Assembly: GCA_032433765.1 (NCBI GenBank)
Contig: JAVIAB010000073.1
Location: 66,892,205-66,956,204 of the forward strand
Direction: 5' to 3'
Length of the DNA: 64,000 nucleotides
DNA from: Megaustenia siamemsis
Taxonomy: Eukaryota; Mollusca; Gastropoda; Stylommatophora; Ariophantidae
Shown: piece by piece, positions 1 through 64,000 of the stretch
How the letters are laid out: each line of letters begins with the position of its first letter
Position numbering within the stretch: the first letter of the stretch is position 1
Translations under genes and position numbers: made by a program
The notes under the pieces: generated by a model
The model's input: only the letters and a program-made list of their open reading frames with translations
What the model was told of the DNA's origin: nothing
Databases searched by the model: none

Positions 1-69
1 GTTAAATTAATTTTAGTTGTCAGAATTCGTCCAATCAGTGGAGTAGTCTTAAATAAACATAACAGCACT

Positions 70-797
70 GATACACAATACAACATGAAAATCAACATCA
101 ACAAAACAGAAGTCATGAATATCGCAAAGATAAACAGATCATCAACATAACGATAGACCGCAGACAACTAAAACAAGTAGAGGGGTTTAAATGTCTAGGA
201 CGTCTAGTGATAAACAACAATTCATAAAGAGCAGACTCAAGATGCAACAAAACTTGTCAAATCATTTGACAGCTATCACCACTGTTGTCCAACAAGAAAT
301 AACTCTAGAGGCAAAACGGGCACGCTACAGGACAATCTTCATCCCAAAGTTATGCTATCAATGCCTTGATCCTCGATACAAGAACAAATAAGTAAAATAA
401 CCACCACCGAGATGAAATGTGTTAGACGAATGACAGGAAATAGCATGAGAGTTAAGATCAGAAATAAAGAACTGAGAAAAAAGCTAGGAATAATTCCCGC
501 CATAAAGTACATAAAGAAACAACAGATTCGCGTGCTAAGACGCCGGTTCAAGTCTTGTACTTTACCTTACAACAAATAAATTAGTTTGATCACGTGATAA
601 GGCAGAAAGACCAAAACACAACACAACGAGCCTTCAATACACGTTGAGAGAACACTAGACCCAAAGGTCGACCACGAAAAAGATAGATTAATGGAATAGT
701 ATAAACACTAGAAAACATAGCAGCAGTGGCAAATAATAAAGGAAAAAAACTCAAATTATATGTCCCCGTCGACGCTGAAGCACAAATGAGGAAGTAA
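70..797 (+). mobile_element. LINE fragment (family B), 3' part of reverse transcriptase ORF, decayed
   Basis: This stretch is a degenerate copy of the retrotransposon seen much better preserved at 30629-32023. Shared words include the region after the RT active site (NMKINI-KTEV) at about 85-120 and the 3' region coding an R-x-RPRKRWI-like basic segment at about 650-700. Several stops and frameshifts break it, so it makes no protein. It is interrupted at about 525-568 by a short SINE fragment. The 3' end stops in a GAAG-rich tail near 797, as in the other copies. Confidence 0.75.
525..568 (+). mobile_element. 5'-truncated tRNA-like SINE fragment inside the LINE
   Basis: A 44-bp insert containing a B-box-like GGTTCAAGTC and ending TTTACCTTAC splits the LINE reading frame. 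The 6-bp sequence ACAACA flanks it on both sides (519-524 and 569-574). The same 3' end closes the longer SINE at 47179-47454. Confidence 0.55.
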
Positions 798-1457
798 AGT
801 AGAAGAAGGTAGAATCAAGTAATTTGAGACAATCATAGCATTCTTTTCCTAGTCTTTTCCTAGTTGTTTCCCTTTGCACGATCGTTGGAGAGCTCTTTCA
901 GAAGTGTGGTTCACACGAGGTGTGTTCTTTCTGATCTTAGCAATACAAAACAACCAATTATATTCATTATGTCAGATCCTATAAACACTTGTCGAGATTA
1001 AATAAAGTTCTAAGCTGAACAGGTTCCGTAACATTTGGATTATGTTCATTAAGGACCAGTCAGATATCAATCCTTTAATGGAGAGATAAGGTTTAGTACG
1101 AGATGTGTGTGGACTGTGATTACCGATATTTAAGTGGAATATGATTTATTCTTCTTTGTGTTGTGTGTTCGCGGTTCGATAGGCAAGCACATGGTTCGAC
1201 AAAATGTCGCCGGCAAATCGGGTATGTTCAACCCGTATGTGAAAAGTCTGTGACGGTGGATGGAGGCGGAGGAATCAAGAATGATCAACGGCCCAGAAAG
1301 CGAAAACAGCAAAGTGTGTGGTACACAAGAGGCATGTTCAGAACACGAAAGACGAACATGGCTGACCACCGTGAAAGAGATTGGAGCCTCATCACGTACT
1401 AGTCCAGAGGAAGCCATGGAGAGTCGGAGAAATTCGAACGTATGTCGGAGGAAAGAT
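798..1457. other. Non-coding stretch, nothing recognised
   Basis: Short reading frames occur near 1130-1450 but none resembles a known protein or shows splice-bounded structure. No repeat partner was recognised elsewhere in the window. Confidence 0.5.
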
Positions 1458-2936
1458 CTTAAAATAACAATAAGCCTAATGAGCCATGTTACAAAAATCT
1501 TGCTAAAAGTTATACAAGGAAGGATTCAGAATAAAATCAATACTGAATTAGATGAGCAGCAATTTGGATTTAGGAAAAATAGCGGGACAAAAGAAGCCAT
1601 ATTCTGCATGAGAAAATTAATCGAAAAATACACAGAAGTAAACAAACCAATATATAACTGCTTCATAGACTACACCAAAGCTTTTGATAGAGTACACCAC
1701 AAACAAGGGTGTCCGGTTAGCGCAATCGATAGGCGGTTGGCTTACCACGGCAACAGCCGGGGTTCGTTCCCTGGCGAGGACACCTGGGTTTTACTAATTC
1801 CCTAAAAATTAGTGGGAGCCGCGATAGCTCAGTGGTTAGTGAACTGGACTACTACGGACAAGGGGTAGGGTTCGATCCCAACCGACGGCTCCGGGTTCAC
1901 CCAGCCTTAAATGGGTACCGGATTTTTTCTGGGAAAGTAAAGCAGCACGGGCGTAATACCGACCACATTACCCCAAAAAAGCATGTGCTGAAGGTCTGTA
2001 AAATATAGGGTCACTAACACCATATTTCCCTATACGCCACTTGGCGTGACGGGGGGTACTTTACTTTTTTTACACCACAAACAACTTATAGAATGCCTAA
2101 AAGAGATACATCTAGATGACATGGATATACGACTAATATGCAATCTATACTGGGAGCAAACAACAATAATAAAATATAACAAAGAGTTCTCTACACCCAT
2201 TGATATAAAAAGAGGAGTAAGACAAGGATGCATCCTATCACCAAGCTTGTTCAATCTATACACTGAGCAAATCTTTAAAAACATCATAGAGATGCCAGGC
2301 CTACAAATTAATGGAAAGATAATCAATAACCTAAGATATGCTGACGATACTGTACTACTAGCTGAAAATCCTAAAGCCCTACAACAATTACTTAATGAAA
2401 TAAACATGACAAGCAAAAAATATGGACTAGATATGAATATCAAAAAGACTAAAACTATGATCATAAACAAAGAAAATACTCAAAACCCCCAAGTGGATAT
2501 CAAAATTGAAGGAATAGACCTTGAGACAGTCCAGAACTATAACTACCTTGGACATACTATAACCAGTGATGGAAAATGTACAACTGAAATAAACAAAAGA
2601 ATAGGAATGGCAAAAAGTAATTTTAATGTCATGAAGGACATACTAACATCAAAACAAATAACACCAGAGCTAAAACTAAGAATAGCAAAATGTTACATCT
2701 TCTCAATATTCCTATATGGTGCTGAAACATGGACATTAGACAAGAAAACGGAACAGAGAATTGAAGCCTTTGAAATGTGGATATATAGAAGAATATGTAG
2801 AATTGGATGGAAGGAAAAGAAAACAAACGATGACGTCTTAAAACAACTAAAAATGAAAAGAGAACTTCTGAACTTAATTATAACAAGACAAATGCGATTC
2901 TTGGGCCATGTTAAAAGACACAACAGCCTACAATAG
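1458..2936 (+). mobile_element. RTE/BovB-like LINE copy (family A), reverse transcriptase region split by a SINE
   Basis: The reverse transcriptase of a non-LTR retrotransposon copies element RNA at the target site. Visible RT motifs, in order: GFRKNSGTKEAIF, then FIDYTKAFD (motif A, catalytic Asp) at about 1665-1690, GVRQGCILSPSLFNLY (motif B) at about 2215-2260, and YADDTVLLAE (motif C, catalytic YADD) at about 2335-2365. A GAETWTLDKK/HVKRHNSL connection segment follows. The order and wording resemble the RTE/BovB clade. A SINE at 1707-2071 cuts the ORF between motifs A and B. A stop after HNSLQ at 2936 and the loss of the 3' tail show a dead copy. The 5' half (endonuclease) is missing. Confidence 0.85.
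1707..2071 (+). mobile_element. Dimeric tRNA-like SINE with 13-bp target duplication
   Basis: This 365-bp insertion lies inside the LINE above, flanked by a perfect 13-bp duplication (ACACCACAAACAA at 1694-1706 and 2072-2084). It contains two tRNA-like modules. The first, about 1711-1785, has TAGCGCAATCGATAGG (A-box-like) and GGTTCGTTCCC (B box). The second, about 1813-1892, has TAGCTCAGTGG and GGTTCGATCCC. A body ending CGCCACTTGGCGTGAC and a T-rich tail follow. The inverted copy at 43255-43518 has only the second module, so this copy is a dimeric version. Pol III transcription from the boxes is expected from the family type. Confidence 0.85.
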
Positions 2937-3179
2937 AGCCAAAATACAAAACAGCCTAAAATAAATTTGAGTTCTTTTTGAATAAAAACAAATTCGGAAA
3001 GCGATCGGTTAATTTTGGATATTGTCCTGCTTGTTATTCTTATTCGGTTCTCTCTTTTGGGATTTTCAGACATTGACGTTTTATCTTTCAACGGTGTATT
3101 TCGCAATGGTTCGCAGCTCCTCAACCAATGAGCCAAATCAGAACCGTTTTTTTTTAAATAGAATGCCACGATTTGTTTA

Positions 3180-3182
<3 letters not shown>
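2937..3182. other. Non-coding, AT-rich
   Basis: No gene or repeat partner was recognised between the LINE end and the CT microsatellite. Confidence 0.4.

Positions 3183-3240
<58 letters not shown>
3183..3240. repeat. (CT)n microsatellite
   Basis: An uninterrupted CT dinucleotide run of about 58 bp. The inverted paralogue at 24.7 kb has a shorter GA run at the same place, so the microsatellite belongs to the dispersed repeat at 3241-3599. Confidence 0.95.
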
Positions 3241-3243
<3 letters not shown>

Positions 3244-3599
3244 ATCAAGACTCAATCAGAGCAGGATTCCAGACTCTCACATGAAGACAGCTGGCTGTCT
3301 AAGTGAATTGATCGATCCCACAGACAGAACATCATAATTAGAGTCTGTTAGATCCATTCTGATTGAGTACCTGTTAAAACGTTACACTGTGTTCTGCGCC
3401 AATGGCCCAGCGCATCCGATTTCAGCCAGCATTTTATTCAGGTTTGCTTTCCTTAGCCTTTGATTGTCCCCAATCTTCCTGCAAGGCAAGAGATTGTCTT
3501 TTCTGTAGGGGGATTCTGCCCTTAGATAGTCGGCCTTCCCAGGTTTACGAGCACCATCTGCCCGAATCACTAGAGGTGACTAACACAGACATGCACACA
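3241..3599 (+). repeat. Dispersed repeat (unit P), copy 1, the target of the large element
   Basis: This block is repeated in reverse orientation at about 24371-24722. Both copies begin next to a CT/GA microsatellite and run into the minisatellite built on GACTAACACAGACATGCACA. Here the minisatellite is cut after its first partial unit by the 11.46-kb insertion and resumes at 15056. No protein is recognised; short open frames on both strands differ between copies. Confidence 0.8.
3594..3599. repeat. Target site duplication, left copy (CACACA)
   Basis: CACACA here and at 15056-15061 directly flanks the inverted arms. Joining the left flank to the sequence after the right copy gives ATGCACACACAAAG, which is exactly the reverse complement of the unoccupied paralogous site near 24.36 kb. 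Confidence 0.85.
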
Positions 3600-3639
3600 A
3601 GTAGTATATATCCAGTGAAAGGATGCGTAAAAGTGCGTT

Positions 3640-3955
3640 CAAACGCTCATAAATCCTTATATAAATAGTCTACACGCAGATCAACGCACAATTTTTGGTG
3701 CGGTTTTTCCTTATATGAGAGTCTTCATTTTTTCTTATATGAGAGTCTACCCGCCCATTTTGGTTCCGGTGACCTCTCGTTGACCTCTCAACCTCTCGTG
3801 GTGTTGTGAAGGCGTCGAAACGCACCTAATTCCTTATATAAATAGTCTACACGCAGATCAACGCACATTTTTTTTTCCTTATATGAGAGTCTACCGTTTT
3901 TCCTTATATGAGAGTCTACCCGCCCATTTTTGTTCCGGTGACCTCTCGGGTGACC
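3640..3955 (+). promoter_or_regulatory. Subterminal tandem duplication with TATA-like boxes (left)
   Basis: CCTTATATAAATAGTCTAC followed by ACGCAGATCAACGCACA occurs twice (about 3655 and 3832). Each is followed by copies of CCTTATATGAGAGTCTAC and a GGTGACCTCTCG tract. The TATA-like words all point inward. This looks like a duplicated terminal promoter or protein-binding region; function is inferred. Confidence 0.4.
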
Positions 3956-5216
3956 TCTCGTGGCGGTGGTGGTGGTGTTGTGGTGACCTCCCGCGGCGGT
4001 GGTGAAGGGGTGGTGAAGGGGCGGCGGTGGTATCATAACTTTCACATTCTTTGTACTTTCAATGGTTCCGTAACTTTCATAAATCTATTCTTTCTTTATA
4101 CTCTCAGGCAATAAAAAACAGTGACAAGTTTATTTATTGTTTTAAAAACTTCCTTTAGAATTAAAGGTAACAACTTAGGCCGTTACACACGCTACACGAA
4201 GGTACATTACCGAACTTAGTAACTACACGGCGTTTAACGTTAAGCGAGATCAAAGAGTTACCGGTAGACGCGCAGCCGCGAAGACGCGCAGCAAGGGGCC
4301 GCAAGATCAAAGAGCTCGGTAGATGCGCAGCGAAGACGCGCAGCGAAGACGCGCAGCGAGGGGGCCGCGTTTAACGTTAAGCGCGATCAAAGAGTTCCCG
4401 GTAGACGGACCGCGTTTACATCAAAGAATCCGCCTCCCGTGGTGAAATCTCCGTAGCCGGTAAGTGTTCATCAAGAGAGTCATTCAACAGGGGAATTTTA
4501 CGATACCGATGTTTTAATGTGAGACGCTTGGGGGTAATTTACAGTGACAAGTTATTTATTTATTGTTTTTATTCGTATATATCCCACAATAGATAACACA
4601 GGGGTAGACAATAATGTAGTCTTTAACTATTGCACATTATAGACAAGTATAATACATAAGAAACAAAGTAGTTTATTTACAAGAAGTAATACATGATACT
4701 GTTAAATTGCTAAAGGGGAGGTGGTCACGTTGTTCAGAATGGACCTGTCGCTTGCTGGGGTGAGGTAGTAAGTTGGAAGTTGTAGTTGTAGAGGTAGCTG
4801 GTTGTGGAGGTAGTTGTAGTAGTGAAAGTTGTAGTAGAGCAGGGGACGACGTTCAAATTACGTTACTCCCAAATCCACGAAATCTTAGACTTTGGAGTTC
4901 TATATCTTTAGCACTTCAACGAATAACAGACAACAGTAATGGTGAACCTTACAGATAAGAAAACTTAGTTCCAAACCCCAAAAGTTCGTCCCATAACTAA
5001 AAAGTTGAACTCAAAACATTAAAAATCTAGGTCCAAAGTCAAAATAGTTAGACACGGTAGGGCAAAAGGGCATATTCTTTCCAACCAATACTCCCTATTC
5101 TTCTACACATCTGCATCTCGAAGCCTTCGAATTTATATTCAATATTTGGCTATTGACTATATTTTGCGCCGATTGCGCAGAGTCGATTCTATATGCAACC
5201 ACTGAACTCTCTGTCG
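3956..5216. other. Non-coding arm segment with GC-rich repeat block
   Basis: GGTGGTGGT-type tracts lie at about 3960-4030. GACGCGCAGCGAA repeats and two AACGTTAAGCG words lie at about 4225-4440. A GTAGTTGTAG/GGTAGTTG tract lies at 4770-4850. No convincing protein was found; the sequence is mirrored at 13440-14700. Confidence 0.6.
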
Positions 5217-5722
5217 ATGTAGTAGACACGTATGTCATGTCAATGTAACAGTCATGTCAATGTAACAGTCATGTCAATGTAATGGTCATCTCGTTGTAAC
5301 AGACACGTATGTCATGTCGTTGTAACAGACACGTATGTCATGTCGTTTTATCAGAGACGTATGGTATGTCGTTGTAATAGCCATGTCGTTGTATCAGTCA
5401 TGTCGATGTAGTAGACACGTATGTCATGTCAATGTAACAGTCATGTCAATGTAATGGTCATCTCGTTGTAACAGACACGTATGTCATGTCGTTGTAACAG
5501 ACACGTATGTCATGTCGTTTTATCAGAGACGTATGGTATGTCGTTGTAATAGCCATGTCGTTGTATCAGTCATGTCGATGTAGTAGACACGTATGTCATG
5601 TCAATGTAACAGTCATGTCAATGTAACAGTCATGTCAATGTAACAGTCATTTCGTTGTAATAGTCATCTCGTTGTAACAGTCACGTATGTCATGTCGTTT
5701 TATCAGAGACGTATGGTATGTC
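5217..5722. repeat. Minisatellite, about 26-bp units (left arm)
   Basis: Irregular copies of GTCATGTCGTTGTAACAGA with CACGTAT. A block of several units is duplicated here relative to the right arm (13103-13441), which accounts for the 171-bp arm length difference. Confidence 0.9.
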
Positions 5723-6345
5723 GTGATGGACGAATGTAGATTGTCGACTGTGTCATGATGGATCATGTAGGTTGTCGACGGTGCCATGATGGACGAATGT
5801 AGGTTGTCGACTGTGCCATGATGGATCATGTAGGTTGTCGACTGTGCCATGATGGATCATGTAGGTTGTCGACTGTGTCGGGATGGATCATGTAGGTTGT
5901 CGACTGTGCCATGATGGTTGTATGTAGATTGTCGACTGTGTCGAGATGGATGAATGTAGGTTGTCGACTGTGCCATGATGGATGAATGTAGGTTGTCGAC
6001 TGTGCCATGATGGATCATGTAGGTTGTCGACTGTGTCGAGATGAATCATGTAGGTTGTCGACTGTGTCGAGATGGACGAATGTAGGTTGTCGACTGTGCC
6101 ATGATGGATCATGTAGGTTGTCGACTGTGCCATGATGGATCATGTAGGTTGTCGACTGTGCCATGATGGATCATGTAGGTTGTCGACTGTGTCGAGATGG
6201 ATGAATGTAGGTTGTCTAGTGTCTCATGATGGTTGTATGTAGGTTTTCTAGTGTGTCGGGATGGCTGAATGTAGGTTCTGTCTAGTGTGTCGTGATGAGT
6301 GTATGTAGATTGTCTAGTGTGCCATGATGGTTGTATGTAATTGTC
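5723..6345. repeat. 31-bp minisatellite (left arm)
   Basis: About 20 copies of a 31-bp unit containing GTAGGTTGTCGACTGTG and CCATGATGGA. Because 31 is not divisible by three, long pseudo-reading frames run through it in several frames. Units nearest 6345 resemble the end of the adjacent zinc-finger coding sequence, which looks like the seed of the array. Confidence 0.95.
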
Positions 6346-6439
6346 GAGTATGCTCCAACAAATCACCGCGCCATTTAAACTTCTTTGAACATAATGGACA
6401 CGGATGTTCACCAGAAGAAACCTCATTATGAGAAACTAT
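6314..6439 (-). pseudogene. C2H2 zinc-finger exon, left-arm copy with start codon lost
   Basis: Mirror of the intact 41-residue frame at 12387-12512. The finger CPLC...H-x4-H remains, but the position matching ATG reads ATA (CAGATAGTT rather than CAGATGGTT on the minus strand), so this copy lacks the start available in the right arm. It faces outward, away from the Bcl-2-like gene at 6944. If the exon is reached by splicing from an upstream exon with another start, the change would be a simple Met-to-Ile substitution. Confidence 0.5.
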
Positions 6440-6943
6440 CTGGAGAAAATCCAATAACCCTTTCCTCAACCATATTTAACATACCTAGTTTAACTTCATC
6501 AAACATCAAGCTCAACAATACTTAGCATACCTACTTTAAACACCTCGATAAAATTGAATAACCTTTCATCGATAAGCCTTAACGTACTTTAAGAGAAAAC
6601 AATCCAACTTACTGTGTAAAATAGAATCTCAATCCGTTAGAATGAATAGTAACTTTCCTTGAAGCAACCAAACTTATAACACGAAAGCCCTGAAGGGTCT
6701 AGTTTAAATATATCCTGGTAACAAATGAATACATTATCCAATCAGCGAGTGACTATGCCAACATCGACTGATATCTGGATTAACCAACCAGAGAAGAGTA
6801 TTAGCATGGGAGGCGGAGCAAAGAAATGACTGACATCTGTATTATAACCATTCAGAAAAGAGCATTACTATGAACGGCAGAGTGATTAACCAATTATAGA
6901 AGAGCGTAACTTTGAAAACGGTTCCAGTTCCATCTTAAGGTAA
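6440..6943. promoter_or_regulatory. Divergent intergenic region between zinc-finger exon and Bcl-2-like gene (left)
   Basis: About 500 bp separates the outward zinc-finger exon from the inward Bcl-2-like gene. It contains the TTTAAATATATCC TATA-like word (about 6703-6715), a possible zinc-finger leader exon and near-repeats of AACCAxxCAGAxAAGAG. A shared bidirectional promoter is inferred. Confidence 0.4.
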
Positions 6944-7513
6944 ATGAATTGGTCGGGTTCTCATCGAGGATCGTGGGCGTTTCTGGTCCATAGAATGTGT
7001 TTGGATAAACTTATGAAGGAGTTTATGTTCCTGGGGGTTGATATTATTCATACATATGATAAGACGTGTAAGAAACATTCCAAGTTTTATAAATCTATGG
7101 CTAACCTAGTATATACATTATCGGAGAGAAATGAGCTGTTATTTACTGGAATAATTCAGAGAGTCGGTGGTCATGATATCTACGCCACGTTTGTAACCAT
7201 CGTTATCGAAATACTTTCAGATCGAATTCGCAATTTCGGTCGTCTTGTTGTTCTATATACCCTCGCCTATCGATTAGTTAAGAATCATGTTAAAGACATG
7301 TTCGACTCTGATTCCGACATTTGTACTTTAGAAACGGACTTTGGTACTTGGACCGGTGGTATCATCGGAAGAGAATTTGGAGAGTGGTTACTAAAAGAAG
7401 GTAGTTTGGAAAATTTTCTAGACCTCTCTAACGAAGAAGCTACAACACTGTGGACTCTACTTCGCAACAGCCTTTGGTCTTTAAGAGCTTTACCTATAAA
7501 TGTTTATCTGTGA
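6944..7513 (+). CDS. Bcl-2-like protein, left-arm copy
   Basis: Intact 189-residue frame starting at an ATG in the context GGTAAATGA. A BH1-like region at residues 89-108 contains NFGR (family consensus NWGR) followed by a hydrophobic helix. A BH2-like region at 136-159 has W136, GEW at 146-148 and F158, matching the W...(G)GW..F pattern. A weaker BH3-like segment, LMKEFMFLGVDI, lies at about 23-34. Family members bind BH3 helices of pro-death partners at mitochondria or ER and usually block apoptosis. No C-terminal membrane anchor is present; TGTGAGT right at the stop could be a splice donor leading to one. Differs from the right-arm copy only at residue 51 (Ser here). An AATAAA lies 21 bp after the stop. 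Assignment is by motif reading, not database search. Confidence 0.7.
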   Translation: MNWSGSHRGSWAFLVHRMCLDKLMKEFMFLGVDIIHTYDKTCKKHSKFYKSMANLVYTLSERNELLFTGIIQRVGGHDIYATFVTIVIEILSDRIRNFGRLVVLYTLAYRLVKNHVKDMFDSDSDICTLETDFGTWTGGIIGREFGEWLLKEGSLENFLDLSNEEATTLWTLLRNSLWSLRALPINVYL

Positions 7514-7533
7514 GTTTATATATTTTTTTCCCT

Positions 7534-7539
7534 AATAAA
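7534..7539 (+). terminator. Polyadenylation signal AATAAA after Bcl-2-like gene (left)
   Basis: AATAAA lies 21 bp downstream of the TGA stop at 7511-7513 and is conserved in the right arm at 11287-11292. Confidence 0.55.
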
Positions 7540-8110
7540 AGTTTGGTAACCCAACAGCATTTGTTACTGCCTTACAATATTGTTTACCAGGTCACGACAC
7601 CCTCTCACACTGATGATGAGGGTTGTCCTGTAGTAGGCCTGTGATTGTAATAAGAATGGTTTGCTCCAGCTTTGAAATCTGAAATTTTCACAAAAAGAGA
7701 TGGTGTTACTCAGTTCCCCTATAATGGGGATGTTGAGTTACTAAAAATAGATTTTGATCTCTGATGCAATACCTGATTAGTTACTAAAAATTGAATGTGA
7801 CCTATGATCCAATAACAGAATACTCATTGCACTGGTGACCAATTGAGACTGATGGAAAAGTGAATTCCCAGTCATAGAAAAGTATGTTGTCACGATAGGT
7901 GTGTCAATAACAAGGAACAAAAATCATTAAAGACATCCTAATTAAGTTGTGAAATTTTGGTGGTTGAGAGATAAATCTGAAGATAAGCACATCAAACTAT
8001 AAGAACAAGGAAACAATCGTATATTACACACTCTTAGAGCCAGTGTTAAGGTAACACGTATTTAGTTAAAATAGAAGGTTATAAATTGAGTAGAGGTAAA
8101 CTTATACCTT
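7540..8110. other. Non-coding inner arm segment (left)
   Basis: No protein is recognised. The sequence is mirrored at 10716-11286, where it lies upstream of a leftward gene, so the segment probably contains that gene's promoter. In this arm the first ten codons (8111-8140) are present but then run into unrelated sequence and a stop. Confidence 0.5.
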
Positions 8111-8140
8111 ATGGCTCATCTACTTTTTCGAATAAACTCA
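8111..8140 (+). pseudogene. Orphan 5' end of the arm-spanning gene (first 10 codons)
   Basis: ATGGCTCATC...AATAAACTCA encodes MAHLLFRINS, identical to the start of the gene at 10715. After the arm boundary it reads LKLK then stop. It shows that the arm boundary falls inside the coding sequence of the right-end gene. Confidence 0.6.
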
Positions 8141-8335
8141 TTAAAATTAAAATAAGTCAAATAAAAACAAACAAATATGATCTTTATATAATGTTTATTT
8201 TCACAATAAAACTAGACAACACATGTTACACGTTCAAATATTTATAATTGAACAACGATGCTTTAAATAGTGCAAATATGGATACAAATCATCTGAAAAA
8301 GTACACATATAACAACATAGTCATGTGTTTAATGC

Positions 8336-9120
8336 TTAAATTACAAGTTTACGTGGTCTCCCCCGTGGTTTTTTAAATACACAAGGATCGCAAAATTTAA
8401 CACAATTTTGTTTATTGTTCTTAATAGCATAAGATCCATCAATTATATTAGTGATCGAACGGGGATCAATTCGTTTGTGAGCTGTGTCTGTGAGAACAGT
8501 CGAAAGGTTACTCTGTTGATACTGGAAGTCGTCATAAACAGGAGGAGCAGCAAACGACCACTCACCCTCATTGGCTGTTTGTTCTCGGGCATAGTCTGAG
8601 CGAAATGTAGATGTTCCATCAGTAATTGGTTGTACACCGTCACACTCCGCTGAGAGAATTGTAGACGCCTGGAAGTCGTCATAAACGGGAGGAGCAGCGA
8701 TCGACCACTCACCCTCATTGGTCGTTTGTTCTCTGTCATAGTCTGAGCGAATGTAGATGCTCCATCAGTGGTTGCTTGTATACTGTCACACTCAGCTGAG
8801 AGAATCGTAGACGCATCACCTGTGGCTACTCGTAGTCTGTCACACTCTGAGAGAATCGTAGACTTCAGACCCACTAAAGTCTCAAATTCAGGCTGTGTTA
8901 GTGTTATACCGTAACGTGTTGGGAATTTCAACCCCGTTTTGCCATCGTATTTTCTAAGATGAATTAAAGTCTTTGCTCGATATCTCGAAACTGAGACAGC
9001 CTTCAAACCATTCTTCTGTAGAGGCTTTACATACTCGACATTACGAGCGGCATAGAAAAAAGCACCATCACAATCAACATTAACAGCGGAATCACACATA
9101 TCCATTCTAACGGACTCCAT
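8336..9120 (-). pseudogene. PC4/p15-like DNA-binding protein with PPxY repeats and AT-hook tail, one frameshift
   Basis: Start chosen at the ATG at 9118-9120, downstream of a TATA box, rather than the longer open frame from 9207 that would begin upstream of any likely cap site. Residues about 38-88 match the PC4 (transcriptional coactivator p15) ssDNA-binding fold: KAVSVSRYRAKTLIHLRKY, then GLKFPTRYGITLTQPEFETL. After it come two tandem repeats (about 8545-8820), each with an AAPPVYDDFQ segment containing a PPxY motif, and a basic AT-hook-like C-terminus with GRPRK before the TAA at 8336-8338. A one-base difference in a short A run near 8750 (absent from the second repeat) shifts the frame, so the natural frame ends early, at 8443. 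Could be a real lesion or a base-call error. PC4 proteins act in the nucleus on transcription and repair. Confidence 0.6.
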
Positions 9121-9190
9121 TCTAAAAAGCACACGACTTGGTAGCAGGGATCTGACTTTCTGTATGTAGCAGCACTGAGAACGGCTGCCC

Positions 9191-9259
9191 TTTATACCCT
9201 GTAACAAGGGGGCGTGGTCAGTCTATTTATAGTAACCAATGGAATACGTTCTATTTATA
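9191..9259 (-). promoter_or_regulatory. Promoter region of the PC4-like gene
   Basis: On the minus strand there are TATAAA (9191-9196) about 70 bp before the ATG, a GC-rich CCACGCCCCC box (about 9209-9218), and two upstream TATAAATAG words (9223-9231 and 9251-9259). A CCAAT word on the plus strand lies at 9236-9240. An AP-1-like TGAGTCA lies further upstream at about 9320. Confidence 0.5.
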
Positions 9260-9509
9260 GTAACTGATGCAATACGTCATTGGACGTGATGAGACATGTT
9301 CAGAGAGCGGCCATCTTTGATGAGTCATGGGAAGTTTGTTCCACGAAGCCGATGTATCCATGGAGTCATCAAAACAAATGATGATCCAGAGGGCGGGGCC
9401 TACACTGACAAGTTGGAGACAAACTCGAGTATAGCATGTTATGCTCATTAGAGGGAAGTGTTCTTGTGAACACAGGATTGGGCTTGGCAAGTAAAATATC
9501 AACTAAACT

Positions 9510-9713
9510 TTAGTTTCTATTACTTCTGAAATACTTTTTTAGAATCTTGGCTCTGTGATCAATAGCTAGGATGGGGGAAATAATTTTGCCACATTCTTGT
9601 ATACGGTTTATGAAGCGCTCCTTGTCTATAGAAAACTGCTGCAAAGAATAATTGGGTTCGTCATTTTCATCATCGTGGATTGTTAAAACAATCGTTTCTT
9701 CACAAAAATGAGC
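9510..9713 (-). CDS. Exon 2 (terminal) of unidentified element gene
   Basis: Open frame of 67 codons preceded on the minus strand by a pyrimidine-rich acceptor ending TTTCTTCTAG (9714 inward). It joins in frame to exon 1 at 10320, giving a predicted total of 199 residues across both exons. The segment is acidic near its start (HDDENDE) and then helical and basic (KERFINRIQECGKII, later ILKKYF), ending at TAA 9510-9512. No family is recognised. Confidence 0.5.
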   Translation of the reverse strand, partial: AHFCEETIVLTIHDDENDEPNYSLQQFSIDKERFINRIQECGKIISPILAIDHRAKILKKYFRSNRN

Positions 9714-10319
9714 CTAGAAGAAACGAGACAATTTAGGTTTAAAAGCCAGCAAAAACTTCTAAATGAAAAACACTTTATAATAAAATATCTCTGCACAACT
9801 CTGTAGCTGATGTCATTTCTCTTTGTTTCCCTCTGTCTTTTCACCCCTCACGTTTTCAAGTTGGTACAAGTTATTACAGCGGTTCTCATTACAAGTCACA
9901 ACATCCAAGTATTGGATATCTCTTTCGCTTCTCACCTAGTAACCTATTGTCCATGAGTCTCTTGGGTAATTTAAACCTGCTTCTACGTAAAATTTACTCT
10001 ACTCCACCTCCAGAGGATAACACTTCAAAAGATTTACCAGTATTAATATTATTCCACTTGTCTTTTTCTTTGATGTTGCAGTTACTTCTTTATGGTATCA
10101 AGGATGAGTCCTTTATTTTTTCGGTTTCCTTTACTATAACGTCAATCATTACTAGCAACTAGTTTCACAATTTTCATTACATGTGGAAATTTACTATTTA
10201 TCATCATCAATAAAGATAATGTCTCTACTAGTTGTGTAATAACCCAGTAATAAAGATAATGAAGGCGAAACAGAATATCAAAATCAAAAGGTAAACTCGA
10301 CTCCAAAGCAATTACTTAC
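9714..10319 (-). other. Predicted intron of the two-exon element gene (606 bp)
   Basis: Begins with an excellent donor (AAG|GTAAGT at 10319) and ends at a pyrimidine tract plus TAG (9714). Both sides are phase 0. No other gene is recognised inside; short plus-strand frames at 9947-10162 look incidental. Confidence 0.55.
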
Positions 10320-10715
10320 CTTGGTAGCTCTATCGTTTAGTGTATCACTTTGCTGGCTGCAAGCGTATTGTTCGTTCCACGTTGCGTTAATTTGTTCAAA
10401 ATAAATATCATGTTCAAAGATTTGTATATCTCTATTACCAGTCGAGGAGTGGTTGTTAATTATTTCAGTTGGAATCTCCAGTCTTCCAGCTCCCTGATTT
10501 TGAGAGCCGGTGATGTAGGTGTCAGAGGTTTCACTAGAGTTTAAAAACCTTTCACGTATATTTGTCTTTTTGAAAATTGAGTCTAAAGTTAAACCATTAT
10601 TAAAATTACCACTAGGCCATATTGTCGTGGTTTGCGTGCTCATTGACACATCACTATCTTCATCACTGTCTTCCTCTTCTGAACTTGAGTTTATTCGAAA
10701 AAGTAGATGAGCCAT
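10320..10715 (-). CDS. Exon 1 of unidentified element gene, starts inside right arm
   Basis: Codes 132 residues from MAHLLFRINSSSEEEDSDED, a strongly acidic Ser/Glu/Asp-rich N-terminus, to a perfect donor AAG|GTAAGT. The first 30 bases lie in the inverted arm and the rest in unique sequence. The middle is rich in Thr, Ser, Asn and Gln and looks disordered. A TATAAA word at 10741-10746 on the minus strand is only about 26 bp before the ATG, implying a very short leader. An acidic activator or scaffold is possible, but no family is recognised. Confidence 0.55.
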
Positions 10716-11286
10716 AAGGTATAAGTTTACCTCTACTCAATTTATAACCTTCTATTTTAACTAAATACGTGTTACCTTAACACTGGCTCTAAGAGTGTGT
10801 AATATACGATTGTTTCCTTGTTCTTATAGTTTGATGTGCTTATCTTCAGATTTATCTCTCAACCACCAAAATTTCACAACTTAATTAGGATGTCTTTAAT
10901 GATTTTTGTTCCTTGTTATTGACACACCTATCGTGACAACATACTTTTCTATGACTGGGAATTCACTTTTCCATCAGTCTCAATTGGTCACCAGTGCAAT
11001 GAGTATTCTGTTATTGGATCATAGGTCACATTCAATTTTTAGTAACTAATCAGGTATTGCATCAGAGATCAAAATCTATTTTTAGTAACTCAACATCCCC
11101 ATTATAGGGGAACTGAGTAACACCATCTCTTTTTGTGAAAATTTCAGATTTCAAAGCTGGAGCAAACCATTCTTATTACAATCACAGGCCTACTACAGGA
11201 CAACCCTCATCATCAGTGTGAGAGGGTGTCGTGACCTGGTAAACAATATTGTAAGGCAGTAACAAATGCTGTTGGGTTACCAAACT
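10716..11286. other. Non-coding inner arm segment (right)
   Basis: Mirror of 7540-8110. It lies between the 3' end of the right Bcl-2-like gene and the start of the arm-spanning gene. Apart from a TATA-like word at 10741-10746, nothing is recognised. Confidence 0.5.
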
Positions 11287-11292
11287 TTTATT
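11287..11292 (-). terminator. Polyadenylation signal of right Bcl-2-like gene
   Basis: AATAAA on the minus strand, 21 bp past the stop; mirror of 7534-7539. Confidence 0.55.
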
Positions 11293-11312
11293 AGGGAAAA
11301 AAATATATAAAC

Positions 11313-11882
11313 TCACAGATAAACATTTATAGGTAAAGCTCTTAAAGACCAAAGGCTGTTGCGAAGTAGAGTCCACAGTGTTGTAGCTTCTTCGTTAGAG
11401 AGGTCTAGAAAATTTTCCAAACTACCTTCTTTTAGTAACCACTCTCCAAATTCTCTTCCGATGATACCACCGGTCCAAGTACCAAAGTCCGTTTCTAAAG
11501 TACAAATGTCGGAATCAGAGTCGAACATGTCTTTAACATGATTCTTAACTAATCGATAGGCGAGGGTATATAGAACAACAAGACGACCGAAATTGCGAAT
11601 TCGATCTGAAAGTATTTCGATAACGATGGTTACAAACGTGGCGTAGATATCATGACCACCGACTCTCTGAATTATTCCAGTAAATAACAGCTCATTTCTC
11701 TCCGATAATGTATATACTAGGTTAGCCATAGCTTTATAAAACTTGGAATGTTTCTTACACGTCTTATCATATGTATGAATAATATCAACCCCCAGGAACA
11801 TAAACTCCTTCATAAGTTTATCCAAACACATTCTATGGACCAGAAACGCCCACGATCCTCGATGAGAACCCGACCAATTCAT
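11313..11882 (-). CDS. Bcl-2-like protein, right-arm copy
   Basis: Intact 189-residue frame, inward-facing mirror of 6944-7513, with the same BH1-like NFGR (97-100), BH2-like GEW...F (146-158) and weak BH3-like segment. The only protein difference is Ala51 instead of Ser51, so both copies are under the same coding constraint or have been homogenised by conversion. No membrane anchor is visible. Two full copies per element double the gene dose if both are transcribed. A cellular origin (captured host gene) is plausible but unproven. Confidence 0.7.
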   Translation of the reverse strand: MNWSGSHRGSWAFLVHRMCLDKLMKEFMFLGVDIIHTYDKTCKKHSKFYKAMANLVYTLSERNELLFTGIIQRVGGHDIYATFVTIVIEILSDRIRNFGRLVVLYTLAYRLVKNHVKDMFDSDSDICTLETDFGTWTGGIIGREFGEWLLKEGSLENFLDLSNEEATTLWTLLRNSLWSLRALPINVYL

Positions 11883-12386
11883 TTACCTTAAGATGGAACT
11901 GGAACCGTTTTCAAAGTTACGCTCTTCTATAATTGGTTAATCACTCTGCCGTTCATAGTAATGCTCTTTTCTGAATGGTTATAATACAGATGTCAGTCAT
12001 TTCTTTGCTCCGCCTCCCATGCTAATACTCTTCTCTGGTTGGTTAATCCAGATATCAGTCGATGTTGGCATAGTCACTCGCTGATTGGATAATGTATTCA
12101 TTTGTTACCAGGATATATTTAAACTAGACCCTTCAGGGCTTTCGTGTTATAAGTTTGGTTGCTTCAAGGAAAGTTACTATTCAATCTAACGGATTGAGAT
12201 TCTATTTTACACAGTAAGTTGGATTGTTTTCTCTTAAAGTACGTTAAGGCTTATCGATGAAAGGTTATTCAATTTTATCGAGGTGTTTAAAGTAGGTATG
12301 CTAAGTATTGTTGAGCTTGATGTTTGATGAAGTTAAACTAGGTATGTTAAATATGGTTGAGGAAAGGGTTATTGGATTTTCTCCAG
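11883..12386. promoter_or_regulatory. Divergent intergenic region with possible leader intron (right)
   Basis: For the outward zinc-finger gene there is a TATATTTAA word at about 12114-12122, a donor-like ACA|GTAAGTT at 12214, and an acceptor-like TTTTCTCCAG ending at 12386, immediately before the zinc-finger ATG. This suggests a 173-bp intron in the 5' leader. The other side drives the Bcl-2-like gene. Confidence 0.35.
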
Positions 12387-12512
12387 ATGGTTTCTCATAA
12401 TGAGGTTTCTTCTGGTGAACATCCGTGTCCATTATGTTCAAAGAAGTTTAAATGGCGCGGTGATTTGTTGGAGCATACTCGACAATTACATACAACCATC
12501 ATGGCACACTAG
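12387..12512 (+). CDS. Small C2H2 zinc-finger protein, right-arm copy
   Basis: A 41-residue frame starts at ATG directly after a splice-acceptor-like CAG. It holds one finger: C-x2-C (CPLC), 12 residues, then H-x4-H (HTRQLH). It stops at TAG as the 31-bp minisatellite begins. Its last 31 bases match the minisatellite unit, so the array probably arose by tandem duplication of this gene's 3' end and may have truncated a longer multi-finger protein. Single fingers can bind DNA or protein; role unknown. The left-arm copy has lost this ATG. Confidence 0.5.
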   Translation: MVSHNEVSSGEHPCPLCSKKFKWRGDLLEHTRQLHTTIMAH

Positions 12513-13102
12513 ACAATCTACATACACTCATCACGACACACTAGACAGAACCTACATTCAGCCATCCCGACACACTAGAAAACCTACATACAACCATCAT
12601 GAGACACTAGACAACCTACATTCATCCATCTCGACACAGTCGACAACCTACATGATCCATCATGGCACAGTCGACAACCTACATGATCCATCATGGCACA
12701 GTCGACAACCTACATGATCCATCATGGCACAGTCGACAACCTACATTCGTCCATCTCGACACAGTCGACAACCTACATGATCCATCATGGCACAGTCGAC
12801 AACCTACATTCGTCCATCTCGACACAGTCGACAACCTACATTCATCCATCATGGCACAGTCGACAACCTACATTCATCCATCTCGACACAGTCGACAATC
12901 TATATACAACCATCATGGCACAGTCGACAACCTACATGATCCATCCCGACACAGTCGACAACCTACATGATCCATCATGGCACAGTCGACAACCTACATG
13001 ATCCATCATGGCACAGTCGACAACCTACATTCGTCCATCATGGCACCGTCGACAACCTACATGATCCATCATGACACAGTCGACAATCTACATTCGTCCA
13101 TC
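12481..13102. repeat. 31-bp minisatellite (right arm)
   Basis: Mirror of 5723-6345, about 20 units containing CACAGTCGACAACCTACAT. Units nearest the zinc-finger exon read CACACTAGACAATCTACATA and are the closest to the finger's coding sequence. Confidence 0.95.
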
Positions 13103-13441
13103 ACGACATACCATACGTCTCTGATAAAACGACATGACATACGTGACTGTTACAACGAGATGACTATTACAACGAAATGACTGTTACATTGACATGACTG
13201 TTACATTGACATGACTGTTACATTGACATGACATACGTGTCTACTACATCGACATGACTGATACAACGACATGGCTATTACAACGACATACCATACGTCT
13301 CTGATAAAACGACATGACATACGTGTCTGTTACAACGACATGACATACGTGTCTGTTACAACGAGATGACCATTACATTGACATGACTGTTACATTGACA
13401 TGACTGTTACATTGACATGACATACGTGTCTACTACATCGA
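13103..13441. repeat. About 26-bp minisatellite (right arm, contracted)
   Basis: Mirror of 5217-5722 but with one block of units fewer, the source of the 171-bp arm difference. Confidence 0.9.
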
Positions 13442-14704
13442 CAGAGAGTTCAGTGGTTGCATATAGAATCGACTCTGCGCAATCGGCGCAAAATATAGTC
13501 AATAGCCAAATATTGAATATAAATTCGAAGGCTTCGAGATGCAGATGTGTAGAAGAATAGGGAGTATTGGTTGGAAAGAATATGCCCTTTTGCCCTACCG
13601 TGTCTAACTATTTTGACTTTGGACCTAGATTTTTAATGTTTTGAGTTCAACTTTTTAGTTATGGGACGAACTTTTGGGGTTTGGAACTAAGTTTTCTTAT
13701 CTGTAAGGTTCACCATTACTGTTGTCTGTTATTCGTTGAAGTGCTAAAGATATAGAACTCCAAAGTCTAAGCTTTCGTGGATTTGGGAGTAACGTAATTT
13801 GAACGTCGTCCCCTGCTCTACTACAACTTTCACTACTACAACTACCTCCACAACCAGCTACCTCTACAACTACAACTTCCAACTTACTACCTCACCCCAG
13901 CAAGCGACAGGTCCATTCTGAACAACGTGACCACCTCCCCTTTAGCAATTTAACAGTATCATGTATTACTTCTTGTAAATAAACTACTTTGTTTCTTATG
14001 TATTATACTTGTCTATAATGTGCAATAGTTAAAGACTACATTATTGTCTACCCCTGTGTTATCTATTGTGGGATATATACGAATAAAAACAATAAATAAA
14101 TAACTTGTCACTGTTAATTACCCCCAAGCGTCTCACATTAAAACATCGGTATCGTAAAATTCCCCTGTTGAATGACTCTCCTGATGAACACGTACCGGCT
14201 ACGGAGATTTCACCACGGGAGGCGGATTCTTTGATGTAAACGCGGTCCGTCTACCGGGAACTCTTTGATCGCGCTTAACGTTAAACGCGGCCCCCTCGCT
14301 GCGCGTCTTCGCTGCGCGTCTTCGCTGCGCGTCTACCGAGCTCTTTGATCTTGCGGCCCCTTGCTGCGCGTCTTCGCGGCTGCGCGTCTACCGGTAACTC
14401 TTTGATCTCGCTTAACGTTAAACGCCGTGTAGTTACTAAGTTCGGTAATGTACCTTCGTGTAGCGTGTGTAACGGCCTAAGTTGTTACCTTTAATTCTAA
14501 AGGAAGTTTTTAAAACAATAAATAAACTTGTCACTGTTTTTTATTGCCTGAGAGTATAAAGAAAGAATAGATTTATGAAAGTTACGGAACCATTGAAAGT
14601 ACAAAGAATGTGAAAGTTATGATACCACCGCCGCCCCTTCACCACCCCTTCACCACCGCCGCGGGAGGTCACCACAACACCACCACCACCGCCACGAGAG
14701 GTCA
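13442..14704. other. Non-coding arm segment with GC-rich block (right)
   Basis: Mirror of 3956-5216: GCTGCGCGTCTTC repeats at about 14285-14400 and a GGTGGT-type complement at 14630-14700. No gene recognised. Confidence 0.6.
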
Positions 14705-15015
14705 CCCGAGAGGTCACCGGAACAAAAATGGGCGGGTAGACTCTCATATAAGGAAAAACGGTAGACTCTCATATAAGGAAAAAAAAATGTGCGTTGATCT
14801 GCGTGTAGACTATTTATATAAGGAATTAGGTGCGTTTCGACGCCTTCACAACACCACGAGAGGTTGAGAGGTCAACGAGAGGTCACCGGAACCAAAATGG
14901 GCGGGTAGACTCTCATATAAGAAAAAATGAAGACTCTCATATAAGGAAAAACCGCACCAAAAATTGTGCGTTGATCTGCGTGTAGACTATTTATATAAGG
15001 ATTTATGAGCGTTTG
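14705..15015 (-). promoter_or_regulatory. Subterminal tandem duplication with TATA-like boxes (right)
   Basis: Mirror of 3640-3955; two CTATTTATATAAGG words (TATA on the minus strand, pointing inward) at about 14810 and 14988. Confidence 0.4.
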
Positions 15016-15055
15016 AACACACTTTTACGCATCCTTTCACTGGATATATACTACT

Positions 15056-15061
15056 CACACA
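15056..15061. repeat. Target site duplication, right copy (CACACA)
   Basis: Second copy of the 6-bp duplication flanking the element; see 3594-3599. Confidence 0.85.
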
Positions 15062-15527
15062 CAAAGATATGAGATGTGACTAACACAGACATGCACACAA
15101 CGATATGAGGCATGACTAACACTGACACACACCAAGATATGAGATATGACTAACACAGAGACACTAACACACATTCAGATATGAGATATGACTAACACAG
15201 AGACACTAACACACATTAAGATATGAGATGTGACTAACACAGACACACTCTAAAATATGAGATATGACTAACACAGATACACACACTAAGATATGAGATA
15301 TGAATAAACACAGTCATGCACACACAAAGATATGAGACATGACTAACATAAACATGCACTCACAAAGATAGGAGATGTGACTGACACAGACATGCACACA
15401 CAAAGGTATGAGATATGACTAAACACAAACACACAAAGATATGAGACATGACTAACATAGTCAGACACACATTAAGATATGAGATGTGACTAGCATGGAC
15501 ATACACACAAATACATAAGACATGACT

Positions 15528-15530
<3 letters not shown>

Positions 15531-15578
<48 letters not shown>
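15531..15578. repeat. (AT)n microsatellite
   Basis: Uninterrupted TA dinucleotide run embedded in the minisatellite. Confidence 0.95.
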
Positions 15579-15585
<7 letters not shown>

Positions 15586-15660
15586 TAAATGTATGAGATA
15601 TGACTAACATAGACATGCACACAAAGATATGAGATATGACTAACACAGACATGCATGCAC

Positions 15661-15828
15661 AAGTCTTACATGGGGACGTTTTACCTCATTCAATTCTCAG
15701 CACATGATCGATGCATTTCCAAGGCATTTTTCTTATAAACCTCGACACATATTTTGTTCCCTATTTTATTATTAAATGCTAAATGTAACAATAAGTAAAG
15801 TAGGGAATAAATGTTCATTATCAGGCGA
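15661..15828. other. Spacer, nothing recognised
   Basis: Short unique sequence between the minisatellite and a LINE 3' end. Confidence 0.4.
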
Positions 15829-16292
15829 TACTAACATTAAAACAAATAACACCAGGGCTAAAGCTAAGAATAGCAAAATGTTATATCTTCTCAACATTCC
15901 TTCATGCTGCAGAAATATGGACATTAGACAAGAAAACAGAACAGAGAATTGAAGCCTTTGAAATGTGGATATATAGAAGAATAGTAAGAATTAGGTGAAA
16001 AGAAACGAAAACAAACGATGAAGTCTTAAAACAACTAAAAATGAAAGGAGAACTATTAAATGCAATTCAAACAAGACAAATAAGATTTTTGGGGCATGTT
16101 AAAAGATACAACACCCTACTGAAAATAAACTTGGAAGGGAAAATACAAGGTAAAAGCGGCAGAGGCAGACCAAGACTAACATGGACGAGTAACATCAAAA
16201 GATGAACAAGTCAGCCTAATACAACCTGCACCATCAAAGCAAGAGACAGAGCGGAGTGGCGCTCCATGGTAGCCAACCTTCGATGCGGAGAC
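15829..16292 (+). mobile_element. Family A (RTE-like) LINE 3' fragment
   Basis: 5'-truncated copy covering the last part of the RT ORF: the segment equivalent to GAETWTLDKKTEQRIEAFEMWIYRRI, then RQMRFLGHV and GKxGRGRPRLTWTSNIKR. Stops (for example TGA after RIR near 16000) make it non-coding. It ends with the family's GCCAACCTTCGATGCGGAGA signature and a TTATTATTAATA tail, consistent with the simple-repeat 3' tails of RTE elements. Confidence 0.85.
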
Positions 16293-17435
16293 GGTCTCGT
16301 TTTTGTTATTATTAATAACGATTGTAGGACTGATCAGTCACTACGTCCGTTATTTACTGTTGAATTTCCAAGAGCATGCTGGTACTTCTGTAAATGGGTC
16401 ACGATTATTTTATAATTTAGTCTAAACAAGTGGCTATAGCCATTTCCGCCTTATATTAATTCGTTTTGTTATTCTATTTTTCCTTCTCTATCTTTATTCA
16501 CGGCATGCATTACAAAAATAAGGCCTTAGTGCTATATTTAACAATCAGTAAAGAAGAGATATCCTCCGCCCATTCATGTGTTATTTGGACAATGTGGCGT
16601 TAGTGTCATACTTTTTTTTCACTGACCAACGGCAAATGTTATGGAAACCACGCCAGGCAGCCCTACTTTTGAAGGGGAAAAATATTTCAATCCGGAAAAA
16701 AAAAATTCTTCATATCCGTGTTTTGAACGCTGACCTATCTGGTCAACAGCGAGTGCACAAACCACTCAGCCATCTCAGCGTCAGTTTAATTATCAAATGT
16801 ACGCCTTTAATCTAGAGCTAGATGATGTCTCCTTTATTAGCGTCTCTTAGCGAAACTGAGCTGAGCATAACAGAGGTGCTGGTTCTATGGAAAAGAAAAG
16901 TGCAAAATCAAGAAAAAAGAGAATATTTTGTGTTATATTAACTTGATTCAAAATTATTTTATGACGAAGTAAGATGAAGAATCTGAAAATTACAGTTGAT
17001 TGCAAAAAGCGACGCATCGCAAAGAATTTCTTCTCCTTTTTTTTTTTTTCAAAAGCAAACAAAGTAAAAAAAAATTAGAAGACGGAAGGTATAAAAAAAA
17101 AGAGAGAAAAAGAAATTAAAAAATTATCGATTTTTCCAACATGTGTAAATTGCATTTCTTTAATATACAATTTAAAACCGGAGGACCACCTAGGGGCCCT
17201 CCCTAAATACTTTGCGATAGACTCATTTCAGCAATATATCGTCATCGCGTATCTCTTATTTAAACAGTAGTTATTGTTCAATTACCTACTGTATCGATTA
17301 TGCATTAATTACTCTGATGTCGCTTCTAACATATTTCTGTATAGACATTTTGAGGTGATGAAATATTTCCGGGACATTTAAACACAATCTGGCTATCAGG
17401 GTGTCGATGTATCTTGCTCACTGGTTATGTCCAGG
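16293..17435. other. Non-coding AT-rich sequence
   Basis: Homopolymer A/T runs (for example 17035-17110) and no recognisable gene. A 79-residue frame at 16576-16815 resembles nothing known. Confidence 0.5.
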
Positions 17436-17454
17436 ACCAGAATTGATGAGATTC

Positions 17455-17850
17455 TGAGTATATTTTATATAAGTAGGAGACGGAGAAAGGCGAGGAGAGA
17501 AACTTCTCTCTCTGATTATATTCTGTTCTATCGTCTACTCTATAGGATTATATATTGTCCTATCGTCTATAAGATTATATATTTTTTCTATTTACTCTGT
17601 AAGATTATATATATTATTCTATCTTCTACTATATACGTTTATATACTGTTCTATCTTCGTTTGTAAAAGATTATGTATTGTTCTAACTTGTACTCTATAA
17701 AATTATATATTGTTCTAAGTTCTACTCTATAGATTACATATTTTTCTACCTTAAACTTTATAAAATTATATACTGTTCTATGTTCTACTATATAGATTAT
17801 ATATTGTTATATCGTATACTCTATAAAATTATATATTGTTCTGTCTCCTG
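17455..17850. repeat. Degenerate AT-rich tandem repeat, about 33 bp
   Basis: Imperfect copies of ATTATATATTGTTCTATC followed by TTCTACTCTATAA. Confidence 0.75.
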
Positions 17851-17889
17851 CTTCTGTTGGTTTCATTTCATTGATTGAACTGCTTCTTG

Positions 17890-18040
17890 ACAAACTCAGA
17901 CTTAAATGGATACCGAGGTGTTTTTTTATCTTAGAAAGACAAACAGCTTGGCGTAGTGTTGACCACATTAACCCAACATTTTTCGATAGTGAAACTAAAA
18001 ATAAGCACCGCCACTATATTTCCTACACACCGAATTTGAT
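17890..18040 (+). mobile_element. Degenerate SINE body (same family as 1707-2071)
   Basis: CTTAAATGGATACCG, then AAAGACAAACAGC, GTTGACCACATTAACCC and a CTATATTTCC end line up with the body of the SINE at 1900-2040. The tRNA-like head is not visible. Confidence 0.6.
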
Positions 18041-18400
18041 GCGTCAAAGTTGCCTGCTATTTGTTCTCTTCCTTCTACTTCTGATACATTCTTCAACAAT
18101 TCTCAAAATTTTCAACATTTTTCAACACGTTTCAACATTTTTCAACACACTGCAAAATGAAGATGGCTCCAAAATGTCTGTTACAGTGAGGTTTTTGCTC
18201 CTTTTTTTTAAACACTTGAGTAAATTCTTATCCCTCGCCAATTCGTTGAAGGACTTCTTATTTAGTAAGACCTTCTCCAAAAATACCCGTCGCTCGACCG
18301 TAGTTTAAAAATAAACAGCTTCTAAATCAGCAGTTCTCAGCGTAGTTGGAAACATTTGAATATTTAATGCACAAACTTGTGAACAGTGTTAACATATTTC
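18041..18400. other. Non-coding, with short TTTTCAACA repeats
   Basis: Repeats of TTCAACATTTTTCAACAC at 18105-18155; nothing else recognised. Confidence 0.5.
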
Positions 18401-18402
18401 AT

Positions 18403-18595
18403 ACATTACATGACATAATTCTTGGCACATTGAATACATATAGTGACATATCTGTTAACAAATTTAACATATAAAATGAAATAATTCTTGGCACATTGAA
18501 TACATATAATGACATATCTGTTAACAAATTTAACATATAAAATGAAATAATTTTTGGCACAATTAATACATAGAAGTGACATAACTCTTGACACA
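18403..18595. repeat. 66-bp tandem repeat, about 2.5 copies
   Basis: ATAATTCTTGGCACATTGAA followed by TACATATAATGACATATCTG recurs with a 66-bp period. Confidence 0.85.
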
Positions 18596-18714
18596 TTTAA
18601 TAATAATGACCCGCTAATAACTCAATATTATAAATTGAGTAATTTCAATATCAATAATATATCAAATAATAGATCAATCATGAAAAGAATCATAATAATA
18701 TCAATAATAAATCA

Positions 18715-18988
18715 AATTAAGATCAATCATGAAAAGACTAAAGTCATGAAAAGCTTAATTCCAACAGACGACAAAATATACATGGAAAACAAACAAGTGG
18801 AAGAGATCGATCACTTTATCGATCTTGGAAGTCACATTGATCGAGAAGGGGATACAAGCAAAGAAATTGGAATCAGAATAGCTAAAGCAGCAATGTCTTT
18901 CAGAAGCCTTGAAAAGTTGTGGAAATCAAAACTCATCAGCACAAACACAAAACTATTCAAATCAAATGTACTATCAACCCTTACGTAT
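18715..18988 (+). mobile_element. LINE family D, RT 3' region, first half (interrupted)
   Basis: Codes INHEKTKVM, then IDHFIDLGSHIDREGDTSKEI and KLISTNTKLFKSNVLSTLTYA, the thumb/connection part of a non-LTR reverse transcriptase. The frame is broken off by the 1.05-kb repeat at about 18989-20072 and resumes at 20075 with CESWKTTRDIETKLNAFENKCL. The catalytic motifs are not in this copy. Confidence 0.75.
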
Positions 18989-20072
18989 GCGTGGGACTTC
19001 CGTTGTAAAGATGGTGGTATTTAGGTCACGTTCTCTTGATCGCTGCAGTAAGTTCATTCGGAATCTGATTAATTTCGGTTCTCCGTTGTACTTTTCTGCG
19101 TTAAAGTAAAAGTGATGATCTTCTTATTACATCTGCGCCGCTAAAGCGATGGTGTACGCCGGCAACAGTCCAGTTTTGATAAATCAAGTGTTGTGAATGC
19201 GACCTTCCAACGTCTAGACTTGATCTGCGCTTTACGTAACATTGGTGCTGTTCATGGCCGTTGTTGGAATTCCTTGACGCAAGTTATTTCCATGTTACTT
19301 ATCAATGTAAACTACTTCGTCAGCCGCAGTTTTATCTCTTTACGGAATTTGCACAGTGTTCTGTTCGTCTTAGGCTGCTTTTACTAGAGTAATCAGAAAT
19401 CGAAAGGGAGCGAAATTGTGTGTACGACTTTTTTGTGTGCTACGTCATCATAATGGTTCATCTTATATCCCTAGGCTCTAGACCGGCCGTACGCTAATTA
19501 TACGGTCGGTTGTTCGATGTGCGTCGGGGATAATCTGACGGCTAACTGTGTGTCTATATGTTCGGAATTGGAGTCAACAACGATGGCCTAACATCATCAA
19601 GCGCTCTACATTTTTTTAAAAATATGACGATCATCATTTTCAATAGGACGTGAACTCCTGGTATATGGTGGATAGGCGGCAGGAACAATTGAAGGCTATG
19701 CATGAAAAGTGTCCCTTGTTGCAGTTTCCTCATATTCCAAGTCTGGCTTGTTGCAGGAGCTACTGAGTTAAGTGCTCTGTGCACACCGTGAGCTGTGTGT
19801 CTCATCCGTTTTGATCATGTTTCGATATTCCAATTGCTTTCAATGAATGATAATATCGTATGACAGGGAAAAGTTGGCTGTGTTCACTTTCTGCGCGGTT
19901 TCGCCTTATGTCTTTTGGCGTGTGCTGAGACTGCTATAATGGGGACTACATTTACCTTTCTTTGTTTGGGAGATGAGATTCGGATGATTACGTTGGCACG
20001 GGCGGTTGAGCAATTATGGATTTTAATTCGTTTGCAGTGATACCGGGGCCTTCCATAACCAAATAACCAAAT
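18989..20072 (+). mobile_element. Dispersed repeat R1, copy 1 (about 1.05 kb), nested in LINE D
   Basis: Shares near-continuous similarity with 47665-48722, from GTCACGTTCTCT...ATCGCTGCAG to the end GATACCGGGGCCTTCCATAACCAAATAACCAA. A third, 3' copy lies at 52480-52635. It has no coding capacity. The 3' end is a short repeat (AATAACCA)n, as in elements mobilised by target-primed reverse transcription. It sits inside LINE D, so it is younger than that LINE. Confidence 0.75.
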
Positions 20073-20074
20073 AA

Positions 20075-20541
20075 TGTGTGCTTGTGAAAGCTGGAAAACA
20101 ACAAGAGATATAGAAACAAAGTTGAACGCATTCGAAAATAAATGTCTATGGAAAATACTTGGTATAGCGTGGAACGAACTCAAAACAACTAATCGCCAAT
20201 TAACCACTAATATCTTCAGTAATAAAGAAAAGACGATGGTCATATGTTGGACATATGATGAGAAGAGATAATAACCGAATAGCAAAGCAAGCCCTTATGT
20301 GGGAAACAGCAGGTAAGAGAAAAAGAGGAAGACCCAGAGAGACACTGAGAAGAACATTGATGAGAGAGGCAAGAGCAGCAGGAATCGGCTCCCTCAATGA
20401 GATAGAGATGCTTGCACAGAACAGAGACAAATGGCGAGATTTGATAAAATATCTTTAAAAGAATTGAAAACTGCTAGAAGAGAAATTCAGATGAATGAGT
20501 ATCTTGGTCTACGCCCTATGGGCCGACTACGGCTCGAAAGG

Positions 20542-20548
<7 letters not shown>
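20075..20548 (+). mobile_element. LINE family D, second half with 3' end
   Basis: Resumes the LINE interrupted at 18988. Later frames code KRKRGRPRETLRRTL and NRDKWRDLIKYL, typical 3' ends of non-LTR ORFs. A TACGCCCTATGGGCCGACTA sequence follows before the AT microsatellite tail. Confidence 0.75.

Positions 20549-20602
<54 letters not shown>
20549..20602. repeat. (AT)n microsatellite at LINE D 3' end
   Basis: AT dinucleotide run of about 54 bp directly after the LINE 3' end, probably its tail. Confidence 0.95.
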
Positions 20603-20605
<3 letters not shown>

Positions 20606-20890
20606 AAATTGAATATACATAAGGCATGACCTATCAATACTGACCAAATAAACTTGTTTTCAATTCTTGTTATTTTTACCATCCATTACATAGATCATTG
20701 GACATCGACAGGAGCTTTTCAAACCGTTTGCTAACCCTTGAAGTCTTGATGATGTCATTCATCTGTGTGATTTTTGTCTAAAAGATCTCAGTTGAGAGTG
20801 TCCTCCCACTTCAACCAATGGCTACGTATCCTGGATTTTATTTTTCATTATTATTTTGTAGCTGACTTTTTGGGTTTATTTCTTCTTCTT

Positions 20891-20923
<33 letters not shown>

Positions 20924-22162
20924 CTCCTCCTCTTCTTCTTCGTCGTATTCTACTTCAGGAAATGGGTAGCTGACCACCACGTTGCAGCATTCTTATTTTT
21001 GGGCCTGAGGTTGGCATTGACGGAGTGATACTTACTATCATGATGTGACAGGTATTTATGATGCTGCATAAATACCGTTAGAGAATCGTCGTCCCAAGTC
21101 TACGGTCACTTTTAAGCTCATTGAGATAAGACGATTATAACGAAAAGTTGGACACTATACCGTGCTATCACGAAATCAGACGGATTTGGTTTGTGCTGTT
21201 TAATTGGTTACCAACATTTTTTTAAAGGATATTAAGTGACTGAAAGTCCATGACTCCAGACAAATACATAGACACAGTAAGTTTTAATAAATAATGAAGT
21301 GTGTGCACGGGGATAACTCTAATAATTTGGTAGCTTTGTTTACGCTTAACTGATTTCTCTTATTTACATTCTGGTGCCCTATCAAAGAGGTGTTATTAGA
21401 CTGTTGTCCACAGTTCTTCTTTGGCTTTTTATGGCTGTAGTCTTCAAATCATTAGATCCTTCTAGCAGGTCAAACGTGACGTCTCCTGAAGTATATGTTT
21501 AGTAGTTTATGCGAAGCTCGTTCTTTGACGGTAACGTTCATACATTTACTATTTTGTATTCGAAACTTTCTACGTCGGACATACTTGTGTAAGGTAGCAC
21601 CAAGCGAAATGATGCGCCCACAACGCGTGTTTGTGTCGATAGTTCACACAACGCGTGTTGGTGTCGATAGTTCACACAACGCGTGTTTGTGTCGATAGTT
21701 CACACAACGCGTGTTGGTGTCGATAGTTCACAGTTCTTATATTTTAAAATGTACTTGTAGTTCTTCAGTCTAACGCCAGCAGGGGCTCGAACATTCGACA
21801 TGATTGTCCAACTTTTCAAACGATAATTGGTCCTGACCTCTAGGTAGAGAATTCTCTCGAGGTATTACTTTCTACCGGGACTATATTTCAGTCTTTGTTT
21901 TCAGATGAAAGTTAGTTCTTATTCTCCACATGGTCATGGGACGCACCAAAATGGACGCTTCCTGCGTCCAAGCCATGTAAACATTGTTGACTTTCCTTGA
22001 CTTCAACTGTTTATCTCATTCTATTAGAGAATTTCATGCTATCTGTTACCACAGTGAGTTGGCGGATTTTTTTGAAATGTAATCACGGGTTTGATAATAA
22101 ATGTGTGTACACAGTTCGTTAACCATCGCTGTAGATCAAGTCTTTATTCGCTGGCTTCGTTA
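20603..22162. other. Intergenic, no gene recognised
   Basis: A pyrimidine-rich CTTCTTCTT tract lies at 20880-20950 and a 26-bp minisatellite at about 21610-21732. The rest is unassigned. A promoter or signal-peptide exon for the EGF-like gene downstream might be here but cannot be pointed to. Confidence 0.4.
21610..21732. repeat. 26-bp minisatellite
   Basis: About 4.5 copies containing ACACAACGCGTGTTTGTGTC, with GTTTG and GTTGG variants alternating. Confidence 0.9.
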
Positions 22163-23545
22163 GCAACCATGGAAGCTAATGACCTTACTTGTGGCGACGG
22201 TTGGTTTGGGGCAAACTGTACGTTACAATGTCACTGCTATAATGACTTAGTTTGTGACAAAACTACAGGGACATGCCCAAACAATGACAGTTGTCAGCAC
22301 GAATATTTTGGACCCCAGTGTCAGTACTTGGATCTCATTTACAAATACGCCCAAAAATCTGAACCTACTTTCCTGTTTGATAACAACTACACCACATGTA
22401 ATCCGGACATAGATTCTACATCAGTTGAGGCAACTCTCAATCAATCTTTGCCGTTCTCCTGGTTTAGGATTTATGTAATTGACTTAACATATCCAGACAG
22501 TTTCACGGTAAAACTAAATGGTTCTGCCTCATGTAACAATGTATCACGGTTTGTAGTTAGTCCGCACGAGATTGATGTCTTCTGCTCTGGGGCTGGTCTG
22601 ATCAACAAGTTACGGATTGAAGGGGCGATAGTTGCTAATATCTGCTCCATCTACATTGGCTGGGGTCGGAAAGTGGCTCTCAAACAGATCACAAACCAGA
22701 CCGACACATTTGATGCTTGTTATACAGGAGACAGATGTGGACCAGAGGCCGCAGTTAATAGCAAAACAAAGACCAATCTCTATGACAATGACTGCACACA
22801 CATACAATGGAGAAGTGGAACCAATTCTGTTTACTGGTATCTGAACTTTGCAACGCCCCAGAAGACTCACACCATTCGAATCTATCATCGTGCTAGCACT
22901 ATGATTCGGGTAAAGAATGCCACTCTAAAGGCTTTCTCTGACAGTGACGGAGTAGTATTCCAGTATAATGATATATCATACCCTAATTTATCTGTGAACA
23001 CTAGTGTAGTCAAAACACAAACGCCAATGGCACACATTAAGATTGAGTTCTCACCGACCATTTCGCAGGCCGACAGTGCACTGACGGTATGTGAGGTGCA
23101 AACATTTACAGACACCTAATGTCTGGACGAGCATTCTTGGTCGTTTTGTGCAATGTGTAGTGGGTGTAGTAAATGCTGCAATGTCATCATCGGTACTTGT
23201 CACGGCAACTGTTCACATGGGATCTATGGACACGACTGTTCCGGGTCTTGTCTCAGTGTCTGTCCTTTATTTGAGGAAAAGTCCGGAAAATGCCTACAAT
23301 GTAAACATCTTGGCTATACCTGTAATGACACTTGTCCCGATGGTAATTTTGGGCTACAGTGCGAACAGATGTGTTCTGATGGCTGTGACATCATATGTAC
23401 TCACAAATGTCCGGACAACTGTTTCAACGACACATGTGAACAGTCAATCGGGAAACTGTACATGCAACAGAACGTTCTATGGGTCAGACTGCACTCTCAA
23501 ATCTCCGGACAACTGTTTAACTAAACCTGTGATTCCCACGTTCAG
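22163..23545 (+). pseudogene. Multiple EGF-like domain protein with lectin-like repeats, broken
   Basis: Reads from DLTCGDGWFGANC (an EGF-like Cys pattern) through a long beta-rich extracellular region with many N-glycosylation sequons. Two segments resemble F5/8-type-C/fucolectin-like domains: CNPDID...FSWFRIYV, and AAVNSKTK...YWYLNFATPQKTHTIRIYHR. Cys-rich EGF-like repeats follow (CSGSCLSVCP, CNDTCPDGNFGLQC, CTCNRTFYGSDC). Proteins of this layout are expanded in gastropods and act at the cell surface or in haemolymph. An in-frame TAA at 23117-23119 precedes the EGF block (open again in the same frame), and a one-base shift near 23440 breaks the last EGF repeat. No signal peptide is visible, so 5' exon(s) are missing or far upstream. 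Likely pseudogene or fragment; sequencing errors are the alternative. Confidence 0.7.
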
Positions 23546-23624
23546 AAGAGTCTGCCGACTACAACAAGCCCAAGCATATGGACACTTTAATGTGTTTCTG
23601 TGCTAGACATGGTTTATTTCTTGG

Positions 23625-24370
23625 TGTTTTTTCATGAAGCCATGGCTCATATCTTGTTGTGTTTCTGTCCTAGCCATGGCTCATATCTTAGCTTGTGTGT
23701 GCTGGCCATGGCTCATATCTTGGTGTGTGTCATGTCAGTCATGTTAGTCATATCTCATATCTTGGTGTGTCCGTGTTAATCATGTCTCATATCTTTATGT
23801 GTGTCTGTGTTTAGTCATATCTCATATCTTAGTGTGTACCAGTGTTAGTCATATGTCATATCTTTGTGTGTGCATGTCTGGGTTAGTGATATCTCATATC
23901 TCTGTGTGCATGTTTATGTTAGTCATATCTCATATCTTTGTGTGTGCATTCTGTGTTTGTCACATCTCATATCCTTGTGTGTGCATGGCTATTTTAGTCC
24001 CATCTCATATCTTTGTGTGTGCATATCTATGTTAGTGTTATCTCATATCTTTGAGTGCATGTCTATGTAAGGCATGTGTCATATCTCTTTGTGTGCATGT
24101 CTATGTCAGTTATATCTCATATCTTTATGTGCATGTTTATGTTAGTGATGTGTCATATATCTTGATGTGTGTCAGTGTTAGTCATGCCTCGTATCGCTGT
24201 GTGCATGTATGCATTAGTCTCATCTCATATCTTTGTGTGTGCATGTCTGTGTTAGTCACATCTCACATCTTTGCGTGTGTATGTCTGTGTTAGTCACATC
24301 TCACATCTTTGTACGTGCGTGCGTGTCTGTGTTAGTCACATCTCACATCTTTGTGTGTGCATGTCTGTGT
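23625..24370. repeat. About 36-bp minisatellite, inverted relative to 15056-15660
   Basis: Copies of TTAGTCATATCTCATATCTT with TGTGTGTGCATGTCTGTG. Continues without interruption into unit P at 24371, giving the unoccupied form of the 3.6-kb insertion site. Confidence 0.9.
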
Positions 24371-24735
24371 TAGTCACCTCTAATGACTCGGGCAGATGGT
24401 GCTCATAAACCTGGGAGGGCCGACCATCTAAGAGCAGAATCCCCCTACAGAAAAGACAATCTGCTGCCTTGCAGGAAGATTGGGGACAATCAAAGGCTAG
24501 GGAAAGCAAACCCGAATAAAATGCTGGCTGAAATCGGATGCACTGGGCCACTGGCGCAGAACACAGTGCAACGCTTTAACGGGTGTTCAATCAGAGTGGA
24601 TCTGGCAGACTCTAATTGTGATGTTCTCTTTGTGAGGGCGATCAACACACTTAACCTGACAGCTGACTTCATGTGAGAGTCTGGAATCCTTACTCTGATT
24701 GAGTCCTGATCGCAGAGAGAGAGAGAGAGAGATTC
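24371..24735 (-). repeat. Dispersed repeat unit P, copy 2 (inverted)
   Basis: Reverse complement of 3241-3599 with substitutions and small indels, ending in a GA microsatellite at 24716-24731. It carries the empty target of the large element at its junction with the minisatellite. Confidence 0.8.
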
Positions 24736-26515
24736 TCCACATCGCTTTCTCATACTGTTGATTATAAACACCAATGCTGAATGAAACAATGGATTCTCCC
24801 TTTACACGTTTTATAAAGAACCAAAGACCTGGTCATGCAGAGTCACCTCAGAAGGAGGTCAGAAATTAAACTGTACCGGCTGCAAGACTAAATATTGTGA
24901 CTCTACATTTTGTGGAGATTCACCACAAGGGAAAATATCAATTCTCCAGTCTGAATGTCTAAAATCTCAATGTCTAAAGCATGCGTTATCACAGTCTATT
25001 GTATCCAGATTTCACTTTCAATACAAGTTAGGATTAGACATGAGTCTCTTGCATAAAGACAATAATATAACTAACAACAAAATGTTTAAGCTTTTCTGAT
25101 AACACGTGACTAAACAAATGAACCCTCGGATCTCAATATTTAAGAAATGACTAACAGATTTGTAATCTCTTGTATTTGTGTTTGTTCGCACTTGAAGACT
25201 TTTTTTAAGACTGAAACGTAAATTTGTGTAATCTTATTTTATTTTGAAAACAAAAACGTCATTTTTTAAAAAATGGTATTGTGCATGAAAGCAACATTTT
25301 GCCATTTCATGAAGAGGTTGCAGGTGGCACCATGTCTGTGCAAATTTGAGTGAGATCACTTGCAATTGTCTCCAGAGGACTGCCTGATGATGGTTTCATT
25401 TCTTTTTTTAAAAAGTTTGTCTTCACACTTCCGGACTCTTGCAAGTTTATCACCTTTTTGAACTTTATCGTCGTGAGGGTTAAAGTAATGGAGCAAAAAG
25501 AGTGTCCATGGTTTAGACCAAATGGCACTTTTGATTACAATTAATTTGATCTTTACAAAAGATAATGTTGACAGAAAAACAGTATTCAAATAATACTAAA
25601 CTTCATAAATGTTAACAAAGTTTAGATTTCCAACACCTTTTATTGAGTTGCACAACTAAGCATACCAGCACTTGAACAATCGCACAGTTTGAACATCTAT
25701 AGGTGGGATTTTTAAAACTAAATTCTTGAGGAAAATCAAATATAGAGATCGAAGGGAAATCAGCTTGAGATTGATTCAAATGATGAGACATCTTTAATGT
25801 GGATACAAAATAGGCAGCAGCTTTTATCTGAACTCTCTAATGATTGTTAAACAAATTAAATGACGACCAGAATGTTTCCTAAGCGACAATGGACATATTT
25901 GAATGTAAATTCATGATTAAAAAACATAACAATGAAAGGTCCCCTCCTTACTTGCACTGACAACCAAGGCACACACAGTGATGTGCATATTATCAGCTCG
26001 TTGCTGACCGTAAAAGTTGCTCATCACTCTTAAGTCACAATGTTGGTTAATTATTGAGTCACGGCCGAGTCAAAAGTAGTCTCTATCTTGGGAGGAATTA
26101 AAAACTCAAACACGTCGTGAACATCTCTACACCGTAGAACCGATCATGTATTATCCAGGCATGTATTATCCAGGCATGTATTATCCAGGCATGTATTATC
26201 CAGGCATGTATTATCCAGGCATGTATTATCCAGGCATGTATTAATTATCTCCACAGCGTACCCCAGAAATTAATGATGCCGGAAAGTTTTTTTTTTCTTT
26301 TCAAGCATAAAAATATCCACGAGCGGTTTAACAACATTAATTTAATCAATATTGTAAATATGAAAACAAACATTTTATGATTAATCTAACCATGAGCTGT
26401 GAAGTAATGATGGTGTAGATTAATTCATGCATGTGAGGGCGGGAGATTATTGTTTGGACGAGGTGCCTTTCTTTTTCTTTCATTTTTTTCTTTTGATATT
26501 TTACTTAACACGGAG
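24736..26515. other. Intergenic, no gene recognised
   Basis: Only a 15-bp minisatellite (ATGTATTATCCAGGC, about six copies, 26146-26240) stands out. Short opposing frames at 25307-25589 look incidental. Confidence 0.5.
26146..26240. repeat. 15-bp minisatellite
   Basis: Six copies of ATGTATTATCCAGGC. Confidence 0.95.
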
Positions 26516-28300
26516 TATGTGCAGAAAGGCAAAAGAGGACTGGCTCAACCAAAGATGTCTAGAAGTCGAAACTATGGAAAGTAAACAAAACGTAAGAGAG
26601 ATGCACACAGAAATAAAGAGAATGACGAATAAAGACAAAAAAGCTATACAAAACGGATGTATTGCAAACAAAGAGGGAAGAATGCTAACAGACAACAAAG
26701 ATATAATAGATAGATGGCAAGAATATATAACAGAATTATTTCATGACGAAAGGGACAAAAAGCCAGACATAAAATGTACATACAACTATAAAATCCTGAA
26801 ATCTGAAGTAGAAAATGCTATAAAAACAATGAACAAGACAAGGGAAAGGCAGCAGGACCTGACAATGTACAGATAGAGATGATACAGGCTCTAGAAGAGT
26901 TTGGCATCGAAGTGATCACAGACATATGCAATGACATATACCATACAGGATACATACCAAACGATCTAAAGCATCAACTTTCATTGTATTGCCTAAAAAG
27001 AATGGTGCAGTTGAATGCAGTGATTTCAGAACAATAAGCCTAATGAGCCAGGTAACAAAAATTTTACTAAAAGTACAGGGAAGGATTCAGAATAAAATCA
27101 ATACTGAATTAGATGAGCAACAATTTGGATTCAGGAAAAACAGTGGGACAAAAGAAGCCATATTCAGCATGAGAACAATGATTGAAAAGTACACAGAAGT
27201 AAACAAACCAATATATGCCTGCTTTATAGACTACACCAAAGCTTTTGATAGTATACACCATAACCAACTCATAGACTGCCTAAAGGATATAAATCTAGAT
27301 GACACAGACATACGACTAATATGTAATTTGTACTGGGAGCAAACAGCAATAATAAGATATAACAAGGAGAACTCTACACCCATGAACATAAAAAGAGGAG
27401 TAAGACAGGGATGCATCCTATCACCAAGCTTGTTCAATCTATATACTAAGCAAATCTTTAAAAATATCTCAGAGATACCAGGCCTAAACATTAATGGAAA
27501 GATAATCAATAACCTAAGATATGCTGATGATACTGTTCTACTAGCAGAAAATCCTAAAGACCTACAACAATTGCTTAATGTGATAAACATAACAAGCAAA
27601 TAATATGGGCTAGAAATGAATATCAAAAAGACTAAAACTATGATCATAAAACAAAGAAAATTCTCAAGACCTACAATTAAATATCACAGTTGGGGGAATA
27701 CATCTGGAGACAGTCCAGAGCTAAAACTACCTGGGACATACTATAACCAATGATGGAAATGCAAAATTGAAATAAACAAAAGAATAGGTATGGCAAAAAG
27801 TAATTTTAATCCCATGAAAAATATACTAACAACAAAACAAATATCAACAGGGCTGAAACTAAGAATGGCAAAATGTTACGTCTTCTCAGTATTCCTGTAT
27901 GGTGCAGAAACTTGGACATTAGACAAGAAAACAGAACAGAAAATTGAAGCCTTTGAAATGTGGATTTATAGAAGAATAGGTAGAATTGGATGGAAACAAA
28001 AGATAACAAACGATGAAGTTTTTAAAAAAATAAAAATAAAAAGAGAACTACTAAATACAATTAAGACAAGACAAATGAAATTTTTGGGGCATGTTAACAG
28101 ACACAACAGCCTACTAAAAGTAATATTGGAAGGAAAAATACAAGGTAAAAGAGGCAGAGGCAGACCAAGACTAACATGGACGAGTAACATAAAAAGATGG
28201 GCAAGTCAATCTATGACAGCCTGCACCATCAAATCAAGAAACAGAGTAGAATGACGATCCATGGTAGCCAACCTTCGTTGCGGAGATACCACTCGATGAT
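26516..28300 (+). mobile_element. Family A (RTE-like) LINE, longest copy
   Basis: Covers the linker before RT (AKEDWLNQRCLEVE..., DRWQEYITELF), the RT core, and the 3' end. RT motifs: QFGFRKNSGTKEAIF, FIDYTKAFDSIHH (motif A), GVRQGCILSPSLFNLY (motif B) and LRYADDTVLLAENP (motif C). The 3' part reads GAETWTLDKK, FLGHVNRHNSLLK and GKRGRGRPRLTWTSNIKRW. Frameshifts near 26850, 26985 and 27650-27780 and a TAA at 27601-27603 inactivate it. It ends with CCAACCTTCGTTGCGGAGA and a GATGATGAT tail, typical of RTE 3' ends. The endonuclease domain is absent here but seen in the copy at 54.9 kb. Confidence 0.9.
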
Positions 28301-28765
28301 GATGATTTTACTTAATATAGTTATAGCTAGATCTTGTTTCTGTTTCTATGCTAGTGTGTACAGTCTGTGTTTCTGGGGAAGGTAATGTTTTAGATGAAAC
28401 GCTTTTTAGTTATTTGTTGTTTTTATTTATTTATTTTATTGTATTTTTTGCTTTTTATCTTAAAGCTCTAACATACATGTTATGCGTTATCATTAGAAGG
28501 GAGATCACCGTATATCAGATAACTGTCCTTCAGGAGTTGTGGCTCTTTGTTTGCCTAATCGCATGGGCTAAAAACTAGCCTCGTATTCACTGTCTCTCTT
28601 TAATTTTAAATCGTTGTTTACGCAGTATAAAATCGTACTGTCATAATAAAAACGGTTGCTTCCGATCATTACAGCAATATTAGGATGACATTTCCCAATA
28701 TGTTCGATTTAAAGCCATGACGAAACAATTCTTCAGTTGTTTCCCAGTGGAACTCCAGCGCTATC
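28301..28765. other. Non-coding spacer
   Basis: No gene or repeat partner recognised. Confidence 0.4.
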
Positions 28766-29222
28766 ATCATCTAATAAAGAAAGTACCTCAATTATAGTTT
28801 CTTCTTTTAGCTTCTTGTGCTAATCATAATCTAATGAAGAAAGTACCGCAATTATAGTTTCTTTTTTTAGCTTCTTGTGCTAATCATAATCTAATGAAGA
28901 AAGTACCGCAATTATAGTTTCTTTTTTTAGCTTCTTGTGCTAATCATAATCTAATAAAGAAAGTACCTCAATTATAGTTTCTTCTTTTAGCTTCTTGTGC
29001 TAATCATAATCTAATGAAGAAAGTACCGCAATTATAGTTTCTTTTTTTAGCTTCTTGTGCCTATCATTTTCTAATGAAGAAAGCACCTCAATTATAGTTT
29101 CTTCTTTTAGCTTCTTGTGCTAATCATAATCTAATGAAGAAAGTACCTCGATTATAGATTCTTCTTTTAGCTTCTTGTGCCTATCATCTTCTAATGAAGA
29201 AAGTACCTCAATTATAGTTTGC
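28766..29222. repeat. 60-bp tandem repeat, about 7.5 copies
   Basis: TTTTAGCTTCTTGTGCTAAT then CATAATCTAATGAAGAAAGT recurs with an exact 60-bp period and few substitutions. Confidence 0.95.
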
Positions 29223-29251
29223 GCTACTAATTTTATTCAATTAGTTTTATT

Positions 29252-29921
29252 GCAGCAATAATAAAATATAACAAAGAGAACTCTACACTTATTGATATAA
29301 AAAGAGGAGTAAGTGAAGGATGCATCCTATCACCAAGCTTGTTCAATCTATACACTGAGCAAGTCTTTAAAAACATCATAAGGATGCCAGGCCTACAAAT
29401 TAATGGAAAGATAATAAATAACTTAAGATATGCTACAGTTCAGAGCTACAACTACCTTGGACATACTGTAACCAGTGATGGAAAATGTACAACTGAAATA
29501 GACAAAAGAATAGGTATGGCAAAAAGTAATTTCAATGCCATGAAGAACATATTAACATCAAAACAAATAACACCAGGGCTCTTGAAGCCCTTGAAATGTG
29601 GATTTATAGAAGAATAGGTAGAATCGGATGAAAAGAAAAGAGAACAAATGATGAAGTTTTAAAACAACTAAAAATTAAAAGAGAATTATTAAACACAATT
29701 AGAACAAAACAAATGTAATTTTTGGGACATGTTAAAAGACACAACAGCCTACTAAAAGTAATATTGGAAGGGAAAATACAAGGTAATAGAAGCAGAAGCA
29801 GACCAAGGCTAACATGAAGGAGTAACATCAAAAAATGGACAAGACAGCCTGATACAGAAAAAGCAAGATACAGAACGGAATGGCGCCAATGGTAGCCAAC
29901 CTTCGATGCGGAGACTACACT
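29252..29921 (+). mobile_element. Family A LINE, internally deleted copy
   Basis: Begins in RT motif B (KRGVSEGCILSPSLFNLY) and runs to the start of motif C, where INNLRYA jumps straight to the TVQSYNYLGHTVTSDGKC segment, so the catalytic DD is deleted. A second deletion removes the segment before EALEMWIYRRI. It ends with CCAACCTTCGATGCGGAGAC. Confidence 0.85.
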
Positions 29922-29980
29922 CAATGAATGAATGAATGAATGAATGAATGAATGAATGAATGAATGAATGAATGAATGAA
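29922..29980. repeat. (TGAA)n tail of the LINE copy
   Basis: About 14 TGAA units directly abut the LINE 3' end, the simple-repeat tail expected of RTE elements. Confidence 0.9.
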
Positions 29981-30215
29981 AGCTTTATTAAAAGTATGTT
30001 TGCTTATACGCAAACTTTGGACAATAGCCTCAAATCTCAGTTGTTATTAGCGATATCCAAATCTACCACTGTGTTTTAACAAATGTTTCCAGTTATTATT
30101 TTCTATACTGAGATTTTCTGCAAATAGAAATTAGTAGACGACATTTTGGAAGAGCTGAATAGTAACTTCCGATTTTTAAATTTGGTAAAAGAAAAAAAAG
30201 TAATACAGGAGTTTC

Positions 30216-30628
30216 TATTGTGGGAACAGGAAACTTTGGCTATTGTGGGAACAGGAAACTTTGGCTAATGTAGGAACAGGAAACTTTGGCTAATGTAGGA
30301 ACAGGAAACTTTGGCTATTGTGGGAACAGGAAACTTTGGCTAATGTAGGAACAGGAAACTTTGGCTAATGTAGGAACATGAAACTTTGGCTATTGTGGGA
30401 ACAGGAAACTTTGGCTATTGTGGGAACAGGAAACTTTGGCTATTATGGGAACAGGAAACTTTGGCTATTATGGGAATAGGAAACTTTGGTTATTGTGGGA
30501 ATATGAAACTTTGGCTATTGTGGGAACAGGAAACTTTGGTTACTGTAGAAACAGGAAACTTTGGCTATTGTGGAAACAGGAAACTTTGGCTATTGTAGAA
30601 ACAGGAAATTTTGGCTATTGTAGAAACA
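30216..30628. repeat. 24-bp minisatellite, left part
   Basis: Copies of GGGAACAGGAAACTTTGGCT with ATTGT. The array is split by the LINE at 30629-32023 and continues at 32033. Confidence 0.95.
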
Positions 30629-32023
30629 CCAATATGGAAAAAGAGGGGCAGCAGAAGAGACTGCAACCAATATAGAGGAATATCACTATTAAGCCACACA
30701 GGGAAGTTATATGCCAAGATAGTTGAAAAAAGAAAAAAGATTGAGACCAATTATAGACCCACAACTAAGCGATGCTCAGATGGGCTTCAGGAGGAACAGA
30801 GGTTGCACAGATGCCCTATTTATCATAAAACAACTAGCGGAGAAAACAATAGAGCATAATAAAACACTGTATACAGCTTTTATTGACCAAGAAAAGGCGT
30901 TCGATAGGGTGGACAGGGAACAACTATGGTCCGTATTGCCCTTGTACGGAGTGAGTCACCACCTAGTAGAGATATGCAAGAGCCTCTATGAAAGTAGTCG
31001 CACTACAGTAAGATCTTCAGCAGGTTACTCTAAACATTTCACCATTAACTCCGGAGTAAGACAAGGCTGCGTGCTTTCCCCTTTACTTTTCATCACATAT
31101 ATGGACAATATATGCAAATTAGCATGCCCAATCAAAGGAAATATACCAACACGGATGACAACAAACGATAACCCAGAAGAAAACGAAATATACGTACCAG
31201 AAAACTACAGAAGAGAGGAAGAAATAAATGAAATACTATTTGCAGACGACCAAGTTCTGATACATGAAACAACTGAGGACCTACAAGAACATATCAACAG
31301 GCTAAACAACACTTGTAAACAATACAACATGAAGATCAACATAAGCAAAACCGAAGTAATGGCAATAGCGAGAAAGAAAGAAAAACTAAACATCATAATA
31401 GATAATACATCTTTGAAGCAAGTTGACAATTTTAAATATCTGGGTAGCACGCAAACACAAGACAATAACCAAGAGACCGAGATAGATATAAGGTGTAACA
31501 AAGCAAGCCAAGTTATAGGCCAAGTATCAACACTATTGAAAAACAAAGCAATAACTACGGAAGCAAAAAGGGCAATATACAAATCAATTTTTCTACCAAC
31601 TCTGTGCTGTCAGTGCCAGAATTGGACGCTGGACTCTAGAACAATAAGAAAGATAACGACCACCGAAATGAAATGTGTCAGAAGAATGACAGGAAACAGC
31701 TTAAGGGACAGAGTAAGAAACACTGACCTGAGGGAGAAACTCGAAATTGAACCAGTCATCGAATACACAAAGAAACAACATATAAATTGGTTTGGCCACA
31801 TAACAAGACAAAAAGAACTAACAATGAATCAAAGAGCCATAAACAAACGCTACGAAAACGCCAGATTAAGAGGAAGACCGAGAAAGAGATGGATAAAGGG
31901 AGTACTAGAGTCACTAGGAGGAATAACATCAGAAGAGGCCAACAGAAGAGCAAAGAATCGCAGATTGTTTCACCCCTCGACGCCAACGGCAACAGAGGAA
32001 GGATAGAAGAAGAAGAAGAAGAA
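30629..32023 (+). mobile_element. LINE family B, near-intact RT ORF, inserted in a minisatellite
   Basis: 5'-truncated element flanked by a 9-bp duplication (GTAGAAACA at 30620-30628 and 32024-32032). A long frame from 30723 to 32006 codes RT motifs FIDQEKAFDRVD (A), GVRQGCVLSPLLF (B) and FADDQVLIHE (C, an FADD variant of YADD). KTEVM, FKYLGS, CCQCQNWTLDSRTIRK, HINWFGHITR and RLRGRPRKRWIKGVLE follow. One frameshift near 30725 separates it from the preceding QYRGISLLS region. It ends in a (GAA)n tail. No endonuclease domain is present, so it cannot move by itself. It is the best-preserved RT in the window. Confidence 0.9.
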
Positions 32024-32032
32024 GTAGAAACA

Positions 32033-32425
32033 GGAAACTTTGGCTATTGTAAAAACAGGAAACTTTGGCTATTGTGGGAACAGGAAACGTTGGCTATTGT
32101 GGGAACAGGAAACTGTGACTATTGTGGGAACCAAAAACAGTGGCTATTGTGGGAACCAGAAAAAGTGGCTATTGTGGGAATAGGAAACTTTGGCTATTGT
32201 GGGAGCGAAACTTTGGCTATTGTGGGAACAGGAAACTGTGACTATTGTGGGAACCAAAAACAGTGGCTATTGTGGGAACCAGAAACAGTGGCTATTGTGG
32301 GAATAGGAAACTTTGGCTATTGTGGGAGCGAAACTTTGGCTATTGTGGGAACAGGAAACTGTGACTATTGTGGGAACAAGAAACAGTGGCTATTGTTAGA
32401 TCAAAAACAGAGGCTATTGTGAAAA
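32033..32425. repeat. 24-bp minisatellite, right part
   Basis: Continuation of the array at 30216-30628 with variant units (GAAACTGTGACTATTGTGGG and AAACAGTGGCTATTG). Confidence 0.95.
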
Positions 32426-32639
32426 CAGAAACCAGTGACCATCGTTTACGTTGGAATTTTTTAGAAGGAATTGAATTCATCATGGATCATGGATGGCTTT
32501 AAAACGACGATCACTTTGTTGGAGAGAGTATTGAACGGGAACACAATTATATATATAGCTAGGGATGCATACAAGCAGTTCGGCATTCAGCCCTAATGGG
32601 ACCAGATAGTTATGAAGATAGTAAATAACTACAGGACAG
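32426..32639. other. Spacer
   Basis: No feature recognised. Confidence 0.4.
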
Positions 32640-35600
32640 GTGGCGAACAACCAGAGAGTGAGAGATAGACAACTAACGAGATGGCGAACAGTCAGAGAGT
32701 GAGAGATAGACAACTAACGAGATGGCGAACAGTCAGAGAGTGAGAGATAGACAACTAACGAGATGACGAACAACCAGAGAGTGAGAGATAGACAACTAAC
32801 GAGATGACGAACAGTCAGAGAGTGAGAGATAGACAACTAACGAGATGACGAACAGTCAGAGAGTGAGAGATAGACAACTAACGAGATGGCGAACAACCAG
32901 AGAGTGAGAGATAGACAACTAACGAGATGGCGAACAACCAGAGAGTGAGAGATAGACAACTAACGAGATGGCGAACAACCAGAGAGTGAGAGATAGACAA
33001 CTAACGAGAGGGCGAACAACCAGAGAGTGAGAGATAGACAACTAACGAGATGGCGAACAGCCAGAGAGTGAGAGATAGACAACTAACGAGATGACGAACA
33101 GTCAGAGAGTGAGAGATAGACAACTAACGAGATGACGAACAGTCAAAGAGTGAGAGATAGACAACTAACGAGATGACGAACAGTCAGAGAGTGAGAGATA
33201 GACAACTAACGAGATGACGAACAGTCAGAGAGTGAGAGATAGACAACTAACGAGATGACGAACAGTCAGAGAGTGAGAGATAGACAACTAACGAGATGGC
33301 GAACAACCAGAGAGTGAGAGATAGACAACTAACGAGATGACGAACAGTCAGAGAGTGAGAGATAGACAACTAACGAGATGACGAACAACCAGAGAGTGAG
33401 AGATAGACAACTAACGAGATGACGAACAGTCAAAGAGTGAGAGATAGACAACTAACGAGATGACGAACAGTCAGAGAGTGAGAGATAGACAACTAACGAG
33501 ATGACGAACAGTCAGAGAGTGAGAGATAGACAACTAACGAGATGACGAACAGTCAGAGAGTGAGAGATAGACAACTAACGAGATGACGAACAGTCAGAGA
33601 GTGAGAGATAGACAACTAACGAGATGACGAACAGTCAGAGAGTGAGAGATAGACAACTAACGAGATGACGAACAGTCAGAGAGTGAGAGATAGACAACTA
33701 ACGAGATGACGAACAACCAGAGAGTGAGAGATAGACAGCTAACGAGATGACGAACAGTCAGAGAGTGAGAGATAGACAACTAACGAGATGACGAACAGTC
33801 AGAGAGTGAGAGATAGACAACTAACGAGATGACGAACAGTCAGAGAGTGAGAGATAGACAACTAACGAGATGACGAACAGTCAGAGAGTGAGAGATAGAC
33901 AACTAACGAGATGACGAACAACCAGAGAGTGAGAGATAGACAGCTAACGAGATGACGAACAGTCAGAGAGTGAGAGATAGACAGCTAACGAGATGACGAA
34001 CAGTCAGAGAGTGAGAGATAGACAACTAACGAGATGACGAACAGTCAGAGAGTGAGAGATAGACAGCTAACGAGATGACGAACAGTCAGAGAGTGAGAGA
34101 TAGACAACTAACGAGATGACGAACAGTCAGAGAGTGAGAGATAGACAACTAACGAGATGACGAACAGTCAGAGAGTGAGAGATAGACAACTAACGAGATG
34201 ACGAACAGCCAGAGAGTGAGAGATAGACAACTAACGAGATGACGAACAACCAGAGAGTGAGAGATAGACAACTAACGAGATGACGAACAGTCAGAGAGTG
34301 AGAGATAGACAACTAACGAGATGACGAACAACCAGAGAGTGAGAGATAGACAACTAACGAGATGACGAACAGTCAGAGAGTGAGAGATAGACAACTAACG
34401 AGATGACGAACAACCAGAGAGTGAGAGATAGACAGCTAACGAGATGACGAACAACCAGAGAGTGAGAGATAGACAGCTAACGAGATGACGAACAACCAGA
34501 GAGTGAAAGATAGACAACTAACGAGATGACGAACAGTCAGAGAGTGAGAGATAGACAACTAACGAGATGACGAACAGTCAGAGAGTGAGAGATAGACAAC
34601 TAACGAGATGACGAACAACCAGAGAGTGAGAGATAGACAACTAACGAGATGACGAACAACCAGAGAGTGAGAGATAGACAGCTAACGAGATGACGAACAG
34701 TCAGAGAGTGAGAGATAGACAACTAACGAGATGACGAACAGTCAGAGAGTGAGAGATAGACAACTAACGAGATGACGAACAGTCAGAGAGTGAGAGATAG
34801 ACAGCTAACGAGATGACGAACAGTCAGAGAGTGAGAGATAGACAGCTAACGAGATGACGAACAGTCAGAGAGTGAGAGATAGACAACTAACGAGATGACG
34901 AACAGTCAGAGAGTGAGAGATAGACAACTAACGAGATGACGAACAGTCAGAGAGTGAGAGATAGACAACTAACGAGATGACGAACAGTCAGAGAGTGAGA
35001 GATAGACAACTAACGAGATGACGAACAGTCAGAGAGTGAGAGATAGACAACTAACGAGATGACAAACAGTCAGAGAGTGAGAGATAGACAACTAACGAGA
35101 TGACGAACAGTCAGAGAGTGAGAGATAGACAACTAACGAGATGACGAACAGTCAGAGAGTGAGAGATGGACAACTAACGAGATGACGAACAGTCAGAGAG
35201 TGAGAGATAGACAACTAACGAGATGACGAACAGTCAGAGAGTGAGAGATAGACAACTAACGAGATGACGAACAGTCAGAGAGTGAGAGATAGACAACTAA
35301 CGAGATGACGAACAGTCAGATAGTGAGAGATAGACAACTAACGAGATGACGAACAGTCAGAGAGTGAGAGATAGACAACTAACGAGATGACGAACAGTCA
35401 GAGAGTGAGAGATAGACAACTAACGAGATGACGAACAGTCAGAGAGTGAGAGATAGACAACTAACGAGATGACGAACAGTCAGAGAGTGAGAGATAGACA
35501 ACTAACGAGATGACGAACAGTCAGAGAGTGAGAGATAGACAACTAACGAGATGACGAACAGTCAGAGAGTGTGAGATAGACAACTAACGAGATGACGAAC

Positions 35601-36456
35601 AGTCAGAGAGTGAGAGATAGACAGCTAACGAGATGACGAACAGTCAGAGAGTGAGAGATAGACAGCTAACGAGATGACGAACAGTCAGAGAGTGAGAGAT
35701 AGACAGCTAACGAGATGACGAACAGTCAGAGAGTGAGAGATAGACAGCTAACGAGATGACGAACAGTCAGAGAGTGAGAGATAGACAACTAACGAGATGA
35801 CGAACAGTCAGAGAGTGAGAGATAGACAACTAACGAGATGACGAACAGTCAGAGAGTGAGAGATAGACAACTAACGAGATGACGAACAACCAGAGAGTGA
35901 GAGATAGACAACTAACGAGATGGCGAACAACCAGAGAGTGAGAGATAGACAACTAACGAGATGACGAACAGTCAGAGAGTGAGAGATAGACAACTAACGA
36001 GATGACGAACAACCAGAGAGTGAGAGATAGACAACTAACGAGATGGCGAACAACCAGAGAGTGAGAGATAGACAACTAACGAGATGACGAACAACCAGAG
36101 AGTGAGAGATAGACAACTAACGAGATGACGAACAGTCAGAGAGTGAGAGATAGACAGCTAACGAGATGACGAACAGTCAGAGAGTGAGAGATAGACAGCT
36201 AACGAGATGACGAACAACCAGAGAGTGAGAGATAGACAGCTAACGAGATGACGAACAACCAGAGAGTGAAAGATAGACAACTAACGAGATGACGAACAGT
36301 CAGAGAGTGAGAGATAGACAACTAACGAGATGACGAACAGTCAGAGAGTGAGAGATAGACAACTAACGAGATGACGAACAACCAGAGAGTGAGAGATAGA
36401 CAACTAACGAGATGACGAACAACCAGAGAGTGAGAGATAGACAGCTAACGAGATGA
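32640..36456. repeat. 41-bp satellite, about 93 copies
   Basis: Units of 41 bp contain GAGAGATAGACAACTAACGA then GATGACGAACAGTCAGAGAGT. Two-state sites (ATGGC/ATGAC, AGTCA/AACCA, ACAACT/ACAGCT) are shared by runs of neighbouring units. Near-perfect homogeneity indicates recent expansion. Confidence 0.98.
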
Positions 36457-36601
36457 AGCTAGAAACAGCTATTGGTAAACACCGATGATCAGTTATCTAT
36501 GTAGTGATACAGTCCTACTGTAAGACAGTTAGAAACTAACTAGAGTCCTTTCAGAGTGACATCAAGAGTTTTTAATAAGTTTCCAGAGAGGAGACCAATA
36601 T

Positions 36602-37503
36602 CGCTGTGTTTTATCTACATCGACGTTAGTCAGACGATACTGAACTATGATGACCGCAGCGCTGTATTTTATCTATATCGACGTTAGTCAGACGATACTG
36701 AACTATGATGACCGCAGCGCTGTATTTTATCTACATCGACGTTAGTCAGACGATATTGAACTATGATGACCGCAGCGCTGTATTTTATCTACATCGACGT
36801 TAGTCAGACGATACTGAACTATGATGACCGCAGCGCTGTATTTTATCTACATCGACGTTAGTCAGACGATACTGAACTATGATGACCGCAGCGCTGTATT
36901 TTATCTACATCGACGTTAGTCAGACGATACTGAACTATGATGACTGCAGCGCTGTATTTTATCTACATCGACGTTAGTCAGACGATACTGAACTATGATG
37001 ACCGCAGCGCTGTATTTTATCTACATCGACGTTAGTCAGATGATACTGAACTATAATGAATGCAGCGCTGTATTTTATCTACATCGACGTTAGTCAGATG
37101 ATACTGAACTATAATGAATGCAGCGCTGTATTTTATCTACATCGACGTTAGTCAGACGATACTGAACTATAATGAATGCAGCGCTGTATTTTATCTACAT
37201 CGACGTTAGTCAGACGATACTGAACTATGATGACCACAGCGCTGTATTTTATCTACATCGACGTTAGTCAGACGATACTGAACTATGATGACCGCAGCGC
37301 TATGTTTTATCTACATCGACGTTAGTCAGATGATACTGAACTATGATGACCGCAGCGCTGTGTTTTATCTACATTGACGTTAGTCAGACGATACTGAACT
37401 ATAATGAATGCAGCGCTGTGTTTTATCTACATCGACGTTAGTCAGACGATACTGAACTATGATGACCGCAGCGCTGTGTTTTATCTACATCGACGTTAGT
37501 CTA
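36602..37503. repeat. 58-bp tandem repeat, about 15 copies
   Basis: Units contain CGCTGTATTTTATCTACATC then GACGTTAGTCAGACGATACT. Runs of variants (for example AATGAATGCAG) group locally. It follows the 41-bp satellite after a 145-bp gap. Confidence 0.98.
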
Positions 37504-37606
37504 ACAGATGCACCGATCATCAGACTCCAAAGTTCGAGAGACACATTGGAGAAGAAGAGATCCCTTGCCGCATGCAAATCTATCTTTCGTTTGCCTGAAG
37601 TATTGT

Positions 37607-38235
37607 CTATATCTGCAATGTCGTTTCCTGTATAAATTTTACTGTCTTTTGTAATTCTTGCAGTGGCCCATATAGTTTTGTCTGTAGTGTTGTATCTATG
37701 GGAAAATAGATTTTCCTCAGTCTACTATAATCAGTGCAGTCTTGAAGTATGTGTTCAGCAGTCTGGGTCGCCTGTCCACATGTACAAGTAGTTGAGGTAC
37801 CGATCTTGAATTTTGTATACATGTGACTATGGAGTCGATTGTGTCCTGTTCTGAGGCGTATAATGATAACTTGTTCATATCTATTCATATTATGAAAGGC
37901 ATCATGATTTGGGGCTTGTGGTCTACTGATTGATTTGATTATCTGTTTCTTATGATGGTATGTAACCGGTGAATCTAGTTGTGTGCCTGTTGCACCTTCC
38001 TTTGCCAACTCATCTGCTTTCTCATTTCCTGGTATCCTCTGCTGCAGAGCAACCCTGTGGTGCTTGCAGAGTTCAGTCAATAAGGTCTGCAGATGTATTA
38101 ATTTTCTGGATTGTAGTCACTGGAGTACTGATCTTGCATCTGTCAAAAACACTACAGGTTGTGGACTAAGATTACTGTTCAGCAGTTTTTCTATTGCCAA
38201 ATTTATTGCTTGTATTTCTGCATCATAATTGTGCC
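37607..38235 (-). mobile_element. RNase H-bearing LINE 3' fragment (I-like)
   Basis: Minus-strand frame coding the end of an RNase H domain: DAEIQAIN, FLTDARSVL and PGNEKADELAKEGA. A zinc-knuckle-like TCTCGQATQTAEHILQDC region follows, typical of I-like non-LTR elements. An in-frame stop after SVLQ and a changed stretch before the GNEKAD motif show inactivation. A related fragment, on the plus strand, lies at 41400-41930. Confidence 0.8.
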
Positions 38236-38375
38236 GCATGCCAATACATTGATATTATTTTGCTTATAATGCAAAACATTGATATTTTTGTTGCAGAACT
38301 TTGATATTGACTAATAATGTGTCAGGTAATTGTGTCGTTTCGTTATCTATTGTCGGAGTTTATTACAAGCAGTAC
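38236..38375. other. Spacer
   Basis: No feature recognised. Confidence 0.4.
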
Positions 38376-39375
38376 CGAAGATTGTGCAAGATACCACAAG
38401 ATGGATGGTGCAAGATATAACTAACTGGATGGTGGAAGATATAATTAGCTAGATGGTGCAAGACATAATTAACTAGATGGTGCAAGATATAACAAACTAG
38501 ATGGTGCAAGATATAACTAATTGAATGATGCAAGATAACACAAGATGGATGGTGCAAGATACCACAAGATGGATGGTGCAAGATATAACTAACTAGATGG
38601 TGCAAGATATAATTAACTAGATGGTGCAAGATATAACTAACTAGATGGTGCAAGATATAACTAACTAGATGGTGCAAGATATAACTAACTGATGGTGGAA
38701 GATATAACTAACTAGATGGTGCAAGATATAATTAACTAAATGGTGCAAGATATAACTAACTAGATGGTGCAAGATATAACTAACTAGATGGTGCAAGATA
38801 TAACTAACTGGATGGTGCAAGATATAACTAACCGGATGGTGGAAGATATAATTAACTAGATGATGCAGGATATAACAACCTGAATGGTGCAAGTTATAAC
38901 TAACTAGATGGTGCACGATACCAAAACCTGGATGGTACAAGACATAACTAACTAGATGGTGCACGATACCAAAACCTGGATGGTACAAGACATAACTAAC
39001 TAGATGGTGCACGATACCAAAACCTGGATGGTACAAGACATAACTAACTAGATGGTGCACGATACCAAAACTTGGAGGGTGCAAGATATAACTAACTGGA
39101 TGGTACAAGATATAACTAACTAGATGGTGCAAGATATAACTAACTAGATGGTGCAAGATATAACTAACTAGATGGTGCAAGATATAACTAACTAGATGGT
39201 GCAAGATATAACTAACTGGATGAGGCAAGATATCACAACCTGGATGGTGCAAGATATAACTAAATAGATGGTGCAAGATATAACTAACTGGATGGTGCAA
39301 GATATAGCTAACTAGATGGTGCAAGATATAACTAACTAGATGGTGCAAGGTACCACAATCTGGATGGTGCAAGTA
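38376..39375. repeat. 24-bp minisatellite, about 41 copies
   Basis: Copies of GATGGTGCAAGATATAACTA with ACTA. Because 24 is divisible by three, minus-strand frames up to 270 codons repeat an eight-residue HHLVSYIL-like unit; this is a by-product of the repeat, not a gene. Confidence 0.95.
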
Positions 39376-39733
39376 ATCAACGAATAGTAAATAACACTCA
39401 GGAGTGAGTGTATAGATAATACGGTTACACAAACAGCACCCCCTTTCAATCCACAGAAAAGCTACAGATGCTTTCAAACAATTGAATCCGGTTCAATGAT
39501 TTTGCACTGGCTCTATAGTCTACTACCTGCAACATTTTATGAACGACTATGCGTTTACGATCAAACACTTTGGGCTATTATCTTTATTCTTCATAACATA
39601 TGCATATGCTGCTATTCCCGCATGAACTTAATTTTGCACCTGGTTTTTGGAAAGAATGACTAAATAGAAATTGTGTTAATTAAGGAGCGTGTATCATTAA
39701 TTTGACATCACAAATATTTGTATTTGGTTTCAG
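39376..39733. other. Intron-like sequence upstream of the first visible opsin exon
   Basis: Ends in a pyrimidine-rich acceptor GGTTTCAG at 39726-39733. No TM1-coding exon was recognised between here and the EGF-like gene. Confidence 0.5.
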
Positions 39734-39867
39734 ACATTCCAGTCTCCGGACATCTTCCAATTTTTTTATCATTAACTTGACGGTGGCCGATCTCAGCATG
39801 GCGTTCCTGGACTTCCCCATGTTCGCTGCTTCAAGTTTCAATGGCTGCTGGTTGCTAGGATACACAG
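39734..39867 (+). CDS. Opsin, exon coding TM2 to start of TM3
   Basis: Acceptor TTTCAG|ACAT and donor ACACAG|GTCGAT bound a 134-bp exon. It codes HSSLRTSSNFFIINLTVADL and ASSFNGCWLLGYTG, the cytoplasmic loop 1/TM2/extracellular loop 1 region of class A receptors and very like r-opsins and melanopsins. The exon ends in phase 1 and joins exactly to the next at 50161 to give GYTG-C-QIY, placing the conserved disulphide Cys. The exon(s) for the N-terminus and TM1 were not found in the window. Confidence 0.8.
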
Positions 39868-40265
39868 GTCGATACAATGGGTTTGTCTTTTAAAAAATGT
39901 TATTCAACTTTGATTCTTTGTAACAGCTTATTTTACAAATATCACTGGCACAACAAATCATTATCTCTTTTACAAAAATCCAACACAAGTTGTAATTTAG
40001 CTTGAAAGTATTTACACTTTATGACGCCGATATCCACATGCATTATGGGATTTTGAGACCTTGTTCGTGACATATGCTCCAGAAAAGTGTATGAGCACTT
40101 CTCCAAAAAGTGCAAAATTCTCCTCCAGTTCGAAAAGCCCAAAAAGCTCTCAGATACTCAATGCATAGAAATGCGATACAGAACGTAAAATACACTTCTA
40201 AAAGCACCCCAAACAACCTAGCAAGGAAAACCTTTAGACAACATAAACGTATTTTAGAACTCAAC

Positions 40266-40405
40266 ATCTGTGTGCTACTTACAAGATCTGTGTGCTACTT
40301 ACAAGATCTGTGTGCGGCTTACAAGATCTGTGTGCTACTTACAAGATCTGTGTGCTACTTACAAGATCTGTGTGCTACTTACAAGATCTGTGTGCGGCTT
40401 ACACA
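40266..40405. repeat. 18-bp minisatellite in opsin intron
   Basis: About 7.5 copies of TGTGCTACTTACAAGATC, with two GCGGCTT variants. Confidence 0.95.
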
Positions 40406-40732
40406 AGAGCCACGTACCAAATGTGTCAAGAAATTAAAAAAAATAAAACTATGTTCCAAGAATAATACCCACAAGTATTCAACGAGACAGAAATGAGAGC
40501 TTGACACTCCTTATGCTTCAGAAAAATACCCGAGACATCTGGAGACGGGTATTCACACTGGATCAGCAAATGAAGTATCAAAGACGGAAGACAGTGGTAT
40601 CTTATAACTTACCCCAATGAAAACACAGAAACACATTCTTGCCGGAGAAAGGTACACACATTTCCGAGCACAGACAGGGGAACTCCAAGCAGCCAAACAG
40701 ATTTTCAACAAAAAAAAGGGGGGGGGTGTTTC

Positions 40733-40885
40733 TGGGGAATGGGTGGTCTAGAGGTAGTCTTTGGACAGGAAAGAACTAGGTTCGAATCCTGTCAGAGGCG
40801 ATGGGAATTTTCTCCTTATCCATGGTTTCCTCGAGGCTTTACCTTCCCCTGGTCTCTGTGGGTAGTGTGATCGGTTGACTTCTAG
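40733..40885 (+). mobile_element. tRNA-like SINE (second family)
   Basis: TGGTCTAGAGGTAGTC (A-box-like) and GGTTCGAATCC (B box) are spaced as in a tRNA. A body with TTTCCTCGAGGCTTTACCTT follows. The head is preceded by an A run and a G run. No target duplication could be fixed. It is distinct from the SINE at 1707. Confidence 0.6.
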
Positions 40886-40902
40886 GGCAGAGCCAACAAC
40901 AG

Positions 40903-41092
40903 GCGGTCTCGTATGCACGCGCTCACGTGTCTCGTATGCACGCGCTCACGTGTCTCGTATGCACGCGCTCAAGTGTCTCGTATGCACGCGCTCACGTGTC
41001 TCGTATGCACGCGCTCACGTGTCTCGTATGCACGCGCTCACGTGTCTCGTATGCACGCGCTCACGTGTCTCGTATGCACGCGCTCACGTTAA
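40903..41092. repeat. 23-bp minisatellite in opsin intron
   Basis: Eight copies of GTCTCGTATGCACGCGCTCA with CGT. CpG-rich against an AT-rich background. Confidence 0.95.
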
Positions 41093-41399
41093 AGAACACT
41101 TGATAGTTACAAATCGAAATCAGTAAACTAAAAATGGCCGGAGCTGAAATTGTTAAGCAAAATATACTCATGCCAATGATAGATGTGTCGGGCCTTATAA
41201 GGCGCAGATATCACGGCTCTAGCATAAACTATCGACACAATGTATCCACTATTAGAGGATGAACACTAAGAAGAAGAGACTCTCAACAAACAAGAGATCC
41301 CAACTCTAATCATTGTCAACCACAGCGATGCAAGAACTGTCCTTTAATGCTTTCCAGGCAAAAAACATGACAGATTTACCCACGAAATAAAGAACAACT

Positions 41400-41930
41400 A
41401 AGCTGCCTGGGGAAAAAACTAGTCCTGCAGTGGATACCAGCACTCTGTAGCATTCCGGAAATGAGAAAGTAGACAAACTTGAAAAAGCAGATGGGAACCA
41501 TCAACAGTACAATCCACTTCAGTCTTAAAACACTTCTAAAATAAGCAACAACAACAAAAATGTGGGAGAGAATTATGTGAAAAATAAGAACCAGAACATT
41601 ACAGCTTGAACAACTTGATATGAGCAGATAAGGAGACTCCGAACAGGTAACTGTGACCTCAGAGCACGCCTACACAAGTTCAGGGCTTAGTGGCGCTCAA
41701 GGTGCTATCGTGGATCATCAAAACAGAGCATATATTACAAGACTGCAGGACTATCAACACTAAGAACACAAATATGTCCAACAGAAACAACCGTGCATGA
41801 CAAACTATGGGCAGCCGGTGAAGACCTCAAACAGACCTGTCTTGTTCGTGACCTAGTCTGATCTGACGTAAATGCACATCGATATATGATCGACGAAGAA
41901 GATAAAAGGGACCTGAATTGCTTTGATTGA
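41400..41930 (+). mobile_element. RNase H-bearing LINE fragment (I-like), decayed
   Basis: Codes LQWIPALCSIPEM, matching the LQWIPAHCGIPGNEKAD block of RNase H. Further on come IRRLRTGNCDLRARLHKF and YYKTAGLSTLR, aligning with the RLRTGHNRLHSHMYTKF and ILQDCTDYSRLR parts of the minus-strand copy at 37607. Multiple stops. Confidence 0.6.
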
Positions 41931-42800
41931 CAGATAGTATAATGTCCTACTTGTTCATTTTTCTTATATTTTGTTTGTAGTATTCAAAAAGTCTTGGAGA
42001 GATTAAAACAAGAAATGAATTATATATTGTATTAATCATTAACAAAACAAAATGAATATTTTATGAGATCATTGCGCTTGATTAGATTTAAATGAACAAA
42101 CAGTGTAACTATCCTCTAGTGTGGTTTGTTGCTGCATAGATATTATGACACCCATTAAGAACATCATTCCAATACAAATGGAGATGCTATTTTTAATTGC
42201 TTTATTTATGTATGTGTACTCCCGACAACTGCTCCTTTTTCTGTCTTTAACATGGCGTTAAGTTGGCGTAGATGCGTTCTATTATAGTTGACATTTAGCC
42301 GTGATATCTGCGTTTTTCGGCCCACTCCTCAGACGTGATATTTTTTAATGTCGGGCTAGCCTCCCTTTTCAATCTCTTCTCGCTTAGCCACACGGGTTAG
42401 TCTATTTCCAGGTCCACGGCAAAGAGGTGAAATAGGATCTTTATCGGTTTTGATCACCCAGTCATGGTAACTAATTTCGTCACCGACTAATTTCCATCCA
42501 GTTGCTGCGTGACGTTTCGGACCAAAAGAATCCATAAGGGTGTAGACATTTTAAAAATATGCAGACCTAGAAACACAGAGGGCAGAGAAAAACTGTTAAC
42601 AGATATAAGAGGTGCTCGGTAGGTGTAGTTTTGGGGGAGGTGTGGGGGGAGAGAAGTTCATCGAATCAGCGCATGAAGTCATTGAAGAGCACAGGGATTC
42701 ATCAGGATAATTATAGTTTTTTTTATTAATTCACCCGGTTTTCTATTGGATTAAGTCACAAAACACTGTCTCATTAGTATACTACTTCATCAGGTCAAAG
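41931..42800. other. Intron sequence, nothing recognised
   Basis: No gene or repeat partner recognised. Confidence 0.4.
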
Positions 42801-43075
42801 CAATTCCTTCATCTCACTCTTTACATCCATGAACTGACTGAGTCGTAACGACTTTGACATCTGTAGCAATTCCTTCACCTCACTCTTTACATCCATGAAC
42901 TAAGTCGTAAAGACTTTGACATCTGTAGCAATTCCTTCACCTCACTCTTTACATCCATGAACTAAGTCGTAAAGACTTTGCCATCTGTAGCAATTCCTTC
43001 ACCTCACTCTTTACATCCATGAACTAAGTCGTAAAGACTTTGCCATCTGTAGCAATTCCTTCACCTCATTCTGGC
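42801..43075. repeat. 62-bp tandem repeat, about 4.5 copies
   Basis: Units contain TAGCAATTCCTTCACCTCAC then TCTTTACATCCATGAACTAA. Confidence 0.9.
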
Positions 43076-43254
43076 AAGTCAGAGAGACAGAAATCATAAC
43101 AATCGAGTTGAAAATTAATTTGTTGCCTTGTGACCAGATGACTGAAAACAAAGATTGATGCTGAACAATCTGATATAACCGACAGCTAAAGATAAAATAT
43201 GTTAACAAATCAAACATTGATGTCAAAGATCGGATATTTTACCAATTATAATGT

Positions 43255-43518
43255 TTTTTGTTTTATTTTTTTACCCCTGTCACGCCAAGTGGCGTATAGG
43301 GAAATATGGTGTTAGTGACCCTATATTTTACAGACCTTTAGTACATGATTTTTTGGGTAATGTGGTCGGTATTACGCCTGTGCTGCTTTACTTTCGCAGA
43401 AAAAAAATCCAGTACCCATTTAAGGCTGGGTGAACCCGGAAGCCGTCGGTTGGGATCGAACCCTACCCCTTGTCCGTGGTAGTCCAGTTCACTAACCACT
43501 GCGCTAACGCGGCTCCCT
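43255..43518 (-). mobile_element. Monomeric tRNA-like SINE with 11-bp target duplication
   Basis: Inverted, 264-bp copy of the SINE family at 1707-2071 carrying only the second tRNA-like module (minus-strand TTAGCGCAGTGG and GGTTCGATCCC). Flanked by AATTATAATGT at 43244-43254 and 43519-43529. Body and CGCCACTTGGCGTGAC end are shared. Confidence 0.9.
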
Positions 43519-43529
43519 AATTATAATGT

Positions 43530-44460
43530 AATCAAAGCTATATTTAAGACAAATATAATAGAAACAATTTTCAAACATTTGCAGAGATTAACCCTTAGTA
43601 GACGAATGCCTAGATGCTTAGCAGGTCACGTTTGGACACAAAATGACACATCTATGTTTTTAGCAGGATTTTTTTTAAACATAACAGTTTCTATAAATTT
43701 AGCGATATAAATGCTGTTTGTCATTTTGCTTGTCAAGTATCAAATATATCAATTCAAAGTTATAATTCACTTAAATACGTGTTTAAAGACAACTTCTGAA
43801 TGAAATCAATATATTTGATGTACTTTAAAAATAATCTCTGAGTGTATACCAGGTCAAGTTGTTCTATTCACTTTGACTCTTCATTTATCACCTTTAGAAT
43901 CTTTATTGCCGACAATAATATACAAATTTCTAGCAGGAAAAATGTCACTGTGCTCCTTAAAGGCATTGGGATTAGGTGCGTGAGCAGATAGGAAACTTTA
44001 CATTAGGAAAAGTGCAAGATAATTCATTAGACCTCAAATCGATTAACCCCCCCCCCCCCCCTTAAGATTCAACGAACTAATTGATTCATACACTTCAATG
44101 TTGCTGTAATCCTTGAGACTGTGTTATTTGTGTGATGTAAACATAAAAAATTTCCATTGGTGGCTATAAATATAAATCAGAACACGAAAACATTGATTTT
44201 AATATCTAAATTTAGACATAATCATTCCGCATTTAATCTTCCTACATTCTACGAGCAGACTTCTATCGAAATATTCCGTTTTCATGTTTCATGCACAGTG
44301 ACATATCAGCTTGGTTAAAAGTGCATACAAGCATTAAATAAATTGATGCATGCCGTGGGGCGAGAGTGAAAGTAGATTTTTCTTCGTCTACTCGTATGTG
44401 CATTTATTTGCGGCTTTATTAGCGTGTTGTGTTGGCAAACTTTAGAAACCTGCGGTGTAG
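43530..44460. other. Intron sequence, nothing recognised
   Basis: AT-rich, with a C homopolymer at about 44047-44060; no gene. Confidence 0.4.
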
Positions 44461-45437
44461 CAGGACAACTACTAGATAATATAAGGGCACTATATAAAAA
44501 CAGTCAAAGTGCCGTCAGAACATCGGAAGGTCTGTCAGAATGGTTTCAGGTTACAACAGGAGTAAGACAAGGATGAGTCCTCTCAACACTCCTCTTCATC
44601 ATATATATGGACAAAATAAATCAGGAAACAACCAACAATAAGGACAAATCAAATAATAACATAGAGGTAGAAAACTCCAACATCAATGAGCTACTCATCA
44701 CAGATGACCAATGCCTAATATATGAGGATGAAAACCTGCTACAACAGCATTTAACATCTCTAGATAAAAGCTGCACAAACTACAGTATGAAAATTAACAC
44801 AGCAAAAACAGAGGCTATAAGAATAAGCAAATTAAGACACCCTTTAAACATCAAGATCAAAGATAAAGAAATAAAACAAGTAGAGGAATTCAAATATTTA
44901 GGCACAATGTTCACAGAAGATGGAAAACTAGACAGAGAAATTGACATGAGAATACAAAAAGCAAATACTGTCACATACCAGCTTTCACCATTGCTAAGAC
45001 ATCCAAACATTTCTATGCCAGCTAAACAACAAATAATAAATAGTATTTTCATACCAACTTTGTGCTATGAAAGTCAAACATGGACCCTTTCTAAATCACA
45101 TTTAAGAAAGATCAATACATGTGAGATGCGTTGCTTGAGAAAAGTAACAAACAACACAAGAAGAGATAGAATACCAAATGAAACCATAAGAAAAATAGTA
45201 GGAACAAAACCCTGCCAAGAATATATAGAATAACAACAACTTAAATGGTTTGGCCACCTGGTCAGAATGAATCCTCACCAATCACCATCAAGGGCGTTCT
45301 TCTCGAGAATGCTTGGGAAAAGACCAAGAGGAAGACCCAGAAGAAGATGGATAGATGCAGTGATAGAGACATGTAACAACAAAGGAAAATCACTAATTCA
45401 GACAATTCGAGCAGCACAAGAACGACAAATGATATAA
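44461..45437 (+). mobile_element. LINE family C, RT 3' half
   Basis: Codes LLDNIRALYKNSQSAVRTSE, a motif B with an internal stop (TGVRQG-stop-VLSTLLF, TGA near 44575), and a 208-residue frame from 44607. In this frame the catalytic motif reads ITDDQCLIYE rather than F/YADD. FKYLGTMFTEDGKLDREI, LCYESQTWTLSKSHLRK and, after a stop, KRPRGRPRRRWIDAVIE follow. It is a relative of family B. It ends in an AAGAAGAAGAAG tail. Confidence 0.85.
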
Positions 45438-45484
45438 ATCACGACACCTTTTAGGTATCAGTGAAAGAGAAAAGAAGAAGAAGA

Positions 45485-46095
45485 AGTTGCGCTGTATTTA
45501 GTTTCTTGTGGTCCAATGCAACCATACATAACACACACGTTCAGGACTATTTCTCTAGCTGTTGATTTTTTCACCACATTGAAGTCCCTCTAAGAAAGGC
45601 AATCTTCCAAAACTAACGAGTCCTTTCTCCCAAGGTTTGTATCACGACTTCCATCTTTTACGTGAATTGTCCGTCAATATTAAAACGAATTGTATCTAGG
45701 AGGGTCTATGCAAAACAAACTATACTACATGCAACAAACCATAAACACAGAATTCCCGAAAAGCACTTTCGAAATGGTCATAAATAGATTCTCTAGACTT
45801 TGAACTTTCATAGACCTTCCTGCAAGGCGGCAGACTAAGTCTCCCCTAGTAAAAGTCTTACTAAACTAATAATGCGAACGTATATTTTTGTGTAGCAAGT
45901 TTTCCTATGTTGAATCGCTTTGACTGCTAGAGCTTACATGCTCTCCCTGCGTGGATTTTATTTTTAAAAGTTGATTTTCGTTACAAATAAGTTATCTCCC
46001 CTAACTACAATTCAGACCGCCGAGAATTATTTTACTTTCCAGCCCAGGAAACTAGCACGGTTGTCAGTGAGGATAGTCTTGAAGTTACAATATAT
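45485..46095. other. Intron sequence, nothing recognised
   Basis: No gene recognised. Confidence 0.4.
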
Positions 46096-46490
46096 TGGAA
46101 TGCAGTGTAGAACAGGTTGGAATGACAACCTGCAGGAACACGTTAGTTGTGACGCAGTGTAGAACAAATTGGAATGACAACCTGCAGGAACACGTTAGTT
46201 GTGACGCAGTGTAGAACAAATTGAAATGACAACCTGCAGGAACACGTTAGTTGTGACGCAGTGTAGAACAAATTGGAATGACAACCTGCAGGAACACGTT
46301 AGTTATGACGCAGTGTAGAACAAATTGGAATGACAACCTGCAGGAACACGTTAGTTATGACGCAGTGTAGAACAAGCTGGAATGACAACCTGCAGGAACA
46401 CGTTAGTTATGACGCAGTGTAGAACAAATTGGAATGACAACCTGCAGGAACACGTTAGTTATGACGCAGTGTAGAACAAGCTGGAATGAC
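46096..46490. repeat. 52-bp tandem repeat, about 7.5 copies
   Basis: Units contain GTAGAACAAATTGGAATGAC then AACCTGCAGGAACACGTTAG. Confidence 0.95.
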
Positions 46491-46587
46491 AATGAACACG
46501 CTAGTTGTGTACACACATATCTTCTCAACGCGACAAGTTTACTCACATTGTTACGATGCTATCTATGAATATCTTCAAATGTACCGA

Positions 46588-46832
46588 GAACACAATATCT
46601 ATAAATATATCAAGAACACAATATCTACAAATATACCGAGAACACAATATCTACAAATATTCCAAGAACACAATATCTACAAATATACTGAGAACAAAAT
46701 ATCTACAAATATACCAAGAACACAATATCTACAAATGTACCAAGAACATAATATCTACAAATATACCAAGAACACAATATCTACAAATATACTGAGAACA
46801 CAATATCTACAAATATATTGAGAATACAATAT
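46588..46832. repeat. 26-bp minisatellite
   Basis: About nine copies of AATATCTACAAATATACCAA with GAACAC. Open frames through it (46486-46821) are repeat by-products. Confidence 0.95.
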
Positions 46833-47082
46833 CTACTATTCAATGACCGTGATGACAGACCTATCAAATGTGTGTAATACCCTACCAGTTTAAATCTAAA
46901 CTTGAAAATAGTGACCACATCTGGTAGATTTTTCTAAAGTTCTGGCGAACTATAACTAAAGAAATCAATTACAACGGTGGCTTTCTATTGCCTTCCGTCT
47001 GCTTTTTTTTAAATGGTTAACTCTCCAAGTCTTTGACTAAAAATGTATATTCACAGGGCAGCGAGGTTCTATTTTAAGAGTA

Positions 47083-47600
47083 GTGGTGACGTTCTTAAAG
47101 AGGCCAAAGCAAAGAAAGAAAAGGCCAATTTCCAACAGAAACAAGTCAGATCATGTAATTAGAAGGGAACAACTGGAAAATAAGGGCCTCGGTAACCTAG
47201 TTGGGAAAACTACCCACTGGGCTACCGACATTCGGACAACCTGTTCCCAGCGGTCGACCCAGCCGCTGGCAGAAATGGGTACCAGGGTAGTACTCTGGGA
47301 AGGTGAGGAATGCCACTTCGCATCGTGAGTTTCGATGCTTGAAGCGACAATATCCAGAAGTCTCCGAACATTTCTGGATAGGCAGCCGAGCACTTATGGG
47401 TGAAAACTCGCGGGCTAAGACGCCGGTTCAAGTCTCGTACTTTACCTTACCTTTAACTGGAATATATTGTGACAACAGGAAAAAAATTGAGGGAAGAAGA
47501 CAAAGATTCAAACATAGAGAAGGTATCAGACAGTCTAAGAGAATGGTTTAGTAAGAAATGAATAACAGCAAAATTTTATTATTAAGCAATATTGTAGAGA
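47083..47600 (+). mobile_element. LINE family F 3' fragment, split by a SINE
   Basis: Codes RREQLE, then after the insertion YIVTTGKKIEGRR and RQSLREWF-like residues with stops. The uninterrupted relative at 50790-50985 reads RREQLEYIVTTGKIEGRRDR. The insertion at 47179-47454 is flanked by AACTGGAA. Confidence 0.65.
47179..47454 (+). mobile_element. SINE-like insertion with 8-bp target duplication
   Basis: A 276-bp insert between AACTGGAA copies (47171-47178 and 47455-47462). It ends GGCTAAGACGCCGGTTCAAG then TCTCGTACTTTACC, the same 3' end as the fragment at 525-568. It is GC-richer than its surroundings. Confidence 0.7.
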
Positions 47601-47664
47601 CTATGCTCTAACTATGCCAGAGGACGCGGTATTTGATAATGGTACACATCTTATAGGCGGGCTT

Positions 47665-48722
47665 CTGTTTCCATGATGGCGGAACTAAGTCACGTTCTCT
47701 CAATCGCTGCAGAAATTGCTTTGGAATCTGATCAATTTCGGCTTTCCGTTGCAATTTTCTGCATTTAAGTCGAAATGATGTTCTACTTATCATATCTACG
47801 CCAATGAATTGGCGTTGCACGCACGGCAATACTCCGTTTTGACAAATCAATTGTTGTGAATGCGGCCTTCCACCGCCTAGTGTTGATCTGCGTTTTACGT
47901 CACAATGAGTGCTGTTCAATGGCCGTTAATGGTGTTGTTTGCCGCAAGTTATTTACAATTTCCAACGCATTAATGTGGTGGGCTCCGTCAAGTTAGCCGA
48001 AGTTTTATCTCGTTTGAGAATTTGCACCATGTTTCGTTCGTTGTAGACTGCATTCACTAGAGTAATCATGAATCCATGGGCGCAGCCATTTTGTGCGTGC
48101 TACGTCATCATAATGGCTCATCGTGTTTTCCAGGACCGACAATGCGCTAATATTGCGATCTGTTGTTTGGTGTGCAACGGGGATAATCTGACGACGAACT
48201 GTGTTTTGTATGTTCGGAGTTGGAGTCAAACACGATGTCCTAACATCATCAAGCGCTATACATTTAAATACAATGACGATCATCATTTTCAGGAGGACGT
48301 GAACTTTCTGGCAATATAGTGGATAGGCGGTAGGAACCATTGAAGGCTATGTCTGAAAAGTGTTCCTTGTTGCAGTTTCCTCATTTTCCAAGTTCGGCTT
48401 GTTGCAGGAGCTACTGAGTTAAGTGCTCTGTGCACACCGTGAGCTGTGTGTTTCATCCGTTTTGATTATGTTCCGATATTCCAATTGTTTACGATGAATG
48501 CTGATATCGTATGGGAACAGTTGGCCGTGTTCACTTTCTATGTAGTTTCGCCTTATGTCTTTTGGCGTGTGCTGAGACTGCTATGATGGGGACTACAGCT
48601 ACCTTTCTTTGTTTGGGAGATGAGTTAGTAATTCGGATGATTCCACTGGCGCGGGCGGTTGAGCAATTATGGATTTTAATTCGTTTGCAGTGATACCGGG
48701 GCCTTCCATAACCAAATAACCA
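47665..48722 (+). mobile_element. Dispersed repeat R1, copy 2
   Basis: Parallel to 18989-20072 along its length, ending GATACCGGGGCCTTCCATAA then CCAAATAACCAA. Non-coding; short frames differ from copy to copy. Confidence 0.75.
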
Positions 48723-49164
48723 ATCTTATAGGCACGGCTGTATGCTTCGATATTAATCTTCTGAAAAGCTTGTAATCATAGTTTCTATGGTGTGTTGCAA
48801 ACACGGGCATTGGAAGATGTTACTACGTCCTGAATTATGTTCCAGCGCTAAGAGGAAGACGCTGTGCAAGGCAAAACAAAAACAAGTAAATGTGAAGATG
48901 AAACAAAAGTTAGGTTTATTTATAGAAATGTTTAGATTTTCATGAAAATCGATTTCTGATGAGAGTAATCACAATGTTGGCACCGCTCGTCAATTCTGTC
49001 GTGTATCGTATAACCTTCTGGTCATTGAGACATCATTGATCAACCAGCTTCCCTGATGCCTTTTTTTGTTGCAGCTGTTCGTTGTAAATTGATGAAGTCA
49101 AATAACTATATAACGTAATTGATTGAGACAATTTTTTTTTTTTTTTTTTTGGGGGGGGGGGGGG
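48723..49164. other. Intron sequence ending in a T/G homopolymer
   Basis: Nothing recognised; a poly-T run followed by a poly-G run at about 49130-49164 precedes a LINE 3' fragment. Confidence 0.45.
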
Positions 49165-49360
49165 ATGTAAAGGACACAATACTTTGCTGAAGATCATCTT
49201 GGAGGTAAAAGTACAAGGTAGACGAGGTAGATCAAAATAAAATGGACTGAAAACACGAAAAGATGGGCAGTTGAATAAATGCTGCGTGCGATCTCAAGGC
49301 AAGAGACTACGTCAAATGACGCTCCATGGAAGCCAACAATCGATGTGGAGACGGCACACA
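49165..49360 (+). mobile_element. Family A LINE 3'-end fragment
   Basis: Codes remnants of LLKIILEVKVQGRRGR and KRWA, ending GCCAACAATCGATGTGGAGA, the family A 3' signature. Confidence 0.65.
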
Positions 49361-49700
49361 ATACATTAATGATCCCGATTATTGAATGCTTTTGATGATT
49401 CCGATATCTTAGATTAAAGTAGTTTTTTGTTTATCTGTGCTATATAGAACATCAACAGTCCACGCCAGTAGTTGAGAGATGGGTACACATGTAGGACTTT
49501 GAAAGAAGTGAAACTACATCTAGACTGCATGAACTTGGCACAAAAATGTGTAGTGCCAGGACGGAACGACAGTCTAAGAGGGTGAGAGAAATTGTTAACC
49601 AATACCGAACTGCCACAATAAGTTGCTGAGTTCTGGTGATTATTTTGAGAAGATCGGAGCACCTATGAGTGGATCGGAGTGCAGTGATGATAATACTAAC
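49361..49700. other. Intron sequence, nothing recognised
   Basis: No gene recognised; opposing short frames look incidental. Confidence 0.4.
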
Positions 49701-49702
49701 AT

Positions 49703-49867
49703 AACAGAACCTCTTAACATCATTCAACTGTAGGTACATAATTCAATAAACATAACATCATTCATCTGTTGGTACATAATTCAATAAACATAACATCATT
49801 CAACTGTAGGTACATAATTCAATAAACATAACATCATTCAACTGTAGGTATATAATTCAATAAACAG
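49703..49867. repeat. 38-bp tandem repeat, about 4 copies
   Basis: Units contain ACATAATTCAATAAACATAA then CATCATTCAACTGTAGGT. Confidence 0.9.
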
Positions 49868-49886
49868 AATCATCTCTCTGTCATCT

Positions 49887-50100
<214 letters not shown>

Positions 50101-50160
50101 CCCTTACACAAATAAGATTGCTTTTGTTTACTAATCGTGGTTTATTTCTCATTTTATAAG

Positions 50161-50298
50161 GATGCCAGATTTATGCATCAACGACATCTGTATTCAGTTT
50201 GGTCACAATTAATAGTTTGGCTGTTATCTCGGCGGACCGTTACCTGGCCGTCGTCCACAGAATCAGCCCAGTGAACAGAATGGGGAAATCAACAACTG
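50161..50298 (+). CDS. Opsin, exon coding TM3 and the DRY motif
   Basis: Acceptor TTTTATAAG|GATGCC and donor ACTG|GTATGA bound a 138-bp exon, phase 1 at both ends. It codes CQIYASTTSVFSLVTINSLA, then VISADRYLAVVHRISPVNRM. The Cys at the start forms the TM3-loop 2 disulphide in this family, and DRY is the G-protein coupling motif at the end of TM3. Confidence 0.9.
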
Positions 50299-50789
50299 GT
50301 ATGACGGGTAGTGTTCAATACTTGTCTCATCATTATCATGATCATACTTTGTGTCATTGATGACTACCTGCAGTATGTGTGTACTGGGAATGCTTGATGC
50401 TGTCTCTGACATGAAACGTTCTGTAAAGGTAGTTCTTTTTTTAATCTTTCTCAATTATTCTTCATTTGAGCATTGGGTTTGGTCAGATCCTCGAAAAAAC
50501 ACAATAGTACAATCAGGCAAGAGTTTGACGAATTCACAGGGAAAACAGGATCGCAAGACTATAAGAGGTACTTGACTAGCGGTCCTAAACCAGCAGTCCA
50601 CATTTGCGTGGAAGGGGGAAAGGGGTAGGGGTATAATTTCCTCATTGGGGAATCCCCGAATGCTTGAAACAATCTTTCCAAGTAAAATTGAAAGCAGAAA
50701 TGAGTGAATGGATGGATTAATTAATTAATTACGGAAAAGAAGCGCAGCAATAACATTTTATTCTCTTGTATAAAACATCATTTTTTGGC

Positions 50790-50985
50790 TATGTAATGAG
50801 AAGAGAACAACTGGAATATATTGTAACAACTGGAAAAATTGAGGGACGAAGAGATAGAGGGACGCAAAGAGAAAAAATAACAGACAGCTTAAGAGAATGG
50901 CTTGAACAGAAATGATAAATAGCTGCCGAGATCGAAAATTGTGGAGAGACATGATCACCTACGCCAGTAGGCACGATACTTGATG
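50790..50985 (+). mobile_element. LINE family F 3'-end fragment
   Basis: Codes RREQLEYIVTTGKIEGRRDR and ITDSLREWLEQ, the 3' end of a non-LTR ORF. Ends in a GATGATGATGATAA tail. Confidence 0.7.
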
Positions 50986-51174
50986 ATGATGATAAAACTT
51001 GGCATTTCTAACCTATCTAATTCATTAAAACTAGCAAAAAGTGACAAAACATGTCAGTAAAATATCTTATAGCAAATCATGTAACATTTAAGCATATCGT
51101 GAGCTTCTTCAAGTGATAGCGCGTTGTTGAAAGAAAGAACGACATTTCTTGATACTTTACCAAACATTTATAGA

Positions 51175-51664
51175 ACGAAACAGCACGAATAGTAGTTTCC
51201 AGTGGTTATGTACTGGATACAAATAATAATAAATAAATATTATTATATAATTCGTGCTGTTTCGTCCTATAAATGTTTGTCTGCAACACAAGTATTCAGC
51301 CCTACTGGGAGATACTTGCATTAATAGGAAAATACAGATATACAATTTATTTCCGATCTGTGATCGTAACCCTTTGCTATAGTCATGAGACCGCCTTCGT
51401 GTAAGACACTGCTTACAATAGCCAATTTTTTTAGTTGGCTGCGTGGCAGTGTACCAAGCGTTCGGCTTCTCGTGGCAAGGCGCGGTGCCACTGAGTACGG
51501 GTTCGATCCCGCTTCGGACCATATATTGTTCTTTGTTTTTTTCTGTTGTTGTTTGTCTGTCATTATTTCCGAGTGCTAACACATACTTCTTCGTTCTATT
51601 ATTCCCTATTATCGCCTCGGAAGTTCCCTATATAATAATATTTATTTATTATTATTTGTATCCA
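51175..51664 (+). mobile_element. tRNA-like repeat with inverted ends (family T), copy 1
   Basis: Contains a tRNA-like stretch at about 51437-51520 with B box GGTTCGATCCC followed by CGCTTCGGACCA. The outer words GGATACAAATAATAATAAAT (about 51217) and the complement near 51640-51663 form inverted ends. The same family makes the palindromic composite at 58269-59024. Confidence 0.65.
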
Positions 51665-51960
51665 AGCTAGGAATAACATCGGCCATAGAATATATAAAGA
51701 AACAAGAGATAAAATGGTTTGGCCACGTGACAAGGCAGAAAGATCAAAATACAACACAACGAGCCTTCAATAAACGTTGAAAGAACACTAGACCCAAAGG
51801 ATGACCACGAAAATGATGGATTGACGGAATAATAGAAACACTAGGATTATTTCCTAGCAGCAGAGGCGAACATAAGAGCAAAAGGCTGAAAATTATATCT
51901 CCCATCGACGCTGAAAGGCAAATGATGAAGGAAAGAAGAAAAAAGAAATCCGCTGATTCG
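51665..51960 (+). mobile_element. LINE family B 3' fragment
   Basis: Codes IEYIKKQEIKWFGHVTRQKD and later a PTRP-like basic region with stops; ends CGACGCTGAAAGGCAAATGA like the other family B copies. Confidence 0.75.
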
Positions 51961-52479
51961 GCCAAAGTGACTTTAGATAATCGCAGAGACTTTTGTAACA
52001 ATATATCTGGCTGAGCTTATGGGTGGATTGCTGACTAAACTAGACCGTAAAAAACGTGATGGTGTAGATGATCTTTCTGTCAAAATAAAATAAAGTAAAT
52101 CTAGTCATCTTAAAAAGTATCGCCATTTTAGCAAGGAATATTTGTTGGTTGGCTTCACATGTATAGTTCCTGAAGACTAGCAACTACAACAGGGTTGTAA
52201 TGTGACAGTGTCCACGAGGCCATCAAACCATGAAAACTGCAATGGCACATCAGTGCTCAAAGTAAAGAACATATCACAAAGTGCGTCGTTTTTTTCCTCT
52301 AAAAGTAAGAAGCGTGAGCTTCGAAAAAGTGAAAATGATGGCGGAAAAAAGGACTTCGTCAGGTTGTAACAATTAGCATACAGCGAAAACTTCATTTGAC
52401 GTTTGATAACTAAAAAGAAGAAATTGCGTGTTTCCCTGTTTGTCTTAGCAATTGGCCGGTATTGCGCATCACAAAGATA
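51961..52479. other. Intron sequence, nothing recognised
   Basis: No gene recognised. Confidence 0.4.
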
Positions 52480-52640
52480 CATTGACTGCTACAATGGGGA
52501 CTACAGTTACCTTTCTTTGTTTGGGAGATGTGTTAGTAATTCGGATGATTCCACTGGCGCGGCGGTTGAGCAATTATGGATTTTAATTCGTTTGCAGTGA
52601 TGCCGAGGCCTTCCATAACCAATAACCAATAACCAATAAA
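52480..52640 (+). mobile_element. Dispersed repeat R1, 3' fragment (copy 3)
   Basis: Matches the last 150 bp of R1 (CTACAATGGGGACTACAGTT to GCCTTCCATAACC) with an expanded AATAACC tail, supporting a tail that grows by slippage or target-primed priming. Confidence 0.8.
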
Positions 52641-53029
52641 GATACCTTATTGTGCTAAGCTGGATTATAGCAAGAGTCGGAAATATTTTTTAAGGCATTC
52701 TGTTCTTTTAGAATGTATACATTACAGCTGAAGAAGTATTTAAATGCGTTTATAACACCTCACAGCATTTATATGTTTAAATGTGTTGAAATTAGGACAG
52801 TCGGGGCAAGAGCAATGTTTGAAACGCTTGCTAGACTTGTAGCACAAATGAAGGAAATCCTGGTATCATTGTGGGAGATCACTGAGAAGATCCAGTTGTT
52901 AAGAAGATCAGAAAAGTTAAAACAGACCTTAGGCGGATAGATTTTACAAATTGTCTTAAAATATCCGTCACACTGAGAGTGTAACTGCTAAATTACAAAA
53001 TTCAGATTGACGCTATGACAACATGAACC
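52641..53029. other. Intron sequence, nothing recognised
   Basis: A 75-codon frame at 52713-52940 has no splice signals or family likeness. Confidence 0.4.
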
Positions 53030-53095
53030 ATCACAACACAAGAGACAGAGTCAAATGGTGCCCCATGGTAGTCAACCTTCGAGACAGAACCCAGT
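53030..53095 (+). mobile_element. Family A LINE 3' scrap
   Basis: AAGAGACAGAGTCAAATGGT then CCATGGTAGTCAACCTTCG matches the family A 3' end. Confidence 0.5.
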
Positions 53096-53313
53096 GAAGA
53101 TATTTATAGGGCGAGGGTGATGGTTCCTGACAAGGATGTCGGGCAAACTGCGGTCACTTTTTCATGGATCAGAAGATCATATCCTTGATCCTCAAAGAAG
53201 ACTGACTAGTTCAAGCCCATTTGTGTGTCAGTAAAGCTTCAACATGCATTGCTTTCGCTTTCTTTACCTTCATAATTAATTAATATAAAATATGTTGTAT
53301 TTTTTTTCCATAG

Positions 53314-53948
53314 TTTTGATCATCCTGGCTATATGGTTTCTGAGCGTGCTGTGGTCTATCCTGCCTCTGGTAGGTCTTGGGGCCTACCGCCTTGAAGGGA
53401 TGGGAACCTCGTGCACTTTCAACTACATTGATCGAAGCTACTCCCAACGCTGGTTCTTCTTGAGCCTCGTTGGCTTCAACTTCTTTGTTCCTCTGCTCGT
53501 GATTGTCTTCTCTTATAGTCGAATATTTACATACGTCAAACATGTTAAGAAGGAAGTCAAATGTTTACAGAGGGAGCACGATAGTTCTGTAGCAAGAAAA
53601 CGAATAAGAAGAAACGCTGAAACGAAAACAGCTTTAGCAGTACTTTTAATTATCTCCATCTTCTGTACAGCATGGACACCATACGTTATTATCGCATTTG
53701 TAGGTCTGTTCGGACCTGACGGGATCATTAATCCTCTAATGTCAATGTTTCCAAATATTCTGGCAAAAGTCTCCACAGTTTTCAATCCAATTTTGTACAC
53801 ACTTGGCAATAATGATCTGAGGAACAAGCTGAGGTCACTACTGGGCGCCAGCCACCCTAAACGCAACTCGCTGCGTGCCACTTACACTACTGCAGGAAGA
53901 AGCACTAATGAGCAATCACAGGTACAGGAGATACCCTTGCACTTTTAA
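53314..53948 (+). CDS. Opsin, last exon: TM4 to C-terminus with retinal-binding Lys
   Basis: The acceptor TTTCCATAG joins the previous exon in phase (ACT-GTT-TTG). It codes TM4 (VLIILAIWFLSVLW), loop 2 with EGMGTSCTFNY (the disulphide partner Cys and the Glu seen in r-opsin-like receptors), TM5, a basic third loop (VARKRIRRNAETKTA), and TM6 with CTAWTPY. TM7 contains LAKVSTVFNPILY: the Lys is the retinal Schiff-base site and NPxxY is intact. A short tail ends EIPLHF at TAA 53946-53948. Opsins are light-activated G-protein receptors in photoreceptor membranes. After NPxxY the sequence is TLGNNDLRNKL, unlike the HPKYR of canonical Gq opsins, so the subgroup is left open. Confidence 0.92.
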
Positions 53949-54344
53949 ACAGTTTTAGATTTTATATTTTTTTTTAAAAACAGCGCTTTCATAATTTACT
54001 TTGTCGTGAGCCAGCTCTGATGACCTTTCTCGTGGCTAATTAACTTTGACATCACGCTACAGCAAAACTCAATGTGATGTCTTATTATTAACTCTGACAT
54101 CACGCTACAGTAAAGCTCATTTGATGTCTTATTAACTCTGACATCACGCTACAGCAAAGCTCATTGGATGTCTTATTAACTCTGACATTACGCTACAGTA
54201 AAACTCATTTGATATCTTATGATCCACTGTAATATCGTTTCTTGAAAACTTGCTGGTAACGCTTCTGTAGAAATTGTTGTTCTGTTATTTAAAATGTATG
54301 CACTCTCTATTGCTAGGGCAGAACTAGAGATGTAGCAATAGAAT
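53949..54344. repeat. 3' flank of opsin with about 44-bp tandem repeat (54040-54225)
   Basis: Copies of CTCTGACATCACGCTACAGC with AAAGCTCATTTGATGTCTTA, about four units with length variation. Nothing else recognised. Confidence 0.8.
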
Positions 54345-54915
54345 CATCATTATTGAATGCCGTCTCCGCATCGAAGGTTGGCTACCATGGAACGCCATTA
54401 TGCTCTGTCTCTTGCTTTGATAGTGCAGGTTGTCATAGACTGACTTTACCATCTTTTCATGTTACTCGTCCATGTTAGTCTTGGTCTGCCTCTGCCTCTT
54501 TTACTCTGTATTTACCTTTCCGAGATTATTTTTACTAGGCTGTTGTGTCTTTAAACATGCCCGAAAAATCTCATTTGTCTTGTTTAGTAGTTATGTTTAG
54601 TAGTTATATTTTCATTTTTAATTGTTTTAAGACTTCATCGTTTGTTTTCTTTTCTTTTCATCCAATTCTTCATATTCTTCTATAAATCCAGATTTCTTTT
54701 TTCTGTTCTGTTTTCTTGTCTAATGTCCATGTTTCTGCACCCTACAGAAATGTTGAGAAAATATAAAATTTTCATATTCTTAGTTGTAGACCTGATGTTA
54801 TTTGTTTTGATGTTAGTATATTTTTCATGGCATTAAAATTACTTTTGCCCATTTCTATTCTTTTGTTTATTTCAGTTCTACATTTTCCGTAATTGGTTAT
54901 AATATATCCAAGGTA
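54345..54915 (-). mobile_element. Family A LINE, RT 3' end (minus strand)
   Basis: Complement carries the 3' signature CCAACCTTCGATGCGGAGAC at about 54359-54378, the GRGRPRLTWTSNMKR region, and ETWTLDKKTEQ-like remnants up to the CKCTIEINK-like region at about 54880. Several frame breaks. It is joined, after a large deletion of the RT core, to the endonuclease piece at 54930. Confidence 0.8.
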
Positions 54916-54929
54916 TGTCTAGTTATATT

Positions 54930-55150
54930 GTTGATGAATTAGTCTTCTGTTTGTTTCTCTTTTGTTTGACTGTCATTTTAACCATTACAGGATTGTGATC
55001 TGAGTTAATATCTGCTCCTGGATAGGTTTTGCCTTTCTTGACGCTGTTGCGGAACCTATCTTTTATCAGTATGTAATCTCTTTGATTTATCTTCTTATCG
55101 TCAGTGTTTGTCCATGTGTATAGTTGATTTATAGATGTAGCGCTGAGTAG
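54930..55150 (-). mobile_element. Family A LINE endonuclease C-terminal part
   Basis: Minus-strand frame coding WTNTDDKKINQRDYILIKDR and YPGADINSDHNPVMVKM. The SDHNPV block is the conserved catalytic-His region of apurinic-like endonucleases of non-LTR elements and matches RTE/BovB style. It is the only endonuclease domain seen in the window. Confidence 0.75.
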
Positions 55151-56014
55151 AAAATAGAGATAGAGGAAATTTACTCTGTTTTCTTAACGCCTAGTGAGGT
55201 TAGATGTTTTCATTCTTTTATCTAATGACACTTCATTTGCGTATTCTCTATACACAATTTAGGAATTTTCTTACTGTTGGTCATCGTATGATGTCTCTCT
55301 TTTTTGTGTTTTAACACGGTTGTTACTTTCGTCTGGCCACCTTTTGGATTTCTTCCACTTCGCCGGTCTTCTGTTGTGTTTATGTTTATCTTCACTTGTC
55401 GAAACGTTGGTTCGTTGTTTAATCTTGTCTTGTCCACAAAGTTTGAAACGTTATAATTTTCTTCTTAATTTTGTTATATACATACTAGTTGGGATTTTTA
55501 TTTATGATTTCTCTCTGCGGCAACCGCCCCTGGTCTCAACAGCGAGGCCCGGCTTGAAACGTCAATTTCTCGAGGACGAAAAAAATATGAGTACCTCCGA
55601 AGACGGAGTTATCTGCCTCTGCGGTGATAGACCCTGTGCACATGGCTGCCAGGGAAAAACGGATTAACACGCAAAATTCAGTTCCTGGTCTCTATGGACT
55701 TCGTCAGAGGTGAAAGCTGGCAAACGCAATATATATATGTGCAAGCTGTATGGAGATGCCACCTGCCTTGAGCTGACGCTTTCTTCGGATTGAATTTTGA
55801 CGTTTAGCGGTGAACGCAGAAGACATTACCAACAACGACATTAACATCTTCAATGAGACCAAAGTCGTGCTATACAAACTGACAATTAAAGCATAACATT
55901 AAAATGCATCCTTTTTTCTTTTTTTAAAAAGTGTATTGGCTAATGTTGCACAGCTGTTTGTCTTCACCTCAAAGTGACATTTTAATTCAATATTGAAAAG
56001 TTTGCAGCATTTAT
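55151..56014. other. Non-coding, nothing recognised
   Basis: Plus-strand frame 55320-55667 has no recognisable domain. A stretch at 55530-55720 is less AT-rich than its surroundings. Confidence 0.4.
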
Positions 56015-56423
56015 GGGTGAAGAAGTATATGACAACGTTGTGCTATCAATGCCAGTCATGGACCTTAGACTCAAGAACTATTAGAAAAATAACGACCACA
56101 AGGATGAAGTGTGTCAGACGCATGATAGGAAACAACATGAGAGATAAGGTCAGAAATGAAGAGTTATAAAAAAGACTAAGAACGGAACCGGATATTGAAT
56201 GCATAAAGCGACAACAATTCAAGTGGTTCTGGCATGTGATGAGACATCAAGAACAAAATCTAATACGAGTTACCAACAAACAATACAAGAACACCAGACC
56301 AAGAGGCCGACTAAGAAAAGGGTGGATAAACGGAATACTAGAAACACTCGGATCTATAACAGCATAATAGGCCAATAGAAGAGCAAGATACCGGGAACCA
56401 TATCTCCCTTCGACGTCAAGGCA
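56015..56423 (+). mobile_element. LINE family B 3' fragment
   Basis: Codes LCYQCQSWTLDSRTIRKITT and MKCVRRMIGNNMRDKVRN, then after a stop QQFKWFWHVMRHQE and RPRGRLRKGWINGILETL. Ends CGACGTCAAGGCAAATGAGA and runs into the GAAA tail. Confidence 0.85.
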
Positions 56424-56427
56424 AATG

Positions 56428-56510
<83 letters not shown>

Positions 56511-56572
56511 AGGAAAGAAAGAAAGAAAGAAAGAAAGAATGAAAGAAAGAATGAAAGAAAAGAAAAAAAATC
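56424..56572. repeat. (GAAA)n tail of LINE B copy
   Basis: GAAA units with a few GAAT/GGAA variants directly after the LINE 3' end. Confidence 0.95.
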
Positions 56573-57333
56573 TTGAGTGTAGTACATTCCACTGATTGTT
56601 AAAATAGAAATGTTATGGGAGCGGTTTCAATTTCCGATACCAGACATAAAGCCCAACATTGTTAGCTAAAGTTAAAGGAAAGAAAGAACAGGAAACTATT
56701 TATACAGACCTTCCCAGCAGGAAGCAATCTGATCACCAGAAGCAGACACCGCCGAGCAAGTGTTTCGGTCCCTTAGCTTCTTGACACTCTAAGGAAAGTG
56801 GGCAATGACTCCCAGACGTCGACCCCCTTGTGCCTTGACTCTAAAGCTTACAATATATATTCGGTACAAAATAATTACACTTACTCTACGCAATACTTCT
56901 GGTCGAATCTACCGTCTCTACCCGGTCGTATACTTACTTGTCTTAGCTTTAACCCAGCACATGAATGTGCTCGTCGTGGTGGCAGCAATCTAAAATGACT
57001 TGTAATTACGACAGCCTTTTATAGAGACTCGAGTATAAACTAATTTGGCATGACGTAATTCGGCAGGAATGAGTGGATCAGAAGCTGGTAATAGGTGATA
57101 AAGATAGGTCGGGCTGGGAACTTCATTCCTTTAAACTGTCGGTATTACAAACGTACGGTGCAGCTCACCTACGGTCGATGATGTAATTTCTTATCGCTTA
57201 TCGTCCGCGCCTCGGATATTCTAGGATTAAACTGTCGCCATGCTGTTGACTTACGTGGGAGTTGTTAGTGGTCGATGCGTAGATTAGTCGCCTAATCGTC
57301 TGAACATCAGAGTATTCTGAGATTATTGATGTT
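56573..57333. other. Non-coding, nothing recognised
   Basis: Overlapping short frames near 56800-57000 do not resemble known proteins. Confidence 0.4.
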
Positions 57334-57594
57334 TCAGTTTCGCAAGAGCCAGTTAGATGCTCTTTCAGCTGACTCAGGAATAGCCTTCATTGCTCTTGTT
57401 TGCATTCCCCCCTTAATTCCTAGCCTCTTTAATAGGTTGTAGAGGGATGCGAGTCCTCTGGCATTAGCTTCCAAAGCGAACACTCTAAATGGAGCCCCTG
57501 CTGTACCAGCTTGCTGGCGGGATTCTTGTATTTGGCTATGTTTAAAGATATGTTGTCCCGAGATATAATGCTCGTAACAAACAGATCAAAGATT
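57334..57594 (-). CDS. Unassigned open frame, possibly a 3' ORF fragment of a mobile element
   Basis: Open on the minus strand for about 86 codons to TGA at 57334-57336 without a clear ATG start. It contains YEHYISGQHIFKHSQIQESR, then FALEANARGLASLYNLLKRL and AIPESAERASNWLLRN. The composition is protein-like (alternating hydrophobics, Ala-rich helix), unlike neighbouring sequence. No family recognised; it may be an exon or a transposon piece. Confidence 0.3.
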
Positions 57595-58255
57595 AAGAAT
57601 ATTGAATTTCGGGAGGTGCAATACTCAATTTTTAATTTTTTTGAAATTTTTTTTTTTTTTAAACGTTAAGGTACAGCATGTTCTAAACAAATTTGAGAGT
57701 ATAATAGAAGAAACATGTGTGTTTTATCTTCATGAAGACATGAAGAGGCATAAATGTGTAACTCAACTAAAGTATCAATGACAAACTGTTAGAGAGGAGT
57801 GAAATTCAACTTCACTTGCATATTTTTCAAAGTTAACAAATGTATTTGACAGACTTTCTTAAAGTCATATAAGTGATAATTGACGTTACATGTTCTATGT
57901 TGACAAATATATTAACGAATAATATAAACGGAGTGTTGCTTGAAATCTGGCGTTTCTTCCATTTGTTGTCATGTTAAAATGTGCATTTCATGTATTCTAT
58001 AAATACTAATGAATTATTCTGCATATTTTTAGAATACTCACACGAATAATACAATTTGATTTGCAATTTACAACAGTAATGACCAATGAGCAAAGACAGA
58101 AGTGGGCAGAGATATATAAATTCGTGAGAAGCTGGTGTAAAGCTGGGTAAGGCGTGCATGACGTATAGATTTTAAGTCGATCGTTTTCGAGAGCACCTCT
58201 GCAACATTTCTCACGACTCTGGTCTCCGCCCACTTTAAATCTCCTGACACTAGGG
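57595..58255. other. Non-coding, nothing recognised
   Basis: AT-rich with a poly-T run at about 57648-57660. Confidence 0.4.
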
Positions 58256-58268
58256 CCCCTGCGATATC
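58256..58268. repeat. Target duplication, left (CCCCTGCGATATC)
   Basis: Perfect 13-bp match to 59025-59037, flanking the composite repeat. Confidence 0.85.
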
Positions 58269-59024
58269 GATTCAGAGGAAGAGGTATGTTTACAGCACTC
58301 GGAAAAAATGACAAATAATCAACAACAGAAAAAAAACAACAAAGAACAATATATAGACTAAAGTAGGATCGAACTCGTACTCAGTGGCACAGCGCCTTGC
58401 TACGAAAAGCCAAACACTAGGGAACACTGCCACTCAGCTAAATAAGAAATTAGCTATCGTGGAAGTGTCTTTCACGCCGGTGTTCTCATGACTATAGCAT
58501 AAGGCTGCGATCACAGCTCGAAACTACATTGTGTATCTGTATTTTTCCTGTTAAGACAATTATCTCCCGGATAGGGTAGGGCTGAATGCTTGCGTTGCAG
58601 ACAAACATTTAGGACGAAACAGCACGAATAGTAGTTTCCAGTGGTTTAGGCTGGAGACAAATAATAATAAATGAATATTAGTATAGAGGGAAGCTACACA
58701 ATGTATTTCCGAGCTGTGATCGCAGCCTTATGCTATAGTCATGACAACACCTGCGTGAAACACATTTCCACGATAACTAATTTTCTAGTTAGCTGACTGG
58801 CAGTGTTCCCTAGCGTTTGGCTTTTCGTGGCAAGGCGCTGTGCCACTGAGTACGAGTTCGATCCTGCTTCGGTCTATATATATTATTCTTTGTTTTTTTT
58901 TTCTGTTGTTGATTAGTTGTCATTTTTTCCGAGTGCTGTAAACATACCTCTTCCTCTGAATTGATTCACTGATTATCGTCTCGGAAGTTTCCCTCTATAA
59001 TAATATTCATTTATTATTATTTGT
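58269..59024. mobile_element. Palindromic composite of two tRNA-like repeats (family T)
   Basis: 58269-58535 is the approximate reverse complement of 58700-58975. Each arm carries a tRNA-like region with a GAGTTCGATCC B box and GTGGCAAGGCGCTGTGCCACT. The loop holds GACGAAACAGCACGAATAGT, shared with 51175-51220. The whole is bounded by one 13-bp duplication, so it inserted as a unit. Confidence 0.8.
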
Positions 59025-59037
59025 CCCCTGCGATATC
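59025..59037. repeat. Target duplication, right (CCCCTGCGATATC)
   Basis: See 58256-58268. Confidence 0.85.
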
Positions 59038-59164
59038 CTTGTTTCTTGCTCCACTGATGACCTCAAACGATTCGTCCTGAACGACCGACTCATAGTACAT
59101 TTTGGTTCACTCCATCAGAGATAGATCATTTCCTTTCATTTTTTTTCAACGTGACACATAGAAC

Positions 59165-59993
59165 TGCATACATGCTTCATAGATAACATCAAGACCTTTG
59201 ATTGCCGTACAACATCAGAATCTGTGGATAGATATGGGTTTTCCAACACACCTAATACAACTTATCGAATCAGTATATCACGAACAGCAAGCAGCTGTTG
59301 GAAAGGCGGGCGAAATATCAAAATGATTTGAGGTAAAACAAGGGGTGAGATTGGGAAGCATTCTCTCTCCGTACCTTACCTGTTCAACATCTCTGCTGAG
59401 AGCATCACGAGAAGTGTTAGAAACGATAACATATTTGTGAAATTTGACCCTGTCACAACAAATGATAACATAATTCTAGAACTCAGATATGCTGATGGCA
59501 TAGTACTCCTCTCAAATAGTGCAGTAGGATTAAAAGAGACAATTGAGTGTGTTAACTAACACAAAACCGCCGTCTAAACATACAGAAAACTAAGATAATG
59601 TCCATTGAGAAAATAAAAAGCCAACCCAAAATCATCAACAAAGAAGAGACCATGAAATTGTAACAAACTATGAATATCTGAGATCTGTAGTAGCTAACAA
59701 TGGATGCTGCCAGAAAGACATTTTTTTTTTATTTTAAAAAAGATTAGCAAGAGCAACGCACAAATTAAACACCATGAAGAACATGAGGCACACTACCAGC
59801 AAGGCAGTAAAATTAAAATTAATAAGGACGTGTATCTTGTCGATACAACTACGGCTGTCTCATGGACAATCTCGCAAATAAGGAAGAAAATCGATTCGTT
59901 TGAAACCAAATGCTACAGAAAATTTTTTGGAGATCTGGTTAGAGACAGAGATTCTTTCAGTCGGGCTGTGGTGAATGAAACATTCTGTGGGTG
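59165..59993 (+). mobile_element. LINE family E, RT remnant
   Basis: In shifting frames it codes NLWIDMGFPTHLIQLIESVY, a motif B (KQGVRLGSILSPYLFNI), and a motif C that reads ELRYADGIVLLSN, so the second catalytic Asp is lost. Later come KIDSFETKCYRKFFGDLVRD and RDSFSRAVVNETF. The last 60 or so bases are the first unit of the satellite that follows; the LINE sequence may resume at 63953 (TGCAAAGGGCAGGTAACCTC then ATGATGATGG). Confidence 0.75.
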
Positions 59994-62900
59994 ATCTGAC
60001 TAGAGACAGAGATTCTTTCAGTCGGGCTGTGGTGAATGAAACATTCTGTGGGTGATCTGACTAGAGACAGAGATTCTTTCAGTCGGGCTGTGGTGAATGA
60101 AACATTCTGTGGGTGATCTGACTAGAGACAGAGATTCTTTCAGTCGGGCTGTGGTGAATGAAGCATTCTGTGGGTGATCTGACTAGAGACAGAGATTCTT
60201 TCAGTCGGGCTGTGGTGAATGAAACATTCTGTGGGTGATCTGACTAGAGACAGAGATTCTTTCAGTCGGGCTGTGGTGAATGAAACATTCTGTGGGTGAT
60301 CTGACTAGAGACAGAGATTCTTTCAGTCGGGCTGTGGTGAATGAAACATTCTGTGGGTGATCTGACTAGAGACAGAGATTCTTTCAGTCGGGCTGTGGTG
60401 AATGAAACATTCTGTGGGTGATCTGACTAGAGACAGAGATTCTTTCAGTCGGGCTGTGGTGAATGAAACATTCTGTGGGTGATCTGACTAGAGACAGAGA
60501 TTCTTTCAGTCGGGCTGTGGTGAATGAAACATTCTGTGGGTAATCTGACTAGAGACAGAGATTCTTTCAGTCGGGCTGTGGTGAATGAAACATTCTGTGG
60601 GTGATCTGACTAGAGACAGAGATTCTTTCAGTCGGGCTGTGGTGAATGAAACATTCTGTGGGAGATCTGACTAGAGACAGAGATTCTTTCAGTCGGGCTG
60701 TGGTGAATGAAACATTCTGTGGGTGATCTGACTAGAGACAGAGATTCTTTCAGTCGGGCTGTGGTGAATGTAACATTCTGTGGGAGATCTGACTAGAGAC
60801 AGAGATTCTTTCAGTCGGGCTGTGGTGAATGTAACATTCTGTGGGTGATCTGACTAGAGACAGAGATTCTTTCAGTCGGGCTGTGGTGAATGAAACATTC
60901 TGTGGGTGATCTGACTAGAGACAGAGATTCTTTCAGTCGGGCTGTGGTGAATGAAACATTCTGTGGGTGATCTGACTAGAGACAGAGATTCTTTCAGTCG
61001 GGCTGTGGGGAATAAAACATTCTGTGGGTGATCTGACTAGAGACAGAGATTCTTTCAGTCGGGCTGTGGTGAATGAAACATTCTGTGGGTGATCTGACTA
61101 GAGACAGAGATTCTTTCAGTCGGGCTGTGGTGAATGAAACATTCTGTGGGTGATCTGACTAGAGACAGAGATTCTTTCAGTCGGGCTGTGGTGAATGAAA
61201 CATTCTGTGGGTGATCTGACTAGAGACAGAGATTCTTTCAGTCGTGCTGTTGTGAATAAAACATTCTGTGGGTGATCTGACTAGAGACAGAGATTCTTTC
61301 AGTCGGGCTGTGGTGAATGAAACATTCTGTGGGTGATCTGACTAGAGACAGAGATTCTTTCAGTCGGGCTGTGGTGAATGAAACATTCTGTGGGTGATCT
61401 GACTAGAGACAGAGATTCTTTCAGTCGGGCTGTGGTGAATGAAACATTCTGTGGGTGATCTGACTAGAGACAGAGATTCTTTCAGTCGGGCTGTGGTGAA
61501 TAAAACATTCTGTGGGTGATCTGACTAGAGACAGAGATTCTTTCAGTCGGGCTGTGGTGAATGAAACATTCTGTGGGTGATCTGACTAGAGACAGAGATT
61601 CTTTCAGTCGGGCTGTGGTGAATGAAACATTCTGTGGGTGATCTGACTAGAGACATAGATTCTTTCAGTCGGGCTGTGGTGAATGAAACATTCTGTGGGT
61701 GATCTGACTAGAGACAGAGATTCTTTCAGTCGGGCTGTGGTGAATGAAACATTCTGTGGGTGATCTGACTAGAGACAGAGATTCTTTCAGTCGGGCTGTG
61801 GTGAATGAAACATTCTGTGGGTGATCTGACTAGAGACAGAGATTCTTTCAGTCGGGCTGTGGTGAATGAAACATTCTGTGGGTGATCTGACTAGAGACAG
61901 AGATTCTTTCAGTCGGGCTGTGGTGAATGAAACATTCTGTGGGTGATCTGACTAGAGACAGAGATTCTTTCAGTCGGGCTGTGGTGAATGAAACATTCTG
62001 TGGGTGATCTGACTAGAGACAGAGATTCTTTCAGTCGTGCTGTTGTGAATAAAACATTCTGTGGGTGATCTGACTAGAGACAGAGATTCTTTCAGTCGGG
62101 CTGTGGTGAATGAAACATTCTGTGGGTGATCTGACTAGAGACAGAGATTCTTTCAGTCGGGCTGTGGTGAATGAAACATTCTGTGGGTGATCTGACTAGA
62201 GACAGAGATTCTTTCAGTCGGGCTGTGGTGAATAAAACATTCTGTGGGTGATCTGACTAGAGACAGAGATTCTTTCAGTCGGGCTGTGGGGAATGTAACA
62301 TTCTGTGGGAGATCTGACTAGAGACAGAGATTCTTTCAGTCGGGCTGTGGTGAATAAAACATTCTGTGGGTGATCTGACTAGAGACAGAGATTCTTTCAG
62401 TCGGGCTGTGGTGAATGAAACATTCTGTGGGTGATCTGACTAGAGACAGAGATTCTTTCAGTCGGGCTGTGGGGAATAAAACATTCTGTGGGTGATCTGA
62501 CTAGAGACAGAGATTCTTTCAGTCGGGCTGTGGTGAATGAAACATTCTGTGGGTGATCTGACTAGAGACAGAGATTCTTTCAGTCGGGCTGTGGTGAATG
62601 AAACATTCTGTGGGTGATCTGACTAGAGACAGAGATTCTTTCAGTCGGGCTGTGGTGAATGAAACATTCTGTGGGTGATCTGACTAGAGACAGAGATTCT
62701 TTCAGTCGTGCTGTTGTGAATAAAACATTCTGTGGGTGATCTGACTAGAGACAGAGATTCTTTCAGTCGGGCTGTGGTGAATGAAACATTCTGTGGGTGA
62801 TCTGACTAGAGACAGAGATTCTTTCAGTCGGGCTGTGGTGAATGAAACATTCTGTGGGTGATCTGACTAGAGACAGAGATTCTTTCAGTCGGGCTGTGGT

Positions 62901-63952
62901 GAATGAAACATTCTGTGGGTGATCTGACTAGAGACAGAGATTCTTTCAGTCGGGCTGTGGTGAATAAAACATTCTGTGGGTGATCTGACTAGAGACAGAG
63001 ATTCTTTCAGTCGGGCTGTGGTGAATAAAACATTCTGTGGGTGATCTGACTAGAGACAGAGATTCTTTCAGTCGGGCTGTGGTGAATGAAACATTCTGTG
63101 GGTGATCTGACTAGAGACAGAGATTCTTTCAGTCGGGCTGTGGTGAATGAAACATTCTGTGGGTGATCTGACTAGAGACATAGATTCTTTCAGTCGGGCT
63201 GTGGTGAATGAAACATTCTGTGGGTGATCTGACTAGAGACAGAGATTCTTTCAGTCGGGCTGTGGTGAATGAAACATTCTGTGGGTGATCTGACTAGAGA
63301 CAGAGATTCTTTCAGTCGGGCTGTGGTGAATGAAACATTCTGTGGGTGATCTGACTAGAGACATAGATTCTTTCAGTCGGGCTGTGGTGAATGAAACATT
63401 CTGTGGGTGATCTGACTAGAGACAGAGATTCTTTCAGTCGGGCTGTGGTGAATGAAACATTCTGTGGGTGATCTGACTAGAGACAGAGATTCTTTCAGTC
63501 GGGCTGTGGTGAATGAAACATTCTGTGGGTGATCTGACTAGAGACAGAGATTCTTTCAGTCGTGCTGTTGTGAATAAAACATTCTGTGGGTGATCTGACT
63601 AGAGACAGAGATTCTTTCAGTCGGGCTGTGGTGAATGAAACATTCTGTGGGTGATCTGACTAGAGACAGAGATTCTTTCAGTCGGGCTGTGGTGAATGAA
63701 ACATTCTGTGGGTGATCTGACTAGAGACAGAGATTCTTTCAGTCGGGCTGTGGTGAATAAAACATTCTGTGGGTGATCTGACTAGAGACAGAGATTCTTT
63801 CAGTCGGGCTGTGGTGAATGAAACATTCTGTGGGTGATCTGACTAGAGACAGAGATTCTTTCAGTCGGGCTGTGGGGAATAAAACATTCTGTGGGTGATC
63901 TGACTAGAGACAGAGATTCTTTCAGTCGGGCTGTGGTGAATGAAACATTCTG
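59932..63952. repeat. 61-bp satellite, about 66 copies
   Basis: Units contain GATCTGACTAGAGACAGAGA then TTCTTTCAGTCGGGCTGTGG. The first unit is in frame with LINE E; 61 bp is not divisible by three, so coding is lost after it. A distinctive variant (CAGTCGTGCTGTTGTGAATA) recurs at 61241, 62034, 62705 and 63559, spacings of exactly 13, 11 and 14 units, evidence of block duplication. Confidence 0.98.
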
Positions 63953-64000
63953 CAAAGGGCAGGTAACCTCATGATGATGGTGCCTTTAACCACACTCTTA
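63953..64000. other. End of satellite, possible LINE E 3' end
   Basis: TGCAAAGGGCAGGTAACCTC then ATGATGATGG resembles a LINE 3' end with a GAT-type tail; cut by the window edge. Confidence 0.4.

What the first reader, a model, noticed from the sequence alone, without database searches (positions are those of the whole stretch)
3600..15055. An 11.46-kb element with 4.4-kb inverted arms, 6-bp target duplication and Bcl-2-like, PC4-like and zinc-finger cargo
The arms, sharp ends (AGTAGTA...TACTACT) and CACACA duplication define a complete mobile unit. Terminal features fit Polinton/Maverick (adintovirus-like) integration, yet the replication, integrase and capsid genes are absent and the coding content looks like host-interaction cargo. 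Bcl-2 homologues are known acquisitions of several animal DNA virus groups; a non-autonomous transposon carrying two full copies in its terminal repeats is not something I can match to a described element.
Basis: partly seen in the sequence, partly recalled or inferred. Interest (0 to 1): 0.9.

Follow-up and report, generated by a model that had tools for sequence, protein, structure and literature searches.

The report
Cargo-only Maverick with mirrored, duplicated ends
An animal chromosome carries an 11.5-kb piece of DNA with the exact ends of a Maverick (a virus-like jumping element), but where a Maverick has replication and capsid genes this one shows only candidate host-control genes, some in double copy on long mirrored arms, as if one end of a virus-like genome had folded back and been copied.

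Summary
Inverted arms 3600-8140 and 10686-15055 end in AGTAGT...ACTACT, flanked by CACACA; removing one copy restores a unit of the surrounding satellite. These ends are the commonest published vertebrate Maverick motif, (AGT)2//(ACT)2 with a 6-bp duplication. Pfam scans of 37 distinct open frames found no polymerase, integrase or capsid domain. Matches are Bcl-2 (both arms), PC4 (frame broken near 8.75 kb) and a weak zinc finger. New here: a two-exon gene at the right of the centre whose exon 2 resembles the PP1/eIF2-alpha core of PPP1R15/GADD34, the family of herpesvirus ICP34.5 and ASFV DP71L (Pfam E 8e-4, below its cut-off). It starts inside the right arm; the left arm holds only its promoter and first 10 codons. 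So the right side looks ancestral and the left arm an inverted copy: a fold-back, defective-genome-like derivative that presumably integrated as a unit with a helper's enzymes. Helper and relatives remain unshown: the own-genome search did not complete in 16 tries, and five IMG/VR scans found no relative.

The parts
3594..3599 (.). left copy of the 6-bp target duplication CACACA
15056..15061 (.). right copy of the target duplication CACACA, first bases of a CA-rich satellite array (15056-15662)
3600..8140 (+). left arm; begins AGTAGT; read here as the derived inverted copy of the right end
   Evidence: end motif compared with PMC8097293
10686..15055 (-). right arm; ends ACTACT; read here as the ancestral end, because the PPP1R15-like gene runs unbroken from it into the centre
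8141..10685 (.). unique centre
6944..7513 (+). Bcl-2-like ORF, 189 aa, left copy; polyadenylation signal at 7534; no TATA-like box within 200 nt upstream
11313..11882 (-). Bcl-2-like ORF, right copy; one amino-acid difference from the left copy
10320..10715 (-). PPP1R15-like gene, exon 1 (132 codons, acidic N-terminal part); ATG and first 10 codons lie in the right arm; TATA-like box at 10746
9714..10319 (-). predicted 606-nt GT-AG phase-0 intron
9510..9713 (-). PPP1R15-like gene, exon 2 (67 codons and stop): PP1/eIF2-alpha core; no polyadenylation signal of the two types scanned within 200 nt downstream
8111..8155 (+). truncated copy of the start of the PPP1R15-like gene at the inner edge of the left arm: 10 shared codons to the junction at 8140, then a stop after 14 codons (frame read by eye from the printed sequence)
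   Evidence: junction lines
8443..9120 (-). PC4-like frame; PC4 domain about 8872-9009; continuity with the tail frame is broken near 8.75 kb
8339..8764 (-). tail in another frame: units of a 147-nt-spaced repeat and a C-terminal AT-hook-like motif (motif recognised by eye, no Pfam match); polyadenylation signal at 8199
12387..12512 (+). single C2H2 zinc-finger ORF (41 aa), right arm
   Evidence: PF00096 E 0.005, below cut-off
6314..6475 (-). the same zinc-finger frame in the left arm, without the ATG seen on the right
5234..6330 (.). tandem arrays in the left arm (17/26/60/172-nt and 31-nt families)
12479..13421 (.). mirror tandem arrays in the right arm
5075..5164 (-). short relic of a LINE reverse-transcriptase 3' end inside the arm
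   Evidence: 71-77% identity to three places elsewhere in the window

Best explanation
This is a non-autonomous, Maverick-ended provirus. It was made when one terminal accessory region of a larger Maverick/adintovirus-like genome was joined, beyond its PC4 gene, to an inverted copy of its own last 4.4-4.5 kb: a fold-back (panhandle or template-switch) duplication, as in defective genomes of linear DNA viruses. SHOWN: two Maverick-type ends, the 6-bp duplication, near-identical arms, and a predicted spliced gene cut by the left arm junction but continuous on the right. INFERRED: the core genes (polymerase, ATPase, integrase, capsid) were lost in that event. Because both ends carry the motif and share one duplication, the rearranged form was probably replicated and integrated as a unit, with polymerase and integrase from a helper. 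INFERRED: the cargo counters host defence. The Bcl-2-like protein (two copies) would block cell death, the PPP1R15-like protein would steer PP1 to dephosphorylate eIF2-alpha and reopen translation, and the PC4/AT-hook and zinc-finger proteins would act on transcription.
For: Ends and duplication equal the published (AGT)2//(ACT)2 motif and 6-bp TSD; the empty site matches a satellite unit. [quoted passage not shown] The PPP1R15-like gene has its TATA-like box and first 10 codons in the arm, with a canonical GT-AG phase-0 intron, while the left arm holds only the truncated start. Exon 2 scored against a PPP1R15B fragment: 59 versus 21.8 +/- 4.0 for shuffles, 0 of 5000 as high; Pfam PF10488 E 8.4e-4, the only family reported for it at E<=5. 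Bcl-2: Pfam E 1.1e-6, Mcl-1 alignment E 0.0044, 0 of 5000 shuffles as high. PC4 passes its Pfam cut-off. Thirty other frames of the element gave 0 Pfam hits at E<=0.01. Arm differences argue against assembly mirroring.
Against: No relative with the same ends and core genes was seen: viral contigs gave none and the own genome could not be searched. PF10488 (19.5 of 26.1 bits) and PF00452 (29.5 of 31.4) are below Pfam's cut-offs. Single-sequence comparison with PDB chains is weak: PPP1R15B only E 0.38, behind an unrelated fusion at 0.074; the PC4 part finds a PC4 chain only at E 0.81, behind ABC-transporter chains at 0.70-0.76. The RVxF PP1-docking motif is degenerate (alanine for valine/isoleucine). 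The 11.46-kb size and 4.4-kb arms fall outside the published intact vertebrate ranges (12.7-24.6 kb; TIRs 46-1,447 bp). The PC4 frame is broken and the left zinc-finger copy lacks the ATG, so the cargo is not wholly intact. No polyadenylation signal was found within 200 nt after the PPP1R15-like gene and no TATA-like box within 200 nt before the Bcl-2 ORF. A 150-codon frame like exon 1's arose in 2 of 1000 shuffles of its region. No expression data.
Confidence: 0.66

Rival explanations
1. An ordinary shorter Maverick fragment integrated first and the long arms formed afterwards in the chromosome, by inverted duplication or gene conversion.
For: The arms are nearly identical, as conversion would leave them. 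A LINE relic in the arms shows host-type DNA has entered the element.
Against: Both outer ends carry the terminal motif and share one target duplication, which a later chromosomal duplication would not normally produce.
Confidence: 0.12
2. A complete, autonomous small element of an unknown kind: an unrecognised product (PC4/AT-hook, exon-1 domain or zinc finger) is its replication or integration protein and long arms are normal for it.
For: No helper was seen. PC4 proteins bind single-stranded DNA (general knowledge). Exon 1 and the PC4 tail have no Pfam match.
Against: The ends are those of Mavericks, which encode a retrovirus-like integrase and a protein-primed polymerase. By my sum the recognised unique proteins total under about 700 aa. 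One arm boundary truncates a gene.
Confidence: 0.1
3. A non-autonomous element of another superfamily with long, internally repetitive TIRs (Foldback/Galileo type) or another 6-bp-TSD family.
For: Long TIRs with tandem arrays inside resemble Galileo/Foldback (PMC3573991: search listing and start of abstract only).
Against: The (AGT)2//(ACT)2 motif with 6 bp fits Mavericks. Ginger elements make 4-5-bp duplications, Ginger1 with TGTNR ends.
Confidence: 0.06
4. Assembly artefact: one arm is a mirrored misassembly.
For: Long inverted repeats are hard to assemble; no reads were available.
Against: The arms differ by 19 aligned substitutions and a 172-nt unit, and both end at the same terminal motif with a target duplication in distinct flanks.
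Confidence: 0.06

Closest known systems
Vertebrate Mavericks/Polintons (PMC8097293; passages and one section read)
   Same: 5'-(AGT)2//(ACT)2-3' ends, 6-bp target duplication, inverted ends, accessory genes near the ends
   Different: No polymerase, ATPase, integrase, capsid or protease domain found; arms 4.4-4.5 kb against 46-1,447 bp; 11.46 kb against 12.7-24.6 kb; Bcl-2 and PPP1R15-like cargo
Adintoviruses (preprint PMC11071296; passages read)
   Same: Zinc-finger regulator ('Ziftr') genes are reported in some adintoviruses; animal-associated; integrase-bearing relatives of Mavericks
   Different: Defining PolB, hexon and integrase not found here; the words Bcl, PC4 and apoptosis have 0 occurrences in that main text
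Defective or fold-back genomes with enlarged inverted ends in linear DNA viruses (poxvirus, adenovirus; recalled, no passage found)
   Same: One end copied in inverted orientation to the other, with loss of central genes and retention of both replication ends
   Different: Here found as an integrated element with a target duplication
Viral GADD34/PPP1R15 relatives: HSV ICP34.5 and ASFV DP71L (PMC5346070, PMC7615683; passages read)
   Same: C-terminal core with the D..RF..RI stretch of the published eIF2-alpha-binding motif; a variable N-terminal part
   Different: Degenerate RVxF; tryptophan and two other motif positions replaced; gene has a predicted intron; carried by a Maverick-ended element. 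No direct comparison with the viral proteins was made

Membership tests
Maverick/Polinton | terminal motif (AGT)2//(ACT)2 or (AG)3//(CT)3 | tested here: met
   AGTAGT at 3600, ACTACT ending 15055; motif from PMC8097293
Maverick/Polinton | 6-bp target duplication | tested here: met
   CACACA both sides; empty site matches satellite unit at 15315 over 23 nt. Caveat: CA-rich target, shorter duplications not excluded
Maverick/Polinton | terminal inverted repeats of published length (46-1,447 bp in intact vertebrate elements) | tested here: not met
   inverted repeats present but 4.4-4.5 kb
Maverick/Polinton | protein-primed PolB, integrase, ATPase, capsid, protease | tested here: not met
   no such domain in the 37 distinct frames scanned with Pfam; hence filed as a Maverick-ended derivative, not an autonomous Maverick
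Adintoviridae | PolB, hexon and rve integrase genes | tested here: not met
   same scans; definition from PMC11071296
PPP1R15/GADD34 | PP1c-binding core domain (PF10488) | tested here: inconclusive
   E 8.4e-4, 19.5 bits, cut-off 26.1 (same bits for joined exons); model positions 174-229 of 230; 0 of 5000 shuffles score as high against a PPP1R15B fragment
PPP1R15/GADD34 | RVxF PP1-docking motif just upstream of the core | tested here: inconclusive
   K and F present at the right place, A where V/I is expected (sequence)
PPP1R15/GADD34 | eIF2-alpha-binding stretch W...A.DR.RF..RI | tested here: inconclusive
   D..RF..RI present; W, A and the R after D replaced (motif quoted)
Bcl-2 | PF00452 domain with BH1 N(W)GR | tested here: inconclusive
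   E 1.1e-6 but 29.5 of 31.4 bits; NFGR aligned with Mcl-1 NWGR
PC4 | PF02229 domain above cut-off | tested here: met
   33.3 bits, cut-off 25; but only E 0.81 to a PC4 chain in the PDB
Ginger transposons | 4- or 5-bp duplication; TGTNR ends in Ginger1 | tested here: not met
   AGT ends; 6-bp is the best fit of the duplication

The most novel reading that the evidence does not exclude
The element is a cooperating satellite of a Maverick/adintovirus: a minimal replicon that discarded all core genes but keeps, and partly doubles, a kit against host defence (anti-apoptotic Bcl-2, PPP1R15-type eIF2-alpha control, transcription regulators). It would then be kept not by interfering with its helper but by supplying defence-countering dosage, and it leaves the kit in the animal germ line.
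Probability: 0.17. Interest if true: 0.88.

Novelty: new variant of a known kind. Interest (0 to 1): 0.7.

Why it matters
Mavericks are usually recognised by their core genes, so a cargo-only Maverick-ended element would escape such surveys. If confirmed, it shows that (1) Mavericks can yield defective-genome-like, trans-mobilised forms, which implies real replication of linear genomes in animals; (2) they can carry genes against both apoptosis and translational shut-off, as herpesviruses and ASFV do, which supports an infectious, virus-like life; and (3) a GADD34-type gene occurs in this virus group. The exact junctions make each step testable by searching for same-ended relatives.

Tried and rejected
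Assembly mirror artefact: judged unlikely because the arms differ and both carry terminal motifs plus a target duplication. Ginger: rejected on ends and duplication length. L001: a phage-like contig matched over 21 residues, taken as chance (its other ORFs look like phage structural genes by eye); dropped. Five IMG/VR scans, with Bcl-2, the PC4 N-part, 18 terminal bases, exon 2 and the PC4 tail, gave no real relative. AlphaFold2 models without an alignment of the Bcl-2 ORF (mean pLDDT 40.8) and the PC4 region (39.6) are too poor to use; no fold search was made. Rfam on 3000-16000: 0 matches at gathering scores. Outside the element the window holds no other copy by blastn or by tblastn of three proteins; only a LINE relic matched. 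The 2021 adintovirus description cited by PMC11071296 was not itself seen.
Full report
What is there. The arms are 4,541 nt (3600-8140) and 4,370 nt (10686-15055), with a unique centre of 2,545 nt. They are not perfect mirrors: 6 of 1,600 aligned sites differ in the outer part, 3 of 1,805 in the inner single-copy part and 10 of 963 within tandem arrays, and one 172-nt tandem unit is present only on the left. The flanks read CACACA on both sides. The target is a CA-rich 36-38-nt satellite, so a 6-base match could be partly chance and 2 or 4 bases cannot be excluded; but removing one CACACA and joining the flanks gives a sequence that matches the satellite unit at 15315 over 23 nt (a second unit at 15614 is two bases shorter), and no longer duplication is possible.

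Ends. The vertebrate Maverick survey PMC8097293 (passages and section 7 read) gives as the commonest terminal motif AGT twice at the 5' end and ACT twice at the 3' end, and 6-bp target duplications. The element starts AGTAGT and ends ACTACT. Ginger elements, whose transposases are also integrase-like, make 4-5-bp duplications, and Ginger1 has TGTNR ends (PMC2836005, passages). The ends therefore point to Maverick integration. The same survey gives intact sizes of 12.7-24.6 kb and TIRs of 46-1,447 bp, and says most elements have accessory regions on both sides of the core modules.

Genes. Bcl-2-like: 189 aa in both arms, one residue different, Pfam E 1.1e-6 though 1.9 bits under the curated cut-off; Mcl-1 chains are the best solved relatives, E 0.0044; 0 of 5000 shuffles score as high against that Mcl-1 segment; an open frame this long occurs in 0 of 1000 base shuffles of 6400-8140. 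PC4-like: E 3.3e-8, above cut-off; two TATA-like boxes upstream; but as a single sequence it finds a PC4 chain in the PDB only at E 0.81, behind ABC-transporter chains. Zinc finger: a single C2H2 match, E 0.005, below cut-off; the left copy lacks the ATG seen on the right.

How far Pfam was used. One search lists 203 stop-to-stop frames of at least 30 aa over both arms and the centre. I sent 40 queries from the element (6, 4 of the 9, 10 each), which are 37 distinct frames because three were asked twice; one search rescanned the joined exons. Frames under about 50 aa, most tandem-array frames, a few frames of 50-51 aa and the right-arm mirror copies were left out. Of the six queries, Bcl-2 and PC4 matched; the exon-1 frame and three frames not taken as genes did not (E<=1). 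The 30 frames gave 0 matches at E<=0.01. No polymerase, integrase, ATPase, protease or capsid domain appeared.

The fourth gene. On the minus strand a 132-codon exon (10715-10320) ends at a consensus donor; a 606-nt intron ends in a pyrimidine-rich acceptor; exon 2 (9713-9510) continues in phase 0. A TATA-like box lies at 10746; no polyadenylation signal was found within 200 nt downstream; a frame of 150 codons appears in 2 of 1000 base shuffles of the region. Exon 2 alone matches Pfam PP1c_bdg (PF10488), E 8.4e-4, over model positions 174-229 of 230, the only family reported for it at E<=5; the same family is the only one reported for the joined exons at E<=10. In the PDB the PPP1R15B chain 4v0u_E aligns over the same region, E 0.38, behind an unrelated fusion at E 0.074 whose single stretches are insignificant; these are the only two matches at E<=10. 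Against the PPP1R15B fragment the score is 59 against 21.8 +/- 4.0 for shuffles, 0 of 5000 as high; that target was chosen after a database search, so the Pfam E-value is the fairer figure. D..RF..RI of the published eIF2-alpha-binding motif (quoted in PMC5346070) is kept; its tryptophan and two other positions are not; the upstream docking motif has K and F but alanine where valine or isoleucine is expected. From memory, vertebrate PPP1R15 genes also have an intron close to this point; no call tested it. I read this as a probable PPP1R15/GADD34 relative, the family of ICP34.5 and DP71L.

Direction of the rearrangement. The TATA-like box, the start codon and the first 10 codons of this gene lie inside the right arm. 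The left arm has the same promoter and codons, after which the sequence departs at 8140 into the 3' flank of the PC4 gene and stops after 14 codons (the frame was read by eye, because the left translation printed is in another frame). So the gene is continuous on the right and cut on the left. The simplest history: the right end is the ancestral terminus; a replicating genome lost everything beyond PC4; and the broken side was finished by copying the right end in inverted orientation. Panhandle or template-switch events of this kind are known from linear DNA viruses (general knowledge; two searches gave no direct description). Because the copied outer end carries the motif and the two ends share one duplication, the rearranged form most likely integrated as a unit with helper proteins.

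What is not shown. No helper, relative, transcript or read was examined. The own-genome search was unanswered in all 16 tries; the protein database was off; five viral-contig scans gave no relative, which says little if, as I believe, that collection is poor in animal elements. The two structure models are unusable. The host identity is untested beyond animal-like features: reverse transcriptases and a rhodopsin-type receptor.

Verdict. The element is Maverick-ended by its two terminal features and fails the core-gene test, so it is a non-autonomous derivative rather than a Maverick proper. It works, most likely, like a defective viral genome that kept its accessory kit. No paper in the library searched has any of the six non-autonomous/defective/miniature Polinton or Maverick phrases, and none of the 10 papers listed (of 32 found) for GADD34/eIF2alpha with Polinton/Maverick/adintovirus/mollusc contains GADD34.

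Noticed in passing
5075-5164 and its mirror in the right arm: A relic of a LINE reverse-transcriptase 3' end lies in the arms, 71-77% identical to places at about 15.9-16.0, 27.9-28.0 and 29.6 kb (coordinates converted by hand), so host-type DNA was captured before the arms were duplicated.
   Followed up: partly
2635-2931 and 15823-16119: The same segment (88% identical, direct orientation; part of a LINE frame on the left) lies on both sides of the element; probably coincidence of a common LINE family.
   Followed up: no
6744-6943 and its mirror: Upstream of the Bcl-2-like ORF there seem to be imperfect CCAAT-like repeats (by eye), possibly a shared promoter with the divergent zinc-finger frame.
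   Followed up: no
22076-23603: Long open frames rich in cysteine that look EGF/MEGF-like by eye; Pfam matches of the one frame scanned are all weak (E >= 0.06).
   Followed up: no
53289-53945: Rhodopsin-family 7TM receptor frame (PF00001 E 9e-24), evidently a host gene.
   Followed up: no
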